From Aeromicrobium sp. A1-2 (GTDB lineage: Bacteria > Actinomycetota > Actinomycetes > Propionibacteriales > Nocardioidaceae), in contig NZ_CP027482.1 of assembly GCF_003443875.1 (NCBI RefSeq), positions 620,001-684,000 on the forward strand: 64,000 nt of DNA. The letters run 5' to 3'. This document shows, piece by piece, positions 1 to 64,000 of this stretch. Under the pieces are notes generated by a model. The model was not told the origin of the DNA, ran no database searches, and worked only from the letters and a program-made list of their open reading frames with translations. Every line of letters starts with the position of its first letter. Positions within the stretch are counted from its first letter, which is position 1. The position numbers were made by a program, and so were the translations under genes.

Positions 1-1
1 T

Positions 2-856
2 GCGTCCCGATCGGTCGAGGAGGTCGTCGAGGCGAACCCCGCGACGTTCTTCCAGATGTACTGGACCGGTGACCGTGACGTCATGATCCAGCGCATGGAC
101 CGTGCCCGCGCCGCCGGCGCAGTGGGTCTGATCGCGACTCTGGACTGGTCGTTCTCGATGGGCCGAGACTGGGGCAGCCCGGAGATCCCTGAGAAGGTCG
201 ACTTCAAGACCGCGATGAAGTTCGCGCCCCAGGTGCTGCGCAAGCCGCGCTGGTTGAAGTCGTTCGCGGGCAACCTGCCTGATCTGACCGCGCCCAACCT
301 CGCTGGGCCCGGCGAGGCGAAGGGCCCGACGTTCTTCGGTGCCTACTACGAGTGGATGACGACACCGCCACCGTCGTGGGAAGACGTGGAGTGGATGCGC
401 GAGCAGTGGGGCGGGCCGTTCATGCTCAAGGGTGTGTGCCGCGTCGACGATGCCCGTCGCGCGGTCGACGCCGGCGTCACAGCGATCTCGGTGTCCAACC
501 ACGGCGGCAACAACCTCGACGGCACGCCGGCTCCGATCCGGGCGCTTCCTGCCGTCGCCGACGCCGTCGGCGACCAGATCGAGGTACTTCTGGACGGTGG
601 CATCCGCCGGGGCAGTGACGTCGTCAAGGCCGTCGCCCTCGGCGCTCGCGCAGTGATGATCGGCCGCGCCTATCTCTGGGGCCTCGCGGCGAACGGGCAG
701 CCCGGGGTCGAGAATGTCCTGGACGTCCTGCGCAGCGGCATCGACTCGGCCCTCCTGGGCATGGGGGTCTCCTCGATCCACGAGGTCACTCCGGACCATC
801 TGGTGATGGCTCCGGGATTCGCACGGAATCTCGGCGCGGTGGCGCACACGCCATGA
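2..856 (+). CDS. mftD: Pre-mycofactocin synthase MftD, 5' end missing
   Basis: The reading frame is open from the window edge, so the N-terminus lies outside. About 284 C-terminal residues are present. The protein belongs to the FMN-dependent alpha-hydroxy-acid dehydrogenase family: the phosphate/active-site signature NHGGNNLDGTPA and the GGIRRGSDVVKA FMN-binding segment are visible. In mycofactocin maturation MftD deaminates and oxidises the Val-Tyr-derived intermediate to the redox-active dione. The downstream mftE start overlaps its stop by ATGA, and mftF and mftG follow, which fixes the identity by context. Cytoplasmic enzyme. Confidence 0.9.
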   Translation, partial: ASRSVEEVVEANPATFFQMYWTGDRDVMIQRMDRARAAGAVGLIATLDWSFSMGRDWGSPEIPEKVDFKTAMKFAPQVLRKPRWLKSFAGNLPDLTAPNLAGPGEAKGPTFFGAYYEWMTTPPPSWEDVEWMREQWGGPFMLKGVCRVDDARRAVDAGVTAISVSNHGGNNLDGTPAPIRALPAVADAVGDQIEVLLDGGIRRGSDVVKAVALGARAVMIGRAYLWGLAANGQPGVENVLDVLRSGIDSALLGMGVSSIHEVTPDHLVMAPGFARNLGAVAHTP

Positions 857-1578
857 CCCCCCTCGCCGATGCCGTCTGGCCCGAGATCGGGAAGCGACCG
901 CTCGTGCTGGTGCCGGTTGGCTCGATCGAGCAGCACGGACCTCACCTCCCGCTCGACACCGACACCACGATTGCCATCGCCGTGGCCGAAGGCGTCGCGG
1001 CGGCAACGGCGGGCGACGTGTATGTGGCTCCCGCTCTGACCTACGGGTCGAGCGGAGAGCACCAGGCCTTCGCCGGCACCAGCTCGATCGGCACGGAGGT
1101 CCTCCAACAGGTCGTCATCGAGCTGGTCCGCTCGATGAGCACATGGGCCGGACGGGTCGTGTTCGTCAACGCGCACGGAGGCAACCTGGCCGCTGTGTCC
1201 AAGGCGGTCTTCCAGATGATTGCCGAGCATCACGAGGTCGCTTGGGTGCCGTGCGCGACCGAGGGAGTCGACCTGCACGCGGGAGTTACCGAGACGTCCT
1301 TGATGCTGCACCTGCGCCCGTCGAGTGTCCGCCTCGACCGAGCGGAACCGGGGGAGACGCGCCCCTTGGCCGAGATCATGCCGCTGCTGATGGCCGGAGG
1401 CATGGCCGCGGTCTCGCCAAACGGGATCCTTGGTGACCCGACTGGCGCCAGCCCCGATGAAGGACGTCGGATTCTCGCGACCATGGTTGGTGACACCGTC
1501 AGCCGCTTGGAGCATGGGGTCGCCGACGCACGGGGGATGCTGCGCACCCTTTTTGCCGAGACCGTGTCGCGACAGTGA
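853..1578 (+). CDS. mftE: Mycofactocin system creatininase-family peptidase MftE
   Basis: 241 residues. The creatininase-family metal-binding block GSIEQHGPHLPLDTD lies at residues 23-37; Glu26, His28 and Asp37 are the expected metal ligands, and VNAHGGN supplies the second conserved block. MftE cleaves the modified MftA precursor to release the C-terminal Val-Tyr-derived dipeptide. The ATG overlaps the mftD stop and its own stop overlaps the GTG of mftF, so translation is coupled. Length and order are typical of mycofactocin operons. Confidence 0.93.
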   Translation: MTPLADAVWPEIGKRPLVLVPVGSIEQHGPHLPLDTDTTIAIAVAEGVAAATAGDVYVAPALTYGSSGEHQAFAGTSSIGTEVLQQVVIELVRSMSTWAGRVVFVNAHGGNLAAVSKAVFQMIAEHHEVAWVPCATEGVDLHAGVTETSLMLHLRPSSVRLDRAEPGETRPLAEIMPLLMAGGMAAVSPNGILGDPTGASPDEGRRILATMVGDTVSRLEHGVADARGMLRTLFAETVSRQ

Positions 1579-2966
1579 CGGACCCGCCACTCCCGCTCGG
1601 CTTCACGGTGCGCCTGCATGACGAGGTCGAGCTGGTTGGCCAAGTGATCGTCGGACCCCGCGTCCTACGGCTGTCCGCTGCTGCGCGGCAACTGATCGTG
1701 GACCGCGAGGTGACGGTGTCGTCGTCGACCAGCGCGCTCCTGGCCGATCGCCTGCTGGATCTGGATATCGCCGAGCCCGTGATCGATCGGAAGGCCGATC
1801 AACCGCTCGACGAACTCACGGTCGTCGTGCCCGTCCGTGACAACGCCGCCGGCGTCGAGCGCCTGCTGCGCGGCCTTGCCCAGCGGGTGAGGTGCGTCGT
1901 GGTGGATGACGCGTCCGCCGACCCGCGGAGGCTCGCCGGCATCGTCGCGGAATACAGGTCACCACTGGTTCGGCTCGATCACAACGTTGGCCCGGCCGCC
2001 GCCCGCAACGCCGGCCTCCACCAGGTCGCCACGCCCTTCGTCGCGTTCGTGGACTCCGACGTCATGGTGTCCGCCGAGTCCCTCGCCGACCTGACGCGCC
2101 ACTTCGTCGACCCCCGGCTGGCGGCAGTGGCTCCTCGCGTGAAGACACCACCTGGTGGCCGATGGTTCCAGCGCTACGAGGCGGCATCTGGGTCGCTCGA
2201 CCTCGGACCCTCGGCGGCTACGGTCCGACCGTGGACACCGGTGACGTACGTCCCCAGCGCGTGCCTCCTGGCTCGGGTTGATGCGCTCGGTGCGGGATTC
2301 GACCCGCTCCTGCGCAGCGGTGAAGATGTCGACCTCATCTGGCGGCTCCAGGCCGATGGACACCGGGTGCGGTATGCCGCCGAAGTGACGGTGGATCACG
2401 ACGCGCGGGACACCGTGGCCGGCTGGCTCGGCCGCAAGACGTTCTACGGGACCAGCGCGGCACCTCTGGCGCAGCGCCATGGGAATCGGGTGGCGCCCGC
2501 GGTGTTCACCCGGGCGCTCGCCACGACCGCAATGGGCGTCTTGCTGCAGCGAAGGTGGTCATGGGCCGTCGCAGTTGTCGGGGCTGCTGACTTCGCTCGG
2601 ACCATGGGCTCGGGACTGTCAGACCTGACGCCGGGTCGGCGTGCCCAAGTGATCGCGGCAACGGGAACAACGATGGCTCGCCAGGTGCCGAGCCTGATGC
2701 TCCGCCACTGGTGGCCCGTGTCGATCGCGTTGGCGCTCGTGTCGTCGCGGGCACGCCGAGCCCTGGCCACCGCAGCCGTCCTCGACGGGGTCCTTGCGCA
2801 TCGGGCTTCGGGGGCGAAGCTGGACCCGGTCCGCTATATTCTCGCCCGCCGGGCCGACGACGTCGCCTACGGCGCCGGGGTCTGGCAGGGAGCGGTCCGG
2901 CAACGATCGGTCCGCTGCCTGCTCCCACGCTGGATGCCGCCCCGCCGATCCGAGCCCGACACATGA
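1575..2966 (+). CDS. mftF: Mycofactocin glycosyltransferase MftF
   Basis: 463 residues, starting at a GTG inside the GTGA overlap with mftE. Residues about 80-290 form a family-2 glycosyltransferase domain, with TVVVPVRDN, the VVVDDASADP nucleotide-binding motif and VAFVDSDVM as the DxD region. The C-terminal part is basic and has hydrophobic stretches typical of MftF. It is expected to add the beta-1,4-glucose chain to (pre)mycofactocin. The stop overlaps the mftG ATG. Confidence 0.92.
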   Translation: MTDPPLPLGFTVRLHDEVELVGQVIVGPRVLRLSAAARQLIVDREVTVSSSTSALLADRLLDLDIAEPVIDRKADQPLDELTVVVPVRDNAAGVERLLRGLAQRVRCVVVDDASADPRRLAGIVAEYRSPLVRLDHNVGPAAARNAGLHQVATPFVAFVDSDVMVSAESLADLTRHFVDPRLAAVAPRVKTPPGGRWFQRYEAASGSLDLGPSAATVRPWTPVTYVPSACLLARVDALGAGFDPLLRSGEDVDLIWRLQADGHRVRYAAEVTVDHDARDTVAGWLGRKTFYGTSAAPLAQRHGNRVAPAVFTRALATTAMGVLLQRRWSWAVAVVGAADFARTMGSGLSDLTPGRRAQVIAATGTTMARQVPSLMLRHWWPVSIALALVSSRARRALATAAVLDGVLAHRASGAKLDPVRYILARRADDVAYGAGVWQGAVRQRSVRCLLPRWMPPRRSEPDT

Positions 2967-4510
2967 CCTACGACTACATCGTGGTCGGCGCCGGCGCGGC
3001 AGGGTGCGTGCTCGCGGCCAGGCTGGCTTCCGAAGCGGGCGTGACGGTCCTCCTGGTCGAGGACGGCGGATCAGGACGCAGCCCTGTGCTGTCCGTCCCT
3101 CGCGCCTTCTACTTCACGCTGCGCTCGAAACGACACACCCACAGCTACCCGACCCGACCGATCCCCGGTGGCGGCCCCGAGACCTGGATCCGCGGCCGAG
3201 GGATCGGTGGCTCGACGCTGATCAACGGCATGATGTACGTCCGTGGTGCCGCAGCCGACTTCGCGGCACTTGAGGCCGCCGGCAATTCTGGGTGGGGTGC
3301 CGCCGAGTTCCAACGAGCGTACGACACCATCGAGCAGCGTCTCGACGTCTCGACCCCGACCGAGTCCGACGAGGTCACCAACGCGCTCTTCGAGGCAGCC
3401 CGCACCGTTGGCCTCCGTAGGACCGAAGACTTCAATACCTCCGACGACGCACGGATCGGCTTCACGCCAGCAACGATCCGCAACGGACGCCGGGTCAGCG
3501 CCGCGACCTTCCTCGACCCCGCACGCAAGGGCAGCGGCCTGAACATCATGACGCACGCCCGCGCCGAGCAGCTGATCCTCGAAGGCACCCGCGTAGTCGG
3601 AGTCCGGCTCCGCCGCCGCGGACGAGTCGTGGAGGCGCGGGCCAGCCGGGAGGTGCTCGTCGCCGCCGGCACGATCGAGAGCCCGCTATTGCTCGAACGA
3701 TCAGGCATCGGCCGCCCCGACATCCTCGCCGCGGCCGGCGTGACGCCGATCGTGGAAAGTCCCAACGTGGGGGAGCGGGTGATCGAGCAGCGCGCTGTCA
3801 GCATGCAGGTCCGGTTCCGCGATCGGCACGGAGCCACAGAACGACTCAACACCCGGCCACGACAACTGGTCGAGGGAGCCCGCTACCTCGCCACCCGGCG
3901 CGGACCCATCGCGACCAGCGGCTACGACGTCGTGAGCGCATTCTGCTCCTCACCCGAGGCCGCCCGTCCCGACGCTCAGGGTGTGTGGGTGCCGGTCGCG
4001 CTCGACGAGACCTCGACCGAGATGAAGCTCGCACCGTACTCAGGTCTCCTGTTCACGGGCTACGCCCTGCGCCCCACGACACCCTCGTCGGTCCACCTGG
4101 GCGGCGCTGATCCTGACGCTCCACCGGTCATCGAGCAGCAGTACTTCCGGGACGCCGCCGAACGTGAGACGACCAGCGCAATCCTCGACCACGCTCGCCA
4201 GGTCGTCGCCACCGCACCGCTCGCAGACCTCGTCCACACCGAGGTCTTCCCAGGACCGTTGGTGACGACACCGGATGATGTGATCCGGTACGCCCGCGCG
4301 TCGGGAGGCGGGATCTACCACGCAGTCGGCTCCTGCGGCATGGGTCCCTCCGACGATGACGTCGTCGATCATTCGCTGCGCGTCCGTGGCGTCGACGGAC
4401 TGCGGATCGTAGACGCCTCGGTGCTCCCCAACCAGGTGTCCGGCAACTCAGCGGCCCCCGTCATGGCCGTGGGCTGGATTGCCGCGGAGATGGTTCTGGC
4501 GGACCGCTGA
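2963..4510 (+). CDS. mftG: Mycofactocin-dependent GMC oxidoreductase MftG
   Basis: 515 residues. The start chosen is the ATG in the ATGA overlap with mftF, because YDYIVVGAGAAGCVLAARLA, the N-terminal FAD dinucleotide-binding motif, begins at once. GIGGSTLINGMMYVRG is the GMC signature, and the C-terminus has the conserved catalytic region HAVGSCGMG and the FAD-binding VDGLRIVDASVLP. MftG is a glucose-methanol-choline flavoprotein thought to link reduced mycofactocin to electron transfer. It is the last gene of this operon; a hairpin follows. Confidence 0.92.
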   Translation: MTYDYIVVGAGAAGCVLAARLASEAGVTVLLVEDGGSGRSPVLSVPRAFYFTLRSKRHTHSYPTRPIPGGGPETWIRGRGIGGSTLINGMMYVRGAAADFAALEAAGNSGWGAAEFQRAYDTIEQRLDVSTPTESDEVTNALFEAARTVGLRRTEDFNTSDDARIGFTPATIRNGRRVSAATFLDPARKGSGLNIMTHARAEQLILEGTRVVGVRLRRRGRVVEARASREVLVAAGTIESPLLLERSGIGRPDILAAAGVTPIVESPNVGERVIEQRAVSMQVRFRDRHGATERLNTRPRQLVEGARYLATRRGPIATSGYDVVSAFCSSPEAARPDAQGVWVPVALDETSTEMKLAPYSGLLFTGYALRPTTPSSVHLGGADPDAPPVIEQQYFRDAAERETTSAILDHARQVVATAPLADLVHTEVFPGPLVTTPDDVIRYARASGGGIYHAVGSCGMGPSDDDVVDHSLRVRGVDGLRIVDASVLPNQVSGNSAAPVMAVGWIAAEMVLADR

Positions 4511-4520
4511 AGTGTTCGAC

Positions 4521-4544
4521 TCCATCGGGGACGTGTGCCCCGGA
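4521..4544. terminator. Probable transcription terminator between convergent genes
   Basis: Stem CGGGG / CCCCG, extended by TCC / GGA, around a 7-nt loop just after mftG. No clear T tract. The rest of the gap to the next gene (convergent, ending at 4687) holds no supported ORF. Confidence 0.45.
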
Positions 4545-4686
4545 GTGTCCCGCACGCCATGGGTGCGCTGTTCCAGCAGAGGAAAATCTGCAGGGGTGGA
4601 TGGGGACGTCTAGGTTTCACGTACGGAATCGGTGCCTCGGCCGATGGCGGGTCTTGGTCTGTCAAGATCGCCGGGCACGACCACTC

Positions 4687-6648
4687 CTAGCGGTCGTAGT
4701 CGATGTGGACGTCGTTGCTGGTGGGTCGGGACTGGCAGGTGAGCACGAGACCGGCGGCGACCTCGGCATCGCTGAGCACATCGTTGTGGGCCATTTCGAC
4801 GGTCCCCAAGCACAGCTGTGCCTGACAGGTTCCGCACAACCCCGAGCGACACGACCACGGCACGTCGCGGCCGGTGGCCAGAGCAGCGTCGAGCACCGTA
4901 CGCCCGGCGAAAGGCACCGCGTGCTCCTGCCCGCCGATGACGAACGTGAGATTGGCGTCAGCATGGGCCGCTGCCTCTGCCGAGATGGTGATCCCGCGCT
5001 CTGCACCCGGCGTGTAGGACTCGGAGTGCACGGCGCCGGGGTCAACGCCCAAGTCGCTGAGCGCGCTGTTGACGACATCCGCCATGGCGTCGGGTCCGCA
5101 GACAAACCACACGTCGACCGCGGCGAGTGTGCCGTCGTCAATCCAGGCGCGGAACATGGCGACGTCCAGGTAGCCATCGGTGGTCTCGAACACGTCGATG
5201 ACCTTCAGTTGGTCCGGGTGTTGCTTCTGCAACTCATCGAGTTCTCGGGTGAACATCCTCGAAGCGGCGTCGCGGTTGGCGTGCAGCAGGGTGAACTTGC
5301 TGCCGGGCTCCTCCTCGAGGGTCGTGGCGAGTACCGAGAGCACCGGTCCAACGCCACTACCGCCCGCGATGCCGACGTGGTGCCGCTGCGACGTGGGGTC
5401 GAGCGGCACGCTGAATCTGCCGGTGGGGGGCGAGACGCCCAGGACATCGCCCGCCCTGAGTCGGTCGACCGCATAGCTGGAGAACTGCCCGCCGGGGGCA
5501 CGCTTGATGCCCACGGCAAGTCTGGCCTCGGACCGCGCCGGATAGATGGAGTAGGTGCGCCGCACGTCCTCGCTGTCGACGACGGCGCGAATCGAGACAT
5601 GCTGCCCCGCCTCGTAGACGAAGAGCTCCTTGAGGTCGTCTGGCACGTCAAAGGTGACTGTCACACTGTCGGGAGTGACCTGCTCGACGGCCGCGACCTT
5701 CAGCTGGTGGAAGGCGTGCGCGCCCGATCCGATGGCGGCGTGACTCTCGAGCGAGGTGTAGAAGTGGGCCACGTCGCCGCCGGCTTCGTAGTGCTCGAAC
5801 CACACGTCGGCAAAAGCTGGCAGCGGCTGGTCGCCGGGGTCGTGGAAGGGCGACTGGGAGTCCAGCAGCCCGCGAATCATCTCGCGCGACTCGTCTTTGG
5901 GTAGGTCGGGGAACGGCGTCGGGATCTCGACCTTCGTCCGCCACGGCAGCCAGTTCGCGACCGTCGTCTTCAAGCTCCACTTCGCCGACAGGACCCGAGC
6001 ATCGAGCACGCGCTCCTCAATTGGCACGTATCGGTTGAATCCGGCCAGGATCAGCTCCATGACGACCAGGCTGTGCCACGCAGCGGACGGCACGATGAAC
6101 GAGCGGTACCACTTGTTCTTGACCACCGCCTGATAGATGATCAGGCCCGACGATCGATGCTCCACCTCCTCGCAGAAGTGCCAGAGGAACAGCGATGCGA
6201 CCCGCTCGTCGCCCGCCCTGAACAGCGTCTTCTCGTGGTCGAGCAACATCTTGAAGAACGGCGTGAAGGTGGCCTCGAGGTCGGCGAGGAACGCCAGGCG
6301 CCAGGAGAGTGATTTCTTCTTGGCCAGTCGCTGGTAGTAGTCGATTGCTTCTTGCAGCGTCTCTTCGAGGCCGGGATAGGCACGTGCCAGCGCATCGGCG
6401 TGGGTGCGGTGGGCCATGGAGTGCTGGGCCTCTTGGTTCACGAAAGCCCTAGCCTCTTCGAGAACCCCCGGATCCTCGATCTGTGGCATCGCCTCGCGTA
6501 CGGCCGCCACCACAAACTTCTCGAACGCGATGGCCAGGAACGAGATGGCGTTGGCCTGGAGCGAGAACGCAGGGTTCGAAGGATTCCAGTTGAACGGGAT
6601 GTCCCCGCCGAAGTCGAAGTCGATCTTGCGTACAACGAGATCTGTCAT
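4687..6648 (-). CDS. Three-part fusion: diiron PF10118-type domain, ferredoxin reductase, 2Fe-2S ferredoxin
   Basis: 653 residues in three parts. Residues about 15-270 resemble the PF10118 'metal-dependent hydrolase' / ferritin-like family, with carboxylate-histidine motifs EAQH and EEVEH that could bind a diiron site. Residues about 310-540 are a ferredoxin-NADP reductase-type flavoprotein module (RRTYSIYPA for flavin, GGSGVGPVLSVL for the nucleotide). The C-terminus is a plant-type 2Fe-2S domain with Cys600, Cys605, Cys608 and Cys638. The layout is that of a self-sufficient oxygenase or desaturase: catalytic diiron domain with its own electron chain. The substrate is unknown. It faces a TetR gene, which may regulate it, and lies beside the mycofactocin operon. 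Confidence 0.82.
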   Translation of the reverse strand: MTDLVVRKIDFDFGGDIPFNWNPSNPAFSLQANAISFLAIAFEKFVVAAVREAMPQIEDPGVLEEARAFVNQEAQHSMAHRTHADALARAYPGLEETLQEAIDYYQRLAKKKSLSWRLAFLADLEATFTPFFKMLLDHEKTLFRAGDERVASLFLWHFCEEVEHRSSGLIIYQAVVKNKWYRSFIVPSAAWHSLVVMELILAGFNRYVPIEERVLDARVLSAKWSLKTTVANWLPWRTKVEIPTPFPDLPKDESREMIRGLLDSQSPFHDPGDQPLPAFADVWFEHYEAGGDVAHFYTSLESHAAIGSGAHAFHQLKVAAVEQVTPDSVTVTFDVPDDLKELFVYEAGQHVSIRAVVDSEDVRRTYSIYPARSEARLAVGIKRAPGGQFSSYAVDRLRAGDVLGVSPPTGRFSVPLDPTSQRHHVGIAGGSGVGPVLSVLATTLEEEPGSKFTLLHANRDAASRMFTRELDELQKQHPDQLKVIDVFETTDGYLDVAMFRAWIDDGTLAAVDVWFVCGPDAMADVVNSALSDLGVDPGAVHSESYTPGAERGITISAEAAAHADANLTFVIGGQEHAVPFAGRTVLDAALATGRDVPWSCRSGLCGTCQAQLCLGTVEMAHNDVLSDAEVAAGLVLTCQSRPTSNDVHIDYDR

Positions 6649-6836
6649 GGCATCCTGCTCTCTAGCGTCAAAGTGGAGTCAGTGTCACATTTGATTGGCT
6701 GGCGTGCAAGGTGCCGCCCGAGATTTGCCACCATTTCGGCATGTCGGCGGTAGCGGTGGCACACTGTCCACTAGTATGTGTCGCAAAAGCGTTGTGAATG
6801 ATGTCTTCACCTACCGCTTGTTCCGGAGGAGAGCCG

Positions 6837-7463
6837 ATGGCTGGACCTGGCTGGGGAGGCAGTCCTCCCGGCAACGAAGAAGAGGCACGTCGTCGTATCG
6901 TCGCTGCGACGGCCGCGTGCGTGCGTCGCCTTGGGGCCTCCGCAACAACGATGCAGGCCGTGGCCGACGAGCTTGGCATCACGCGCCGCACGATGTACCG
7001 CTACTTCCCGAGCGTGGAAGCGCTGTTCGCAGCGGTGGGCCTGGCCGCGCTGACGGACTTCCGCGGCCGGGTGGACGAGGCGACCGCGGGCATCACTGAC
7101 GCTGTGACGCTGGTGGTCGAGTCACTGGCTTTCGCAATCGAAGTCGTCCCCGACGAACCGATGCTGCAACTGCTCATCAACGCTGGCCGCAGCGACCTCT
7201 ATGTTGCACAGCTGGTGAGCCGGGACGTGGTGACGATGTGCCGGCAAGCGGTTCTCGACGGTCGCGTCGACTGGGCCGTACTGGGCTACGACGAGGCAGC
7301 ACTCGACGATCTCGTCACCCTGATGTTGCGACTGTTCCACTCCTTCGTCTTCGTGCCACCCGACCCTCCGCTTCTCGGCACCGATCTACGCACATGGCTG
7401 CGCCAGTGGATCGGTCCAGCCGTACTCAGCGGTGGGCAGGTGGGCGGACCCCGACTCGCCTAA
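6837..7463 (+). CDS. TetR-family regulator (GWxGxPP subgroup)
   Basis: 208 residues from the ATG at 6837, chosen because CGGAGGA lies 6-9 bases upstream; earlier in-frame ATGs at 6798 and 6801 lack a site. The helix-turn-helix is MQAVADELGITRRTMYRYFP. The N-terminus reads MAGPGWGGSPP and the C-terminus LRQWIGPAV, features shared with the TetR proteins at 16370-16975 and 47472-48068. It is divergent from the diiron-reductase fusion and probably controls it. The only inverted repeat seen between them is weak (ACAC-N13-GTGT at 6761-6781). Ligand unknown. Confidence 0.85.
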   Translation: MAGPGWGGSPPGNEEEARRRIVAATAACVRRLGASATTMQAVADELGITRRTMYRYFPSVEALFAAVGLAALTDFRGRVDEATAGITDAVTLVVESLAFAIEVVPDEPMLQLLINAGRSDLYVAQLVSRDVVTMCRQAVLDGRVDWAVLGYDEAALDDLVTLMLRLFHSFVFVPPDPPLLGTDLRTWLRQWIGPAVLSGGQVGGPRLA

Positions 7464-7564
7464 GTGAACTCGAGGAGCCTCCTCGGCCCCGCACCACGCG
7501 ACCTCCATCCAATTTCCGCCGCGGGGACCGTTGTGACCCCATCGGCAGCTGCCGCTGCCCAGAC

Positions 7565-7583
7565 CGATCTGTCACCCAGATCG
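7565..7583. terminator. Probable bidirectional terminator hairpin
   Basis: Perfect 7-bp arms CGATCTG / CAGATCG with a 5-nt loop, between the convergent TetR gene and response-regulator gene. There is no T tract. A second short palindrome (CGAGGAG-C-CTCCTCG) lies at 7471-7485. Confidence 0.45.
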
Positions 7584-7651
7584 TTCAGCAGACCCTCATG
7601 CTTGGCTCTGGTCGCCGCGAATTTCCCTCGACAACTCCAGTAGCAGCGGCG

Positions 7652-8308
7652 CTACTCCTTGACCCGCTTGGTCTCGTACGCCCACATGGCCACTTCGACC
7701 CGGTTGCGTGCACCGATCTTGTTCATCAGCGCGGCGACGTGGGCCTTCACGGTGCTCACGGTGATGTGTAGCTCCTCGGCGATCTCGGCGTTGGTACGTC
7801 CGCGGGCGACAGTGAGCAGGACCTGTTCCTCGCGTTCGGTGATCGGCTCGATCGGCTGGGCCGGCGGGGTGGATCGTTCCAAGCCGGCCAGCGTGGTGAG
7901 TAGTCGGCGGGTGATGGTGGGGGAGATGAGCGCGTCGCCGTTCGCCGCGGCCTGGATCGCCTGGACCAGCAGCTCGGGTCCGGCGTCCTTGAGCAGGAAG
8001 CCCCGAGCCCCGGCCTTGAGTGCGCCGTAGACGTACTCGTCGAGATCGAAGGTCGTGATGACCACGATGGCGAGCGGATCCTCGACGCCGGGGCCGGCGA
8101 GCTGGCGGGTGGCTTCGACTCCGTCGATGCCGGGCATCTGGATGTCGAAGAGGCAGACGTCGGGACGTATCTCCCGGGCCAGCGCCACCGCCTGAAGGCC
8201 ATCGATCGCCTCGCCGACGACCTCGATCCCGGGCTGCGCGTTGAGGATCATCGTCAGGCCGGTGCGGACCAGGAGCTGGTCGTCCGCGACCACCACCCGG
8301 ATGGTCAT
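7652..8308 (-). CDS. NarL/LuxR-type response regulator
   Basis: 218 residues. The ATG chosen at 8308 begins MTIRVVVADDQLLVRTGL, the receiver-domain N-terminus, and overlaps the kinase stop by ATGA. Asp55 (VCLFDIQMPG) is the phospho-acceptor. A LuxR-type helix-turn-helix occupies the C-terminus: LTVARGRTNAEIAEEL, then TVSTVKAHVAALMNKIGA. It forms a two-component pair with the kinase encoded immediately upstream. Targets are unknown; the membrane protein gene at 9630 is divergent from the operon and a plausible candidate. Confidence 0.92.
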   Translation of the reverse strand: MTIRVVVADDQLLVRTGLTMILNAQPGIEVVGEAIDGLQAVALAREIRPDVCLFDIQMPGIDGVEATRQLAGPGVEDPLAIVVITTFDLDEYVYGALKAGARGFLLKDAGPELLVQAIQAAANGDALISPTITRRLLTTLAGLERSTPPAQPIEPITEREEQVLLTVARGRTNAEIAEELHITVSTVKAHVAALMNKIGARNRVEVAMWAYETKRVKE

Positions 8309-9435
8309 TGCGGCACCTCGCGCGGCAGGGTCGCCGAAACGGTCCAGCCACCGGCCGGGTCGGGCCCGGCCCGACACGCACCGCCGAGGAGCTTGGCCCG
8401 CTCAGCCATCCCGAGCAAGCCGTAGCCCAGACTGGTCGAGAGGCGGGCTGCGTGTCCGTCGTCGTGCACACGCAACTCTACAACGCCGGCCTCGCCCCGG
8501 ACCTCCACGCTGACCCTTGTGGGGTGGTGGGCGTGCCGGATCGCGTTGGTGACCGACTCCTGGCAGATCCGGTACACCGCCACCTCGACCGGCAGCGGCA
8601 GGTCGGCGAGATTGCCCACGCACTGCACCTGCACCAGGGGGCTCATCCGGATCAGCTCATGAAGGTCGCCGATGCCGTGCTGCGGTGCGTAGTCGGCCGC
8701 GTCGCCGTCGCGGAGCACCCGGACCATCGTGCGCATCTCGGACAACGTCCGGGAGGCCTCGGCCTCGATCACGGCCAGTGCCTCGAGGGCGGCGCCGGGG
8801 TCTGCGGCCGCCACCGCACGCCCTGCCTGCGCCTGGATCGCAATGGCAGAGACATGGTGAGCGACGGTGTCGTGCAGCTCGCGGGCGAGCTCACCGCGCT
8901 CCAGGGTCCTGACCTGCTGGACCTCGCGCCCGTGGGCCACCGCGCGGAAGCGCATCGCGGCCCCGAGCGCGAACGCCGCGACCAGCACGGTGGTGCCGCC
9001 GACCAGGTTCCCGAGATTGTCGGTGGTCGCGAGGCTCAGGCCGGCCGGTACGGCGACGATCGCCGTACCGATCAGAGCCTCGCGTCCCGAAGCCCAGCGG
9101 TACAAGGCATACGGCAGCACGATGAGGCCGAACATCGAGTCCAGCCCCACCTCCGAGACGTCGTAGACGAAGGTCGGTAGGACCAGCGTCAGCGCGCCAC
9201 CGAATCCGATCGCGGTCGCCAGCAGCGGATGGGCACGCCGCCAGAGCAGGGCCGGGATGACCAGGAGAGCGACCACGGTGGCCAAGGGGCGCCACGGTAC
9301 GTCGGGGCGGAAGATCGATTCGGCGCCGGCCGCGATCAGCAGTGCGCTGACCAGGGCCCAGTCCCGCCAGTCCCGCGCTGGCGGGTCCGGGGCGCGGGGC
9401 TCGGCCAGGACTGAGCGGACGAAGGCGGTCACCAT
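8305..9435 (-). CDS. Membrane sensor histidine kinase (HisKA_3 type)
   Basis: 376 residues from the ATG at 9435, which has AGGG seven bases upstream; a GTG directly before it is an alternative. Residues 25-165 contain five or six hydrophobic segments forming a membrane sensor. The dimerisation/phosphoacceptor motif is ERGELARELHDTVAHHVS, with the phosphorylated His at about residue 188. The C-terminal HATPase region has the N-box RICQESVTNAIRHA and the G-box SLGYGLLGMAERA. This is the classical NarL-type partner of the following response regulator. Confidence 0.92.
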   Translation of the reverse strand: MVTAFVRSVLAEPRAPDPPARDWRDWALVSALLIAAGAESIFRPDVPWRPLATVVALLVIPALLWRRAHPLLATAIGFGGALTLVLPTFVYDVSEVGLDSMFGLIVLPYALYRWASGREALIGTAIVAVPAGLSLATTDNLGNLVGGTTVLVAAFALGAAMRFRAVAHGREVQQVRTLERGELARELHDTVAHHVSAIAIQAQAGRAVAAADPGAALEALAVIEAEASRTLSEMRTMVRVLRDGDAADYAPQHGIGDLHELIRMSPLVQVQCVGNLADLPLPVEVAVYRICQESVTNAIRHAHHPTRVSVEVRGEAGVVELRVHDDGHAARLSTSLGYGLLGMAERAKLLGGACRAGPDPAGGWTVSATLPREVPQ

Positions 9436-9629
9436 CACTCCACCCTAGAGAGATGACGGCCTCGTCGTACGGGGCACAAGTACGAGCTTCTCCTCGTTCT
9501 TTCGGCCCGGGAGCCCACGGGCTCGGCTGTGCCAACGGCCAGGTCAGATCAGGCTCCGCGACTGATGTGCCCGGCGTCGGCATCGGTGAAGGTGGAGGTA
9601 CCCACCCGATCAAGCCAAGGAGCATCGTG

Positions 9630-10109
9630 ATGAGAACGCTTCAATCCCACACCGCACTGGAGAATCCACCGTTGCAGAGCACGCTGGAAGATCTGCGCAT
9701 GCCCGTGCAGGCCAAGCTCGCTGCAGCGTGGGCCAGCTTCATGTTCTTCTACATCTACGTTGACTATCTCCACCTGTACAAGCCCGGCATCATCGACGAC
9801 ATCCTGGCCGGCGTCGTCTTCGAGTTCGACACGAACCAAACCTTTGTCGTCAGCGCGCTCGCGCTCGTGGGGATCCCGGCCCTCATGATCATGCTCTCGA
9901 TGACGCTGCCCGCGCGCGCGAACCGGACGCTCAACCTCGTCGTGGCATCGCTGTACATCCCTGTCTCTGTGTTCAACGTGGTCGGCTCATCCTGGTTTGT
10001 CTTCTACGGCCTCGGCATCGTGGTCGAGGTGCTGCTCCTGGCCTTCATCCTGCGCTCCGCCTGGACCTGGCCACGCCGCACCGTTTCGCCGATGACCTCG
10101 GCACGCTGA
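9630..10109 (+). CDS. Four-helix membrane protein (resembles DUF6326)
   Basis: 159 residues. AAGGAG at 9616-9621 supports the ATG at 9630 (8-nt spacing); the GTG at 9627 is possible. Four hydrophobic segments are visible: AAAWASFMFFYIYVDYL, FVVSALALVGIPALMIMLS, LVVASLYIPVSVFNVVG, and FYGLGIVVEVLLLAFIL. The pattern resembles actinobacterial DUF6326 proteins (recognised from memory, not checked). It is divergent from the two-component operon and followed by a strong hairpin terminator. Function unknown. Confidence 0.78.
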   Translation: MRTLQSHTALENPPLQSTLEDLRMPVQAKLAAAWASFMFFYIYVDYLHLYKPGIIDDILAGVVFEFDTNQTFVVSALALVGIPALMIMLSMTLPARANRTLNLVVASLYIPVSVFNVVGSSWFVFYGLGIVVEVLLLAFILRSAWTWPRRTVSPMTSAR

Positions 10110-10154
10110 CAACTCGGAGGGAACAGGTCCCGAATCTGTCCCCACTGCCAAGCC

Positions 10155-10190
10155 AAGAGCCCCTGACCAGCTTGCCGGTCGGGGGCTCTT
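10155..10190 (+). terminator. Strong hairpin terminator
   Basis: 14-bp arms AAGAGCCCCTGACC / GGTCGGGGGCTCTT, all paired with one G-T wobble, around an 8-nt loop. It lies 46 bases after the membrane-protein stop. The T-rich tail is poor, as usual in high-GC actinobacteria. Confidence 0.75.
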
Positions 10191-10261
10191 GCCACGCCCG
10201 GGTGCGCTGCCCGGGACGCCCCGTTGCTTCGCCCGCCCGGGCCGGGAGCTAGTTTTCGGTC

Positions 10262-10711
10262 ATGACCGAACCAGATGCCCTTTCTCAACTCACTGCCGAT
10301 GCCCGTTCGATGATCCCGATCCTGGGCGCCATGGGTCTTGAGGTGCTCGAGGTGACTCCGCACAGTGCAGCCGCGCGGATCCCAGCGGAACCGAACGCCA
10401 ACCATTTCGGCGCGATGTACGCGGGCTCCCTGTTCACGGTGGCCGAGGTCCTCGGCGGACTGATGGCCGGGTTCATGGACGTGCCCGGTGGTTTGCCACT
10501 GGTCAAACGCCTCGAGATCGACTTCACCCGGCCGGCGATGACGGCGGTGACCGCGCGGACCACGCTGTCCGAGGATGAGTTCCTCCGAGTGCAGGCCGAG
10601 GCCGTTGCCAACGGCAAGTCGAACTATGAGCTGATCAGCGAGGTCACCGACGAGTCCGGGACGGTCGTGGCCCGCACGCATGGCTACTACCAGATGCGGG
10701 TGATGGGCTGA
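10262..10711 (+). CDS. Hotdog-fold thioesterase (PaaI/YiiD-C/DUF4442-like)
   Basis: 149 residues with a single hotdog domain. HFGAMYAGSLFTVAEVLGGLMAG is the central helix region; LVKRLEIDFTRPAMTAVTAR follows the hotdog beta-strand pattern. It is expected to hydrolyse acyl-CoA or a related thioester in the cytoplasm; the substrate is not evident. Transcribed alone, between two hairpin terminators of nearly the same sequence. Confidence 0.8.
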   Translation: MTEPDALSQLTADARSMIPILGAMGLEVLEVTPHSAAARIPAEPNANHFGAMYAGSLFTVAEVLGGLMAGFMDVPGGLPLVKRLEIDFTRPAMTAVTARTTLSEDEFLRVQAEAVANGKSNYELISEVTDESGTVVARTHGYYQMRVMG

Positions 10712-10727
10712 CCCCGCCAGCAAGTCG

Positions 10728-10770
10728 AAGGCCCCTGATCAGCAGAACTGCCGGTCGGGGCTTTTGTTTT
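10728..10770 (+). terminator. Rho-independent terminator
   Basis: Arms AAGGCCCCTGATC / GGTCGGGGCTTTT pair over 13 bp with three G-T wobbles, followed by GTTTT. The stem is closely similar to the terminator at 10155-10190. Confidence 0.75.
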
Positions 10771-10863
10771 GCCGCGAGGCTGGAGGCGGGGATACGAGTG
10801 CCCCGACCTGCTGAGGCGTCCCCTTCGTAGATCTGAACTGCGCGTGCCGTCGCATTCCCGTGA

Positions 10864-10971
10864 CCAGGCGTCCGCGTCGCGGATGATCTGGCGAAGCTGC
10901 TCGCAGACCTCCTGCTGCCACGGTGGCAGCGGCTGGATGTACGCATCGACTTCTGATCGAGAATTGGCCAT
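10864..10971 (-). pseudogene. DUF1801-like gene remnant (N-terminal part only)
   Basis: Reading from an ATG at 10971, about 36 codons give a sequence like the N-terminus of DUF1801 proteins: SEVDAYIQPLPPWQQEV, then CEQLRQIIRDAD. After DADAW the similarity stops and no other frame restores the rest of the roughly 110-150 residue family. The likely explanation is a truncated, decaying gene. The frame stays open to about 10687 but runs into the terminator of the previous gene. Confidence 0.5.
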
Positions 10972-11027
10972 GCCCGGCACCCTGGGGTCATCGAAGAAGT
11001 GTCGGTCGTCAAGCGCAGACTGACGAC

Positions 11028-11612
11028 ATGGCTGACATCGTGCTGTTCCATTCTGTGCTGGGAGTTCGACCAGGCGTTCACGACGCCGCCGATCGGTTCC
11101 GCTCCGACGGCCACGAGGTCGTCGTCGTGGATCAGTACGACGGGCGCGTCTTCGACGACTACGCCGAGGCGAGCGCGTTCGCCGAGGCGATCGGCTATCC
11201 AGACCTCATGCGTCTCGCCGCTGAGGCGGTCAGGAATGTGCCTGACGGATTCATCGCTGCAGGCTTCTCCAACGGTGGTGGCATGGCCGAGTACGTCGCG
11301 ACGCAACGCCGCGTGTCGGGTGTGCTGATGCTGTCTGGCGCCCTGGACCTCGCGATGCTCGGCACCGACACATGGCCCGCCGGCGTCGCGGCCCAGATCC
11401 ACTACGCCGTCGACGACCCCTTCCGGAATCAAGCCTGGATCGACGCCGTCGCCGACCAGGTGCGGGCTGCGGGCGGGCCCGTGGAGATCTTCGACTACCC
11501 CGGGGCCGGACACCTTTTCACCGACAGCTCCCTCAAGTCGGAGTTCGACGAGCAGTCGTCCGAGCTGCTGTGGTCTCGCGTGCTTGCCTTCTGCGGCACG
11601 CCATCGATGTAG
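11028..11612 (+). CDS. Dienelactone hydrolase-family alpha/beta hydrolase
   Basis: 194 residues from the ATG at 11028. The chain begins ADIVLFHSVLGVRPGV, as dienelactone-hydrolase relatives do. The nucleophile elbow reads AAGFSNGGGMAEY, with Ser in place of the usual Cys of true dienelactone hydrolase. The acid/His end is IFDYPGAGHLFTDSS. It is probably a small soluble esterase or lactonase. The frame is open upstream to 10923, but the conserved start is here. Single gene. Confidence 0.8.
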   Translation: MADIVLFHSVLGVRPGVHDAADRFRSDGHEVVVVDQYDGRVFDDYAEASAFAEAIGYPDLMRLAAEAVRNVPDGFIAAGFSNGGGMAEYVATQRRVSGVLMLSGALDLAMLGTDTWPAGVAAQIHYAVDDPFRNQAWIDAVADQVRAAGGPVEIFDYPGAGHLFTDSSLKSEFDEQSSELLWSRVLAFCGTPSM

Positions 11613-11800
11613 CCGGGAGGATCCACGCAGAACTGGTTTCCTTCCGTGCTGTTCCGTGGGAGACGCGTCACGAGACCTCCGCATGAGGGCTGCGTTCGAG
11701 GACGAGTCGGAGCCCGAGAAGCAAAGCGGCACGGAGCCCGAGCCGGCCCCGAGCCATCGACCAGAAGGCAGCGGGTAGATCGTCAGGGGTTGGGTCAGGA

Positions 11801-12226
11801 TCAGGAGTTGAGCAGCACGATCCCGGCGAGGGCGAGTGCGATCACCTTGGCGGTCTCGAGGGCGATGTAGACGTAGTGGACACGCGACCCGGGTGGATCC
11901 TGGCCGGACAGGACCAGGTCTGATCGTCGGGTCAGGCGTGGACGGACCACACCGAGCTGGACGGCCAGCACCACGACCGGGATCACGAGCGTGATCATGG
12001 CCCAGGTGTCCGGTCGGTCGATGGCGACCGCGCCAACGATGACCACGGCAAAGACGAGCTCGATGGTGTTCAATGCGCGGAACACGAGGCGCCCGATCCC
12101 GAGCCCGATCCGGATGGTCACGTCGGGCGCACGGAACTTCAGTGGCGCCTCGATGAACGAGATGGCTGCCACCATGCCGAGCCAGACGAACACGATCGCG
12201 ACGCTGAGACCTGATGTTCCGCTCAT
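11801..12226 (-). CDS. Four-helix integral membrane protein of unknown function
   Basis: 141 residues with four hydrophobic segments: VAIVFVWLGMVAAISFI, ELVFAVVIVGAVAI, MITLVIPVVVLAVQLGVV, and AKVIALALAGIVLL. Between helices 1 and 2 is IEAPLKFRAPDVTIRIGLGI, a motif I associate with a widespread family of small bacterial membrane proteins that has no assigned role. It precedes, in the same direction and with no strong signal between, nothing on its 3' side; the regulator gene upstream ends 43 bases away. Confidence 0.7.
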   Translation of the reverse strand: MSGTSGLSVAIVFVWLGMVAAISFIEAPLKFRAPDVTIRIGLGIGRLVFRALNTIELVFAVVIVGAVAIDRPDTWAMITLVIPVVVLAVQLGVVRPRLTRRSDLVLSGQDPPGSRVHYVYIALETAKVIALALAGIVLLNS

Positions 12227-12269
12227 CGGCGTCGCCTCAAGGTGTCGCGCGGTGATCTGTCAGTGAGGG

Positions 12270-12940
12270 TCATCGTGGGTCCTTGGTCGGGGTCAGGTGG
12301 GCCATGCAGAGGTCCGGCTCAGTGAACGGTTCGAGACGCTCGACGGTGACGGGGGAGGACCAGGCCGCCAGAGAGCCTTGCATCAGTCCGAGGTGGATCG
12401 GACAGATGACCTCGGAATGGTCCTCGACCAGCTCGATGAAGGGGCAGCGCCGCAGACCGATGCCGACGGCGGAGGTCTCGGGAGCGAAACCCAGGTCGTC
12501 CAGCAGTCCGACCAGGCGTCCGATCGAACCTTCCACTGGGTTGTCGTCGGCGACATCCGGCTGCTCTGCCACGGGGGAGTGCATGCTCAGGGCCCATGCA
12601 TGACCGGCTTCGATGGCCTTGGCTGCGGGATCGGGCGAACCGGCGAGATTTTGGGCCAGGACCTCGGCCAGCAAACGGTACTGGCGTGGGCCGGCGGGAT
12701 CCATCCTGCGGACGAACCGAAACATCAGGGGTGGACGACCCGGAGCCCTGCGGTCGGCCTCGACCAGCATCGCCTGGCCAACCTCGACCAAGGTGTCCAA
12801 GTGGAATCGGGCCGTGTTCGGGTGCACCCCCAGCGATGCAGCGATCTGCACGATCGTCAACGCGCGGTCGGCGTCCCTCAGGACTTGCAGGACCTGGTCG
12901 CGGCGACCGCGCGGAGGAGTTTCAGTTGTGGCGTCTGGTG

Positions 12941-12944
<4 letters not shown>
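12270..12944 (-). CDS. Helix-turn-helix regulator with C-terminal Cys/His sensor-like region
   Basis: 224 residues; the ATG overlaps the ferredoxin stop (ATGA). The N-terminal winged helix-turn-helix reads LTIVQIAASLGVHPNTARFH, then LDTLVEVGQAMLVE, an ArsR/DeoR-like fold. Near the C-terminus, CPFIELVEDHSEVICPIHLG has Cys and His spaced like a metal or iron-sulfur site, followed by a further Cys in DLCMAHL. Being co-transcribed with fdxA suggests redox or nitrosative sensing. The 43-bp palindrome at 13295-13337 is its most likely operator (autoregulation). Confidence 0.8.
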
Positions 12945-13294
<350 letters not shown>

Positions 13295-13337
13295 GCCCTA
13301 GAGTTTACACAAACATCGTTTGTATAAACTCTAGGGC
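13295..13337. promoter_or_regulatory. 43-bp near-perfect palindromic operator between fdxA and the cupin gene
   Basis: The arms start GCCCTAGAGTTTA and end TAAACTCTAGGGC; inside is ACAAACA-T-CGTTTGT. 19 of 21 base pairs are symmetrical about 13316. It begins one base before the fdxA start codon and ends 12 bases before the divergent ATG at 13350, so one bound dimer or tetramer could control both genes. It is AT-rich inside a GC-rich genome. Confidence 0.85.
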
Positions 13338-13349
13338 AAGGAGAATCAG

Positions 13350-13976
13350 ATGACCGATCATGAGCTCGACGTCCGCGCGCTGCGCAAGCCTGACAAGCAC
13401 CCGACGATCTTCGCGACGTACGCGGGGCTGGGGGTGGGTGAGTCCTTCGTGCTGGTCAACAACCACGACCCCCGACACCTGCGCGATGAGTTCGAGACCG
13501 AGTACCCGGGCGGCTATGAGTGGTCCTACCTGGAGCCAGGTCCCACCGTGTGGCGGATTCAGATCACCAAGCACACCACCACCGCGTTGCCTCGGGTCCT
13601 GGCCAACACGGCCGCGTTGGCGAGCGCGGCTGAACCTGACGCCAATGGGGCGATCTGGAACCTGCCGGTACGGCAGCGGGACCTGGACGCCAACGTGATC
13701 CGCCTGCTTCCGGGCGGATCGATCGCGGAACATGCCGGCCCTGACATCGACGTGCTCATCCACGTGATCGACGGCACCGGTCACCTGATCACCGAGCGTG
13801 GCCGCCTCGAACTGTCGCTCGGGGACGTGGTGTGGTTGCCGCAGCATTCGCGCCGCCAGTTCACGGCAGGCGCCGAAGGCATCCGCTACCTGACGGTCCA
13901 CCGGCGTCGACACGGACTCGTCCTCGAGCCCGCCACGCGGGCATCGTCGTCGACTGCGGGTGGCGTTGGTGTCTGA
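13350..13976 (+). CDS. DUF2249-cupin fusion protein
   Basis: 208 residues; AAGGAG lies 8 bases before the ATG. Residues about 5-75 resemble DUF2249 (LDVRALRKPDKHPTIF, then ESFVLVNNHDP, then YEWSYLEPGPTVWRI). Residues about 105-195 form a cupin: LLPGGSIAEHAGPDIDVLI supplies the first metal motif and LGDVVWLPQHSRRQF the second. DUF2249 proteins often accompany nitric-oxide or redox functions. The palindrome shared with fdxA and its regulator suggests a common stress response. Enzymatic role unknown. Confidence 0.8.
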   Translation: MTDHELDVRALRKPDKHPTIFATYAGLGVGESFVLVNNHDPRHLRDEFETEYPGGYEWSYLEPGPTVWRIQITKHTTTALPRVLANTAALASAAEPDANGAIWNLPVRQRDLDANVIRLLPGGSIAEHAGPDIDVLIHVIDGTGHLITERGRLELSLGDVVWLPQHSRRQFTAGAEGIRYLTVHRRRHGLVLEPATRASSSTAGGVGV

Positions 13977-14093
13977 AGGGAGGTGCTGGCGATCAGGGCG
14001 ACCGCACTGATGGCGAGTCCCTAGAGGATGGTCCAGGCCAGCGAGGGCATAGCCGTACACGCGCCCGCCGGGGTGGTTCCAAAGATGGGAACA

Positions 14094-14109
14094 ATACCCC
14101 GTAGGGTAT
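14094..14109. promoter_or_regulatory. CsoR/CstR-type operator upstream of the AhpD-like gene
   Basis: ATACCCCGTAGGGTAT is an inverted repeat (ATACCC / GGGTAT) of the kind bound by copper-sensing CsoR and persulfide-sensing CstR repressors. It is 94 bases upstream of the next start codon. No CsoR-family gene is visible in the window. The remaining 13977-14203 gap holds no supported ORF. Confidence 0.55.
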
Positions 14110-14203
14110 GTGTTGCACGAGGTGAGGAGCGCATCCGAGGAGCCGGGCGGGCCACAGATGCCTTCGCCTGTTCACGAGCACCTCGACGAAAGGGTGGGCC
14201 CCG

Positions 14204-14815
14204 ATGAAGATGGTGGCCAAGAAGCACTACTCCATCCGCGAGATCTACCGGATCACGTACGACGCGGCTCGAACCAGACGATTCATGGCCGGGACGAACC
14301 TGGGTCGGGACAAGCAGTTCACCGAACGGATCATGCTGGCGGTGACCGAGGTCAACGGTTGTGAGCTGTGCTCGTACGCGCACACTCGCTTTGCTCTCGA
14401 GGCTGGTCTGAGCGATGCGGAGATCCGCTCCCTGCTGGGCGGCCTCTCGGAGGGGGTGCCGGACCACCAGATCCCCGCCATCGCCTTTGCCCAGCATTAC
14501 GCCGACACCGGCGGGCACCCGGACTCGGCCGCCTGGCAGAACATTCTCGACGTGTACGGCGAGGACGAGGCGCTCAGCGTCCTGGCCGCTGCCCGCATCA
14601 TGATGTGGGGGAATGCCGTCGGCATTCCGCTGAGCTCGTTGCGCTCACGACTCAAGGGTGCCGCAGACCCCGGGAGTGGCCTCGGTTACGAGGTTGCGAC
14701 GATCCTCGGGTCGACTGTCGTGACGCCGTTTGCGCTGCTTCAGGCGCTGGTCTCGGTGAAGCGGCGCGCCGCGGTCGCTCCGGCGGCCAGCAAGGATGTT
14801 GTCGCGGGCCGCTGA
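14204..14815 (+). CDS. Carboxymuconolactone decarboxylase / AhpD-like protein
   Basis: 203 residues. The AhpD-type redox motif is NGCELCSYAHT: Cys53, Cys56 and His60. The helical core continues with DAEIRSLLGG. About 60 C-terminal residues, including a hydrophobic stretch VATILGSTVVTPFALLQALV, go beyond the usual AhpD core and may tether it to the membrane. A thiol peroxidase-like or sulfur-handling role fits the CsoR/CstR-like operator upstream. A second ATG at 14210 is also possible. Single gene. Confidence 0.75.
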   Translation: MKMVAKKHYSIREIYRITYDAARTRRFMAGTNLGRDKQFTERIMLAVTEVNGCELCSYAHTRFALEAGLSDAEIRSLLGGLSEGVPDHQIPAIAFAQHYADTGGHPDSAAWQNILDVYGEDEALSVLAAARIMMWGNAVGIPLSSLRSRLKGAADPGSGLGYEVATILGSTVVTPFALLQALVSVKRRAAVAPAASKDVVAGR

Positions 14816-14898
14816 CTCGCACGCCCCTGCACCCGAGCGTGCGCCTTGAATCTGGGCCTTTCATGCGTTGAGTCGCGTGAAATGGGTACGGCGACTGC

Positions 14899-15342
14899 AT
14901 GGACAGCGAAAAGTTCACGGCCCCGCCCGATGCCGGCGACGGGCAGCGGTTCTCCTTCGCGTGGGAGCCTCGCTATCGGCTCCCGGCTTTTGCCTTCGGC
15001 CTGACACCGCGCACGGCGTGGGTCGAGGTCACAGGCTCCGAGCTGCATGTCCGCTACGGGTTTTGGTCACTGCGCTCAGCGTTGAGCAACATCACCGGCG
15101 TCGAGGTCAGCGGGCCCTATGCGTTCCTCAAGACCGCCGGTCCGGCGCACCTGTCGATGAGCGACCGCGGCATCACCTTCGCCACCAACAGTCGCGAGGG
15201 TCTGTGCATGACCTTCCGTGAACCCGTGCCCGGGATCGATCCCACCAAGCGGATCAAGCATCCGGGGGCCACGCTGACGGTCTCCGACGTCGCCGGGCTG
15301 TCGCGGACTCTCGGGTTCCCGCGTTCTGTGGGCTCCCCATGA
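14899..15342 (+). CDS. Conserved actinobacterial protein of unknown function
   Basis: 147 residues. Segments RFSFAWEPRYRLPAFAFGL and TAWVEVTGSELHVRYGFW are strongly patterned beta-strands, like proteins seen in mycobacteria, but no enzyme motif is recognisable. No signal peptide or membrane helix. Its stop overlaps the next gene's ATG (15339-15342), so it is translationally coupled to the NAD(P)-binding protein. Confidence 0.65.
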   Translation: MDSEKFTAPPDAGDGQRFSFAWEPRYRLPAFAFGLTPRTAWVEVTGSELHVRYGFWSLRSALSNITGVEVSGPYAFLKTAGPAHLSMSDRGITFATNSREGLCMTFREPVPGIDPTKRIKHPGATLTVSDVAGLSRTLGFPRSVGSP

Positions 15343-16355
15343 CCGCGCCACCGTCAGAGTCGGTCGGCGACACGGCAGGAGAAGTGCCGAAGGCGACACT
15401 TCGGGTGCTGGTGACAGGTGCAACCGGATACATCGGGTCACGCCTGGTCCCAGTACTGGTCAAGGAGGGACACACGGTCATCGCCGCCAGCCGCTCCTCA
15501 TCAGGCACGGACGACTATCCGTGGGACGGCGAGGTCGAGACCCGAGAGCTGGACATCGAGGACGAGGACCAGACAGGCGAAGCGGTCGCGGGAGTCGACG
15601 CCGTGATCTATCTGGTCCATTCGATGGAGTCTGAGGACTTCGCTCGCAAGGACCGCGAGGCCGCCCAGAGGATGGCCTCGGCCTGCGAGCGCAACGGAGT
15701 CTCGCGCATCGTCTACCTGTCCGGGCTGGTGCCCGACGGCGAGCTCTCCGCGCACCTGCGCTCTCGCCAGGAGGTGGAGCAGATCTTCCTGGCCGGGGCG
15801 GTGCCGGCGGTCGTGCTGCGTGCGTCGATGGTCATCGGCGCAGGCTCCACGTCGTACGAGCTGCTCAAGCGGCTCAGCGAGCGCGTCCCCTTGATCACGC
15901 CGGTCCCGGCGTGGATGCGCAGCAGGATCCAGCCTGTTGCCGTCGAGGACGTCGTGCATGTCATCGCGCGATCCCTACGCGTCGATCCGAGGAACGCTCA
16001 CTTTGATGTCGGCGGCGATCAGGTGCTGACCTACCCCGAGCTTCTCGGCCTGTTTGCCGACACCGCCGGACTGCGACGCATCCAGGTCATCGTGCCGGGC
16101 ATACCCCGCTGGATCGTCGGACTGGGCTGCGCCCTCATCGCACAGATGCCGCGGACAGAGGTCAACACCCTCATCGAGAGCCTCAAGCACGACATGATCT
16201 GCCACGAGGAGGCGGTCCGAGATGATCTGCTCGAGCCCGGCCACGACTATCTGTCCGTTGCGGAGGCCTTGCGCAGGGCCTTGGATCCGAGCAGCGCTGC
16301 CGGCACGTCGTACACCGGGGACGTCCAGGGCGCCGCGCCGACGGATCCCGCCTGA
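15339..16355 (+). CDS. NAD(P)-binding atypical SDR / epimerase-like protein
   Basis: 338 residues. The Rossmann motif LRVLVTGATGYIGSRLVPVL starts near residue 21. IYLVHSMESEDF and RIVYLSGLVPDG are typical of the atypical SDR group related to NmrA and complex-I NDUFA9 proteins. A Tyr-x3-Lys pair is not evident, which fits a non-catalytic or divergent member. Substrate unknown. Coupled by ATGA to the preceding unknown protein; a TetR gene converges from the other side. Confidence 0.72.
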   Translation: MTAPPSESVGDTAGEVPKATLRVLVTGATGYIGSRLVPVLVKEGHTVIAASRSSSGTDDYPWDGEVETRELDIEDEDQTGEAVAGVDAVIYLVHSMESEDFARKDREAAQRMASACERNGVSRIVYLSGLVPDGELSAHLRSRQEVEQIFLAGAVPAVVLRASMVIGAGSTSYELLKRLSERVPLITPVPAWMRSRIQPVAVEDVVHVIARSLRVDPRNAHFDVGGDQVLTYPELLGLFADTAGLRRIQVIVPGIPRWIVGLGCALIAQMPRTEVNTLIESLKHDMICHEEAVRDDLLEPGHDYLSVAEALRRALDPSSAAGTSYTGDVQGAAPTDPA

Positions 16356-16369
16356 CGATGAGTGTGTGC

Positions 16370-16975
16370 TCAGGCGCGGGGCGCTGTCAGCGCGGCTCCA
16401 AGCCAACGTCGCAGATAGGCGCGCACCTCGTCGGGGGAGCGAGGCGTGGCAGGGGGGTGCTGCATCAACGACCCGATCAGGCGCAGCATCAGTTCGGCCA
16501 GCCCCTCCAGATCGCCGTCGATGATCCCGTTCGCCTCCCAGTCGACCGGCAGGCTTCGCAAGAACTGTGCGCCAAGGTCGAGACCCGTCGATGAGGTGAT
16601 CCCGCGGCCGAAGAGATCCTCGTCCTCCGCTTGGAGCAGGATGCCGATGCTCGGCTCCTGCGGCAGTTCCTCCAGGCAGAAGACGATGGCCTCGACCACT
16701 GCGTCGATCGGCGCGGGACAAGGCGTCAGGTGGGTCCGCATGCGGTCGGTGAAGTCGATGGCGCCGGCCTCTGCGACGGCGCGGAGCAGCTCTCCGAGAC
16801 TCGGGAAGTAGCGGTAGACCGTCTGGCGGGTGACTCGGGCGTCGGCCGCGATGTCAGACAGTGTGGTCTTGGCGACCCCCACGCGATCGATGCAGCGGGT
16901 GGCTGCGCCGATGATTCGCGCGCGGGCCAGCCCCTCCGTCGCCGGAGGGTCGCCCTGCCATCCGTGATGGGCCAC
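16370..16975 (-). CDS. TetR-family regulator (GWxGxPP subgroup), divergent from methyltransferase
   Basis: 201 residues beginning MAHHGWQGDPP. The helix-turn-helix is LSDIAADARVTRQTVYRYFP. The C-terminal region includes LEELPQEPSIGILLQ and ends YLRRWLGAALT. It closely resembles the TetR at 47472-48068 along its whole length (compare GWQGxPP, VTRQTVYRY, EPSIGxLLQ). The palindrome at 17064-17102 lies between it and the methyltransferase gene and is probably its operator. Ligand unknown; steroid- or lipid-like molecules are conceivable. Confidence 0.87.
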   Translation of the reverse strand: MAHHGWQGDPPATEGLARARIIGAATRCIDRVGVAKTTLSDIAADARVTRQTVYRYFPSLGELLRAVAEAGAIDFTDRMRTHLTPCPAPIDAVVEAIVFCLEELPQEPSIGILLQAEDEDLFGRGITSSTGLDLGAQFLRSLPVDWEANGIIDGDLEGLAELMLRLIGSLMQHPPATPRSPDEVRAYLRRWLGAALTAPRA

Positions 16976-17063
16976 GGCTCAGGCTCTCGCTGACGCGCGG
17001 CGGCTGCCGTGGTCGACCGGGTCGGTCTGTCGAGGGCCGTGCATCACTGTGGTCACCGCTCCC

Positions 17064-17102
17064 ATTGTTACATCCATGCATCTCCTGTATGAATGTAACA
17101 AT
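17064..17102. promoter_or_regulatory. Long inverted repeat, probable TetR operator
   Basis: Arms ATTGTTACATCCAT and ATGAATGTAACAAT (13 of 14 positions symmetrical) around an 11-nt spacer. The inner half-sites CATCCAT-N11-ATGAATG match those at 44807-44831 (CATTCAT-N11-ATGAATG) in sequence and spacing. Confidence 0.8.
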
Positions 17103-17164
17103 ACCGCTCCGACGGGGTCAAAGCCAGTCCGGGACGTCCGGGAAGGCCGACGAGAGGCAACGAC

Positions 17165-18175
17165 ATGTGGGACTCCTACCGAATCAAGACGGCTGCGACC
17201 GGTGTGAAGCGGCTGGCAACTCTGTCGCCCGAGGACAAGCAGGGTTGTATCGACGCGTACCGGTTCTTCCAGCGGATGCAGGCGGGCGAGGAGACCGAGA
17301 CCGCGCAGGAGACCAAGGCCGTGGCGGACTACTACAAGGTCCTCAACAACATGCTCTCGGTGTTCGACCTGGAGAAGCTGTACATCCCGCCGATGCTGGA
17401 CATGACCAAGGGCCTGTACGACAACCAGATCCTGACCGAGAAGGCGCTGCTGGCCGACCTCGCGCTGCACGACCCGGCCGGCTCCCACCTGCTCGACATG
17501 GGGTGTGGCCGCGGCAGGATCGCCCACCACCTCGCGACCCTGACCGGGGGACAGGTCTCGGGCTACAACATCGACCCCGACCAGGTCGAGAACGGGATCG
17601 ACTGGGCTGCTCGGTGCGGCATGAGCGACCGACTGCACTTCAAGGTCGGCAATCATCACGAACCGCTCGAGTACGAGTCGGAGTCGTTCGACGGGTGCTT
17701 CTCGGTCCAGGCCGTGTGGCCGTTCTTCAAGAAGGAGGAGCTGGACCTGCATGCCCGTGAGATGTACCGGGTGCTCAAGCCCGGCGCCCGCTACGCCTGC
17801 TCGGAGTACCTGCTGACGCCGTACTTCGACTGGGAGAACGAGGAGCACGTCGCGCTGCACCGGCTCTTTCTGCCCACATTGGCGGCGACCCGGTCGATGT
17901 ACCCGGCCGACGTCTGCGGCGCCCTGGAACGTGCGGGCTTCCACATCGAGCTGTCCGCGCCGTCCAGGAGCGAGGCCTGGCCGTTGTGCGACCAGAAGAG
18001 TGACCTGATCCGCCGCGGTCGGCACTTGGTCCGCGCCCTTGAGAAGATCAAGGTCGCCCCGGCCTGGATCGAGGAGTCTCTGGAGCTGCTGCAGCGCGGC
18101 GGTGAGGCCTGGAACGAAGCCGAGCGCGCGAAGATCGCTGACCTGAACTGGCGGATCGTGGCCACGAAGCAATAG
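17165..18175 (+). CDS. SAM-dependent methyltransferase, sterol 24-C-methyltransferase-like
   Basis: 336 residues. Motif I of class-I methyltransferases is LLDMGCGRGRIAHHLA (residues about 113-128), then GYNIDPDQVENGIDWA and the post-motif FDGCFSVQAVWPFF and YRVLKPGARYACSEYLL. The overall plan, with a helical N-terminus and long C-terminal domain, resembles eukaryotic sterol C24-methyltransferases and related bacterial enzymes more than small-molecule methyltransferases; this is inference from motif layout. It stands alone behind a TetR operator. Confidence 0.78.
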   Translation: MWDSYRIKTAATGVKRLATLSPEDKQGCIDAYRFFQRMQAGEETETAQETKAVADYYKVLNNMLSVFDLEKLYIPPMLDMTKGLYDNQILTEKALLADLALHDPAGSHLLDMGCGRGRIAHHLATLTGGQVSGYNIDPDQVENGIDWAARCGMSDRLHFKVGNHHEPLEYESESFDGCFSVQAVWPFFKKEELDLHAREMYRVLKPGARYACSEYLLTPYFDWENEEHVALHRLFLPTLAATRSMYPADVCGALERAGFHIELSAPSRSEAWPLCDQKSDLIRRGRHLVRALEKIKVAPAWIEESLELLQRGGEAWNEAERAKIADLNWRIVATKQ

Positions 18176-18178
18176 CGC

Positions 18179-18203
18179 GCCGCCACGGGTGTCGTGCGGC
18201 GGC
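18179..18203. terminator. Probable bidirectional terminator
   Basis: GC-rich stem GCCGCCACG / CGTG-C-GGCGGC with one bulge and a short loop, between the stop codons of convergent genes. Confidence 0.45.
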
Positions 18204-18283
18204 TAGAAGGCGGCGAGGGTGCGGACCTGCTCCTCGTCGGTGATCGTCAGCACCGCGCGATCGAGCACCGCGTGATCGGTCAT
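18203..18283 (-). CDS. Possible 26-residue translationally coupled small ORF
   Basis: Its ATG at 18283 overlaps the thioesterase stop by ATGA, exactly as real operon neighbours do here, and it encodes MTDHAVLDRAVLTITDEEQV plus RTLAAF. The amino-acid composition is protein-like. No family recognised. It could be a genuine small protein or the surviving 5' end of a deleted gene; the terminator starts at its stop codon. Confidence 0.35.
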   Translation of the reverse strand: MTDHAVLDRAVLTITDEEQVRTLAAF

Positions 18284-19131
18284 GCCGGCTTGTCGTCGCG
18301 AATGTGGCGGCCGCCGTCGTCGTCGAACTCCACGTTCGCGAAGTTCACGGGGCGTGAAGCATTGGCGATCGCCGTGACCATGGCCGTGCCCAACGGGCCG
18401 GCACGGTCGAAAACCTCCACGGTGCCGACTGAGATGCCGTCGAGCTCCACACGGTCGGTGGCCGAGAGGCCGATCTCCCGACTCACGGGAGGTCTCGCGA
18501 GCGCGAGGGTGATGTCGGTGTTGATGAACTGCACACCCTCAGTTCCCCAGTTCACGACCATGCTGGTGGCATCGGCGATGCTTGCCACGGCCTGGAATGG
18601 TGTGCCAGGTTCGCCGTCCACGATCGGCAGGCCTGCCTGCCAGGTCCGCTTGCGGCCAGCGTTCTGGTGGTCGGCGAACGCCTGCGACCAGGGCTCGTCG
18701 CTCGTGAAGAACGGCACTCGCGGCTCCTCACTTGGTGGCACGACGTCGACTGGCGGTGCCTGCGGGTGGTCGACGGGGGACCAGGCCGCGCCGCTGGGGG
18801 ACTCCGTCGGGAGCAGGAAGGTGCAACTGGCCCGCGCGACCCGGATCCCACCCTGGAGGAGTGTCGCGTCGATCAGGCAGATGCGGCGTCCCTCCCGGAC
18901 CACCTCCGTCGTCACGGTGCAGGGCGACATCTTGGCGGGTTGGAACAGGTCGACGGTGTAGCGCGCGGGTTGCAGATCGCCCCGGCCGAGGTCGGCGATG
19001 CGCTGCTCGAGGCCGCGCGCGAGGGCGCCGCTCACGGCCACGCCGTGGATCTGGTCGTGACTCCACATGCTGCGGGCGATCTCGGTGGGGATGAGGAGGT
19101 CGTCCTCGAGGGTGAACATGGCCAAAGACAT
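18280..19131 (-). CDS. TesB-like acyl-CoA thioesterase (double hotdog)
   Basis: 283 residues. Two hotdog-like halves are visible: N-terminal HGVAVSGALARGLEQ with YTVDLFQPAKMSPCTVTTEV, and C-terminal FINTDITLALARPPVSREIG with GISVGTVEVFDRAGPLGTA. The pattern matches actinobacterial thioesterases near steroid and lipid loci. It is the gene after the SnoaL-like gene in the same direction (41-base gap). It could hydrolyse sterol-derived or fatty acyl-CoA. Confidence 0.75.
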   Translation of the reverse strand: MSLAMFTLEDDLLIPTEIARSMWSHDQIHGVAVSGALARGLEQRIADLGRGDLQPARYTVDLFQPAKMSPCTVTTEVVREGRRICLIDATLLQGGIRVARASCTFLLPTESPSGAAWSPVDHPQAPPVDVVPPSEEPRVPFFTSDEPWSQAFADHQNAGRKRTWQAGLPIVDGEPGTPFQAVASIADATSMVVNWGTEGVQFINTDITLALARPPVSREIGLSATDRVELDGISVGTVEVFDRAGPLGTAMVTAIANASRPVNFANVEFDDDGGRHIRDDKPA

Positions 19132-19172
19132 GGGCGAAGCCTCTCAGGTGAAGGCGCGAGTGGACCGGGCGG

Positions 19173-19598
19173 CTAGTCCTTGCGGTCCCACGCGATCTCC
19201 TCCACGAGCTCGCGGCTGCGCCAGCCGTCGGGCGTCCGCACCAGCTGGTGCAGGTAGTACCCGCCGACCTCCATGCGCCAGAGGCCGCCGTCCGGCTGGC
19301 TGATGGCCATGGGGTTCATCAAGTAGATGCGTGCAGCAGCCGTGTCGCCATCGAGGGTGACTTCCTTCTGGCAGGCGTAGTGCTGCATGACCGAGAACAT
19401 CGGAAGGGTCTGCGCCAACCATTTCCGCACCTCGTCGCGCGTGCCCTTGATCCCGCCGCTCGCGGTGTAGTCGATCGTGGCGTCCGGAGTGAAGACGGCG
19501 CCGAAGCGCTCCCAGTCGAGCGTGTCCACGGCGCGCGTGTAGGACGTGATCAGGTCATCGATCTCGATGCGGTCGGAGATGGTCTGCAGGTCGAGCAT
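19173..19598 (-). CDS. SnoaL-like / NTF2-fold protein
   Basis: 141 residues with the NTF2-fold pattern: [20 protein letters not shown], then [26 protein letters not shown], and a C-terminal [20 protein letters not shown]. Such proteins act as ketosteroid isomerase-like, dehydratase-like or cyclase-like enzymes. Its start is 12 bases from a KstR box (19610-19623), so it is likely in the KstR regulon with the thioesterase downstream. Confidence 0.8.
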
Positions 19599-19609
19599 GA
19601 GCGCAAGAC

Positions 19610-19623
19610 TAGAACGTGTTTCA
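19610..19623. promoter_or_regulatory. KstR box
   Basis: TAGAACGTGTTTCA fits the KstR consensus TNNAACNNGTTNNA. It lies between the divergent SnoaL-like and SDR genes. Confidence 0.85.
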
Positions 19624-19644
19624 GTTTTGCGCTACTGTCCCGGC

Positions 19645-20445
19645 ATGGTGCTTGAGAGGTTCCGTCTGGACAACCGAGTTGCGATCGTCACCGGCGCAGG
19701 CCGAGGGATCGGCGCGGCGAGTGCTCTTGCGCTGGCCGAGGCCGGTGCAGACGTTGTGCTGGCTGCCCGCACGAAGGATCAGTTGCTGGAGGTCGCCGCG
19801 CAGGTGGAGGCGATGGGCCGCAGGGCAGTGGTGGTGGCCGCGGATCTCACCGACCTCGACCAGGTGGCCGCCCTAGCGCAGACCGCGATGGATTCCTTCG
19901 GGCGGCTCGACGTCGTGATCAACAATGTCGGTGGCTCGATGCCGCGCGAGTTCGTGAAGACGAACGTCGCCGCCCTCGAGGACGCCTTCCACTTCAACGT
20001 CTCGACCGCGCACGCGCTCACCCGTGCGGCGCTGCCTCATCTGTTGGCCAGCGACAGCGCAGCGGTCGTCAACATCTCCTCGGTGATGGGACGAGTCAGC
20101 GGACGTGGCTACCTGGCCTACGGCACTGCCAAGGCGGCCCTGGCCCACTGGACGCGCCTCGCGGCCCGCGACCTTTCGCCGGGCGTCCGGGTCAACGCGA
20201 TCGCCGTCGGATCGGTGGCCACCTCGGCCCTCGAGGTCGTCACCGGCGACGAGGGCCTCACGGCGCAGATGGAGGCCAACACCCCACTGCGCCGCATCGG
20301 CGACCCCGACGACATCGCCGCCACCGTCTTGTTCCTCGCCAGCCCCGCCGGGGCCTACCTCACCGGCAAGGTGCTGGAGGTGGATGGCGGTATCGACCAG
20401 CCCAACCTCGACATGGGGTTGCCTGACCTAGGAGAAAAGCCATGA
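19645..20445 (+). CDS. Short-chain dehydrogenase/reductase, KstR-controlled
   Basis: 266 residues from the ATG at 19645. The cofactor motif [10 protein letters not shown] (residues 16-25) suggests NAD(P); INNVGG, Ser145, Tyr159 and Lys163 (YGTAK) complete the catalytic set. The C-terminus closes with [10 protein letters not shown]. The KstR box lies 21 bases upstream. It probably oxidises a hydroxyl on the sterol nucleus or on a side-chain acyl-CoA, but the substrate cannot be read from sequence. First gene of a run with the following two, joined by ATGA. Confidence 0.82.
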
Positions 20446-21509
20446 CCACTCGTGTCGTTGCATGGAGCACGGGCAATGTCGGCAAGCACGCCATCGCGGG
20501 CATCGCCAACCGTCCCGACTACGAGCTTGTTGGCCTCTGGGTGTCCAATCCGGACAAGGTTGGCAAGGACGCCGGACGCCTGGCCAACCTCGATCGTGAC
20601 CTCGGCGTGCTCGCCACGAACGATGTCGAGGAGATCATCGCGCTGAAGCCGGACTGTGTCGTGCACACCGCGATGTCCGACGATCGCCTGTTCGAGGCGT
20701 TGGCTGATCTTGAGCGGCTGCTGCGCGCCGGCATCAATGTCGTCTCGGCGGGCCCGGTGTTCCTCCAGTATCCGTCCGGCCCGGCGCTCGGGATGTCCGA
20801 CGGGGTGCGTCAGGCGGCACTCGACGGCGGCGTCTCGCTCCACGTCAACGGCATCGATCCGGGTTTTGCCAACGACTGGCTGCCCTTGTCACTCACCAGC
20901 ATCAGCGAGCGGATCGACCAGGTGCGCTGCGTCGAGCTGCTCAACTACAACACGTACAACCAGCGCATGATCGTCTTTGACGTCATGGGATTCGGCAAGC
21001 CCATGGACGACATCCCGATGCTCCTGCAGCCGGGAATCCTCACGATGGCGTGGGGCAGCGTGGTGCATCAGATCGCCGCTGGGCTCGGAGTCGAGCTCGA
21101 TGAGGTCGAGGAGTTCTACGAGCGGGTCCCGGCCACCGAGACCTTTGACATCGACTGCGGAACCATCGAAGCGGGGATGGTCGCAGGACTGCACTTCGAG
21201 GTGCGAGGCATGATCGGCGGCAAGGCGGTCATCGTGCTGGAGCACGTCACCCGCGTGCACGACGACATCGCCCCGCACTGGCCGCAGCCTGCCGGTCTGG
21301 GTTGCTATCGCGTCGAGATCAAGGGTGAGCCCAACTACACGCTCGACCTCCAGCTGCTCGGCACGGACGGTGACCACAACACCGCAGGCCTCAAGGCCAC
21401 CGCGATGCGGCTCGTGAACTCGATTCCCGCTGTCGTGGCAGCAGAGCCGGGCTTGGTCTCCGCGCTCGACCTGCCTCTGGTCACCGGTCGGGGACTGATC
21501 GCCACCTAG
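20442..21509 (+). CDS. Dihydrodipicolinate reductase-like NAD(P)-binding oxidoreductase
   Basis: 355 residues. The chain begins [20 protein letters not shown], a Rossmann motif of the dihydrodipicolinate-reductase-like / 2,4-diaminopentanoate dehydrogenase family, common in mycobacteria and rhodococci. The conserved [16 protein letters not shown] is seen at mid-protein. The start overlaps the SDR stop by ATGA, after AGGAG. Role unknown; as part of a KstR-linked operon it may process a sterol catabolite. Confidence 0.75.
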
Positions 21510-21521
21510 GGCACGGCTGAC

Positions 21522-22229
21522 ATGCAAACACCGCCCCACCGCGCCGAGGTCATTGCCCTGGTCCGCTCCTCTCCGACGTTCGTGGCTGCGCACGACAAGG
21601 AGGGCTGGCTGGGCATCTTCGGAGCCCAGCACGTCGTCGAGGATCCAGTGGGGGCGCTGCCGGTTCGCTCGGAAGATCGGGGTGCATTGGCCACGTTCTG
21701 GGATGCGTTCATCGCACCGAACGATGTCGAGTTCCGTGTGGTCCACGACTGGATCGACGGATTTGACGTCGTCCGCGATGTCACGATCGTGACCACCCTG
21801 CCGACGGGCGTACAGGTGAGCACCCCCCCCCACCTCATCTACCAGACCGGCTACCAGGACGGTGAGCTGAAGGTCCGGCGTATGGCCGCCCACTGGGAGA
21901 CCGCTCCGGTCCTGGCTCAGCTGGCCCGGCCCACGCGAGCCCACCTCGGTGCTGCCGCTGGGCAGGGCGTCCATCTGGTGCGTACGCTCGGCGCTGTTCC
22001 GGCGATCAGATTCTTCGCGACGGTCCGCAGCGTTGGCCGTCGTGGCAAGAAGGCAGTCCTCGATCACCTGACGGAGCAGGGCATAGGCCCTGTGTCCAAG
22101 ATCATCGCTTCGGGCAACTGTGTGACCGCGTCGATCACGGTTGACGGCGCGCCAGCAGCGGTCATCGCCCGGGTCGCACCTCGATCACGCGACCTCGTGG
22201 ATGTGCGGATCTACACCGATCTGGTCTGA
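21522..22229 (+). CDS. Ketosteroid-isomerase-like (NTF2-fold) protein
   Basis: 235 residues. The N-terminal about 140 residues follow the NTF2 fold: FVAAHDKEGWLGIFGAQHVV, then EDPVGALPVRSEDRGALATFW and a downstream WIDGFDVVRDVTIVTTLP. The C-terminal 90 residues (LVRTLGAVPAIRFFATVRSV onward) are an extension with no recognised domain. It includes a run of nine C (21823-21831) encoding STPPH. It is the last gene before convergent kstR, and likely belongs to the KstR-controlled operon that starts at 19645. Confidence 0.7.
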   Translation: MQTPPHRAEVIALVRSSPTFVAAHDKEGWLGIFGAQHVVEDPVGALPVRSEDRGALATFWDAFIAPNDVEFRVVHDWIDGFDVVRDVTIVTTLPTGVQVSTPPHLIYQTGYQDGELKVRRMAAHWETAPVLAQLARPTRAHLGAAAGQGVHLVRTLGAVPAIRFFATVRSVGRRGKKAVLDHLTEQGIGPVSKIIASGNCVTASITVDGAPAAVIARVAPRSRDLVDVRIYTDLV

Positions 22230-22235
22230 GGCGGG

Positions 22236-22829
22236 TCAGCGCAGCAACAGGCGGACGGCGACGTCCATGGACTTCGTGACGTCCGCGGCCGTCGTGCGGC
22301 CGGTAACCCAGCCCATGAGCGCCGACAGCCACACGTCGCCGATGACTCGGACGATCGCGGTGTCCTCGGCAGTGGGCTCTCGGGTCACGTCGGTGCCATC
22401 GATGGCGTGCGTGATCATGGCCGTCAGTCGCATGCCGACGAAGTGGATCTCGTCGGCGACCGAGGCGTCGGCGAACATGAACGCCCGAGTCAGGGCCTCG
22501 GTCAGCTGAGGCTGCCGTTGCAGTGCCTTGGTGGTGGTGCCCAGGATGTACATGACCCGCTCGTGAGGGGTGTCTCCGGGGACCTGGCGGCTGAGCGTCT
22601 GCTCTTCTGCCTGCTCGAACTGACGCCCGAGCGCGGTGACCAGGAGGTGGATCTTGGAGGGGAAGTATCGGTAGAGGGTGCCCAGGGCGACCTCGGCGTC
22701 GTCGGCGACCGCGCGCATCTGGACGGCGTCGAAGCCGCCTTCCTCAGCCAGGCTGATCGTGGCGTCGAGGATGCGGCGGTGACGTTCACGCTGCGCATCA
22801 GAACCGGGCGTCTTGGTCACGCTGGTCAT
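22236..22829 (-). CDS. kstR: KstR, TetR-family repressor of cholesterol catabolism
   Basis: 197 residues. The N-terminal domain AQRERHRRILDAT and VQMRAVADDAEVALGTLYRY is nearly the same as in mycobacterial KstR; the C-terminal LTEALTRAFMFADASVADE is likewise KstR-like. KstR represses cholesterol side-chain and ring A/B genes and is released by a CoA thioester of a cholesterol catabolite (known in mycobacteria). Divergent from fadE34, as in mycobacteria. Its own box lies at 22888-22901, implying autoregulation. Confidence 0.93.
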   Translation of the reverse strand: MTSVTKTPGSDAQRERHRRILDATISLAEEGGFDAVQMRAVADDAEVALGTLYRYFPSKIHLLVTALGRQFEQAEEQTLSRQVPGDTPHERVMYILGTTTKALQRQPQLTEALTRAFMFADASVADEIHFVGMRLTAMITHAIDGTDVTREPTAEDTAIVRVIGDVWLSALMGWVTGRTTAADVTKSMDVAVRLLLR

Positions 22830-22887
22830 CCGGCATCGTCTCCTGTCCGCGGCACTGCTGAGTTCATGGTGTTGTTGACGCTAATAT

Positions 22888-22901
22888 TGAAACACGTTCT
22901 A
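22888..22901. promoter_or_regulatory. KstR box
   Basis: TGAAACACGTTCTA, a fit to TNNAACNNGTTNNA, between kstR and fadE34 and 19 bases from the fadE34 start codon. Confidence 0.88.
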
Positions 22902-22920
22902 TTTGCGGAGGCGAACACTG

Positions 22921-25089
22921 ATGTCGATCGGGGTTACTCGTGACCACCTCGAACTGAGCACCACCTTACGTGCCTGGGCCGGTGACCTCGGTGGCATATC
23001 CGCTGTGCGGGACGTCGAAACCGACCCCGCAGCGTCGTTCGCCAAGACCTGGCAGGCCGTGGCCGAGGCCGGGCTCTCCGGCATCGGTATCGCTGAGCAG
23101 TGCGGTGGTGGAGGCGGCGATCTGCTCGACCAGATGGTCGCGCTGGAGGCGGCGGCACATGCCCTGACGCCGGGTCCTCTGCTGGGGACCGTGCTGGTCG
23201 GCCAGATCGTCCGTGCGGCCCACGTTTCCGCACCCGACTCGTGCAACGAGGTGCTCTCCGCGATCGCCGGAGGTGCCCGGGCGGCATGTGCTCTGCGCGG
23301 CTCGGTCGCCCTTGCCGGCGGAGGTGCTCGTGGCGACCTCGATGTGGTGCTGGACGTCGTCGACGCCCGCTGGATGCTCGCTCCCGCAGATGACGGCTCG
23401 TGGGTGCTGATCGCAGCTCAGGGGTGGGAGGCGCAGCCCGAGGTCGGCTTCGACCTGACTCGGCGTGGAGGTCGCGTCCGGGTTGCTGCCGGGCCGGACG
23501 ACGTGCTGCACCTCGCTGGCGTTGACGCCGATGCGGTGCGTCGCGTCTTCGTCGCGCTGGTCGCGGCAGAAGCGGCCGGCGTGGCGCAGTGGTGCCTGAC
23601 CACCGCGGTGGATTATGCCAAGGTGCGCGAGCAGTTCGGAGCGCCCATCGGCTCGTTCCAGGCCATCAAGCAGCTCTGCTCGCACATGCTGGAAACCGCC
23701 GAGTCGGTGTCGGCCGTGGCGTGGGACGTTGGAGCCGCCCTGCGGTCAGAGGTGCCAGCCGAGGAAGCAAACTATGCCGCCGACGTCGCCGCCACGATCG
23801 CGCTCGACGGCGCCGTGGCTGTGGCGCAGGACTGTATCCAGGTCCTCGGTGGCATTGGATTCACGTTCGAGCACGAAGCCCACCTCTATCTCCGCCGGGC
23901 GGTGGCGCTGCGGATCGCGGCGTCGGCGCTGACGGGTGGGACCGAGCAGTCGGCGGCGCGCCTGGCCCGACGGGCCGGTGCGGGCCAGCGCCGGGCGTCG
24001 GCGATCGATTTCGAAGGAGCTGACTCGCGGTTCCGCGCCACCACGCGCCCGGAGATCGATGCGATCGCACAGCTTCCGGCCGACGAGCAGCGCTCTGCGC
24101 TCGCGCGGGCGGGCTACCTGACTCCGCACTGGCCACGACCGTACGGTCTGGACGCCGGACCGGTGGAGCAGCTCGTCGTCGACGAGGAGCTGGCTCGCGC
24201 GGGCCTCAGCCGCCCCGATCTGGCGATCGGTGCCTGGGCGGTGCCGACGATCATCGATCACGGCACGGCCGAACAGGCCGAACGTTTCGCGTTGCCGACA
24301 CTGATCGGCGACGTCGCCTGGTGCCAGCTGTTCAGCGAGCCGGGAGCGGGCTCCGACCTCGCGTCCCTCAGCACTCGCGCGGTGCGTGCAGACGGTGGCT
24401 GGAAGCTGACTGGTCAAAAGGTGTGGACGTCCCGAGCGCGCGAGGCCGACTGGGGCATCTGCCTGGCCCGCACGGACCGCGAGGCCGCACGGCACCGAGG
24501 AATTACCTACTTCCTCGTCGACATGACGTCCGACGGCATCGACACACGCCCGCTGCGGGAGATCACCGGCGACGCGATGTTCAACGAGGTCTTCCTCGAC
24601 GATGTGTTCGTGCCGGACGACTGCGTCGTGGGAGAGATCGACGGGGGTTGGAAGCTCGCCCGCACCACGCTGGCCAATGAACGAGTGGCGATGGCGGGAA
24701 CCAAGCTGGGGTTGAGCACGGAGCGCGCAGTGGGGCTGCTGGACGGCCGTGGTTCGCAGGCTGACGAGGCGCGGGTCGGACACCAGGTGGCCCTCGCCAC
24801 GGCCTGCCAGCTGCTCGGGGTCCGGTCGACGCTCCGGTCGATCGCCGGTCGTGGGCCGGGCGCGGAGTCGAGCGTCGCGAAGCTGCTGGGCGTGCGCAAT
24901 CGTCAGGAGGCCTCCGAGCTGGTCGTGGACATGCTCGGACCCGTCGCGCTGTATTCGGGCGACGACCCACAGGTGTCCAACGACCTGCACGAGATGCTGC
25001 TGACGCGGTGCCTGTCAATTGCCGGCGGCACGACGCAGATCCTGCGCAACGTCGTGGCCGAAAGGGTGCTCGGACTACCTCGCGGGTGA
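22921..25089 (+). CDS. fadE34: Two-domain acyl-CoA dehydrogenase FadE34 (ChsE3)
   Basis: 722 residues from the ATG at 22921, with GGAGG nine bases upstream; a TTG at 22903 is less likely. Two complete acyl-CoA dehydrogenase units are fused: residues about 1-345 (EQFGAPIGSFQAIKQLCS, and DCIQVLGGIGFTFEHEAHLY) and about 370-722 (LFSEPGAGSDLASL, GQKVWTSRAREADWG, and AGGTTQILRNVVAERVLGLP). This is the layout of mycobacterial FadE34, which acts early in sterol side-chain beta-oxidation. KstR box just upstream; adjacent to kstR as in mycobacteria. Confidence 0.9.
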   Translation: MSIGVTRDHLELSTTLRAWAGDLGGISAVRDVETDPAASFAKTWQAVAEAGLSGIGIAEQCGGGGGDLLDQMVALEAAAHALTPGPLLGTVLVGQIVRAAHVSAPDSCNEVLSAIAGGARAACALRGSVALAGGGARGDLDVVLDVVDARWMLAPADDGSWVLIAAQGWEAQPEVGFDLTRRGGRVRVAAGPDDVLHLAGVDADAVRRVFVALVAAEAAGVAQWCLTTAVDYAKVREQFGAPIGSFQAIKQLCSHMLETAESVSAVAWDVGAALRSEVPAEEANYAADVAATIALDGAVAVAQDCIQVLGGIGFTFEHEAHLYLRRAVALRIAASALTGGTEQSAARLARRAGAGQRRASAIDFEGADSRFRATTRPEIDAIAQLPADEQRSALARAGYLTPHWPRPYGLDAGPVEQLVVDEELARAGLSRPDLAIGAWAVPTIIDHGTAEQAERFALPTLIGDVAWCQLFSEPGAGSDLASLSTRAVRADGGWKLTGQKVWTSRAREADWGICLARTDREAARHRGITYFLVDMTSDGIDTRPLREITGDAMFNEVFLDDVFVPDDCVVGEIDGGWKLARTTLANERVAMAGTKLGLSTERAVGLLDGRGSQADEARVGHQVALATACQLLGVRSTLRSIAGRGPGAESSVAKLLGVRNRQEASELVVDMLGPVALYSGDDPQVSNDLHEMLLTRCLSIAGGTTQILRNVVAERVLGLPRG

Positions 25090-26319
25090 CGGCTGGTGCG
25101 TTGCCCGGTGCCATTGCAACCAGCGCTGTACGGCCGCGATCGTGTGCTGGCTGCGGATCGATGAGAAGACCTCGAAGGCGTGCTGGGTGCCGGGGAGCTC
25201 GGCATAGGTCACCGTCGCATCGGACTTCTCCCGGAGGGCGGCGACGAACGCGCGTGCTTGGCCGACCGGCGCCAGGGTGTCGTTTCTCCCATGGATCACG
25301 AAGAAGTCGGGGGTGTGGTCGCTGACGTGTGCCAGCGGCGAGGCCTGGACGAAATCGGCGAGATGCGTGCGCGGATCCTTGTCGAACACCCAGGGCCCGA
25401 GGAACCGGTCGCGCATGTCGATCGCCGACTGCTGCTTGGTGAGTCCGGCCAGGTCGTAGATGCCGTAGAACGGGACGCAGGCCGCGATCGAGGTGTCCGA
25501 GTCCTCGAATCCCGGTTGATAGTCGCGCTCACCGGGTGTGAGTGCCGCCAACGCCGAGAGGTGGCCGCCGGCCGAACCGCCGGTGATCGCGATGTAGGAC
25601 GGATCGCCGCCGTACTGGGCGATGTTCTCGCGCACCCACGCGATCGTCCGCTTGACGTCGACGATCTGGGCGGGGAACCGGTGCTTGGGGGCCAGCCGGT
25701 AGTTGGCGGCCACACAGATCCAACCCTGCTGTGCCATGCGATTCATCAGGATCAGGCCCTGCTGTTCCTTCGCGCCGATCGTCCACCCGCCGCCGTGGAC
25801 CTGGATCAGCACGGGCGCGTTGCTCAGGTCGACGTCCCGCGGCCGGTAGATGTCGAGGTGGGCGCGGCGTCCGCCCTCGGTGTAGGGGACATTGCGCAGA
25901 ACTTCTACGTCGTGCTGGCGGAAGCGGAACGGCCGGGCGATCGAACCGCGAGGCAGCCGCAGATCGAGCGGTCCGGGGAGGTCCAGCGTCGTCAGGTAGT
26001 CCTTGCCGATGCTCTCGCGGAGAGCATCGTCGAGCTCGGTGCCGACTCGCCGGGACCCGGCAATCGCGTACGTCAACAGTCCGGCTGCCGTCGCTGCTGC
26101 CAACAGGCCGGCGGTCGACGGCTTGGATCCGCGGCGCCGGATGGTCAGCTCGGCTGCTGTGTCCACGGCGGCCGCGCCCAGGAGATGGGGCGCGAGCTCA
26201 CTCACGGGCCAGCCGAGAGCAAAGCTGGGAACCCCGGACCACTTGCCGGGCAGCGGTCGGACCGCATTCAGCGCGAGCGCGGCCAGCGCGATTTGGCGGC
26301 GGGTGAACCCGGCAGACAC
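25075..26319 (-). CDS. Alpha/beta hydrolase, LipO-like esterase
   Basis: 414 residues from a GTG at 26319, chosen because GAGGAG lies 7 bases upstream; a longer start at 26346 would fall inside the KstR box. HGGGWTIGAKEQQ is the oxyanion-hole HGGG motif of hormone-sensitive-lipase relatives, GGSAGG is the nucleophile elbow and HGRNDTLAP plus GTQHAFEVF supply Asp and His. The N-terminal 120 residues are Ala/Leu-rich with possible membrane contact. It resembles mycobacterial LipO, next to a wax-ester synthase gene there too. Likely sterol or acyl ester hydrolase. Confidence 0.78.
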   Translation of the reverse strand: MSAGFTRRQIALAALALNAVRPLPGKWSGVPSFALGWPVSELAPHLLGAAAVDTAAELTIRRRGSKPSTAGLLAAATAAGLLTYAIAGSRRVGTELDDALRESIGKDYLTTLDLPGPLDLRLPRGSIARPFRFRQHDVEVLRNVPYTEGGRRAHLDIYRPRDVDLSNAPVLIQVHGGGWTIGAKEQQGLILMNRMAQQGWICVAANYRLAPKHRFPAQIVDVKRTIAWVRENIAQYGGDPSYIAITGGSAGGHLSALAALTPGERDYQPGFEDSDTSIAACVPFYGIYDLAGLTKQQSAIDMRDRFLGPWVFDKDPRTHLADFVQASPLAHVSDHTPDFFVIHGRNDTLAPVGQARAFVAALREKSDATVTYAELPGTQHAFEVFSSIRSQHTIAAVQRWLQWHRATHQPSPAR

Positions 26320-26338
26320 GTGTGAACTCCTCGAAGAA

Positions 26339-26352
26339 TAGAACATGTTCTA
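26339..26352. promoter_or_regulatory. KstR box (perfect palindrome)
   Basis: TAGAACATGTTCTA, perfectly symmetrical, in the gap between the LipO-like gene and the divergent acyltransferase gene. Confidence 0.9.
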
Positions 26353-26373
26353 GATAAGCCCTAGGATACGGGA

Positions 26374-27774
26374 ATGGATCGACTCAGTGGTCTCGACGCC
26401 AGTTTCCTGTACCTCGAGAGCGGCGCACAGCTCATGCATGTGTGCGGCGTCATCGTGGTTGATCCGGCAACCATTCCCGGCGGCTACGACTTTGCAAGGT
26501 TCCGGCAGGAGCTGTCTGCGCGAGTCTCGGACATCCCGATGTTCAACCGCAAGCTCAAACTCGTACCCGGCGGCATCGACTTCCCGGTCTGGGTCACCGA
26601 TGATGAGTTCGACATTGATCGCCACGTCCACCGGCTCGCCGTTCCCGCACCCGGCGGGGACCGGGAGGTGTCTGAGGTCACCGGGCACCTGGCCGGTATT
26701 CCCCTCGACCGATCGCGTCCGCTGTGGGAGATGTACGTCATCGAAGGCCTGGCCAACGGCAAGATCGCGGTGTTCTCGAAGATGCACCATGCCTCGGTCG
26801 ACGGAGTCTCCGGATCGAACATGATCTCCTATCTCTGCAGCCTGGAGCCTGATGCTCCGCCGCTCGACACGGGCTCGGGAACCAACGAGCATCAACGTGT
26901 CCCATCTGATCTGGAGCTGGTCGGCCGAGGTGTGATGGCCACCGCGACCAAGCCATGGCAGCTGGCCAGGCTGGTCGCGCCCACGGCGCGAACCTTGGTC
27001 GAAAGTGCCAGTCGCGCACGCAGGGGCACCGCGATGGCCGCGCCGCTGACTGCGCCACGAACATCGTTCAACGGGACGATCACGGGCCACCGATCGATCG
27101 CCTTCACTGATGTTCCACTGGCCACGATCAAGGAGATCAAGTCGGCCGTGCCCGGCGCCACGGTCAACGATGTGGTGCTCGCGCTCAGCGGAGGTGCGCT
27201 GCGTCGCTACCTCCAGGAGCGCGGCGAGCTCCCCGAGACCTCGCTGCTGGCCAGCGTGCCGGTGTCGGTCCGCGGGAAGTCCACGAAGTCCAGCGGGCGC
27301 AACCAGGTGTCGTCGATCTTCTGCCGGCTGGGAACCGATGTCGAGGACCCGCTGGAGCGCATCACGGCGATGGCGGTGGCCAACGCTCACGCCAAGGACC
27401 ACCACACGGCGGTCCCCGCCGACACCTTGCAGGAATGGGCCGAGTTCGCGGCACCGCGCACGTTCGGGCTGGCGGTCCGGATGGTCTCCGACCTCCGGCT
27501 CGCGGAGAAGGGACCGGTGATCCACAACCTGGTCATCTCCAACGTGCCCGGGCCGCCCGTGCCGTTGTACTTCGTGGGATCGCGCATCGACGCGATGTAT
27601 CCGTTGGGTCCGGTCTTCCACGGTGCGGGGCTCAACATCACCGTGATGAGCAACAACGGACAGATGCATATCGGCGCCATCGCGTGCAGCGAGTCGATGC
27701 CGCGGGTGTGGGACCTGGTCGACCAGTTCCAGGCCGAGCTCGCGGCGATGCGCGAGGCCGTGCTCGGCGACTGA
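26374..27774 (+). CDS. Wax ester synthase / diacylglycerol acyltransferase (WS/DGAT)
   Basis: 466 residues. The catalytic HHxxxDG motif is HHASVDG (His138, His139, Asp143). The conserved second motif NVPGPPVPLYFVGSRI and LNITVMSNNG in the C-terminal half match bacterial WS/DGAT enzymes. The enzyme esterifies acyl-CoA to a fatty alcohol or diacylglycerol. A KstR box precedes it (22 bases from the box to the ATG), so storage-lipid synthesis may be switched on with sterol catabolism. Divergent from the LipO-like hydrolase, as in mycobacteria. Confidence 0.88.
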   Translation: MDRLSGLDASFLYLESGAQLMHVCGVIVVDPATIPGGYDFARFRQELSARVSDIPMFNRKLKLVPGGIDFPVWVTDDEFDIDRHVHRLAVPAPGGDREVSEVTGHLAGIPLDRSRPLWEMYVIEGLANGKIAVFSKMHHASVDGVSGSNMISYLCSLEPDAPPLDTGSGTNEHQRVPSDLELVGRGVMATATKPWQLARLVAPTARTLVESASRARRGTAMAAPLTAPRTSFNGTITGHRSIAFTDVPLATIKEIKSAVPGATVNDVVLALSGGALRRYLQERGELPETSLLASVPVSVRGKSTKSSGRNQVSSIFCRLGTDVEDPLERITAMAVANAHAKDHHTAVPADTLQEWAEFAAPRTFGLAVRMVSDLRLAEKGPVIHNLVISNVPGPPVPLYFVGSRIDAMYPLGPVFHGAGLNITVMSNNGQMHIGAIACSESMPRVWDLVDQFQAELAAMREAVLGD

Positions 27775-27775
27775 G

Positions 27776-28729
27776 TCAGCCCGCCTGGCGGGCCAGCTCG
27801 CGATCGCGGATCCGGGCCGACGTGGCGCGAGCGGCTTCGAGCAGCACCGGCACGAACGACTGATACTCCAGCACGCATCCCGCGTGCCCGCAGTCGGCCT
27901 CGTGCACCGTCGCGCCCGGGATGCGGGCCGCCAGATCGTACTGGCGAGACGGCGGAATCACGTGGTCGTTGCCGGTGACGACGACCGCGGTGGGGATGTC
28001 GATGTGCGACAGCCAGGGCCTCGAGTGGTGGCGACCCAGGGAGGCGACCGCCTGCCCCACGGCCCACCCGCTGGTTGCCCGCCACTGCTTCATCGCCCAA
28101 CGGGCGGTGTCCGAGCTGTCGGCGTCGATGGACTCCATGGCGGCCGCGCCAGCCTGGTTGACGACCCGTGACCGCGACAGCGTCGCGCTGAGGCCCATGC
28201 CGAGCTCCATCGCTGCGTGAAAGATCCGTTCGCGGCCGTTGGTTCGGAAGTGGGCCGTGCTGGCGGCGAGGATGAGCCCACCAGCGGCGTCGGGATGCTG
28301 GCGCCAGACCCGCTGCGCCACGACCGATCCCATCGAGTATCCGGCGACGATGGGGCGCACCAGACCCAGCGCTTCGATCACGGCAGCCACATCGTCGGCG
28401 CAGTCTGAGATCAGGAACTTCTCGGACGTGATACCACGTCCGTGCCAACGCTGGTCGAAGGTGATGACCCGATAGCGCTCCGCCAGCAGGGGGATCGCCG
28501 GGAACCAGGTCAGCTGGCCGGTGCAGCCAACCGCGTGCAACAAGATGATGACGGGAGCATCGGGGGTGGGGCCGGGCACATCGGTCAGCCAGGTTCGCCC
28601 GCGACGGGGCAGTTCCAGCCACCGTCCTTCCGGCAGCTCCACCGGCGGGAGGTGGTACAGGTCCCACGAGGAGGGGTCGGGCAGCAGGTGACGCAAGCCG
28701 TCGATGGCCAGCTTGACCGGATTGGGCAC
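27776..28729 (-). CDS. Alpha/beta hydrolase, probable esterase
   Basis: 317 residues. The nucleophile elbow GYSMGS has Ser132; ITFDQRWHGRG precedes it, and the catalytic His is in DCGHAGC (about His282). A cytoplasmic hydrolase of the meta-cleavage/haloperoxidase-like superfamily. Divergent from chsE with a KstR box between, so likely KstR-controlled. It ends one base after the WS/DGAT stop and converges with it. Substrate unknown. Confidence 0.78.
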   Translation of the reverse strand: MPNPVKLAIDGLRHLLPDPSSWDLYHLPPVELPEGRWLELPRRGRTWLTDVPGPTPDAPVIILLHAVGCTGQLTWFPAIPLLAERYRVITFDQRWHGRGITSEKFLISDCADDVAAVIEALGLVRPIVAGYSMGSVVAQRVWRQHPDAAGGLILAASTAHFRTNGRERIFHAAMELGMGLSATLSRSRVVNQAGAAAMESIDADSSDTARWAMKQWRATSGWAVGQAVASLGRHHSRPWLSHIDIPTAVVVTGNDHVIPPSRQYDLAARIPGATVHEADCGHAGCVLEYQSFVPVLLEAARATSARIRDRELARQAG

Positions 28730-28762
28730 GTGGAACTCCTCGGGGATCGACTTCCGTACGAT

Positions 28763-28776
28763 TAGAACACGTTATA
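28763..28776. promoter_or_regulatory. KstR box
   Basis: TAGAACACGTTATA fits TNNAACNNGTTNNA; between the alpha/beta hydrolase and chsE1-chsE2 genes. Confidence 0.87.
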
Positions 28777-28819
28777 GTTTTGCTGGGCGGAAGTAGGCCA
28801 CTCGAAGGAGAAGATCTGC

Positions 28820-31000
28820 GTGGATTCAGTACTCGACGAGGTGCGCTCCGTCATCGGCGACGTACTCGACCGCGGTGACGGGTCGTGGTTTGCCCTGCAG
28901 GAGTCCGGGCTGCTGGCGCTTGCCGCCCCGGAGAGCCTGGGTGGTGAGGCGCTGGGCCTGACCGAGATCTCGGTGCTGCTGCACGAAGTGGGGCGGCGTG
29001 CCGCCGACCTCCCGGTGTGGGAGACGTTGGCCTGCGGACTGCTGCCGCTCGTGCGTTCGGGTGCTGACGCCCTGCAGGCCGATCTCGTGCCGCGGGTCCT
29101 GGCCGGCGAGCTCATGCTCGTGCCGGCGCTCAGCGAGCCCGGTGCGCCCTTGCCGGTCAGTCCGGCGACCAGGTACGACGACACCGGGGTCAGCGGAACC
29201 AAGATCGGAGTGACGGTCCTCGGATCCACGACCCTGCTCCTTGTCTCGGCCACCGGTGCAGACGGCGCACCGGTAGTCGTCCTGGTTGATCCAGCCGGAC
29301 CGGGGGTGGGTCAGACATCCACCACGACTTCCGCCGGTTCGGTCGAAGCCACCTATACCTTCGACTCGGCTCCGGTGGTCGGAGTGCTCGACGCCGAGGT
29401 CGTGCGGAACCACGCCATCGCGGGCCTCGCAGCCCTCGGCGCCGGAGTGGTGGAAGGCGCTCGGGATCTGACCGCTGGCTATATCCGTGACCGCCGTCAG
29501 TTCGGTCGCGCACTGGCGGAGTTCCAGGCCGTCGCGCAGCAGATCGCCGATGTCTACATCGCCTCGCGGACGTTCACGCTCACGGCAGGCGAGGTGGTGC
29601 GCCGCCTCGACGCCGGCGACCCGGCGGACGACGACCTGGCGATCGCCGCCTTCTGGTTCGCCGATCGTGCCTCCACCGTGATGCAGGTCTGCCAGCACCT
29701 GCACGGCGGAATGGGCGTCGACGAGACCTACGCGATGGCTGGCTACTTCGCGCGGGTGCGCGACATCAGCCGACATCTGGGTGGCCCGGTGACGCTCGCT
29801 GCCGTCCCGATCTGTGAGTCCGCGGGCAAGAATGCCGAGCTGACGGCAGAGGAGCGCGCCTTCAAGGAGGAAGCCCGGACCTATCTCACCGCACTTGCCA
29901 GCGACGCCGACCGCGACGAGATGCGATCGGATCGACATGGGCCGGCCTACCACCGGGTCATCAAGCAGATGGGTGCCGATGGCTGGATGGGCGTGGGCTG
30001 GCCGAAGGAGTACGGCGGCCAGGGCCGAGGCGTCATCGAGCAGCAGTCGTTCGTCAACGAAGCCGCTCACGCCGATGTGCACCTGCCCTCCGTGACGCTG
30101 CAGACCGTGGGACCGACGCTGCAGGCGTTCGGTACCGAGAAGCAGAAGGACATGTTCCTCGCCGACATCATCACCGGCGACGTGCACTTCGCGATCGGCT
30201 ACAGCGAGCCGGACGCGGGCACGGACCTTGCATCCATGCGCACCACCGCCCGCCGCGACGGTGACCACTACGTCGTGAACGGTCAGAAGATGTGGACCAC
30301 GGGCGGTCACGCGGCGGACTACGTCTGGCTGGGTGTCCGCACCGATCCCGACGCGTCCCCGCATCGCGGCATCTCGGTCCTCATCGTCGACACCAAGGAC
30401 CCCGGCTACTCCTGGACACCGATCGTCACGAGCGACGGCTCGCACCACACCAATGCGACGTACTTCAACGACGTGCGCGTGCCCGTCGACATGCTGGTCG
30501 GGGAGGAGAACCGCGGCTGGCAGCTCATCACGACCCAGCTCAACCACGAGCGGGTCATGCTGGGTCCCGCCGGCCGCATCGAGGGCTTGCGCGACATGGT
30601 GCGCAAGTGGGCCGAGGGACGTCACACCCCCGATGGCACCCCGGTTCTCGAGCTGCCGTGGGTCCGCGACACCTTGGCCCGTGCCACGGCGTCGTTCCGC
30701 ATCAACGAGCTGCTCAACTGGGCTGTCGCTCGTGCTGCTGCGATCGAGCGCTCGGCGGTGGCCGATGCCTCGACGTCGAAGGTTTTCGCCAGCGACGAGG
30801 TGCAGCGACTCGGACTGGCCCTCGCGGACATCGTCACTGCGTGCGGCGATCCGTCCGACCCGGAAACCGGACGTCTGGCGCAATATCTCGACGCGACCAG
30901 CAAGCGCAATCTGGTGCTCAGCTTCGGTGGCGGCGTCAACGAGGTGCAGCGCGAGCTGATCGCGATGTTCGGCCTCGACCTGCCGCGGGTGCCGCGATGA
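28820..31000 (+). CDS. Fused ChsE1-ChsE2 sterol acyl-CoA dehydrogenase (FadE28-FadE29 equivalent)
   Basis: 726 residues; GTG start with AAGGAGAAG upstream. Residues about 1-335 correspond to ChsE1 (FadE28): ALQESGLLALAAPESLGG and RRQFGRALAEFQAVAQQIAD. Residues about 340-726 correspond to ChsE2 (FadE29): RHGPAYHRVIKQMGADGWMG, AIGYSEPDAGTDLASMRTTA, NGQKMWTTGGHAADYVWLG and LVLSFGGGVNEVQREL, strongly like mycobacterial FadE29. In M. tuberculosis these are separate subunits of a heterotetramer that dehydrogenates the three-carbon side chain. Here they are one polypeptide in the same order. KstR box 43 bases upstream; chsH overlaps by ATGA. Confidence 0.87.
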   Translation: MDSVLDEVRSVIGDVLDRGDGSWFALQESGLLALAAPESLGGEALGLTEISVLLHEVGRRAADLPVWETLACGLLPLVRSGADALQADLVPRVLAGELMLVPALSEPGAPLPVSPATRYDDTGVSGTKIGVTVLGSTTLLLVSATGADGAPVVVLVDPAGPGVGQTSTTTSAGSVEATYTFDSAPVVGVLDAEVVRNHAIAGLAALGAGVVEGARDLTAGYIRDRRQFGRALAEFQAVAQQIADVYIASRTFTLTAGEVVRRLDAGDPADDDLAIAAFWFADRASTVMQVCQHLHGGMGVDETYAMAGYFARVRDISRHLGGPVTLAAVPICESAGKNAELTAEERAFKEEARTYLTALASDADRDEMRSDRHGPAYHRVIKQMGADGWMGVGWPKEYGGQGRGVIEQQSFVNEAAHADVHLPSVTLQTVGPTLQAFGTEKQKDMFLADIITGDVHFAIGYSEPDAGTDLASMRTTARRDGDHYVVNGQKMWTTGGHAADYVWLGVRTDPDASPHRGISVLIVDTKDPGYSWTPIVTSDGSHHTNATYFNDVRVPVDMLVGEENRGWQLITTQLNHERVMLGPAGRIEGLRDMVRKWAEGRHTPDGTPVLELPWVRDTLARATASFRINELLNWAVARAAAIERSAVADASTSKVFASDEVQRLGLALADIVTACGDPSDPETGRLAQYLDATSKRNLVLSFGGGVNEVQRELIAMFGLDLPRVPR

Positions 31001-32283
31001 CCCACGATCAGATCATGGCTCGCACGGACGAGATCAAGGCGCGGGGCAGCAGCCCGGCGCGGGTCGCGCACGACCCGGTCAATGCCCCCATGATCCGGCA
31101 CTGGGCCGAGGCGATCGGAGACCGGAATCCCCGCTGGGCCCCGGGACCCGACACCGAGGCGCCGCCGGCGATGGCGCAGGTGTGGACGATGTACGGCCTG
31201 GATCCCGCGCGCATGCCCGGCGACCCACTGCCCGACACGATGAAGGTGCTCGACGACGCCGGCTTCACCGCCGTGCTCGGCACGAACTGCGACCAGACGT
31301 ATTCCCGCACGCTGCGGCCCGGTGAAGTCGTGAGCATCAGCACCCGGCTCGCCGACGTCGTCGGGCCGAAGCTGACCGGGGTGGGGGAGGGCTACTTCAT
31401 CACGACCCAGAGCGTATGGACGGTCGGCGACGAAGAGGTCGCGACGATGACGTTCCGGGTGCTGAAGTTCAAGCCGGGAACGGGGCGCGTGGTCGTCGAC
31501 AAGTCGAAGTCGTCCCGCCCGATGATCAACCGCGACACCGAGTTCTTCTGGGCGGGCACCGCGATCGGCGAGCTGCGGGTCCAGAGGTGCAACGCCTGTG
31601 GCGAGCTGCGCCACCCGCCCGGTCCGGTTTGTCCGTCGTGCCATGCCATGGATCGCGGATTCGTCGTCGCGTCGGGCCGGGGGACAGTCCACTCGTTCCT
31701 GGTCCACCACGCTCCGGCGGTTCCGGGCAAGAAGCTGCCGCTCACGCTGGCTCTCGTCGAGCTCGACGAGGGCGTCCGGATGGTCGGGGAGGTCAGTGGT
31801 GACGTGGCGATCGGCGATGCCGTCGAGGTGTGGTTCGACCCGATCGACGATGAGGTGACGCTCGCCAAGTGGCAGCCAGCAGGCACCCCTGCGCCCGAGC
31901 CACAGCCTGAAGAGAAGTCCGACCTCCCGGTCTGGGAGCTTCCGATCACCCCGACGCTCGTGGTCTCGACGGCACTGGCCACCCGCGATTTCCAGGACGT
32001 CCACCACGATCGGGACCGTTCGATCGGTCACGGCAGCAAGGACATCTTCATCAACATCTTGAGCACGACGGGGCTGGTGCAGCGCTACGTGACCGAATGG
32101 GCCGGCCCGCAGACACAGGTGCTCTCGTGCGCGTTGCGGCTCGGAGCGCCCGCGCACCCGTACGACACGCTGCGCTTCACCGGGACCATCGTGTCCGAGA
32201 TCGATGGCGTGACCACGCTCGACGTCACGGGCCTGGTGTCTGTCGGAACGCACGTCAACGCCCGACTGGAGATCACCCGATGA
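30997..32283 (+). CDS. Fused ChsH2-ChsH1 sterol enoyl-CoA hydratase
   Basis: 428 residues. ATG at 30997 overlaps the chsE stop. Residues about 1-180 are MaoC-like. Residues about 185-290 are a DUF35 domain with a Zn finger Cys198, Cys201, Cys212 and Cys215; these two form the ChsH2 part. After a Pro/Glu-rich linker (about 296-310) comes a second MaoC domain, the ChsH1 part, with the hydratase motif DFQDVHHDRD (Asp331 with His336/337). In M. tuberculosis ChsH2 and ChsH1 are separate genes forming a hydratase that hydrates the side-chain enoyl-CoA and then passes it to Ltp2. Order here matches that operon. Confidence 0.87.
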   Translation: MTHDQIMARTDEIKARGSSPARVAHDPVNAPMIRHWAEAIGDRNPRWAPGPDTEAPPAMAQVWTMYGLDPARMPGDPLPDTMKVLDDAGFTAVLGTNCDQTYSRTLRPGEVVSISTRLADVVGPKLTGVGEGYFITTQSVWTVGDEEVATMTFRVLKFKPGTGRVVVDKSKSSRPMINRDTEFFWAGTAIGELRVQRCNACGELRHPPGPVCPSCHAMDRGFVVASGRGTVHSFLVHHAPAVPGKKLPLTLALVELDEGVRMVGEVSGDVAIGDAVEVWFDPIDDEVTLAKWQPAGTPAPEPQPEEKSDLPVWELPITPTLVVSTALATRDFQDVHHDRDRSIGHGSKDIFINILSTTGLVQRYVTEWAGPQTQVLSCALRLGAPAHPYDTLRFTGTIVSEIDGVTTLDVTGLVSVGTHVNARLEITR

Positions 32284-33449
32284 GCAGCTTCAGCGGCGCC
32301 GCGGCCATTGCCGGCATCGGAGCGACCGAGTTCTCGAAGGAGTCGGGACGCTCCGAGCTCCAGCTGTCGGCCGAGGCGACCCTCGCAGCGCTCGCGGATG
32401 CGGGGCTCACGGCGTCCGACGTCGACGGGCTCGTGACCTTCACGATGGACTCGACGTCCGAGATCGCGCTGGCCCGCGAGCTCGGCATCGGCGACCTGCG
32501 GTTCTTCAGCCGCATCAACTATGGCGGGGGAGCGGCCTGCGCCACGGTGCAGCAGGCGGCGATGGCGGTCGCGACGGGCATGGCCGACGTCGTGGTGGCC
32601 TATCGGGGCTTCAATGAGCGATCCGGTCAGCGCTTCGGGCAGGTGCAGAAGTGGGCCGCCGAGCAGGTCAACACCAACGGCCTCGACAACGCGTGGACCT
32701 ACCCGCAGGGGCTCTCGACTCCCGCCGCCACGGTCGCGATGCAGGCCCGTCGCTACATGCACGAGTACGGCGCCACATCCGAAGACTTCGGTCGTGTCGC
32801 GGTGGCGGATCGCCGGCACGCGGCCAACAACCCGGCGGCGTTCTTCTACCAGAAGCCCATCACGATCCAGGACCACCAGAGCTCGCGGATCATCGCCGAC
32901 CCGCTCCGTCTGCTCGACTGCTGCCAGGAGAGCGACGGGGCTGTCGCGATCGTCGTCACGTCCACCGAGCGGGCCCGCGACCTCAGGGCCGGTGCCGTTC
33001 CCATCCTGGCCGCTGCCCAGGGCAGCGCCGCCGACCAGTTCGTCATGACGTCCTACTATCGCGACGACATCGGCATCGCCGAGATGGGCGTCGTGGGCCG
33101 CGACCTGTGGCGCCAGTCAGGCCTCGCGCCCGCCGACATCCAGACGGCGGTGCTCTACGACCACTTCACGCCGTACGTGCTCATGCAGCTGGAGGAGCTC
33201 GGCTTCTGCGGCCGCGGAGAGGCGAAGGACTTCATCGCCGACGGTGCGATCGAGATCGGGGGCCGACTGCCGCTGAACACCCATGGTGGGCAGCTCGGCG
33301 AGGCGTACATCCATGGCATGAACGGGATCGCTGAAGGGGTGCGCCAGATCCGTGGGTCGTCGGTCAACCAGGTCGACGGGGCACGGCACGTCCTCGTCAC
33401 GGCCGGCACCGGTGTGCCCACCTCGGGGCTCATCCTCGGCGGTGCCTGA
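32280..33449 (+). CDS. ltp2: Ltp2, steroid side-chain aldolase (thiolase-like)
   Basis: 389 residues from the ATG in the ATGA overlap with chsH. Thiolase fold: GIGATEFSKESGRS at the N-terminus, YGGGAACATVQQAAMAVATG in the middle, and PLNTHGGQLGEAYIHGMNG at the end. Tyr293 (LYDHFTPY) and Tyr343 (EAYIHG) align with the two tyrosines implicated in Ltp2 retro-aldol cleavage. Ltp2 releases propionyl-CoA from the hydrated side chain to give androstenedione-type rings, working on the DUF35 domain of ChsH2. The gene order completes the chsE-chsH-ltp2 module. Confidence 0.9.
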   Translation: MSSFSGAAAIAGIGATEFSKESGRSELQLSAEATLAALADAGLTASDVDGLVTFTMDSTSEIALARELGIGDLRFFSRINYGGGAACATVQQAAMAVATGMADVVVAYRGFNERSGQRFGQVQKWAAEQVNTNGLDNAWTYPQGLSTPAATVAMQARRYMHEYGATSEDFGRVAVADRRHAANNPAAFFYQKPITIQDHQSSRIIADPLRLLDCCQESDGAVAIVVTSTERARDLRAGAVPILAAAQGSAADQFVMTSYYRDDIGIAEMGVVGRDLWRQSGLAPADIQTAVLYDHFTPYVLMQLEELGFCGRGEAKDFIADGAIEIGGRLPLNTHGGQLGEAYIHGMNGIAEGVRQIRGSSVNQVDGARHVLVTAGTGVPTSGLILGGA

Positions 33450-33496
33450 GGTCGTTCGGACAGGCTCGACCGTCAGCGGGTCGAGACGGCTCAGGC
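33444..33496. terminator. Nested stem bidirectional terminator
   Basis: Outer arms GCCTGAG / CTCAGGC and inner arms CTCGACC / GGTCGAG. The outer arms include the stop codons of both convergent genes, ltp2 and hsd4B. Confidence 0.55.
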
Positions 33497-34363
33497 TCGG
33501 GCGATGAGGCAGTCGGCCAATGCTGGCCGCGCGTCGTCGCCGACCGTCGCGGTCACCACGATGCCGGCCGGCTCGTCCCACGCGTTGAGCGTGAGGGTCT
33601 CGCCGGGGAAGACGACGCCGGCGAACCGGGCCGAGAATCCGCCCACCGCTGAGGCGTCGCCGTCGAGGAGGAGGTCGGTGATCTCGCGCAGCACGATGCC
33701 GTACGTGGCGAGCCCGTGCAGGATTGGCGCGGGGAAGCCAGCCATCTCGGCGAAGGCCGGGTCGGCGTGCAGCGGGTTGCGGTCGCCGCACAGCCGGTAG
33801 AGGAGAGCCTGCTGCGGGGTGACGGCGTACGTCGTGGAGGCGTCGGGGGTGCGGTCCGGCACGGTGACCGCGGCGCCTTGGCCACGATTGCCTCCCCAGC
33901 CCCCTTCGCCCTTGACGAAGATCGACGAACGGACCCGCCACAGCTCGGCACCGGACGGATCGGTGGCGACGCCTTCCTGCCAGATGACGGCGGCTCTGCC
34001 CTTGTCCCAGACGTCGGTGATCGAGGTGGTGAGGCGCGCCGTTCCCGAGGCGGGCAGCGGGCCGCCCAGGTGGACCTCCTGCGCGCCGTGGACGACCCGG
34101 GCAAGGTCGATGTCGCAGCCGGGCAGGTCGAGGCTCGGCGGCTCCGTCACGTGGAAGGACGGCGCCACCACCGCGAAGCTGGGCAGCACCTGCAAGGCGT
34201 CGTCGTCGAGCGTCCAGCGCAGTGCGTTGGCCGAGAGATTGTCGCCCGAGCGCGAGCCGGCACCCACGGCCAGGTGGTAGAGCAGCACGTCGCTGCTCGT
34301 CCAGGAGAAGTCGACGGCGCCAACCGCGGCGCCGATGGCAACGTCAGGATCGATGGGCGTCAG
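33491..34363 (-). CDS. hsd4B: MaoC-type double-hotdog enoyl-CoA hydratase, Hsd4B-like, probable CTG start
   Basis: 290 residues if read from CTG at 34363. The N-terminus TPIDPDVAIGAAVGAVDFSW, then TSSDVLLYHLAVGAGS, matches mycobacterial Hsd4B (PIDLDVALGA... FSWTS), but no ATG, GTG or TTG begins it; the only codon that overlaps the kstD stop is CTG, in a CTGA overlap. A start at the GTG at 34288 would drop about 25 conserved residues. The C-terminal MaoC hotdog has LYRLCGDRNPLHADPAFAEM and PAPILHGLATYG. It is the hydratase for sterol side-chain beta-oxidation. Coupled downstream of kstD. Confidence 0.85.
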   Translation of the reverse strand: MTPIDPDVAIGAAVGAVDFSWTSSDVLLYHLAVGAGSRSGDNLSANALRWTLDDDALQVLPSFAVVAPSFHVTEPPSLDLPGCDIDLARVVHGAQEVHLGGPLPASGTARLTTSITDVWDKGRAAVIWQEGVATDPSGAELWRVRSSIFVKGEGGWGGNRGQGAAVTVPDRTPDASTTYAVTPQQALLYRLCGDRNPLHADPAFAEMAGFPAPILHGLATYGIVLREITDLLLDGDASAVGGFSARFAGVVFPGETLTLNAWDEPAGIVVTATVGDDARPALADCLIARA

Positions 34364-36027
34364 TCGGAGGCCTTCTGGTGGGCGATGTCTTGTGCTGCGA
34401 GGTAGCCAAAGGTCATGGCCGGACCGATCGTGGCGCCCGGGCCGGCGTACGTGTATCCCATGACGGCCGACGAACAGTTGCCCGCCGCGTACAGGCCGTC
34501 GATGACCGAACCGTCGGGTCGCAGGGCGCGGGCCCGCTCGTCGGTGACGATGCCACCCTTGGTGCCGAGGTCGCCGGGGACGATCTTGACGGCGTAGAAC
34601 GGGCCCTGGTCGATGCGGTGCAGTGATGGGTTGGGCGTGACCTTCGGATCGGCGTAGTACCGGTCGTAGGCGCTGTCTCCGCGGTGGAAGTCCTCATCGT
34701 TGCCGGACTCGGCAAAGCCGTTGAATCGCCGGACGGTCTCGACCAGGTCATCGGCGGGTACCTCGATCTCTTCGGCGAGATCGGCCAGCGAGGTGGCCTT
34801 CTTGATCGTGCCCATCTTGTACCAGCGGCCGGGGAAGGGCTGGCGTGGTGAGAGACCCGCGAACAGGTAGCGATTGCGATAGCGCTGGTCCATGACCAGC
34901 CACGCCGGCACGTGGGAGACGCCCGTGGCCTCACCCTTGTAGATCTCATGCGTTGCCTCGACGTACGGCAGCGCCTCGTTCATGAACCGCTGCCCGGCCG
35001 AGTTCACGATGATCGAGCCGGGCAGATTGCGCTCGGCGAGGCAGAACCACGGACCGGAGGGGAGCGGGATGGTCGGGCCCCACCAGGCGTCGTCCATCAA
35101 ATCCGTCGAGGCGCCGATGGCCGCTCCGGCCTCGATGCCGGCGCCGGTGTTGCTCGCCGCGCCGGTGCTCCAGGCTGCTTGGGTCGGGGAGGGCAGGTGC
35201 TTCTCGCGCAGGGCGTCGTTCTGCTCGAAGCCGCCAGATCCGAGGATGACACCGCAACGGGCACGGAACACCATGTCGGTTCCCTCATGGGAGGCGCGGA
35301 CGCCCACGACGCGACCGTCCTCGACGATCAGCTCGGTCAGGGCGGTCTCGTAGTGGACAGGGACGCCAGCATCGACCAGGCCCTTGCGCAGGCTGATGGC
35401 GAGCGCATTTCCCATCGCGTACATCTTGCGGTGACGCATCGAGTCGATGACACGCTTGACCATGACCCGGATCATCGTGAGCGGGCCGCGGAGGGTGCGA
35501 AGCCCAAGGCTGATCTTGCGGAAGTCGGCCTGGGTGACGATCAGGTTGGCCGGCGCCTTGGCATACGGCGGGTGGAGCCGGTCGAGCTCGTCGCCCAGGA
35601 TCCTGCCGTCCATCGGACGGGGCTCGACGGTTCGGCCGCTGGCCCGGCCGCCCGGCTGCTCGGGCAGGTAGTCCGCGTACTCGGGGACCCACTTGAGCCG
35701 CACTGGCGTGTTGTCGAGGAGGAAGTCGATGACCTCAGGTCCGCGGTCGATGTAGGTGTCGCGTCGGATCTTCGGCACCACGTCGCCCACGATCGAGTCG
35801 AGGTACAACCGCGCCTGCTCCGCCTCGTCGTCTGCCACCTGGCCGGCTTCGCGCAGCGCCCGGTTGCCCGGGATCCACACGCCCCCACCCGATCGTGCCG
35901 TCGAGCCGCCGAAGTAGGCGCTCTTCTCGATCAGGATCGTGTCGAGGCCCTGATGGGCGGCCGCCAGTGCAGCGGTCATTCCGGCGCCACCGGCACCCAC
36001 CACTACGACATCACACATGTGTTCCAT
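34360..36027 (-). CDS. kstD: 3-ketosteroid delta1-dehydrogenase KstD
   Basis: 555 residues; GGAGG precedes the ATG at 36027 by four bases. The FAD-binding VVVVGAGGAGMTAALAAAHQ lies at the N-terminus. Tyr117 and Tyr120 (EYADY) and the C-terminal MGYTYAGPGATIGPAMTFGY are the conserved catalytic and FAD-binding regions of KstD enzymes. KstD introduces the C1-C2 double bond in 4-ene-3-ketosteroids, before 9-alpha-hydroxylation breaks ring B. A KstR box lies 34 bases upstream. hsd4B follows. Confidence 0.93.
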   Translation of the reverse strand: MEHMCDVVVVGAGGAGMTAALAAAHQGLDTILIEKSAYFGGSTARSGGGVWIPGNRALREAGQVADDEAEQARLYLDSIVGDVVPKIRRDTYIDRGPEVIDFLLDNTPVRLKWVPEYADYLPEQPGGRASGRTVEPRPMDGRILGDELDRLHPPYAKAPANLIVTQADFRKISLGLRTLRGPLTMIRVMVKRVIDSMRHRKMYAMGNALAISLRKGLVDAGVPVHYETALTELIVEDGRVVGVRASHEGTDMVFRARCGVILGSGGFEQNDALREKHLPSPTQAAWSTGAASNTGAGIEAGAAIGASTDLMDDAWWGPTIPLPSGPWFCLAERNLPGSIIVNSAGQRFMNEALPYVEATHEIYKGEATGVSHVPAWLVMDQRYRNRYLFAGLSPRQPFPGRWYKMGTIKKATSLADLAEEIEVPADDLVETVRRFNGFAESGNDEDFHRGDSAYDRYYADPKVTPNPSLHRIDQGPFYAVKIVPGDLGTKGGIVTDERARALRPDGSVIDGLYAAGNCSSAVMGYTYAGPGATIGPAMTFGYLAAQDIAHQKASD

Positions 36028-36060
36028 CGGACCTCCAGTCGGGGCTGACTACCGCAAAAC

Positions 36061-36074
36061 TGTAACAGGTTCTA
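36061..36074. promoter_or_regulatory. KstR box
   Basis: TGTAACAGGTTCTA fits TNNAACNNGTTNNA. It serves divergent kstD and hsaE. A -10 like TAGTAT (36073-36078) overlaps its end. Confidence 0.85.
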
Positions 36075-36085
36075 GTATGACTGAC

Positions 36086-36874
36086 ATGCTCTCAGACGAC
36101 GTCCGACAAGCCGTTGCCAGTACGTTGGCCAGCGCCGAGCGAGACCGTGTGCCGGTCTCGCCGCTGCGCGACACCTGGCCGGACCTCGACGTCGTGGACT
36201 CCTACTCGATCCAGCTGCTCAACATCGCCGACCGCCTCGCGGCCGGCGCAACGGTGCACGGGCACAAGGTCGGACTCTCGTCGAAGGCCATGCAGGAGAT
36301 GATGGGAGTCGACGAGCCGGACTACGGTCACCTGCTCTCCGACATGCAGGTCTTCTCGGACGTTCCGCTCAGTGTCGGTCGCTACTGCATGCCGCGCGTC
36401 GAGGTCGAGGTCGCGTTCGTGCTGGGTCGGACGCTGCCGGGCGAAGGCTGCACCGAGGCCGATGTGCTCGACGCCACCGACTACGTCACGGCGTCGATCG
36501 AGCTGATTGACTCCCGTATCACCAACTGGGACATCAAGATCGCCGACACGATCGCCGACAACGCCTCCAGCGCCGGCTACGTCCTCGGCTCCGCGCGGAT
36601 CGATCCGGCCGGGCTCGACCTGACCACGATCGAGGCGAAGCTGCTGTGCAACGGCGAGGAGGTCGCTGCCGGCCGATCCGACGCCGTGCTCGGCAACCCC
36701 GTGACGGCCGTGGCGTGGCTGGCCCGCAAGGTGGCCTCCTTCGGCGTCACGCTCGACGCCGGTCACGTGATCCTTCCGGGCAGCGTCCACCGCGCCATCG
36801 ACGCGCGGGCGGGCGACAACTTCGAAGCTGTGTTCACCGACCTGGGCAGCGTGCAGCTGTCCTTCACCGAATAG
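36086..36874 (+). CDS. hsaE: HsaE, 2-hydroxypenta/hexadienoate hydratase
   Basis: 262 residues from the ATG at 36086; an in-frame ATG at 36077 would add three. Neither has a ribosome-binding site. A -10-like TAGTAT ends seven bases before 36086, which suggests a leaderless transcript. [20 protein letters not shown], then [12 protein letters not shown] and [17 protein letters not shown] are conserved in HsaE/MhpD. It hydrates 2-hydroxyhexa-2,4-dienoate to 4-hydroxy-2-oxohexanoate. Start of the hsaE-hsaG-hsaF operon. Confidence 0.9.
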
Positions 36875-36884
36875 GGGAGATGTG

Positions 36885-37781
36885 ATGACCCGCAAAGTCA
36901 CCGCGGCCATCGTCGGCCCGGGCAACATCGGCACCGACCTGCTGTACAAGCTGCTGCGCAGCGACCTCATCGAGCCGCGCTGGATGATCGGTGTGGACGC
37001 GAGCTCAGAGGGGCTCAGGCTCGCCCGCGACCGTGGTGTCGAGGCGTCCCACGAAGGCGTCGACTGGTTGCTCAAGCAGGACGAGCTGCCGGACCTGATC
37101 TTCGAGGCGACCTCGGCGTACGTCCACCGCGAATACGCGCCGCGCTATGCCGAGGCCGGGATCAAGGCCATCGACCTGACCCCGGCGGCCGTCGGTCCAG
37201 CCGTCATCCCGCCGGTCAACGGCGAGGAGCACGTCAAGGCTGACAACGTCAACATGATCACCTGCGGCGGGCAGGCGACCATCCCGATGGTCGCTGCCGT
37301 CTCCCGTGTGGCTCGCGTGCCGTACGCCGAGATCGTTGCGTCGGTCTCCAGCGCGTCCGCCGGTCCGGGCACCCGCGCCAACATCGACGAGTTCACCCGC
37401 ACGACCAGCGCGGGCGTCGAGACGATCGGCGGCGCCGAGCGAGGCAAGGCGATCATCATCCTGAACCCTGCCGAACCGCCCATGATCATGCGCGACACGA
37501 TCTTCTGCGCCGTAGCGCCCGACGCCGACCGCGACGCCATCTCCGAGTCGGTGGTGCGGATGGTTCGGGCCGTCCAGGAGTACGTCCCGGGCTACCGACT
37601 GCTGCAGGACCCGCAGTTCGACGACCCCTCCGATGCGACCCAGGGAAACACCAAGGTCAGCATCTTCGTGGAGGTCGAGGGCGCGGGCGACTACCTGCCG
37701 CCCTACGCAGGCAACCTTGACATCATGACCGCCGCCGCGACCCGCGTCGGTGAGTCGATCGCGAAGGAGATCCTCCGATGA
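36885..37781 (+). CDS. hsaG: HsaG, acylating acetaldehyde/propanal dehydrogenase
   Basis: 298 residues. GGGGAG lies before the ATG at 36885. The Rossmann motif [15 protein letters not shown] and the catalytic Cys127 in [11 protein letters not shown] match HsaG/MhpF. It oxidises propanal to propionyl-CoA and forms a channelling complex with HsaF. The stop overlaps the hsaF ATG. Confidence 0.93.
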
Positions 37782-38866
37782 CCGCGCCAGTTTCCGGTGT
37801 CGACGCGACGGTCGACGCGCTCGCTCGCACGTGGTCGCAGACCGATCCGACCAGCAGCCTCGACCTGCGGCTGACCGACACCTGCCTGCGCGACGGCTCG
37901 CACCACAAGCGACACCAGTTCGTGCTGCAGGAGGTGCATGACATCGTGCACGCCCTCGACGAGGCCGGGGTCCCCGTGATCGAGGTGACCCACGGCGATG
38001 GGCTCGGCGGTTCGTCGTTCAACTACGGCTTCTCAAGGACGCCGGAGCAAGAGCTGATCAAGATGGCCGCAGAGACGGCAACCCGGGCCCGCATCGCCTT
38101 CTTGATGCTGCCGGGCGTTGGCACCAAGGACGACATCCGTGCCGCCCAGGACAATGGCGGTCAGATCTGCCGGATCGCAACGCACTGCACCGAGGCGGAC
38201 ACGTCCCGACAGCACTTCGGGCTGGCCCGTGAGCTCGGCCTGGAAACCGTCGGCTTCCTGATGATGAGCCACACGCAGTCACCAGAAGAGCTGGCCCGCC
38301 AGGCGCGCATCATGGTCGATGCCGGGTGCCAGTGCGTCTACGTCGTCGACTCGGCCGGCGCGCTGATCATGGAGGGGGTCGCCGATCGCGTGTCGGCGGT
38401 TGTTGCCGAGATCGGTCACGAGGCCACCGTCGGATTCCACGGCCATGAGAACCTCGGGCTGGGCGTCGCGAACACCGTGATCGCGGCCCGGGCCGGAGCG
38501 ACGCAGATCGACGGCTCGGTCCGCCGATTCGGCGCCGGAGCGGGCAACACCCCGCTCGAGGCGTTCATCGGGGTGGCCGACAAGCTGGGTTGGAACACCG
38601 GCGTCGACTTCCTGCAGATCGTCGACGCAGCCGAGGACGTGATCCGTCCGGTCATGCCCGAGGAGTGCACGCTCAACCGGATGACCTTGATGATGGGCTA
38701 CGCCGGTGTCTACTCGTCGTTCCTCAAGCACGCAGGCAATGCCGCCGAGAGGTACGACGTGTCGGGGGCGCAGATCCTGCTCGAGGCGGGTCGGCGCAAG
38801 CTGATCGGCGGGCAGGAGGACCAGCTGATCGACATCGCGCTGATGCTCAAGGCCGCTGGCAGCTGA
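37778..38866 (+). CDS. hsaF: HsaF, 4-hydroxy-2-oxovalerate/hexanoate aldolase
   Basis: 362 residues. [19 protein letters not shown] is the HMGL-like TIM-barrel N-terminus with the metal Asp and catalytic His; [16 protein letters not shown] supplies the metal histidines. It cleaves 4-hydroxy-2-oxohexanoate to pyruvate and propanal, passed to HsaG. ATGA overlap with hsaG; the EthD gene's GTG follows its stop directly. Confidence 0.93.
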
Positions 38867-39544
38867 GTGCCCAAGTTCATGTTCGCCCTCTGGGGAGATG
38901 GGGCTGCCGGTCTGCTCGAGCCCGAACGGCGGCAGGTGTTGGCCGATGCCGGGGTGTCGCGGATGCAGGTCAATCTCGATGACGCCGCGGTGGCGCCGGC
39001 CATGCGCATGCGGACCACCGATCCGGCGATCTCGGCCATCGTCAGCATCTGGTCCGAGTCCGATCCGGCCGACATCGGCGACGTTCTCGAGGTGTTGGGG
39101 GCCGCATCTGACCGGGTGGCCGGCTGGCAGGTCGACGAGCGTCGCCCGATCGACCCGCCCGAGGTGGGCGACGGCAGCCGCGTCGACGCCCTGGCCAACA
39201 TCGCCGTGCTGCGTCAACCTGCCGAGCTGACCCGCGAGGAGTGGTTGCATCGCTGGCTGGTGGACCATACGCCGATCGCCATGGAGACCCAGGCGACCTT
39301 CGGGTACGTGCAGAACGTGGTGGTAGCCGCGGTCACGGACGACGCTCCGCCGGTGGCAGCGTTGGTGGAGGAGCTTTTCCCCACGGCAGCGCTCCACGAC
39401 ATCCACGCCTTCTACGGCAGCGGTGGCGATGAAGCCGCGCTGACCGATCGCTTCACGCGGCTGATGGCCAGCGTCGCTCGGATCGGCGCCGACCGTGATC
39501 TGGATCTGGTGCCATCGAGCCGATACCTCTTCGACCCGGTCTGA
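38867..39544 (+). CDS. EthD-domain protein
   Basis: 225 residues from a GTG directly after the hsaF stop. The EthD-like segment is TREEWLHRWLVDHTPIAMET, with EELFPTAALHDIHAFYGSGG later. These are dimeric alpha/beta-barrel proteins of the ferredoxin-like fold, often beside ring-degradation genes; no catalytic role is known. It is probably the last gene of the hsaEGF operon. Confidence 0.75.
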   Translation: MPKFMFALWGDGAAGLLEPERRQVLADAGVSRMQVNLDDAAVAPAMRMRTTDPAISAIVSIWSESDPADIGDVLEVLGAASDRVAGWQVDERRPIDPPEVGDGSRVDALANIAVLRQPAELTREEWLHRWLVDHTPIAMETQATFGYVQNVVVAAVTDDAPPVAALVEELFPTAALHDIHAFYGSGGDEAALTDRFTRLMASVARIGADRDLDLVPSSRYLFDPV

Positions 39545-39557
39545 TCGACTCGCAGGG

Positions 39558-40808
39558 GTGCTGTCCAGTCACAAATGGACTGGAATAGCAGCTGTGCAGG
39601 CGCTGCGGTCGGGGGATGCTCGTGAACGTGCGCGCTCGATCCAGGTGGCTCAGGACGCTCTCGACGCCGCCAAGGCTGTGGCGCTGTCCGAGCTGCAGAT
39701 CAGCCGCGATCACGAGCTCGATGGCGCGTCGACCCTGAACGCATGGGTCCGCAACGAGCTGCGGCTCAATGCCGGGCAGGCCGCGGTGCTGGCCCGCAAC
39801 GTCACCGCTCTCGACGAGCTGCCACGCGTTGCCGAGGTCGCGGCCGCCGGCCGGATCAGTGCAGCGCACGTGCGGGTGTTCGTCGACGGCCTGGCCCATG
39901 TCGGGGTCGGCAAGATGCGAGAGTTCGAGGACGTGTTCGTCGAGGTCGCGCTGGCGCACGATCCTGGTGAGCTGTTCGAGACCGTCAAGCACCTCAAGGA
40001 CGTCGTCCAGCCGGAGGAGCTGGACGATGCGTGGGAGAAGGGGATGGACAAGGAGGATTTCCAGGTCGACGCCGTCCCTGATGGCTGGCACGTCAATGGC
40101 TTCCTCAACACCACTACCGGCGCCAAGTTGAAGCAGGTCCTGGACTCTGTCTCAGCACCTCGCGACGCTGAGGACACCCGCACCGGATCCCAGCGACGCG
40201 TCCAGGGCCTCGACGACCTGCTGACCTCGATTCTCGGCAGCGGGTTGCCGTCGGACAAGGGCGTCAAACCGCACCTGTCGGTCTTCGTCGACGCGGAGAC
40301 TCTGCAGGCCGCCGCTCACCACGTCCAGCAGACCACTGAGCAGCCGGCGCACGTTTCAGACCTCATGCCCCAGGTGGAACCAGCCACGCTTGCTGGGCAC
40401 GGGGCGATCGGGCCGAACCTGCTGATGTACTTCGCCTGCGTGAGTGATTTCACTGCGTTCCTGGTCAAGGCCAACGGCGATGCGCAAGCGCAGATTCTCA
40501 ATGCTGGTCGTGAGTGCTACCAGCCCAACCAGCTGCAGCGCCGGTCGGTGATCGCCCGCCAGAACGGAGTGTGCGCTTCTCCGAGATGCCATCACACCCA
40601 CCTGGAGATTCACCACGTCGTCTGGTGGTCACTTGGTGGCACCACGGATCTGGATCTGCTCATCGGGTTGTGCAGCCGATGCCACCATCTGCTGCACCGC
40701 GGGCGGCTGCACATCGCCGGCAACGCCGCCGACGGATTCACCTTCACCACCCGCACCGGCCGGCCCCTCAAGCGCCGACGACGAACCGACTACCACCGAG
40801 CCGCCTGA
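39558..40808 (+). CDS. DUF222 / HNH endonuclease-like protein (13E12 type)
   Basis: 416 residues from a GTG at 39558 that has no clear ribosome-binding site; a longer frame is open from 39495. Residues about 20-300 are helical as in DUF222. The C-terminal HNH block has CASPRCHHTHLEIHHVVWW and LIGLCSRCHHLLHRG: four Cys, paired His, with Asp instead of the usual Asn in TTDLDLLIGL. Typical multi-copy actinobacterial proteins of unknown role. It sits between the two hsa operons and is unrelated to them by function. Confidence 0.8.
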   Translation: MLSSHKWTGIAAVQALRSGDARERARSIQVAQDALDAAKAVALSELQISRDHELDGASTLNAWVRNELRLNAGQAAVLARNVTALDELPRVAEVAAAGRISAAHVRVFVDGLAHVGVGKMREFEDVFVEVALAHDPGELFETVKHLKDVVQPEELDDAWEKGMDKEDFQVDAVPDGWHVNGFLNTTTGAKLKQVLDSVSAPRDAEDTRTGSQRRVQGLDDLLTSILGSGLPSDKGVKPHLSVFVDAETLQAAAHHVQQTTEQPAHVSDLMPQVEPATLAGHGAIGPNLLMYFACVSDFTAFLVKANGDAQAQILNAGRECYQPNQLQRRSVIARQNGVCASPRCHHTHLEIHHVVWWSLGGTTDLDLLIGLCSRCHHLLHRGRLHIAGNAADGFTFTTRTGRPLKRRRRTDYHRAA

Positions 40809-41113
40809 CCGCCCCGTCCGGCGGCCAACCGGCACGTCCGGCCGCGCACGGGGTGAACCCCAACGGGCTAGCCGACACCAGTTCCATGAGCGGTGACTTG
40901 ATCGGCCTTCACGCGACCTCGCGGTGGGATGGTCGGCAAACCGGACGCGGAAAGCCGACTCATCCACCTTCACCAGACGCCGCGCCGGTGCACATTAAGG
41001 ATTTGGTTCGGCTGACGGAGTGATTCCTGGCGCGGACCTTCTCGAGTAGGGCCACGGGTCCGAGTCGCACCGCTCGAGTTGTGCGGTGGGCGCGGTCGTG
41101 ATGGACTTATTAC
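40809..41113. other. Non-coding gap upstream of hsaA
   Basis: No ORF here looks real. Two short stems follow the HNH gene: GCGGCC-N13-GGCCGC (40821-40845) and GGGG-TGAA-CCCC (40850-40861), which may terminate its transcript. The region turns AT-richer just before the KstR box. Confidence 0.4.
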
Positions 41114-41127
41114 TAGAACGTGTTCTA
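41114..41127 (+). promoter_or_regulatory. KstR box (perfect palindrome) upstream of hsaA
   Basis: TAGAACGTGTTCTA; the symmetry extends to ACTAGAACGTGTTCTAGT (41112-41129). 32 bases upstream of the hsaA start. Confidence 0.92.
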
Positions 41128-41159
41128 GTATTGCCATCAAGACTTTCCAAGGAGATGTA

Positions 41160-42326
41160 ATGACCCAGGCCGTGCTGGATGCCGTACGAGACCTCCTTCC
41201 CGCTTTGCGTGAGCGTGCCGATGAGACCGAGCGCCTGCGCCAGGTCCCCGATGCGTCGGTCAAGGATCTGGAGCAGGCCGGTTTCTTCCGGATGCTCCAG
41301 CCCAAGCGCTTCGACGGACTCGAGTCCGATCCGATCGACTTCTACACCGCGGTCAGCCTGATCGCCTCCGGGTGCGGTTCGACCGGATGGATCTCCTCGG
41401 TGCTCGGCGTCCATCCGTGGCAGATCGCGCTGTTCCACGATGACGCTCAGCAGGCCGTGTGGGGCAGTGACACGTCCACGCGGGTGAGCTCGTCCTACGC
41501 CCCCACCGGCAAGGCTGTCGTGACAGATGGTGGCTACAAGCTGGCGGGTCGCTGGAGCTTCTCCTCGGGTTCAGCGCATGCCACCTGGGTGCTGCTCGGC
41601 GGACTGGTGACCAATGCCGAGGGCCAGATCGTCGACTTCAAGACGTTCCTGGTGCCGCGCGACAAGTACGAGATCATTGACGTCTGGAACGTTGTCGGCC
41701 TCGCCGGTACGGGTTCCAACGACATCGTGGTCGCCGAGACCTTCGTCCCCGAAGAGTTCACGCTCTCGATGGGAGACACCGGCCGTTGCTTCGGCCCGGG
41801 ACAGGAGCAAAACCCCAGCGATCTGTACAAGCTCCCGTTCCACTCGTTGTTCACCACGACCATCACCGCGCCCATCGTGGGGATGGCCCGTGGGGCCTAC
41901 ACCGAGCACGTCGAGATGCAGCAGGCTCGGGTGCGTGCCGCCTACGCCGGCGAGAAAGCGTCGTCCGACCCCTTCGCCGCGGTGCGAATAGCGCGGGCGT
42001 CCAGCTCGATCGACGGTGCCTGGGCGTTGTGCATGTCGAACATTCGCGAGGAGCAGGCCCTGGTGGCCAAGGGCGAGCGGATTCCGATCTCGCTGCGGCT
42101 CAAGGTCCGCCGCGATCAGGTGCTCGGCACCCAGCGCGCCATCGACGCGATCGATGAGCTCTTCGAGGCGTCGGGTGGCCGTGCGCTGGCCAACGGCACG
42201 TATCTCCAACGCGCCTGGCGCGATGCTCACGCCGGCCGTGTGCACGCCGCGAACGATCCCGAGCGGGCGCTGCAGATGTTCGGGATGGCTGAGTTCGGGC
42301 ACAAGGTCGACCCGGGAATGTACTGA
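41160..42326 (+). CDS. hsaA: HsaA, oxygenase of 3-HSA hydroxylase
   Basis: 388 residues; AAGGAG 4 bases before the ATG at 41160. Acyl-CoA-dehydrogenase-fold flavin monooxygenase: ASGCGSTGWISSVLGVHPWQ and YKLAGRWSFSSGSAHATWVL, then GTGSNDIVVAETFVPEEFTL. With the reductase HsaB it hydroxylates the aromatic seco-steroid 3-HSA at C4 to the catechol 3,4-DHSA. Order hsaA-hsaD-hsaC-hsaB is as in mycobacteria. The stop and the hsaD ATG share one base. Confidence 0.93.
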   Translation: MTQAVLDAVRDLLPALRERADETERLRQVPDASVKDLEQAGFFRMLQPKRFDGLESDPIDFYTAVSLIASGCGSTGWISSVLGVHPWQIALFHDDAQQAVWGSDTSTRVSSSYAPTGKAVVTDGGYKLAGRWSFSSGSAHATWVLLGGLVTNAEGQIVDFKTFLVPRDKYEIIDVWNVVGLAGTGSNDIVVAETFVPEEFTLSMGDTGRCFGPGQEQNPSDLYKLPFHSLFTTTITAPIVGMARGAYTEHVEMQQARVRAAYAGEKASSDPFAAVRIARASSSIDGAWALCMSNIREEQALVAKGERIPISLRLKVRRDQVLGTQRAIDAIDELFEASGGRALANGTYLQRAWRDAHAGRVHAANDPERALQMFGMAEFGHKVDPGMY

Positions 42327-43228
42327 TGACTGACGGCACCCGTGGAGGATTCGATCGTGAGTCGACCCGCCGTTCTGCCAAGGCCGGCGACCTGACACTC
42401 AACTACTACGAGGCGGGCGAACCCACCTCCGTCGGTGGCGGGCTTCCCCTTGTGATGCTGCACGGTGGTGGACCGGGCGCGTCGTCGTGGTCCAACTTCG
42501 GGCCGGCGCTGCCGGGCTTCGCCGAAGACTTCCGGACCCTGCTCGTTGACCAGCCCGGCTTCGGGCAGAGTGACAAGCCGCCGGTCGAGGGCAACTACTT
42601 CCGTTTCGCCGCCGAGGCCGTCAAGCTGCTGCTCGACGAGCTGGGTATCGATCGCATCCACCTGCTGGGCAACAGCCTGGGTGGTGGAACCGCGATGCGG
42701 TTTGCCCTGCTCTATCCCGAGCGCGTCGGTCGTCTGGTCCTGATGGGTCCGGGCGGCCTGTCGCTCAACCTGTTCCACGCCGACCCGACCGAAGGCGTCA
42801 AGCGGCTGATGGAGTTCGGCGCGGCTCCGTCCGAGGCCGCACTGCGCGGGTTCATCTCCTCGATGGTCGTCAACCAGGACCTGGTCACCGACGAGCTGGT
42901 GGCCGAGCGGTTCGCCGATGCGATGGCGCCCGGTTCGATGGAAGCCATGAAGTCGATGGGCATGTCGTTCTGGAACCCGGACAGCTTCGAGGACGGCCTG
43001 CTGTGGCGCGATGCCCACAAGCTGCGCCGCCCGACACTGCTCACCTGGGGGCGCGAGGATCGCGTGAACCCCCTCGACGGCGCCTTCGTCGCGTTGAAGA
43101 TGATCCCCAAGGCTTCGCTGCACGTGTTCCCGAACTGCGGGCACTGGGCGCAGATCGAGGCGGCCGAGGAGTTCCGCGAGGTCTGCACGGCCTACCTCGC
43201 GCGTCATATCGAGAGGAGCCGGTCATGA
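42326..43228 (+). CDS. hsaD: HsaD, meta-cleavage product hydrolase
   Basis: 300 residues. Catalytic triad Ser117 (GNSLGG), Asp245 (GREDRVNPLDG) and His273 (CGHWAQIEA); the oxyanion region is MLHGGGPGASSWSNF. HsaD hydrolyses the carbon-carbon bond of 4,9-DSHA to give the C/D-ring propionate (HIP precursor) and 2-hydroxyhexa-2,4-dienoate. One-base overlap with hsaA and ATGA overlap with hsaC. Confidence 0.94.
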   Translation: MTDGTRGGFDRESTRRSAKAGDLTLNYYEAGEPTSVGGGLPLVMLHGGGPGASSWSNFGPALPGFAEDFRTLLVDQPGFGQSDKPPVEGNYFRFAAEAVKLLLDELGIDRIHLLGNSLGGGTAMRFALLYPERVGRLVLMGPGGLSLNLFHADPTEGVKRLMEFGAAPSEAALRGFISSMVVNQDLVTDELVAERFADAMAPGSMEAMKSMGMSFWNPDSFEDGLLWRDAHKLRRPTLLTWGREDRVNPLDGAFVALKMIPKASLHVFPNCGHWAQIEAAEEFREVCTAYLARHIERSRS

Positions 43229-44121
43229 TCGACATCCGTTCCATGGGCTACGCGCGCGTGGCCTCGACCAATCTTGAGGAGTGGCGGACGTTCGGCACCA
43301 AGGTGCTGGGCCTTGCCGAAGGCCGCGGTCCGACCCAGGAGAACCTCTACTTCCGGATCGACGAGGTCTCCAGCCGGCTGGTCATCGTCCCGTCCGATGT
43401 GGACCGGCTCGAGTGTGTCGGCTGGGAGCTCGCCGACCACACCGCGCTGCAGGCCGCGCGGGAGCACCTGGCCAAGGCGGGTGTCGACGTCACCGAGGCG
43501 ACTGCCGAAGAACTGGCCGACCGTCGCGTCCAGGAGATGATCCGGTTCGCCGATCCGTTCGACAACATCTTCGAGCTGTTCCACGGCATCACCTACGAGT
43601 CGCGACCCGTCGTGACGCCCTACGCCTCGACGTTCGTCACCGGCGACCAGGGCATGGGCCACGTCGTGATCCCGGTCGATGACGATGTCGAGGCGCTGAG
43701 CTTCTACCGTGACGTCCTGGGCTTCCGGCTGCGGGACTCGATGTCGATGCCGGGGGAGTTCGTCGGCAAGGAGCCGGGCTCGAAGGTGTGGCTGCGGTTC
43801 CTCGGCGTGAACCCGCGGCACCACTCGCTGGCGTTCCTGCCGATGCCCAATCCCAGCCGCTGCGTGCACATCATGCTCGAGGTCGAGAAGCTCGACGATG
43901 TCGGCCGTGCGCTCGAGCGCGTGCGCAAGCACAAGGCGCCGCTCTCGGCCACGCTCGGCCGGCACATGAACGACGAGATGGTGTCGTTCTACGTCAAGTC
44001 GCCCGGTGGCTTCGACATCGAGCTCGGCTGCGAGGGCCTGACCGTCAACGACAAGCGCTGGGTGGCCCGGGAATCAACGGCCGTCTCCTACTGGGGACAC
44101 GCCTTCGGCCAGTCCGGCTGA
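43225..44121 (+). CDS. hsaC: HsaC, extradiol ring-cleavage dioxygenase
   Basis: 298 residues from the ATG at 43225. Two vicinal-oxygen-chelate domains; the iron ligands are His146 (GHVVIPV), His215 (CVHIMLEV) and Glu266 (FDIELG), matching His145, His215 and Glu266 of M. tuberculosis HsaC. It cleaves the catechol 3,4-DHSA. ATGA overlap with hsaD; hsaB follows 13 bases later. Confidence 0.94.
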   Translation: MIDIRSMGYARVASTNLEEWRTFGTKVLGLAEGRGPTQENLYFRIDEVSSRLVIVPSDVDRLECVGWELADHTALQAAREHLAKAGVDVTEATAEELADRRVQEMIRFADPFDNIFELFHGITYESRPVVTPYASTFVTGDQGMGHVVIPVDDDVEALSFYRDVLGFRLRDSMSMPGEFVGKEPGSKVWLRFLGVNPRHHSLAFLPMPNPSRCVHIMLEVEKLDDVGRALERVRKHKAPLSATLGRHMNDEMVSFYVKSPGGFDIELGCEGLTVNDKRWVARESTAVSYWGHAFGQSG

Positions 44122-44134
44122 GCGGGGCAGGACG

Positions 44135-44764
44135 GTGGATTCGGTGACTGACGCTGAGCTTCCCGAGGGGATGAGCTCCGACGCTGCTGCGTCCTGGCCC
44201 CCTCGGGAGCTGATCGACTCCTTCCTGGGGGGCGACCACGAGGAGTTCGCGTGGCGCCCCGGCGAGGTCGTCCACATCGACGGTGAGGAAGCCCAGGCGG
44301 CCGCACTGAAGTTTCGCGATGTGCTCGGACGCTACGCCAGCGGGGTCACCGTCGTCACCACGATGCAGGGGGACACCCCGGTCGGCATGACGTGTCAGTC
44401 ATTCACCAGCGTCTCGCTCGACCCACCTCTGGTGGCCTTCCTGCCGATGAAGACTTCTCGTGCCTTCGCTGCGATCCGTCAGTCCAGGCGGTTCTGTGTG
44501 AACTTCCTCGCCGCCGACCAGACCGAGCTGTCCAACGGGTTCGCCTCGCGGGCCGAGGACAAGTTCGACGGGGTCGACTGGCAACCCACGAGCCTCGGCT
44601 CGCCTCGGCTCGAGGGCACAGTCGGCTGGGTCGACTGCGTCGTCCACGACGTCCACGAGGCGGGCGACCACTACCTCGTCATCGGCCGGGTCGAGGACCT
44701 CGACCAGGGCAGTGCCTCCAAACCGCTGCTCTTCCACGAGGGCAAGTACCGCACGGCGGAGTAG
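44135..44764 (+). CDS. hsaB: HsaB, flavin reductase of 3-HSA hydroxylase
   Basis: 209 residues from a GTG at 44135; a second GTG at 44144 is possible. RYASGVTVVTTMQGDTPVGM and CQSFTSVSLDPPLVAFLP are the FMN-reductase fold hallmarks. It supplies reduced flavin to HsaA. The N-terminal about 50 residues before the core are an acidic extension. Last gene of the hsaADCB operon. Confidence 0.92.
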   Translation: MDSVTDAELPEGMSSDAAASWPPRELIDSFLGGDHEEFAWRPGEVVHIDGEEAQAAALKFRDVLGRYASGVTVVTTMQGDTPVGMTCQSFTSVSLDPPLVAFLPMKTSRAFAAIRQSRRFCVNFLAADQTELSNGFASRAEDKFDGVDWQPTSLGSPRLEGTVGWVDCVVHDVHEAGDHYLVIGRVEDLDQGSASKPLLFHEGKYRTAE

Positions 44765-44781
44765 TAGTCGAGCCGAACCCC

Positions 44782-44831
44782 TTGACAGACGGTCCGGGCA
44801 TTCATACATTCATACAAACTCTGGATGAATG
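44782..44831 (+). promoter_or_regulatory. Sigma70-type promoter overlapped by a TetR operator
   Basis: TTGACA (44782-44787), 17-nt spacer, TACATT (44805-44810). The tandem repeat CATTCATACATTCATA (44799-44814) runs across the -10 box, and CATTCAT-N11-ATGAATG (44807-44831) forms an inverted repeat with the same half-site and spacing as at 17064-17102. This is a likely target of the TetR at 47472. Confidence 0.72.
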
Positions 44832-44846
44832 GCCCGAAAGGTCGAC

Positions 44847-46349
44847 ATGGAACTGGGACGCAGGGCAGTAGTTCTCGGCGGCAGCATGGCGGGGCTGAGC
44901 GCCGCTGGTGCCCTGGCTGCGCACTTCGACCGGGTGCTCGTGCTCGAGCGTGACGAGCTGCCACCGGAGGCCGAGCACCGTCGCGGAGTCCCGCAGAGCA
45001 AGCACCCGCACTTCCTGCTCAACTCGGGACGGCGGGCACTGGGTGAGCTGTTTCCCGGTTTCGAGTCCGATCTCATCGCTGCCGGCGGCATGCCGCTGAT
45101 TGCATCGTTGGACACTGCCCACATGACCGACGACGGGTGGTCGCCGCGCAAGAAGGGCGCGCTCGACATGGTCTACGGCTCCCGCATCCTGGTCGAGCGG
45201 GTTCTGCGTGACCGGGTTCGAGCCCTCGACAACGTCACGATCCGCGAGGGCGTATCGGTGTCGGGCATCGCCACGGTCGACGGCGGCACCGTGAACGGCC
45301 GAGTCACCGGCGTCACCTTCTCGACCGTGACGGGTGACGAGCAGGTCGACGCCGACCTCGTGGTCGACGCGTTGGGCCGCGGCTCGTCCGTCGCCGACTG
45401 GCTGACAGCCGCGGGATGGCCTGCCGTCCCGATCATGACCCTCGACGCCAAGGTCACCTATGTGTCGCGCTGGTACGAGCTGCCCTCGGATGCTGAGCGT
45501 GCTGACAGCTGGTGGTGGAAGCACATGGTGATCATGCCGACGGAGAAGAAGGGCGATCATCCGATCGAGCACGACTACCTGATCAACTTCTTCCCGATCG
45601 AAGGCAACCGCTCGATCGCCTGCATGGGATCGTGGGGTCTGGACATGCCTCGCAACTCCGAGGCTTTCGTCGCCGCGGCCGACAAGTTGCAGACCCCGAA
45701 GTTCGCCGCGGCCATGGCGGCTTCGACGCCGACATCAGAGGTGCACCTCACCCGATCGACCGGCAACAAGTGGCGCCGGTACGACAAGCTTGCCGTCGCG
45801 CCGCAAGGCATCGTCTTCGTCGGCGACTCGATCTGTGCCTTCAACCCGTTCTACGGTCAGGGCATGAGCTCGGCCGCGTTGTCGGCGCTGCGCCTGCGGG
45901 GCGCCCTGCGGTCGACCGGCGCACTGGACGCGGCGTTCTACGGCGGATTCCTGGCTGCGCAGGCCAAGGAGCTCAAGGTCCCGTGGGGGATGGCGATGGC
46001 GCGCGACCGTGGCTACGAGTGCGCCACCGGCACCGAAGTGGCACCGGCGTGGATGCGCAAGATCCTCGCCTCGGTGGGTGCTTCGATGTTCAGCACCATC
46101 ACGGGTGCCTCCCGCGAGGACCATGTGGTGGACGAGCACTTTGCCCGGGTCTTCAATCTCGACGAGTCGATCGGCACGATGCTGCGCAACCCGCGAGTCA
46201 TCTTCGGTTTGCTGCGCTTCAGGGTCAGGGACATCTTCGGGTGGCACAAGATCGACTTCGGATTCGATCCGCAGCTCGACCCGCCCGGCAAGATCTGGGC
46301 GGCGGGTGCCAGTGCTGAAGCAGAGCTGGCGACGGCGGGTGCACGATGA
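44847..46349 (+). CDS. FAD-dependent monooxygenase/oxidoreductase of unknown substrate
   Basis: 500 residues from the ATG at 44847, which has GAAAGG five bases upstream; an ATG at 44829 lies inside the operator and lacks a site. The FAD motif RRAVVLGGSMAGLSAAGALA starts at once; VDALGRGSSVADWL and GIVFVGDSICAFNPFYGQGM (FAD ribityl binding) place it in the geranylgeranyl-reductase / p-hydroxybenzoate-hydroxylase-like group. Coupled by ATGA to a polytopic membrane protein. Role unknown; possibly a lipid or isoprenoid oxidation or reduction. Confidence 0.82.
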   Translation: MELGRRAVVLGGSMAGLSAAGALAAHFDRVLVLERDELPPEAEHRRGVPQSKHPHFLLNSGRRALGELFPGFESDLIAAGGMPLIASLDTAHMTDDGWSPRKKGALDMVYGSRILVERVLRDRVRALDNVTIREGVSVSGIATVDGGTVNGRVTGVTFSTVTGDEQVDADLVVDALGRGSSVADWLTAAGWPAVPIMTLDAKVTYVSRWYELPSDAERADSWWWKHMVIMPTEKKGDHPIEHDYLINFFPIEGNRSIACMGSWGLDMPRNSEAFVAAADKLQTPKFAAAMAASTPTSEVHLTRSTGNKWRRYDKLAVAPQGIVFVGDSICAFNPFYGQGMSSAALSALRLRGALRSTGALDAAFYGGFLAAQAKELKVPWGMAMARDRGYECATGTEVAPAWMRKILASVGASMFSTITGASREDHVVDEHFARVFNLDESIGTMLRNPRVIFGLLRFRVRDIFGWHKIDFGFDPQLDPPGKIWAAGASAEAELATAGAR

Positions 46350-47467
46350 GCGCGACCTGCGACCAGGCAGCAGAGCTGGTCACGCAACAGCTTGGCTTCG
46401 ACTGCCATGACGTCAGTCCGGTCGCTTCGGTGCGCAGCCCGTTCGACCTGGCGCACTGGACCATGCCGCTGCTCGAGCTGTTGATCATCGCGGGCGCGAT
46501 CTTTGCGTTGGTCCACGCCATCCGGCGCTACAAGGATGGCGACCCGATCAACCTGGCCCTGTGGTTCGCGCCCTTGGTCTACCTCATGGTGACCGAGCCA
46601 CCGTTGTACTTCCCGGAGTGGTTCGGCCTCGACGAGGTGTATGGGTTCATCTTTGCCCACAACCAGTTCACGGTGCAGTTCATGTGGGACCGGCTGCCGC
46701 TGTACATCATCGCGATCTATCCGGCCCTGTTCCAGCTGGCCTACGAGGCTGTGCGGGTGCTCGGCATCTTCCGCAACCGCGGTGCGTTGGTGGGCTCGAT
46801 CGCCGTTGCCTTCGTCAGCCAGGTCTTCTACGAGATCTTCGACCAGCTCGGCCCGCAGCTGGGATGGTGGGCGTGGCACGACGACAACCAGATCGTCAAC
46901 CACCCGGCGCTTGCCTCAGTGCCCATGAACAGCATGCTGCTGTTCGCCTCGGTGTCGTTCGGCGTCATGACCTACCTTGTCGTGCGCTTCATCGGTCCGA
47001 AGGAAGACAGCGGCCAGCCTGCACGCGGATGGTCGCTGACGGCCCGCATCGTCCTCATCGGCCTGGTCACCTTTCCGTCGATGGCTGTGGCCGGGATCCC
47101 GGCCAGCTTCTTCGGAGGCGACACGCCGAACGTCACGGGGCAGGCGTGGGTGCTCGGGATCGAGCTCGGACTGGTGTGGCTGGCCGGTGGATGGATCCTT
47201 CTCGGCGCCTTCCGCGGTCGCGGTACCGACGAGGTCGTGCCGATGACGTCGTTCGCCCGGATCTATCCGGTCACGTACGTCGCCGTGATGGCTGTGTTCT
47301 GGGTCGCTGCGATACCGGCCTACTTCGGTGCCACGGACGGGATCACCAGCGACGGCACTCCGATAGGCAGCGGCCTCTACGTGATCGCCTGCTTCATCGC
47401 GGCGGACATCATCCTCGCGCTGCTGTACACCGGCCGCCGAAGCCGAGTCGACGTCCTGACAGGGTGA
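46346..47467 (+). CDS. Polytopic membrane protein of unknown function
   Basis: 373 residues with eight or nine hydrophobic segments, including MPLLELLIIAGAIFALV, LYIIAIYPALFQLAYEAV, LTARIVLIGLVTFPSMAVAG, VLGIELGLVWLAGGWILLGA and VIACFIAADIILALLY. Conserved-looking polar patches DGDPINLALWFAPLVYLM and EIFDQLGPQLGWWAWHDDN suggest a catalytic or lipid-binding site. No known transporter motif. Operon partner of the flavoprotein (ATGA overlap) and of the TetR gene 4 bases downstream. Confidence 0.75.
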   Translation: MSATCDQAAELVTQQLGFDCHDVSPVASVRSPFDLAHWTMPLLELLIIAGAIFALVHAIRRYKDGDPINLALWFAPLVYLMVTEPPLYFPEWFGLDEVYGFIFAHNQFTVQFMWDRLPLYIIAIYPALFQLAYEAVRVLGIFRNRGALVGSIAVAFVSQVFYEIFDQLGPQLGWWAWHDDNQIVNHPALASVPMNSMLLFASVSFGVMTYLVVRFIGPKEDSGQPARGWSLTARIVLIGLVTFPSMAVAGIPASFFGGDTPNVTGQAWVLGIELGLVWLAGGWILLGAFRGRGTDEVVPMTSFARIYPVTYVAVMAVFWVAAIPAYFGATDGITSDGTPIGSGLYVIACFIAADIILALLYTGRRSRVDVLTG

Positions 47468-47471
47468 GCAC

Positions 47472-48068
47472 ATGGGCCACCACGGCTGGCAGGGCAACCC
47501 GCCGCACACCGAGGACGACGCACGTCAGCGCATCATCGCCGCGACGCGATCGTGCGTCGAGAAGTACGGTGCAGCCCGGACGACGGTGTCCGACGTCGCC
47601 GGTGAGCTCGGCGTCACCCGGCAGACCGTCTATCGGTACTACCCGAGTCACGCGGTTCTGCTGGAGGCCGTGGCCGAGGCGGGCCTCGTCGACTTCGTGG
47701 AACGGATGACGGCGCACCTGAAGACCTTCGACTCGCCGGTCGACGTGGCGATCGAGTCGATCGTCTTCGCGGTCGAGGCGATTCCGCATGAGCCCAGCAT
47801 CGGGCTGCTCCTCCAGGTCGGGGAGACCGAGGTGTTCAGCCGCGATGCCACGACCACGATGTCGTTCACGATCGGGGCCGACATCCTGCGCAGCATCCCG
47901 GTCAGCTGGGCCGACATCGGCGTTCAGGACGACGAGCTGGAAGGGCTGGCTGAGATGCTGATGCGCCTGTTCGTCTCGTTCCTGCAGTTCCCGGGGGAGC
48001 CGGCCTACACAGCAGACGACATCCGATCCTTCGCCCGCCGCTGGCTGGGTCCGGCCCTTCACCGCTGA
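47472..48068 (+). CDS. TetR-family regulator (GWxGxPP subgroup)
   Basis: 198 residues beginning MGHHGWQGNPPHTEDDARQR. Helix-turn-helix VSDVAGELGVTRQTVYRYYP. Closely like the TetR at 16370-16975. It lies 4 bases after the membrane-protein stop, as the third gene of the operon, so it probably feeds back on the promoter at 44782-44831. Confidence 0.87.
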   Translation: MGHHGWQGNPPHTEDDARQRIIAATRSCVEKYGAARTTVSDVAGELGVTRQTVYRYYPSHAVLLEAVAEAGLVDFVERMTAHLKTFDSPVDVAIESIVFAVEAIPHEPSIGLLLQVGETEVFSRDATTTMSFTIGADILRSIPVSWADIGVQDDELEGLAEMLMRLFVSFLQFPGEPAYTADDIRSFARRWLGPALHR

Positions 48069-48146
48069 CCCTCCGGCACGCCCGCATGAGACCGTCGGCA
48101 TCCCGATGTCGCCGTGTTGTACGGAATTTTTCGCGTGGTCCGAGGG

Positions 48147-48176
48147 GTGACACCGGCCCAGCATGCGGACTAGGGT
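48147..48176 (+). promoter_or_regulatory. Possible promoter for the universal stress gene
   Basis: GTGACA, 18-nt spacer, TAGGGT, a -10 form common in actinobacteria, 37 bases before the next start codon. Confidence 0.35.
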
Positions 48177-48213
48177 CGATGGCCTGATCCAACTGGGCGG
48201 TCGAGGTGAGCAC

Positions 48214-48645
48214 ATGTCAGAGATACTTGTGGGGGTAGACCGGAGCGAGCAGAGCAGGCGGGCAGTCGAGTTCGCGGCAGATCGAGCCCATCAGCTGGAC
48301 CTGAAGGTCGTGGTGGTGCATGTGATCCCCTGGTCACCGTTCTCGTTCACCACCCCGGAGGAAAACGAGCACCGCTCCACGCGCCGGGCCGAGGAGATTG
48401 CCGCAGCGACAGACCAGATCGTCGAACCCTTGGCAGCACTGGTTCGCGAGAAGGGAGTCGCGGTCGAGACGCTCGTCAAGCACGGCGATCCGGTGGACAC
48501 GCTGATCGAGATCGCCTCCCAGCGCGAGAGTCGGCACATCGTGCTCGGGCGCACGGGGGACAGCCGCGTCAAGCGGGCCCTGTTCGGCAGCACGCCCTCC
48601 CAGGTGGTGCAGCACTCGACCGTGCCGGTAACGGTGGTCCCGTGA
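48214..48645 (+). CDS. Universal stress protein (UspA family)
   Basis: 143 residues from the ATG at 48214 (GAGGTGAG upstream). The ATP-binding motif near the end is VLGRTGDSRVKRALFGSTPS, that is, GxTGx-G-S of nucleotide-binding Usp proteins. The N-terminal MSEILVGVDRSEQSRRAV is classical. Stress-signalling role. Its stop overlaps the GTG of the symporter gene. Confidence 0.88.
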   Translation: MSEILVGVDRSEQSRRAVEFAADRAHQLDLKVVVVHVIPWSPFSFTTPEENEHRSTRRAEEIAAATDQIVEPLAALVREKGVAVETLVKHGDPVDTLIEIASQRESRHIVLGRTGDSRVKRALFGSTPSQVVQHSTVPVTVVP

Positions 48646-50123
48646 GCACCCTCGGCGCCACCGTCGCGCTGAGCGTGGACGACACCGTCAGCGAGTACTT
48701 CGGGCCGATCTCGGACTTCATCGTCAGCGTTGTGTTCTACTCCGTGACGATTTTCGGCGCCGAGATCTCGCTGATCGTGGTGTGGCTGATCTGTGCTGCC
48801 CTCTTCTTCACCTTCTGGTTCGGTTTCCCGCAGCTGCGTGGGCTGCCGCACGCGATCAACCTGGTCCGGGGCCGGTACTCCGATCCGGAGGACGCCGGCG
48901 AGGTCTCGCACTTCCAGGCCCTTGCGACAGCGGTCTCCGGGACGGTCGGACTCGGGAACATCGCCGGCGTCGCCGTCGCCATCTCCCTGGGTGGACCCGG
49001 TGCCACTCTCTGGATGATCCTGGCCGGGTTCCTCGGGATGGCCTCCAAGATGGCTGAGTGCACCCTCGGAGTCATGTACCGCCAGGAGCATGCGGACGGG
49101 TCGGTGTCCGGCGGACCGATGTACTACCTGCGCGACGGAGTGGCAAAGGTCACCGGCAACGCCAGACTGGGCAAGTTCCTGGCCGCGTTCTTCGCCGTCT
49201 GCTGCATCGGAGGCTCGCTGGGCGGCGGAAACATGTTCCAGGCCAACCAGGCCACTGCCCAGATCGTGGGTGTCACGGGTGGCGATGACAGCCCCTTCGC
49301 CGACATCAACTGGGTCATCGGCCTGGTCTTCGCGGCGGCGGTCGGCGCGGTGATCATCGGTGGGATCAAGAGCATCGCCCGGGTGACGGAGAAGATCGTC
49401 CCGTTCATGGCCGGCACGTACGTCGCGGCCTGCCTCATCGTCATCGTCGGCAGCATCGACCAGGTGCCCGGCGCATTCGGTGACATCATCGCGGGCGCGT
49501 TCAACCCACAGAGCGTGGCCGGAGGGTTCCTCGGGGTGCTGATGGTCGGCTTCCAGCGAGCCGCATTCTCCAACGAGGCCGGGATCGGCTCGGCATCGAT
49601 CGCACACTCCGCGGTCAAGACCAAGGAGCCGGCGACCGAGGGCTTCGTGGCGCTGCTGGAGCCGCTGATCGACACCATCGTGGTGTGCACGATGACGGCG
49701 CTCACGATCGTCATCACCGGCGCCTGGAGCGATCCGGACGCCTCGGAGCTCGGCGGGGTCGAGCTCACCTCACGTGCGTTCGAGTCGGTGATCCCCTGGT
49801 TCCCGAACGTCCTGGCGGTAGCGGTCGTCCTGTTCGCGTTCTCGACGATGATCTCGTGGTCGTACTACGGGATGAAGGCGACGGGCTACCTCTTTGGTGA
49901 CAGCACCACCGCCGAGGTCGTGTTCAAGGTCGTCTTCTGCCTGTTCATCGTGGTGGGTGCCGCCCTGTCGCTGGATCCTGTGATCGGCTTCTCGGACTCG
50001 ATGATCTTCTCGATGTCGATCGCCAACGTCATCGGCCTGTACATCCTGGCCCGCACGGTCCGCAACGAGGTTCGAAGTCACCGCAGCAAGGTGGAGAGCG
50101 GTGAGTTCGCCCGGGTGAAGTGA
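48642..50123 (+). CDS. Sodium:alanine symporter (AGCS family)
   Basis: 493 residues with ten or more hydrophobic segments. The family signature GVMYRQEHADGSVSGGPMYY and the N-terminal VSGTVGLGNIAGVAVAISLG, plus MVGFQRAAFSNEAGIGSASI, are diagnostic of AlsT/AgcS. It imports alanine or glycine with sodium. GTG start in a GTGA overlap with the stress-protein gene. A strong hairpin follows. Confidence 0.92.
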   Translation: MSTLGATVALSVDDTVSEYFGPISDFIVSVVFYSVTIFGAEISLIVVWLICAALFFTFWFGFPQLRGLPHAINLVRGRYSDPEDAGEVSHFQALATAVSGTVGLGNIAGVAVAISLGGPGATLWMILAGFLGMASKMAECTLGVMYRQEHADGSVSGGPMYYLRDGVAKVTGNARLGKFLAAFFAVCCIGGSLGGGNMFQANQATAQIVGVTGGDDSPFADINWVIGLVFAAAVGAVIIGGIKSIARVTEKIVPFMAGTYVAACLIVIVGSIDQVPGAFGDIIAGAFNPQSVAGGFLGVLMVGFQRAAFSNEAGIGSASIAHSAVKTKEPATEGFVALLEPLIDTIVVCTMTALTIVITGAWSDPDASELGGVELTSRAFESVIPWFPNVLAVAVVLFAFSTMISWSYYGMKATGYLFGDSTTAEVVFKVVFCLFIVVGAALSLDPVIGFSDSMIFSMSIANVIGLYILARTVRNEVRSHRSKVESGEFARVK

Positions 50124-50132
50124 TCCGATGAT

Positions 50133-50160
50133 CGGTCCACTGGAGACTCCAGGTGGATCG
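50133..50160. terminator. Bidirectional hairpin terminator
   Basis: CGGTCCACTGGA / TCCAGGTGGATCG pair with one bulge and a 3-nt loop, between convergent symporter and fadE33 genes. Confidence 0.55.
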
Positions 50161-50167
50161 GCCCGCC

Positions 50168-51211
50168 CTACCGGAGCAGGTTGGCTCGGTGCTGGTGGGG
50201 GAGGCCGAAGAGCTGGTTGAGGGCCTGGGCTCGCTTGAGGACCAGGTGGGCGTCGTGCTCCCAGGTGATCGCGATACCGCCGTGCAGCTGGACGGTCTCG
50301 CCCGCGACGGCCACCGCCGCATCGCTGCAGTACGAACCAGCCGCAGAAGCGAGGCGATCGAGGCCGGGTGTGTCGTGGACGTGGGCCTGCACGGCGGCCC
50401 AGGCGCCGGCGCGGGACATCTGGACGAGTACGAGCAGGTCGGCCATGCGGTGCTTGAGCGCCTGGAACGAACCGATCGGGCGGCCGAACTGCGACCGTTG
50501 TTTGGTGTATTCGACCGTCATGTCGAGGCCGCGCTGCGCGCAGCCGACCTGAAGGGCAGCCGTGGCGAGAGTGCCGACACGGTGCGCGTGGGCGAGAGCG
50601 GCTGCGGCGTCGAGCGTGATCGTCTCAGCAGTCACGCCATCGAGCTCGAGATCGGCGAAGGTCAGAGTCGGGTCTAGGCCGGCGACCTTCGTACGAGTCA
50701 CCGACGAAGGGGCGACGCTGAACAGTCCGACACCTTCATCGTGGGTGGCGACGACGAGAAGGATCTCGGCGACATCGCCGTACAGGACCGGTGCGACCGA
50801 GCCGGTGAGCTTGCCGTCGCTGAAGGTGACACGGACGGGCGCATCTACCGGACCGGTGACTCCGGACCAGGCGAGGGTGGCGACGGTGCCAGCCGCGATC
50901 CGCTGCACCAGCGGTCCGCCATCGAGAGCAGCGCTGGCAACGAGCGATGCCAAGAGAGGTGAGGGGGTGAGCGCTCGGCCGAGCTCTTCGAGCACGACGT
51001 AGGTCTCGGCGAGGGTGAAGCCGGCTCCACCGCCTTCCTCGGGGATGGCAAGGGCGGCGACGCCCATCTGCTCGCACAGGGTCGACCACAGCTCGGCGTC
51101 GAAGGTGTTGAATGCGTTGCGCACGGCTTGGCTGTCCGAGCGTTTTTCGAGCAACTTGCGCACCGAGCCGGCCAGCTCGATGTGGTCCCGCGTGGGTGCG
51201 AGGTCTGTCAT
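50168..51211 (-). CDS. fadE33: Acyl-CoA dehydrogenase FadE33-like (ring C/D catabolism)
   Basis: 347 residues from the ATG in the ATGA overlap with fadE32. One acyl-CoA dehydrogenase unit: EYTKQRSQFGRPIGSFQALK and LHGGIAITWEHDAHLVLKRA. Fifth and last gene of the fadD3-ech-fadE31-fadE32-fadE33 operon, matching the order fadD3, fadE31, fadE32, fadE33 in mycobacteria. The Fad proteins act as heteromers; the substrate is a HIP-derived CoA thioester. Confidence 0.82.
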   Translation of the reverse strand: MTDLAPTRDHIELAGSVRKLLEKRSDSQAVRNAFNTFDAELWSTLCEQMGVAALAIPEEGGGAGFTLAETYVVLEELGRALTPSPLLASLVASAALDGGPLVQRIAAGTVATLAWSGVTGPVDAPVRVTFSDGKLTGSVAPVLYGDVAEILLVVATHDEGVGLFSVAPSSVTRTKVAGLDPTLTFADLELDGVTAETITLDAAAALAHAHRVGTLATAALQVGCAQRGLDMTVEYTKQRSQFGRPIGSFQALKHRMADLLVLVQMSRAGAWAAVQAHVHDTPGLDRLASAAGSYCSDAAVAVAGETVQLHGGIAITWEHDAHLVLKRAQALNQLFGLPHQHRANLLR

Positions 51212-52167
51212 TGCGTCGGGCTCGACGAACGAGAGGACAGCAGCGAGGCGAGGACGCGCTCGCGGTGGAAGGCCGGAGTGCCCCACGCCGACTGCAGCGC
51301 TCGGATGCGGAGCAGCCACAGACTGAGGTCGAATTCGGCGGTGTAGCCGATCGCACCGTGCACCTGCAGACCGACGCGGGCCGAGAGGTTGGCGGCGGCG
51401 GCGGCCTGGATCTTGGCAGCGGACACGGCACGAGGCGACGGGTCCAATGCCGCACCGACGATCAGCGGGCGAGCGAAGTCCAGAGCAATGCGTACGTTGG
51501 CGAGCTGGTGCTTGATCGCCTGGTACGAGCCGATCGTGCGACCGAACTGGGTGCGCTGCTTCACATAGGTCACCGCGTCAGCGAGCACGCGCTCCCCGGC
51601 ACCAAGCAGCTCGGCGGAGGCGGCCAGCACGGCGAGGTCGAACGCAGCGTCGACGTCACGAGTGCCGACCGGGCCGGCCTTCGTGACCTTGAACAGGCGT
51701 CGGCTGGGATCAACGGACTCGATCGCGTCCGAGTGCTCGGCCTGGTGCACTGTGCCGTCGACCACGACGTAGACGTCGTTGGCGGCGTCGGCATCCACGG
51801 CATGCGGAGTGTGTGGCGGGGCGGCGACAGTCGCGACGGTGCCGTCGGCGATCGCCGCACGTTCAGGACCTTCGAGTGCGGCCGCGAGGTAGGCAGCAGA
51901 CTCGATCCACGGGCCCGGCACAGCATGACGGCCGAGAATCTCGAACGCGCAGACGAGCTCGACCGGCGTAGCGCCGACTCCGCCCTGCTGCTCGGGAATC
52001 AGGAGGCCGGACACGCCGACCTCGGTGATCTGCTGCCACAGGTCGAGACCGGGCTTGGCGTCACCCTCGGCCCAGGCGCGGTTGACGGCGACGGGGTCGC
52101 TGGCGGCGATCTGACCATGCAGCGCCGACATGAAGTCACGCTGGTCAGAGGTGAGCTCGAACTTCAT
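51208..52167 (-). CDS. fadE32: Acyl-CoA dehydrogenase FadE32-like
   Basis: 319 residues, the same length as the mycobacterial FadE32. MKFELTSDQRDFMSALHGQI at the N-terminus, TYVKQRTQFGRTIGSYQAIK and LQVHGAIGYTAEFDLSLWLL. It has an acyl-CoA dehydrogenase fold with a short middle domain, as in heteromeric sterol FadE subunits. Overlaps fadE31 and fadE33 by four bases on either side. Confidence 0.84.
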   Translation of the reverse strand: MKFELTSDQRDFMSALHGQIAASDPVAVNRAWAEGDAKPGLDLWQQITEVGVSGLLIPEQQGGVGATPVELVCAFEILGRHAVPGPWIESAAYLAAALEGPERAAIADGTVATVAAPPHTPHAVDADAANDVYVVVDGTVHQAEHSDAIESVDPSRRLFKVTKAGPVGTRDVDAAFDLAVLAASAELLGAGERVLADAVTYVKQRTQFGRTIGSYQAIKHQLANVRIALDFARPLIVGAALDPSPRAVSAAKIQAAAAANLSARVGLQVHGAIGYTAEFDLSLWLLRIRALQSAWGTPAFHRERVLASLLSSRSSSPTQ

Positions 52168-53297
52168 CCCCGGGCCTCCCTCGGGAGACCGAGGATGCGC
52201 TCGGCGACGATATTGCGCTGGATCTCGTTGGTGCCCGCATAGATCGGACCGGACAGGGAGAACAGGTAGCCGTTGGTCCAGGATGAGGCGACCTCACCCT
52301 CGGCGCCGAGCAGGTCGAGCGCGCTCTCGTGGAGAGCCACGTCTAGCTCGCTCCACCACACCTTGTTGACCGAGCCGGCCGCACCGATGTCGCCACCGTC
52401 GGCGAGCTTGGTGACCGTGCCCCAGGTATAGAGCCGGTAGGCCTCCGCGCGCACCCAGGCGTCGACGACAGCGCTTGAAAGCGCTGGATCAGGATGCTCG
52501 GCATACACATCGACCAGGCGGTCGGCCGCGGCGCAGAAACGCCCCGGCGAACGCAGCGACAGCCCACGTTCGTTTCCGGCGGTGCTCATCGCGACCCGCC
52601 AGCCTTCGCCGACCGCACCGAGCACGTCGGCGTCGGGGACGAAGACGTCGTCGAGGAACAGCTCGGCGAAGCCGGCCTCGCCGTCGAGCTGCGCGATTGG
52701 ACGTACGGTCACGCCGCTGGCATCGAGTGGGAAGCAGAAGTAGGTGAGGCCGCGATGGCGCTGCGCCTCCGGATCGGAGCGAAACAGGCCGAAGCCCATG
52801 TGCCCGTACGTGGCCCGCGACGACCAGGTCTTCTGCCCGTTGAGCAGCCAGCCGCCATCGACCTTTGTGGCGGTCGAGCGCAGCGAGGCGAGGTCGGAGC
52901 CGGCTTCGGGCTCGGACCAGGCCTGGGCCCAGATCGTCTCGCCGGTCGCCATCTGTGGCAGCCAGCGCTTCTGCTGATCGGGAGTGCCGTGATCGAAGAT
53001 GATCGGTGCGAGCAGGAAGATGCCGTTCTGCGAGACGCGGCCGGGAGCACCAGCGCGGTAGTACTCCTCCTCGAAGATGACCCACTCGATCAGCGACGCG
53101 CCACGGCCGCCGAACTCCTCGGGCCACGAGACGACGGACCACTTGGCGTCCGACAGCTGCCGCTCCCACTCTCGATGAGCGGCAAATCCAGCTTCGGTGT
53201 CCATCGACGGCAGGGTCTGGGCCGGTACGTTCGCCGCGAGCCAGGAGCGGGCCTGGTCGCGGAAGGTGAGCTGCTCCGGACTGAAGTCGAGGTTCAC
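52164..53297 (-). CDS. fadE31: Acyl-CoA dehydrogenase FadE31-like
   Basis: 377 residues from a GTG that overlaps the hydratase stop. WAQAWSEPEAGSDLASLRST and LNGQKTWSSRATYGHMGFGL are the FAD and substrate motifs; the C-terminus TNEIQRNIVAERILGLPREA is diagnostic. Length equals mycobacterial FadE31. It likely pairs with FadE32 for late-stage dehydrogenation of ring-opened HIP-CoA products. Confidence 0.85.
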   Translation of the reverse strand: MNLDFSPEQLTFRDQARSWLAANVPAQTLPSMDTEAGFAAHREWERQLSDAKWSVVSWPEEFGGRGASLIEWVIFEEEYYRAGAPGRVSQNGIFLLAPIIFDHGTPDQQKRWLPQMATGETIWAQAWSEPEAGSDLASLRSTATKVDGGWLLNGQKTWSSRATYGHMGFGLFRSDPEAQRHRGLTYFCFPLDASGVTVRPIAQLDGEAGFAELFLDDVFVPDADVLGAVGEGWRVAMSTAGNERGLSLRSPGRFCAAADRLVDVYAEHPDPALSSAVVDAWVRAEAYRLYTWGTVTKLADGGDIGAAGSVNKVWWSELDVALHESALDLLGAEGEVASSWTNGYLFSLSGPIYAGTNEIQRNIVAERILGLPREARG

Positions 53298-54169
53298 TCT
53301 CTGCTCTGCTCTTTGTTGCCCTGCTCCTTGTTCTTGGCAGCCATCGACTTGGCGTCGAGGCCGCCGAGCGAGTCGGCACCGACCTCAGCATTGTGCGCGT
53401 GGGCGAAGTGGTGCAGCCCGAACACTGAGTCCATGCCGGCACGCATGCCCTGCAGGTCCTCGGCCTGGTTGACGGCCTTCTTGGTCAGGGCGAGTCCGAA
53501 GCGCGGCATCTGCGAGATGCGGCCGGCGAGCGCCAGCACGGTCGCCTCCAGCTCGGCGGCTGGGACGACTTGGTTGACCATGCCGAGCTCCTGGGCGCGG
53601 GTGGCGCTGAAGCGATCACCGGAGAACAGGAACTCCTTGGCGGCGCGCGGGTTCATCACCCACGGGTGCGCGAAGTATTCGACACCCGGGATGCCCATCC
53701 GGACGACCGGGTCGGAGAAGAATGCATCATCTGAAGCGATGATGAAGTCGGCCGACCAGGCGAGCATCAGACCGCCGGCGATGCAGGCGCCGTGCACCAT
53801 CGCGATGACGGGCTTGGGGATCTCGCGCCAACGGCGGCACATGCCGAGGTAGACCTCCGACTCGCGGGCCCAGCGCAGGTCACCGCCTTCTTTTTCGACG
53901 TGAGTCCAGTGGATGCCGGCCTTGCGATCGAACTCGACGTCGACGTCGCGGCCAGGTGTGCCGATGTCATGACCGGCACAGAAGTGCTTGCCGTTGCCGG
54001 CCAACACGATGACCTTGACGTCGTCGTCATCTGTGGCGCGCACGAACGCAGCGTCGAGCGCGTACGTCATGGCGGAATTCTGCGCGTTGCGGTATTCGGG
54101 TCGGTTGAGCGTGATGCGGGCGACCTGGTCGACGACCTCGTATGTCACGACGTCTGTTTCGGTGGTCAT
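53294..54169 (-). CDS. Enoyl-CoA hydratase/isomerase (crotonase)
   Basis: 291 residues. Crotonase motifs: LAGNGKHFCAGHDIGTPG for the CoA-binding/oxyanion region and VHGACIAGGLMLAWSADFII for the second oxyanion residue. The tail KNKEQGNKEQSRE contains a short repeat. Mycobacterial loci have no hydratase between fadD3 and fadE31, so this position differs. It may act on the HIP-CoA pathway; it is not clearly EchA20, whose role is ring hydrolysis. Overlaps at both ends by four bases. Confidence 0.83.
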   Translation of the reverse strand: MTTETDVVTYEVVDQVARITLNRPEYRNAQNSAMTYALDAAFVRATDDDDVKVIVLAGNGKHFCAGHDIGTPGRDVDVEFDRKAGIHWTHVEKEGGDLRWARESEVYLGMCRRWREIPKPVIAMVHGACIAGGLMLAWSADFIIASDDAFFSDPVVRMGIPGVEYFAHPWVMNPRAAKEFLFSGDRFSATRAQELGMVNQVVPAAELEATVLALAGRISQMPRFGLALTKKAVNQAEDLQGMRAGMDSVFGLHHFAHAHNAEVGADSLGGLDAKSMAAKNKEQGNKEQSRE

Positions 54170-55683
54170 CGGGTGCTCCTCAGCTCGGTTTTCAGAACTT
54201 TGCCAGAAAGATTGCGCGGCAGGGTCTCAACGAAGGCGACCTCGCGAGGTGCCTTGAAGTTGGCCAGCCGCTCGCGGGCGAACGCGATGACAGCATCGGC
54301 GTCGAGGTCGCTGTCGCGGCGACGGACGACAAATGCCTTGCCGACCTCGCCGAGACGCTCGTCGGGGATGCCGATCACGGCCACGTCTGCCACGCCGTCG
54401 AGTCGTGCGAGTGACTGCTCGACCTCGGCGGGATAGACGTTGAAGCCGCCGCAGATGTACATGTCCTTGAGGCGGTCGGTGATGCGGAGGTAGCCGCTGT
54501 CGTCAAGGACGCCGACGTCGCCGGTGTGCAGCCAGCCATCCGCGTCGATCGCCTCGGCCGTGGCGGCGGGATCGTCGAGGTAGCCGAGCATGACCTGCGA
54601 TCCACGCAGGAGCAGCTCGCCCTCGGTGCCGGCAGCGAGGTGCTCCCCGGTCTCGGGGTCGGCGATGGCTGTCTCCATGCCGTCGATCGCCTTGCCGCAG
54701 GTCGTGGCGACGGTCTCGTCGCCGTCACCCCGGCGGCACATCGTGGCGACAACGCACTCGGTCATCCCGAAGGCGGTGATCACCAGGTCGAAGCTGAGCT
54801 CGGTCTGCAGTCGCTCGACGAGCGCAACGGGCACGTTGGCGGCACCGGTGTTGGCGAAGCGCAGTGAAGAGGTGTTGGTGGTCGAGAACGCTGGCGACTC
54901 GAGCAGGCCCAGAAAGATCGCTGGCGCACCGGGGACCATGGTGATCTGCTCGGACGCGATCAGCGCCAGCGCTGCATCGGCGTCAAACGTCGCCATCGGA
55001 TAGATGGTGCATCCGCGGATCAGGCCGACGAGGGCGCCGATCTTGTAGCCATAGGAATGGAAGAACGGGCTGATGACGAGATACCGGTCGTCGCGGCTGA
55101 CTTCGCCGACAGCACTCCAGCTCGCACCGGACGCAACGCTCTGCCGGTGTGAGCTGAGCACGCCCTTGGGTCGGCCGGTCGTCCCCGACGAGAACAGGAT
55201 GTCGGCGACGTCGTCGGGGGAGACCGCGTCGGCGGCGGCCTCGACAGCCGCGAGGTCGGCGGCGCTGGCTTCGAGCGAGTCGAGGCTGGCAAGGTCGAGG
55301 ATCTTCGCGTCGGGTGCGATCGTGCCGAGGTCGGCGATCTGCGTCTTGCCGAGGAATCCGTCGGCGATGACAACCAGAGACGCGCTGGTCCGCTCGACGA
55401 GTCCGCTGACTTCGTGCGCGGTGTAGCGGGAGTTGGCTGGCACCAGCGTGCCGCCGGCGTACGTGACGGCGAATCCCGCGACAACCCACTCAATGCTGTT
55501 GGGTGCCCAGAGGACGACGCATCCGCCAGGCTCCAAGCCCTTGCCGCGGAAGGCGGCAGCCGTACGGCGCACCTGGTCGTACAGTTCGGTGAACGTGAGC
55601 GTGCGTCCGTCCATGACATAGGCCGGAGCGTCGCCAAATTCCTTGGCAGCACGGCGTACGAGTCCTGGGACGGTGGTGTCCAC
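54166..55683 (-). CDS. fadD3: FadD3, HIP-CoA ligase
   Basis: 505 residues from a GTG at 55683, chosen since GAGAGGA lies 6 bases upstream; upstream codons lie in the operator. The adenylate-forming P-loop reads ILFSSGTTGRPKGVLSSHRQ, with LHTGDVGVLDDSGYLRITDR and a C-terminal NFKAPREVAFVETLPRNLSGK with the catalytic Lys. FadD3 links CoA to 3aH-4-(3'-propanoate)-7a-methylhexahydro-1,5-indanedione (HIP), starting ring C/D catabolism and making the KstR2 effector. Divergent from fadE30 as expected. Confidence 0.9.
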   Translation of the reverse strand: MDTTVPGLVRRAAKEFGDAPAYVMDGRTLTFTELYDQVRRTAAAFRGKGLEPGGCVVLWAPNSIEWVVAGFAVTYAGGTLVPANSRYTAHEVSGLVERTSASLVVIADGFLGKTQIADLGTIAPDAKILDLASLDSLEASAADLAAVEAAADAVSPDDVADILFSSGTTGRPKGVLSSHRQSVASGASWSAVGEVSRDDRYLVISPFFHSYGYKIGALVGLIRGCTIYPMATFDADAALALIASEQITMVPGAPAIFLGLLESPAFSTTNTSSLRFANTGAANVPVALVERLQTELSFDLVITAFGMTECVVATMCRRGDGDETVATTCGKAIDGMETAIADPETGEHLAAGTEGELLLRGSQVMLGYLDDPAATAEAIDADGWLHTGDVGVLDDSGYLRITDRLKDMYICGGFNVYPAEVEQSLARLDGVADVAVIGIPDERLGEVGKAFVVRRRDSDLDADAVIAFARERLANFKAPREVAFVETLPRNLSGKVLKTELRSTR

Positions 55684-55701
55684 TACGCATCCTCTCAACA
55701 A

Positions 55702-55719
55702 ACCAAACACTTGCTTGGT
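55702..55719. promoter_or_regulatory. KstR2-like operator
   Basis: ACCAAACACTTGCT differs at one base from the KstR2 pattern AnCAAGnnCTTGnT; ACCAAACACTTGCTTGGT is partly symmetrical. It is in the fadD3-fadE30 divergent gap. Confidence 0.7.
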
Positions 55720-55764
55720 AGGCTACCTTAGCGGAGACCGACGCTGACCCGGAAGGAGCCGATC

Positions 55765-56943
55765 GTGAACACTGCCACCGATGACGCTGCCTTCCGCACC
55801 GAAGTACGCAGCTGGCTCGAAGCCAACCTGGCCGGCCGATGGGCTGCGCTCAAGGGAGTTGGCGGCAGCGGCAGCGGCGAGGACGCGTACGACGAACGGC
55901 TCGCCTGGAACCGTCACCTGGCCGAGCACGGCTGGACCTGCCTCGGCTGGCCCGCCGAGCACGGCGGACGCGGGCTCAGCCTCTCGCAACAGGCGATCTT
56001 CTATGAGGAGTATGCCCGCGCCGATGCGCCCGAGACCGTCAACCACCTGGGGGAGAAGCTGCTCGGCCCTACGCTGATCGAGTTCGGTACCGACGAGCAG
56101 AAGGCCCGCTTCCTCCCCAAGATCCTCCACGTTGCGGAGATGTGGTGCCAGGGCTACTCCGAGCCCGGCGCCGGCTCCGACCTCGCAGCCGTGAGCACCA
56201 AGGCAGTCGTCACCAGCTCTGAAGGTGGGCCAGGCGAATGGGTCGTCGACGGCCAGAAGGTGTGGACGTCGTGGGCGCAGAAGTCTGACTGGATCTTCGT
56301 CATTGCGCGCACCGAGCAGGGCTCGACCCGCCATCACGGTCTCTCGTTCCTGCTGATGCCGCTGGACCAGGACGGCATCGAGATCCGGCCGATCGAGCAG
56401 ATCACCGGCGGCTCGGAGTTCAACGAGGTGTTCTTCTCGAGCGCTCGTACCGATGAGTCGATGATTCTCGGTGAGCCTGGCGACGGCTGGAAGGTCGCCA
56501 TGGCGCTGCTCGGCTTCGAGCGTGGCGTCTCCGTGCTGGGCCAGCAGGTCGGCTTCGAGCGCGAGCTCGACGACCTGATTGAGCTCGCCCGCAGCAATGG
56601 CTCGCTCGACGATCCGGTCCTGCGCGATCGTCTGGCTCGGCAGAGCGCCGAGTTCGAGATCATGCGGGTCAACGCGATTCGCTCGCTGACCGAAGCCACC
56701 CCCGGCGCCGATAACGTCGCCAAGCTCGTCTGGGCCAACTGGCATCGCCGCCTCGGCGAGCTCGCCATGGAGGTCTGCGGCGCTTCGGCGCTTACCGCCG
56801 AGGGCGAGTCGTACGACCTGAGCCGTTGGCAGAATCTCTTCCTCTTCTCCCGCGCCGACACGTTGTATGGCGGCAGCGACGAGATCCAGCGCAACATTCT
56901 CGCCGAGCGCGTGCTCGGCCTTCCCCAGGAGGCGCGCGGATGA
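55765..56943 (+). CDS. fadE30: FadE30, HIP-CoA dehydrogenase
   Basis: 392 residues; AAGGAG precedes the GTG at 55765. CQGYSEPGAGSDLAAVSTKA, then GQKVWTSWAQKSDWIFVIAR and the C-terminal GSDEIQRNILAERVLGLPQE are typical. In mycobacteria FadE30 dehydrogenates 5-hydroxy-HIP-CoA. First gene of the fadE30-ipdF-kstR2-fadA6 run; ATGA overlap with the next gene. Confidence 0.88.
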   Translation: MNTATDDAAFRTEVRSWLEANLAGRWAALKGVGGSGSGEDAYDERLAWNRHLAEHGWTCLGWPAEHGGRGLSLSQQAIFYEEYARADAPETVNHLGEKLLGPTLIEFGTDEQKARFLPKILHVAEMWCQGYSEPGAGSDLAAVSTKAVVTSSEGGPGEWVVDGQKVWTSWAQKSDWIFVIARTEQGSTRHHGLSFLLMPLDQDGIEIRPIEQITGGSEFNEVFFSSARTDESMILGEPGDGWKVAMALLGFERGVSVLGQQVGFERELDDLIELARSNGSLDDPVLRDRLARQSAEFEIMRVNAIRSLTEATPGADNVAKLVWANWHRRLGELAMEVCGASALTAEGESYDLSRWQNLFLFSRADTLYGGSDEIQRNILAERVLGLPQEARG

Positions 56944-57743
56944 CCGTCATGCGACCTGAACAACTCACCCCCGACTACGTCCCCGGACATGGTCTGCTCG
57001 CCGACAAGGTCGTGGTCGTGACCGCCGCGGCCGGTGCGGGCATCGGTGCCGCCGTGGCGCGACGCGCGTTAGAGGAATCGGCCGCTGTGGTCGTCATCAG
57101 TGACACCCACGTGCGCCGGCTGGCCGAGTCGCACGATGTCCTGGCCCAGGAGTTCGGCCCCGACCGGGTGCGCTCACTCGCCGTCGATGTGACCGACGAA
57201 GCCCAGGTGCAGGCGCTGCTCGATCTCGCCGACGAGCACGGTGGCGTCGACATCATGATCAACAACGCGGGTCTGGGAGGCACGGCCGACGTGCTGGAGA
57301 TGGCCGACGACGAGTGGTCGCGTGTCCTCGACATCACGCTGACCGGAACCTTCCGTTGTGTGCGGGCCGCCGGCAACCGCATGCGCGACGCGGGCAAGCG
57401 CGGGATCATCATCAACAATGCTTCCGTCATCGGCTGGCGAGCCCAGGAAGGTCAGGCCCACTACGCCGCCGCGAAGGCGGGCGTGATGGCGCTGACCCGC
57501 TGCGCCGCGCTCGACGTGGCACCCCATGGCATCCGGGTCAATGCGGTCGCCCCTTCGCTGGCCATGCACCCCTTCCTCGCCAAGGTCACCAGCGATGAGT
57601 TGCTGGCCGAGCTCAAGCAGCGCGAGGCCTTCGGGCGGGCCGCCGAGCCCTGGGAGGTGGCCAACGTCATGGTCTTCCTGGCGTCGGACTACTCCTCCTA
57701 CCTGACCGGCGAAGTCATCTCCGTGTCGAGTCAGCGAGCCTGA
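56940..57743 (+). CDS. ipdF: SDR oxidoreductase, IpdF-like
   Basis: 267 residues from the ATG at 56940. Cofactor motif VTAAAGAGIGAAVARRALEE (variant TAAAGAGIG, like mycobacterial Rv3559c), INNAG, Ser162, Tyr175 and Lys179. IpdF interconverts the 5-oxo and 5-hydroxy forms of HIP-CoA. Position between fadE30 and kstR2 matches the mycobacterial order. Followed by kstR2 after a 3-base gap. Confidence 0.88.
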   Translation: MTVMRPEQLTPDYVPGHGLLADKVVVVTAAAGAGIGAAVARRALEESAAVVVISDTHVRRLAESHDVLAQEFGPDRVRSLAVDVTDEAQVQALLDLADEHGGVDIMINNAGLGGTADVLEMADDEWSRVLDITLTGTFRCVRAAGNRMRDAGKRGIIINNASVIGWRAQEGQAHYAAAKAGVMALTRCAALDVAPHGIRVNAVAPSLAMHPFLAKVTSDELLAELKQREAFGRAAEPWEVANVMVFLASDYSSYLTGEVISVSSQRA

Positions 57744-57746
57744 GTC

Positions 57747-58337
57747 ATGACCCCACCAACGCCACCCTCTGCCCGTCGCGACGAGCTGCTGCAGATCGCA
57801 GCCGACCTGTTCGCGACCAAGGGCTTCAAGAACACGACCGTCCGGGACATCGCGGACGCTGCGGGCATCCTCAGCGGATCGCTCTATCACCACTTCGACT
57901 CCAAGGAGTCGATGGTCGACGAGATCCTCTCGACCTTCCAGGACGACCTGTTCGGCAAGTACGCCGGCATCGTCACCGGCCACGACGACCCGCGCGCGAA
58001 GCTCGAGGCCGCGGTGCGGGTGTCGTTCGAGGCGATCGACCAGCATCGCAGCGAGGTCGCGATCTTCCAGAACGAAGCCGACTACCTCGGGACGTTCGAC
58101 CGGTTCGGCTACCTGGCCGAGCGCAACCAGCAGTCGCGGGACGTGTGGTTGACCCTGCTGGGGGAAGGAATCAACGCCGGTGTCCTGCGCCAGGATCTCG
58201 ACATCGAGCTGGTCTACCGCTTCATCCGCGACACCGTCTGGGTCGCGGTCCGCTGGTATCGGCCCGGCGCCAAGCTGAGCCACCACGACATTGCCGACCA
58301 GTACCTCACCATTCTTCTCGACGGGATCACCACATGA
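57747..58337 (+). CDS. kstR2: KstR2, TetR-family repressor of ring C/D genes
   Basis: 196 residues. TTVRDIADAAGILSGSLYHH is identical in layout to mycobacterial KstR2, and LVYRFIRDTVWVAVRWYRPG at the C-terminus matches as well. KstR2 binds HIP-CoA and then releases its operators (known in M. tuberculosis). It lies within the operon it is thought to control, with the KstR2-like site at 55702. The stop overlaps fadA6. Confidence 0.94.
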   Translation: MTPPTPPSARRDELLQIAADLFATKGFKNTTVRDIADAAGILSGSLYHHFDSKESMVDEILSTFQDDLFGKYAGIVTGHDDPRAKLEAAVRVSFEAIDQHRSEVAIFQNEADYLGTFDRFGYLAERNQQSRDVWLTLLGEGINAGVLRQDLDIELVYRFIRDTVWVAVRWYRPGAKLSHHDIADQYLTILLDGITT

Positions 58338-59488
58338 GCTCTCCCACGGCCTACATCATCGACGCGGTCCGCACCCCGGTCGGCCGCCGTGGTGGTTCGC
58401 TCGCCGAGATGCACTCGGCCGATCTGGGCGGCCACGTGCTGAAGGCGCTGATGGACCGCACCGGCGTCGACCCGGGCGCGGTCGACGACGTCATCATGGG
58501 TTGTTGCGACACGATCGGATCGCAGGCCGGTGATGTCGCCCGCACCGCGTGGCTGGTCGCCGGGCTCCCCGACCACGTTCCCGGGGTGACGATCGACCGG
58601 CAGTGCGGATCCTCGCAGCAGTCGGTCCACTTCGCGGCCCAGGGAGTGATGTCCGGGACGCAGGGCCTGGTCGTCGCGGGTGGCCTGCAGAACATGAGTG
58701 CCATCCCCATCTCGGCGGCGATGCTGGTGGCCGACCAGTATGGCTTCAGCACGCCGTTCGCCGAGTCTCCGGGCTGGCAGGCGCGCTACGGCAACCAGGA
58801 GGTCAGCCAGTTCAAGTCTGCCGAGATGATCGCGGAGAAGTGGGACATCAGCCGCGAGCAGATGGAGGAGTTCGCCCTGGCCTCGCACGAGCGGGCCCGC
58901 ACGGCGATTGCCGAGGGCAGGTTCGCGGCAGAGATCGCGCCGGTCGGTGGGTTCACGACCGACGAGTGCCCGCGGGAGACATCGCTGGAGAAGATGGCCG
59001 GCCTGACGCCGCTGACCCCCGGCGGACGGATCACGGCCGCCGTCGCCTCCCAGCTCAGCGATGCGGCCAGCGCGGTGCTCATCGCATCGGAGCGAGCCGT
59101 CGCCGAGCACGACCTCAGGCCGCGTGCCCGGGTGCACCACCTCTCGGTGCGCGCGGATGACCCGATCTGGATGCTGACCGGCCCGATTGCCGCGACCAAG
59201 CATGCGCTGGCCAAGGCGGGCATGTCCGTCTCCGACATCGATCTGTTCGAGTGCAACGAAGCCTTCGCCTCAGTCGTGCTGGCCTGGATGCAGGAGCTGG
59301 ACGTCCCCCACGACAGGGTCAACGTCAACGGCGGGGGCATCGCCCTGGGTCACCCGATCGGCGCGACCGGCACCCGCCTGATGACGACGCTGCTCCACGA
59401 GCTCGAACGCACCGGGGGGCGCTTCGGCCTGCAGGTCATGTGCGAGGGCGGCGGCCAGGCCAACGTCACCATCATCGAGAGGATCTAG
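58334..59488 (+). CDS. fadA6: FadA6, thiolase of ring C/D catabolism
   Basis: 384 residues from the ATG at 58334. Active-site Cys91 (DRQCGSSQQS), His340 (ALGHPIGATG) and Cys370 (VMCEGGGQAN) are all present. FadA6 thiolyses the ring-opened HIP-derived beta-keto-CoA. ATGA overlap with kstR2. The SRPBCC gene follows 2 bases after its stop. Confidence 0.9.
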   Translation: MSSPTAYIIDAVRTPVGRRGGSLAEMHSADLGGHVLKALMDRTGVDPGAVDDVIMGCCDTIGSQAGDVARTAWLVAGLPDHVPGVTIDRQCGSSQQSVHFAAQGVMSGTQGLVVAGGLQNMSAIPISAAMLVADQYGFSTPFAESPGWQARYGNQEVSQFKSAEMIAEKWDISREQMEEFALASHERARTAIAEGRFAAEIAPVGGFTTDECPRETSLEKMAGLTPLTPGGRITAAVASQLSDAASAVLIASERAVAEHDLRPRARVHHLSVRADDPIWMLTGPIAATKHALAKAGMSVSDIDLFECNEAFASVVLAWMQELDVPHDRVNVNGGGIALGHPIGATGTRLMTTLLHELERTGGRFGLQVMCEGGGQANVTIIERI

Positions 59489-59490
59489 TC

Positions 59491-59925
59491 ATGGCAGTGT
59501 CCGGAAGCACCGAGTTCGACGTCTCCGCCTCGCCCGAGGAGGTCATGGACGCCGTGGCGGCCATCGAGGATCTCCCTCAGCGTTCGGGTCCGCACCAGTC
59601 TGCCGAAGTCGAGTCCCGACATGAGGACGGGCGACCGCACCGGGTGCGAGCCAAGGTCAGTGCGGCCGGCTTCAAGGACGAGGAGGTCACCGACTACGCG
59701 TGGGACGGGCTGGAGTCGGTCACGTGGACGCTGGCCGAGAGTGCCGTGCAGTCCACGCAGGTCGGGACCTACACGCTGACGCCCACCGCCTCCGGCACCC
59801 ACATCACGCTGGATCTTGAGATCGGGGTCAAGGTGCCGATGCCTGGTTTCGTGCTGAAACGAGTGCTGAAGACCGCGCTCGACACCGGCAGCAAGGACTT
59901 CAAGAAGTATCTCGAGAGCCGCTGA
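59491..59925 (+). CDS. SRPBCC (START-like) domain protein
   Basis: 144 residues with a single helix-grip domain: VSGSTEFDVSASPEEVMDAV, then a beta-rich YTLTPTASGTHITLDLEIGV and a long C-terminal helix LKRVLKTALDTGSKDFKKYL. Such proteins bind hydrophobic ligands. GAGAGGA lies 7 bases before the start. Close spacing puts it in the fadE30-fadA6 operon, likely handling a sterol-derived or acyl ligand. Confidence 0.75.
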   Translation: MAVSGSTEFDVSASPEEVMDAVAAIEDLPQRSGPHQSAEVESRHEDGRPHRVRAKVSAAGFKDEEVTDYAWDGLESVTWTLAESAVQSTQVGTYTLTPTASGTHITLDLEIGVKVPMPGFVLKRVLKTALDTGSKDFKKYLESR

Positions 59926-59928
59926 CGT

Positions 59929-60726
59929 TCACTCGCCCCGCTGGACGGCCCAACCTTGGGGGGACTCCGGGTGCAGGATCGCATCGGTCCCGCCGTCGGC
60001 GTAGACGACCGAGCCGACCATCAGGCTGCAGGCGTCGGACAGCATGAATGCGATCAATGCCGCCACCTCCTCCGGGCGTCCGACACGACCTATAGCAGTC
60101 GGGTAGGCCTCCAGGAGCGGGCCGATCTCCGGATCGGCCAGGAGCTGATCGGTCATAGGGCTGTCGATCATGCCGGGCGCGACGGCGTTGAGCCGGATGC
60201 CGTGGCCGATCCAGGGCTCCGTGGTGCCCTCGCGACGCGCCCACCACGCCAGTGCGGCCTTGGTCGCCGGGTAGACCATGACGGACTCGGCCCTGACCGC
60301 GTCGGCACGAGCAGCGGGCTCGTCGTCAGCCAGGCAGAGGTCGGCCACGGAGACGCGCCAACCCGGCATGCCCGTGATGGAGTTCGAGGCAAGCAGGACG
60401 ACGCTGGCGCCACCCGCCGATGCGAGCTGTGGTTGAAGGCCGCGAGCCAGGGCCACGGCTCCGAAGAAGTTGACTGAGACCACGAGCGCTGAGTCGACGC
60501 CGGTGGCGCCGGCCAGACCCGCGCACGGCACCAGTCCGTGCACGACGTCGGTCAGTCGCTGCACCTGTGTCACGGCGTGATTCCGGCCGGCGGGCGTGGA
60601 CAGGTCGGCCGTCACCTCGGCGTCCCGGAGGTCCACTGTGATGACCCGATCTCCCTGGCTGCGCAGCACCTCGGTCGTGGCGGCACCGATACCGCTGGCG
60701 GACCCGCTGACGACGAAGGTCTTCAC
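59929..60726 (-). CDS. SDR, 3-alpha-hydroxysteroid dehydrogenase/carbonyl reductase-like
   Basis: 265 residues from a GTG at 60726 in a GTGA overlap with the upstream gene. The cofactor motif is VSGSASGIGAATTEVL. Ser113/115 and Tyr152-x3-Lys156 (YPATKAALAWWAR) form the active site, with a long insert (about residues 117-148) between them as in Comamonas-type 3-alpha-HSD/CR. It probably oxidises a steroid 3-alpha-hydroxyl or carbonyl. Convergent with the SRPBCC gene. Confidence 0.8.
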   Translation of the reverse strand: MKTFVVSGSASGIGAATTEVLRSQGDRVITVDLRDAEVTADLSTPAGRNHAVTQVQRLTDVVHGLVPCAGLAGATGVDSALVVSVNFFGAVALARGLQPQLASAGGASVVLLASNSITGMPGWRVSVADLCLADDEPAARADAVRAESVMVYPATKAALAWWARREGTTEPWIGHGIRLNAVAPGMIDSPMTDQLLADPEIGPLLEAYPTAIGRVGRPEEVAALIAFMLSDACSLMVGSVVYADGGTDAILHPESPQGWAVQRGE

Positions 60727-62252
60727 GTGTCGGTGATCCGGATCAGTCCGGCCAGGGTGGCGATGTAGGCCGCTCCGTCGGGCCCGAGATAGATCGCCGC
60801 GTAGTGGTTGTTCCACTGGATCCCGGTGCCGGTGAGGCGGCTCCAGACGGTCTTCCCGGTGCGGATGTCGATCGCGGTGAAGTACCACGCGTCGAGCGTG
60901 GATCCCAGCCCCTTGAGCTTGGGCTTGGTGTAGGCGTAGAGCAGGCCGTTGCCGAGGGAGGCCTTGGGCACCGAGCTGGGTGCGATCTCGTCGCTGGTCC
61001 ACGCGACGTGGCATCCGTCCTGGGTGACCTTCACTCGAGCCAGGCCCGGTGTGGTGGTCTGGCCGAGGATCGTGGTCGTGGGTCCGCCGTAGCCGTAGTT
61101 GTTCTCGATGATGAACGAGTTGCCCGCTGCCACCAGGCTGTTGTCGGTCGTGCCGACGTTGTCACCGAGCACCGGCTGGGTGCAGTGCAACCGCTGGGAC
61201 ACCCCCTTGCGGCGGTCGTAGACCAGGATGTTCGTTTGCGGGTCGGCGTTGTCGTTGATGGCGACCCAGCGCTTGCCGAGCAGGGTCGGTGTGGTTCCCG
61301 AGCCCTGCGAGAGGTTGCCGGTCTTCAGTCGCGTGCCGTGGTCGTACGTCTCACGCCAGGTGATGTCGGGTCGGCCGGCGGCGTTGGCGTCGAGGCGGTA
61401 CAACGCGTGCGTGGACACGACATACATGCCCCCGGTCTCGTCGGTCGAGACCGAGTTGGTGACCTCCTCGCCGTCGGGGAGCTGCCGTACCTTCACGGCG
61501 CCGGAGGTCCGGTCGAGGGTGCCGACGACGCCCTGCTGGGTGAAGAACCAGATCCGCCCGGACCAGTCGGGCATCGTGGCGATCAGGCAGTCGCCCTCGG
61601 GGATGTGCGCGGCCAGCGACCACTCGGCCTGCTGCTGCAGTGATCCATCGGCCTTGACCTTGATCTTGAGGATCGACTTCCGGCCCGTGGTCGGATAGGC
61701 GACATCGTTGTCGTCCAGGAAGAAGTACGTGCCGCCGCAGATGTCCGTCAGGGGATTGGCGCCAGTCAGCAGATTGCGGGCCGATGTCCGCAGCTCGGAG
61801 ATCGGCCGCAGCGTGACCGGGTCGATCACCATCATGCCGAAGCCTTCGAGACCGCCGCACAGCCCGACGATGCGGCCCCGGGAGTCGAAGGCCATCGTGG
61901 CGCACTCGCGGACGCCGTAGGACGCCGACTTGATCTTCACGCGCTCGCCCAGCGGGCCGCTGACCTGGTAGGCGTCCGATCCGTAGGCGTCGTTGTGCAT
62001 CGTGTTGGTGCCGTCGGGGGACAGCCACGGGTTCTGGGGGATGTGGGGGTGCTGGATCGGCCGCTCGGTCGCCGGTGCTCCGACGAAGGCGGGCACCAAT
62101 GCGTCGGTCGGCAGGGATGGGATCGGCAGACCGGCGATGGCCGGGATCGGCGGGAGCGTGAGCTCGGGCGCGGGTGTCGACGAGGTGGCCGGTGTGGCCA
62201 GGGTGGCCGAGAGCGCGGCGACTCCGGCGAGCAGGGCGAGGATGCGGCGCAT
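60723..62252 (-). CDS. Secreted beta-propeller-like protein
   Basis: 509 residues. A Sec signal peptide begins MRRILALLAGVAALSATLAT, cleaved probably after ATPATSS. A Pro-rich segment (PAPELTLPPIPAIAGLPIPS) is followed by repeats of beta-strand motifs such as VVGTLDRTSGAVKVRQLPDG and GKTVWSRLTGTGIQW, as in PQQ-like or other propellers. Its four conserved-looking Cys could form disulfides. Function unknown; its operon coupling to the 3-alpha-HSD-like gene suggests extracellular handling of a steroid-like compound. Confidence 0.72.
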   Translation of the reverse strand: MRRILALLAGVAALSATLATPATSSTPAPELTLPPIPAIAGLPIPSLPTDALVPAFVGAPATERPIQHPHIPQNPWLSPDGTNTMHNDAYGSDAYQVSGPLGERVKIKSASYGVRECATMAFDSRGRIVGLCGGLEGFGMMVIDPVTLRPISELRTSARNLLTGANPLTDICGGTYFFLDDNDVAYPTTGRKSILKIKVKADGSLQQQAEWSLAAHIPEGDCLIATMPDWSGRIWFFTQQGVVGTLDRTSGAVKVRQLPDGEEVTNSVSTDETGGMYVVSTHALYRLDANAAGRPDITWRETYDHGTRLKTGNLSQGSGTTPTLLGKRWVAINDNADPQTNILVYDRRKGVSQRLHCTQPVLGDNVGTTDNSLVAAGNSFIIENNYGYGGPTTTILGQTTTPGLARVKVTQDGCHVAWTSDEIAPSSVPKASLGNGLLYAYTKPKLKGLGSTLDAWYFTAIDIRTGKTVWSRLTGTGIQWNNHYAAIYLGPDGAAYIATLAGLIRITDT

Positions 62253-62255
62253 CTC

Positions 62256-62283
62256 CAGACTGTAACCGCATGGTTACAGTCTG
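62256..62283. promoter_or_regulatory. Perfect 12-bp inverted repeat, probable TetR operator
   Basis: CAGACTGTAACC-GCAT-GGTTACAGTCTG, in the divergent gap between the secreted-protein gene and the TetR gene. A further AGACTGT follows at 62287-62293. Confidence 0.85.
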
Positions 62284-62297
62284 TATAGACTGTCGCG

Positions 62298-62876
62298 GTG
62301 ACCAATTCCGGTGCGGACGGCAGGCCCCATGGGCGCGAGCAGATCCGTTCGGCTGTGCTGTCGGCCGCCAACTCGCTGGTGGCCGAGCGCGGGCCGGACG
62401 GCTTCTCGGTGCGCGACATCGCCACCCGGGCGGGGGTCAACCACGCTCTGGTTCACCGCCACTTCGGCACCAAGGCCGATGTGCTCGAGCAGGTCCTGGC
62501 CGCCGAGGCCGAGGACGTCGTGGCCGCCGTGCTGCAGTCCGGCTTGCCGATCGCTGGCGATGCGGACGCCGACGTCGTGGCCAGGCTGCTCGACCTGCTG
62601 GCCGAGCGCCAGACATACTGGCGGACGTTGGTCCATGCCGTGCTGGCCAGTCCCGAGGCCGCGCTACCGGGTACGGCCTCGACGACCGAACTCTTCTCGG
62701 GTCTGTGGCGTGGTGGAGACGTGGACCGGGCGGCGTCGACCTCGGTCGCCGGCATGACCGTGCTCGGCTGGCTGATCTTCGGCACGTTCATGACCGACGC
62801 CACGGGCGCCGACCCCGAGGAGGTTCGGCGCGCAGTGGCCGAGCAGGTTGCAGCGCTGATCGCGGGTCAGAGGTAG
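62298..62876 (+). CDS. TetR-family regulator
   Basis: 192 residues from a GTG at 62298. Helix-turn-helix VRDIATRAGVNHALVHRHFG, which is not of the GWxGxPP type. The ligand-binding half includes VAGMTVLGWLIFGTFMTDAT. It is divergent from the secreted protein and SDR genes and faces a perfect palindrome, so it probably represses them and itself. It overlaps the convergent ipdC end by 10 bases. Confidence 0.85.
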   Translation: MTNSGADGRPHGREQIRSAVLSAANSLVAERGPDGFSVRDIATRAGVNHALVHRHFGTKADVLEQVLAAEAEDVVAAVLQSGLPIAGDADADVVARLLDLLAERQTYWRTLVHAVLASPEAALPGTASTTELFSGLWRGGDVDRAASTSVAGMTVLGWLIFGTFMTDATGADPEEVRRAVAEQVAALIAGQR

Positions 62877-63931
62877 GCGCCGGCTCGCTTCAAGGATGCC
62901 GCAGCCTCGATGATCACGCGATCGATGAGCTGCTCGCAGCTCGGCAGGTCGCTGATGACACCGACGACCTGCCCCGATGCGAGCACACCGGCGGTGGGGT
63001 CGCCCTCCACGAGGCCGGCCTTGAGCATCATCGGGGTGTTGGCTGCGAGAGCAAGCTGGCCGAGGGTGCGGCCCTGCTCCTTGCGCATCGCCCGCCCGTC
63101 GATCGCGAGCTCCTTCCACGACATGCCGGCCATGCGCTTGAACTGCAGTGTGCGCCGAGCCGTCGGGACGAGCCGTCGGAGGCCGGAGGATCCTTCGACC
63201 TGATCGACGAGGTCGGTGCGGAGCATCCGGTGCGGCATGCCGTCGACCTTCTTGGTCACCACGGTGTCGTCGAGGCCCGCGGACAGGTACCGCTGCTTGA
63301 CCTCGTCGGGCACGCGGCTCTCGGCCGTCAGCAGGAATCGTGTCCCCATGCCGACACCGGCCGCACCGTACGACAGCGCAGCTGCCAGACCGCGCCCGTC
63401 GAAGAAGCCTCCCGCCGCGATGACCGGGATGTCGACAGCGTCGAGGACCGTCGGCAGCAGGAGTGTGGTGGGGACGGAGCCGGTGTGGCCGCCGCCCTCT
63501 CCGCCCTGGATCATCACGGCGTCGGCACCCCAGGACTCGACCTTCACGGCGTGCTTGGGCAGGCCCACGCTGGGGATCACGACGATGTCGTGCTCCTTGA
63601 GGCTGGCAATCAGCTCGGGCTTCGGGGCGAGAGCGAATGAGGCGACCTTGACGCCGTACTCGATCAGGAGCCTGCACCGCGCCGGAGCGTCAGCTGCATC
63701 TGCGCGCAGGTTCACGCCGAACGGGGCGTCCGTGCGTTCCTTGACCTCGATGATCGCCTGCTCCAGCTCGGCCAGGGTCATCGTCGCGGATGCGAGGATA
63801 CCGAGCCCCCCTGCGTTGGCGGTGCCGCTGACCAGACTCGGGCCGGCGACCCAGCCCATGCCGGTCTGCACGACCGGGTGGCGGACGCCTACGAGCTCGG
63901 TGAGCGGTGTGGTGAGCAATTGGTCGATCAT
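62867..63931 (-). CDS. ipdC: IpdC, flavin-dependent HIP-CoA pathway enzyme (nitronate-monooxygenase fold)
   Basis: 354 residues. TIM-barrel nitronate-monooxygenase-like flavoprotein: VVQTGMGWVAGPSLVSGTAN at the N-terminus, GADAVMIQGGEGGGHTGSVP and IPVIAAGGFFDGRGLAAALS, then AAGVGMGTRFLLTAES. These match IpdC, which acts on a HIEC-CoA-type intermediate before ring opening. Its ATG overlaps the upstream stop by ATGA, and that upstream fragment looks like IpdB, as in mycobacteria. Confidence 0.88.
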   Translation of the reverse strand: MIDQLLTTPLTELVGVRHPVVQTGMGWVAGPSLVSGTANAGGLGILASATMTLAELEQAIIEVKERTDAPFGVNLRADAADAPARCRLLIEYGVKVASFALAPKPELIASLKEHDIVVIPSVGLPKHAVKVESWGADAVMIQGGEGGGHTGSVPTTLLLPTVLDAVDIPVIAAGGFFDGRGLAAALSYGAAGVGMGTRFLLTAESRVPDEVKQRYLSAGLDDTVVTKKVDGMPHRMLRTDLVDQVEGSSGLRRLVPTARRTLQFKRMAGMSWKELAIDGRAMRKEQGRTLGQLALAANTPMMLKAGLVEGDPTAGVLASGQVVGVISDLPSCEQLIDRVIIEAAASLKRAGAYL

Positions 63932-64000
63932 CGGGGTGCCACTTCGCGGTCTCGGAGACTCCGGGGATCGAGCAGCTCGCGCATCAGCACCAGTTCCTCG
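63928..64000 (-). CDS. ipdB: IpdB-like CoA-transferase beta subunit, C-terminal fragment
   Basis: The last 23 codons read ...EELVLMRELLDPRSLRDREV-APR, the typical end of the beta subunit of family-I CoA-transferase proteins such as IpdB. The stop overlaps the ipdC ATG. IpdA/IpdB hydrolyse the last carbocyclic ring. The identity rests on this short tail plus position before ipdC; the rest lies outside the window. Confidence 0.6.
   Translation of the reverse strand, partial: EELVLMRELLDPRSLRDREVAPR

Follow-up and report, generated by a model that had tools for sequence, protein, structure and literature searches.

A palindromic candidate operator between ferredoxin and DUF2249-cupin genes, linked to one branch of ArnR-like regulators in actinobacteria

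NsrR and DosR/OsdR control NO or hypoxia responses in actinobacteria, and the targets of SufR, a [4Fe-4S] repressor, are Fe-S assembly genes. Closest to the locus described here is ArnR of Corynebacterium glutamicum, reported as a [4Fe-4S] NO-sensing repressor of narKGHJI and hmp (PMC12343034). ArnR is described as possessing C179, C193 and C223 with a nearby conserved His, a TRAPPC3-like sensor domain, and a dimer that leaves the DNA once both clusters are nitrosylated; the same source calls Rv2621c of Mycobacterium tuberculosis ArnR-like (PMC12343034). Haloarchaea are reported to induce DUF2249 proteins during denitrification, and in Thermus such proteins are linked to nitrate respiration (PMC11218638, PMC6282519). 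Among the open-licence papers searched, none was recognized on the operator or regulon described below.

The window analysed here is a stretch of 64,000 nucleotides from Aeromicrobium sp. A1-2 (contig NZ_CP027482.1, positions 620,001 to 684,000), within which an fdxA operon and a DUF2249-cupin gene diverge from a long palindrome.

Genes, palindrome and predicted promoters of the window

The genes of the locus are as follows:

11801..12226, minus strand: small membrane protein (141 aa), probably encoded third in the operon (DUF4149 match sub-threshold, 18.1 against 24.6 bits)
12270..12944, minus strand: regulator with an N-terminal winged helix and a C-terminal TRAPP/Bet3-like domain (C167, C181, H184, C213), from profiles and predicted structure
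12941..13294, minus strand: fdxA, an actinobacterial FdxA-type ferredoxin (NF045480, 166.9 bits, cut-off 125)
13350..13976, plus strand: DUF2249 plus cupin-like protein, the proposed divergent target (PF10006, 90.5 bits)

The regulator start overlaps the fdxA stop (ATGA). The cupin part of the divergent protein scores 23.3 bits against Cupin_2, under the Pfam cut-off of 27.2, and downstream of this gene a carboxymuconolactone decarboxylase/AhpD-like protein is encoded at 14204-14815. The locus is patchy; among 48 other genomes of the genus searched, a strong DUF2249-cupin relative was found in one only (G046).

Between the two diverging genes lie the following elements:

13294..13338, no strand: near-perfect palindrome, 21-3-21, 20/21 (sequence, symmetry search)
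13302..13307, minus strand: predicted -10 TAAACT for transcription of fdxA and the regulator; the fdxA ATG follows 7 nt on, and a leaderless start is predicted at 13294
13303..13329, no strand: conserved operator core GTTTACACAA-N7-TTGTATAAAC, with one copy in its own genome and the same type of element in relatives
13325..13330, plus strand: predicted mirror-image -10 TAAACT of the DUF2249-cupin gene, proposed by symmetry, with a start predicted at 13338
13338..13343, plus strand: Shine-Dalgarno-like AAGGAG of the DUF2249-cupin gene (sequence)

A first-pass annotation had placed a 43-bp palindrome at 13295-13337, beginning one base before the fdxA ATG and ending just before the DUF2249-cupin gene. 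That element exists exactly as claimed, with 19 of 21 matches around a 1-nt centre, and its best register is slightly larger, comprising the 45 bp of 13294-13338 with 21-bp arms, a 3-nt centre (ATC) and 20 of 21 arm pairs. Its position is also as described: it abuts the fdxA ATG, the A of which is 13294 on the minus strand, so that the 45-bp register includes this base, and 12 bp past its far end lies the DUF2249-cupin ATG at 13350, with the AAGGAG in between. The 45-bp palindrome is far beyond chance. Such elements are expected 7.5e-5 times per 64 kb (independent bases, loops 0-8), the best among 60 first-order Markov sequences reached 18/21, and the G+C content is 40% inside the palindrome against 67% across the window.

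The 27-bp core takes the form GTTTNNACAA-N6/7-TTGTRTAAAC. At the N7 spacing no second copy with up to three mismatches occurs in the 3.45-Mb genome, and a search at N6 or N7 with no mismatches returned the known site only. A mobile or repeated element was rejected on this single genome copy. Extended 17-nt arms match at 16 of 17 positions in the window and at no more than 13 of 17 in the other 80 sites compared; across these sites, the near-perfect 45-bp symmetry is peculiar to the Aeromicrobium sp. A1-2 genome, and the conserved part is the core of 26-27 bp. The long palindrome is thus a local sharpening of this core, with the same predicted -10, spacer and start at both window promoters.

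The minus-strand TAAACT is followed after seven bases by the fdxA ATG; position -1 is C, and the predicted transcript would begin with A (+1) and T (+2). A rule reported for mycobacterial leaderless transcripts, which begin at the start codon itself, puts TANNNT centred 7-12 bp upstream (PMC3898074). The spacing of the fdxA-side TAAACT and the bases at -1, +1 and +2 fit this rule and the common starts given there (PMC3898074). Scanning 13200-13450 revealed neither a sigma-70 consensus promoter nor a terminator, and the lack of a consensus promoter counts against the reading proposed below. The region upstream of each promoter would be the arm of the other, and polymerase therefore probably loads one way at a time.

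The operator core in relatives

The comparison across taxa uses loci picked by regulator sequence, the 80 best among 567 matches in named genomes. These loci derive mostly from Mycobacterium and its allies, and also from Nocardia, Micromonospora, Actinoplanes, Parafrankia and others. A core-like site (GTTTNNACAA-N5/6/7-TTGTRTAAAC) occurs on the regulator strand in 75 of the 80 loci (77 sites), and in 76 when both strands are read; in 72 it lies no more than 250 nt upstream of the first gene matched. The same rule detected no site in 27 loci from the order that hold other related regulators, nor in 30 ArnR-like loci; both of these sets include about 1.5 kb to either side of the regulator, the 80 loci up to 6 kb. 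It detected none in shuffled sequence (five shuffles per locus). Four of the 80 loci lack a site by the rule, among them L085, which has a version one base off; these four count against our reading.

By this comparison, the presence of the operator follows one regulator clade, and the product of the regulator gene in the fdxA operon very probably binds at the palindrome. The proposal that one switch serves ferredoxin and cupin together, and is read by this regulator, gains support from the core accompanying the regulator in 76 of 80 loci. The same annotation had staked its reading on the palindrome being kept in relatives with the same gene pair, and the core is indeed present in relatives, although g15 loci of similar layout have a different palindrome (below). 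Among same-order relatives, a 13-3-13 element precedes the DUF2249-cupin gene in G046, G109 and G277, and more weakly in G069; in G046 the regulator is directly divergent from DUF2249-cupin, without fdxA. In the three closest loci of the order the rule finds two and misses G069, a poor match that counts against our reading. So does the spacing of the half-sites (N6 in 59, N7 in 16 and N5 in 2 of the 77, mainly mycobacterial, sites; N7 in the window), since variable spacing is unusual for the site of a rigid dimer. The half-site letter frequencies across the compared sites are partly preset by the search pattern.

The element is not universal for the fdxA/DUF2249 pair. Four loci of one genus, g15 (L063:6213, L072:6111, L073:4474, L074:5910), which we guess to be Kribbella, combine a similar layout with another 27-bp palindrome, which reads ATTACTACAAATATCACATGTAATAAT or nearly so and has the ACA-N9-TGT centre seen in the window. 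This palindrome is perhaps the matching operator of the g15 regulators' own branch.

Of the 77 sites, 76 lie no more than 260 bp from a ferredoxin, regulator or DUF2249-cupin gene. The downstream gene is FdxA at 46, the regulator at 25 and a Fer4_15-type ferredoxin at 2; the remaining 4 have no tested gene downstream, 3 of them with DUF2249-cupin opposite and one (L141) with no tested gene on either side. On the opposite side are DUF2249-cupin (26), a truncated globin (5), a cupin (1) or no tested gene (45). A homologue of the small membrane protein follows the regulator in 71 of the 80 loci, and in some relatives genes judged by eye to be methyltransferase-like follow DUF2249-cupin.

Thirteen of the 80 loci contain a globin gene, though it does not always adjoin the operator. 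At five loci a group III-like truncated haemoglobin replaces DUF2249-cupin across the operator from the regulator (L087:5541-5933, L090:5533-5937, L098:5533-5937, L107:5380-5775, L161:5511-5915). Searches of the PDB with a 10-sequence globin profile gave a group III truncated haemoglobin, 2ig3, as best match (E 4e-6); single-sequence searches gave nothing significant, and NCBIfam/Pfam scans of the 10 members returned only two weak Bac_globin matches, the better at 0.0033. In one genome the operator heads an operon of hemerythrin, Fer4_15-like ferredoxin, regulator and membrane protein (L176:967-1526; L219:6614-7173), and the L176 operator is symmetric enough for the pattern to match on both strands. 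Further copies stand before DUF2249-cupin genes away from the fdxA-regulator operon (L096:3618, L144:10713, L155:8438), and a COX1 gene (L170:1571-3024; cytochrome c oxidase subunit I, 532 bits) points away from an fdxA-regulator operon that bears the operator.

The predicted promoter geometry is also retained. An ATG follows TAAAC(T) after 7 nt at 48 of the 77 sites, after 8 nt at 11 and after 6 nt at 4, with none there at 14, and at 57 sites an ATG or GTG at 6-8 nt opens a reading frame that continues without a stop into the ferredoxin or regulator gene. A Shine-Dalgarno-like sequence precedes the ATG position at 1 of 81 sites, and on the opposite side of the operator one lies within 30 nt at 51 of 77. 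The proposed leaderless fdxA mRNA thus finds support in a -10-to-ATG spacing kept in relatives, its 5' end being a prediction. One locus counts against this reading: in G109 the ATG 7 nt past the -10 opens an unrelated frame of 28 codons, not the regulator.

Genome-wide scans independent of gene annotation point the same way. The exact pattern GTTTNNACAA-N6/7-TTGTRTAAAC matched at 7 sites in the phylum-wide set (6 of 396 genomes, own genome included) and at 16 in the family holding most matches (15 of 251 genomes); 6 sites are common to both scans, giving 17 distinct sites, and a reversed control pattern matched in neither. All 17 flank at least one gene of a set comprising ferredoxin, regulator, DUF2249-cupin, hemerythrin, truncated haemoglobin and small membrane protein. 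The hemerythrin operon of L176 and the globin joined the set through these scans. The exact pattern is strict and absent from most genomes scanned, and these genomes are not independent of the earlier sites, because the pattern was drawn from them and some sites are letter-identical. With up to two mismatches, 6 of 293 genomes of the order match, 4 at DUF2249-cupin and 2 (G097, G172) at loci without any gene of the set; the reversed control also matches 4 of the 293, so this looser scan alone proves nothing.

The regulator and its resemblance to ArnR

The winged helix of the regulator matches the HTH_IclR and HTH_20 profiles. Its C-terminal region had been described as a Cys/His-rich tail, which reduces to three Cys and one His, C-x13-C-x2-H...C (C167, C181, H184, C213), invariant in 23 of 23 aligned rows. 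The x13 gap between the first two Cys is found in 28 of 28 cases, and the third Cys at x31 in 24 of 28. The structural model has a mean pLDDT of 88.4. A Foldseek search of this model against solved structures gave nothing at E 0.001 or better; a second look with VIA-align, restricted to Foldseek's candidates, aligned it to TRAPP subunits with Z 10.4-13.5 and rmsd 2.7-3.4, mostly over residues 78-224. Among these fold matches is 6aq3, a TRAPP subunit with covalently bound palmitic acid. A regulator profile against PDB sequences gave 8 matches up to E 0.01, all within positions 11-100, the winged-helix end.

These features are those reported for ArnR: three conserved Cys with a 13-residue gap and a nearby conserved His, and a winged helix joined to a TRAPP-like sensor domain, the latter as a predicted fold. 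The suggestion of an undescribed switch needs correcting as to the regulator, which is of a known kind: its sensor signature and predicted fold have been reported for ArnR (PMC12343034). By analogy, the regulator probably holds a [4Fe-4S] cluster via C167, C181 and C213, perhaps with H184.

The window regulator is ArnR-like rather than ArnR, because the ArnR-like proteins form a separate branch. A tree was built with 22 other operator-linked rows, 4 from the order and 18 from further loci; the window, these 22 rows and G094 form one clade of 24 rows (support 95/98), and 7 ArnR-like rows branch off separately (100/100). G094, a long-branched regulator inside the operator clade without an operator nearby, counts against our reading. 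The window regulator falls outside the clade of the ArnR-like proteins of the Corynebacterium-like genus, g283, which we take to be Corynebacterium, and shares about 28-31% identity with the six of them listed. A genome of this genus in which narKGHJI adjoins the regulator shows the exact Cys spacings of 13 and 29 (L207, L211); narG lies on 5 of 7 longer stretches from this genus, and the strict C-x13-C-x2-H pattern occurs in only 19 of the 30 ArnR-like loci. In 330 bp at narK of a single genome (G1039), the best match to GTTTNNACAA-N5-8-TTGTNNAAAC was 12/16; the operator was therefore not found at the narK promoter of this one C. glutamicum-like genome, its identity presumed. With an identity of about 28-31%, and the operator missing from the one narK promoter inspected, the analogy between the sensors reaches across a clade border, which counts against our reading.

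A proposed NO-released repressor and its standing among known systems

We favor, with a probability of roughly three in four, a reading in which the regulator is an autoregulating, NO-released repressor of both operons and the palindrome is its two-faced promoter-operator. A regulator dimer would bind the two-fold symmetric core ACAA-N7-TTGT, with half-sites about one helical turn apart and A+T-rich arms on either side. The bound dimer would cover both outward -10s, silencing its own operon (fdxA, regulator, membrane protein) and DUF2249-cupin together. NO, for example from nitrate respiration, would nitrosylate the [4Fe-4S] cluster and release the regulator from its DNA, whereupon polymerase could fire either way, giving a leaderless fdxA mRNA in one direction and a short leader with a Shine-Dalgarno sequence for DUF2249-cupin in the other. 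Ferredoxin, membrane protein and DUF2249-cupin would then be made, until NO is gone and fresh repressor restores silence.

The genome is compatible with such a signal. It encodes a respiratory nitrate reductase, the NarG match scoring 1642.8 bits against a cut-off of 1084.15. No NirK match exceeds its cut-off, and NF009805 finds no full-length Hmp: its nine matches all lie within the reductase half and none exceeds the cut-off. NO arising as a by-product of nitrate respiration would thus need another handler. Further clues come from M. tuberculosis, where Rv2621c is likely the counterpart of the window regulator, judging by gene order and the ArnR-like label in PMC12343034. On day 1 of exposure to nitrite, Rv2621c is reported to be raised (PMC6593118), and Rv2620c, Rv2621c and Rv2622 decreased together under an aldehyde (PMC10470581), as a shared operator predicts. 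The value of 2.59 for Rv2621c in a csoR-mutant table (PMC4801387) counts against our reading, as does its change under an aldehyde. The redox or NO theme of the original proposal is supported by the ArnR-type motif and by the links to globin and hemerythrin; the signal itself we infer.

The most serious competitor, which we consider unlikely overall, keeps the same operator and regulator and changes the signal, which could be Fe-S status as with SufR, oxygen, peroxide, a metal ion such as zinc or copper, or some small molecule held in the TRAPP-like domain. Three Cys and a His would suit zinc too, the fold match 6aq3 carries palmitic acid, fdxA itself encodes an Fe-S protein, and the csoR-mutant and aldehyde changes of Rv2621c are of this kind; the linked truncated globin, hemerythrin and DUF2249 nevertheless point to NO or oxygen chemistry, and a known NO sensor has a similar Cys/His signature. 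Altogether less probable is that the site activates, with bound regulator recruiting polymerase. The lack of a recognizable -35/-10 consensus pair would suit activation, but the core overlaps both predicted -10s, the position of a repressor, and ArnR is described as a repressor (PMC12343034).

We give slightly less credence still to the palindrome being the site of another regulator, of DosR/OsdR, CRP/FNR or NsrR type, beside which the adjoining regulator gene would be coincidental. DosR can have genes for globins and stress proteins among its targets: dependence on DosRS is reported for a group III globin of M. avium (PMC11876180), and regulation by DosR for M. tuberculosis fdxA (PMC5557973). 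Yet operator presence tracks a single regulator clade and the motifs differ: the DosR/OsdR box, a AGGGCCGATCGGCCCT-like 16-mer (PMC5069765), is absent from 13294-13338 when compared by eye, and the HcpR/CRP-like site is TGTGA-N6-TCACA (PMC1274295). Least credible of all is a hairpin in RNA or DNA, whether terminator, attenuator, cruciform or recombination site. A single strand of the palindrome does fold at -19 kcal/mol (z -10.25), but the element sits between diverging genes, upstream of both predicted starts, the terminator scan was empty, the genome holds one copy, and relatives keep the core only, with far less symmetry.

The preferred reading, an NO-released repressor, opens onto a broader one that we hold tentatively and, as a whole, incline slightly against: that actinobacteria, mycobacteria included, possess an undescribed NO-sensing regulon run by a second branch of ArnR-like repressors, in which an operator made of two mirror promoters serves interchangeable NO modules and DUF2249-cupin is a new NO protein. 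The modules would be truncated haemoglobin in some genomes, hemerythrin with ferredoxin in another, and DUF2249-cupin with ferredoxin in the window. If true, FdxA would feed DUF2249-cupin, which would be new among the proteins that detoxify or sense NO. The comparison connects DUF2249, a domain of unknown function, with a regulator that is probably an Fe-S protein and, at the same operator, with the truncated globins that replace DUF2249-cupin. It also supplies a specific operator and target list for a regulator branch containing many mycobacterial proteins, among them probably Rv2621c by gene order. The layout is compact: two operons, one predicted to be leaderless, apparently share a single symmetric element that serves them as both operator and promoter.

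Set against known systems, the locus stands nearest to ArnR, with which the window regulator shares a winged helix, three Cys with x13 and a His, and a TRAPP-like fold (predicted for the window). The two differ in the third Cys, which comes after 29 residues in ArnR and usually after 31 in the group of the window regulator, in clade, and in layout, which in the window is autoregulatory and beside fdxA. They differ also in operator, the window core being absent from one narK promoter and 30 ArnR-like loci. Rv2620c-Rv2622 resembles the window in combining a membrane protein and a regulator, with a methylase gene beside them (PMC10470581); unlike the window fdxA, which adjoins the regulator, the DosR-regulated fdxA of M. 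tuberculosis is Rv2007c (PMC5557973). SufR has a winged helix of similar type and a [4Fe-4S] cluster (PMC12343034), and NsrR and DosR/OsdR belong to other protein families than the window regulator. The symmetric bidirectional promoters reported in Escherichia coli (PMC12825309) likewise comprise pseudo-symmetric DNA able to load polymerase either way, but there a single -10 is common to both directions, whereas the window is predicted to carry two outward -10s with the operator between them.
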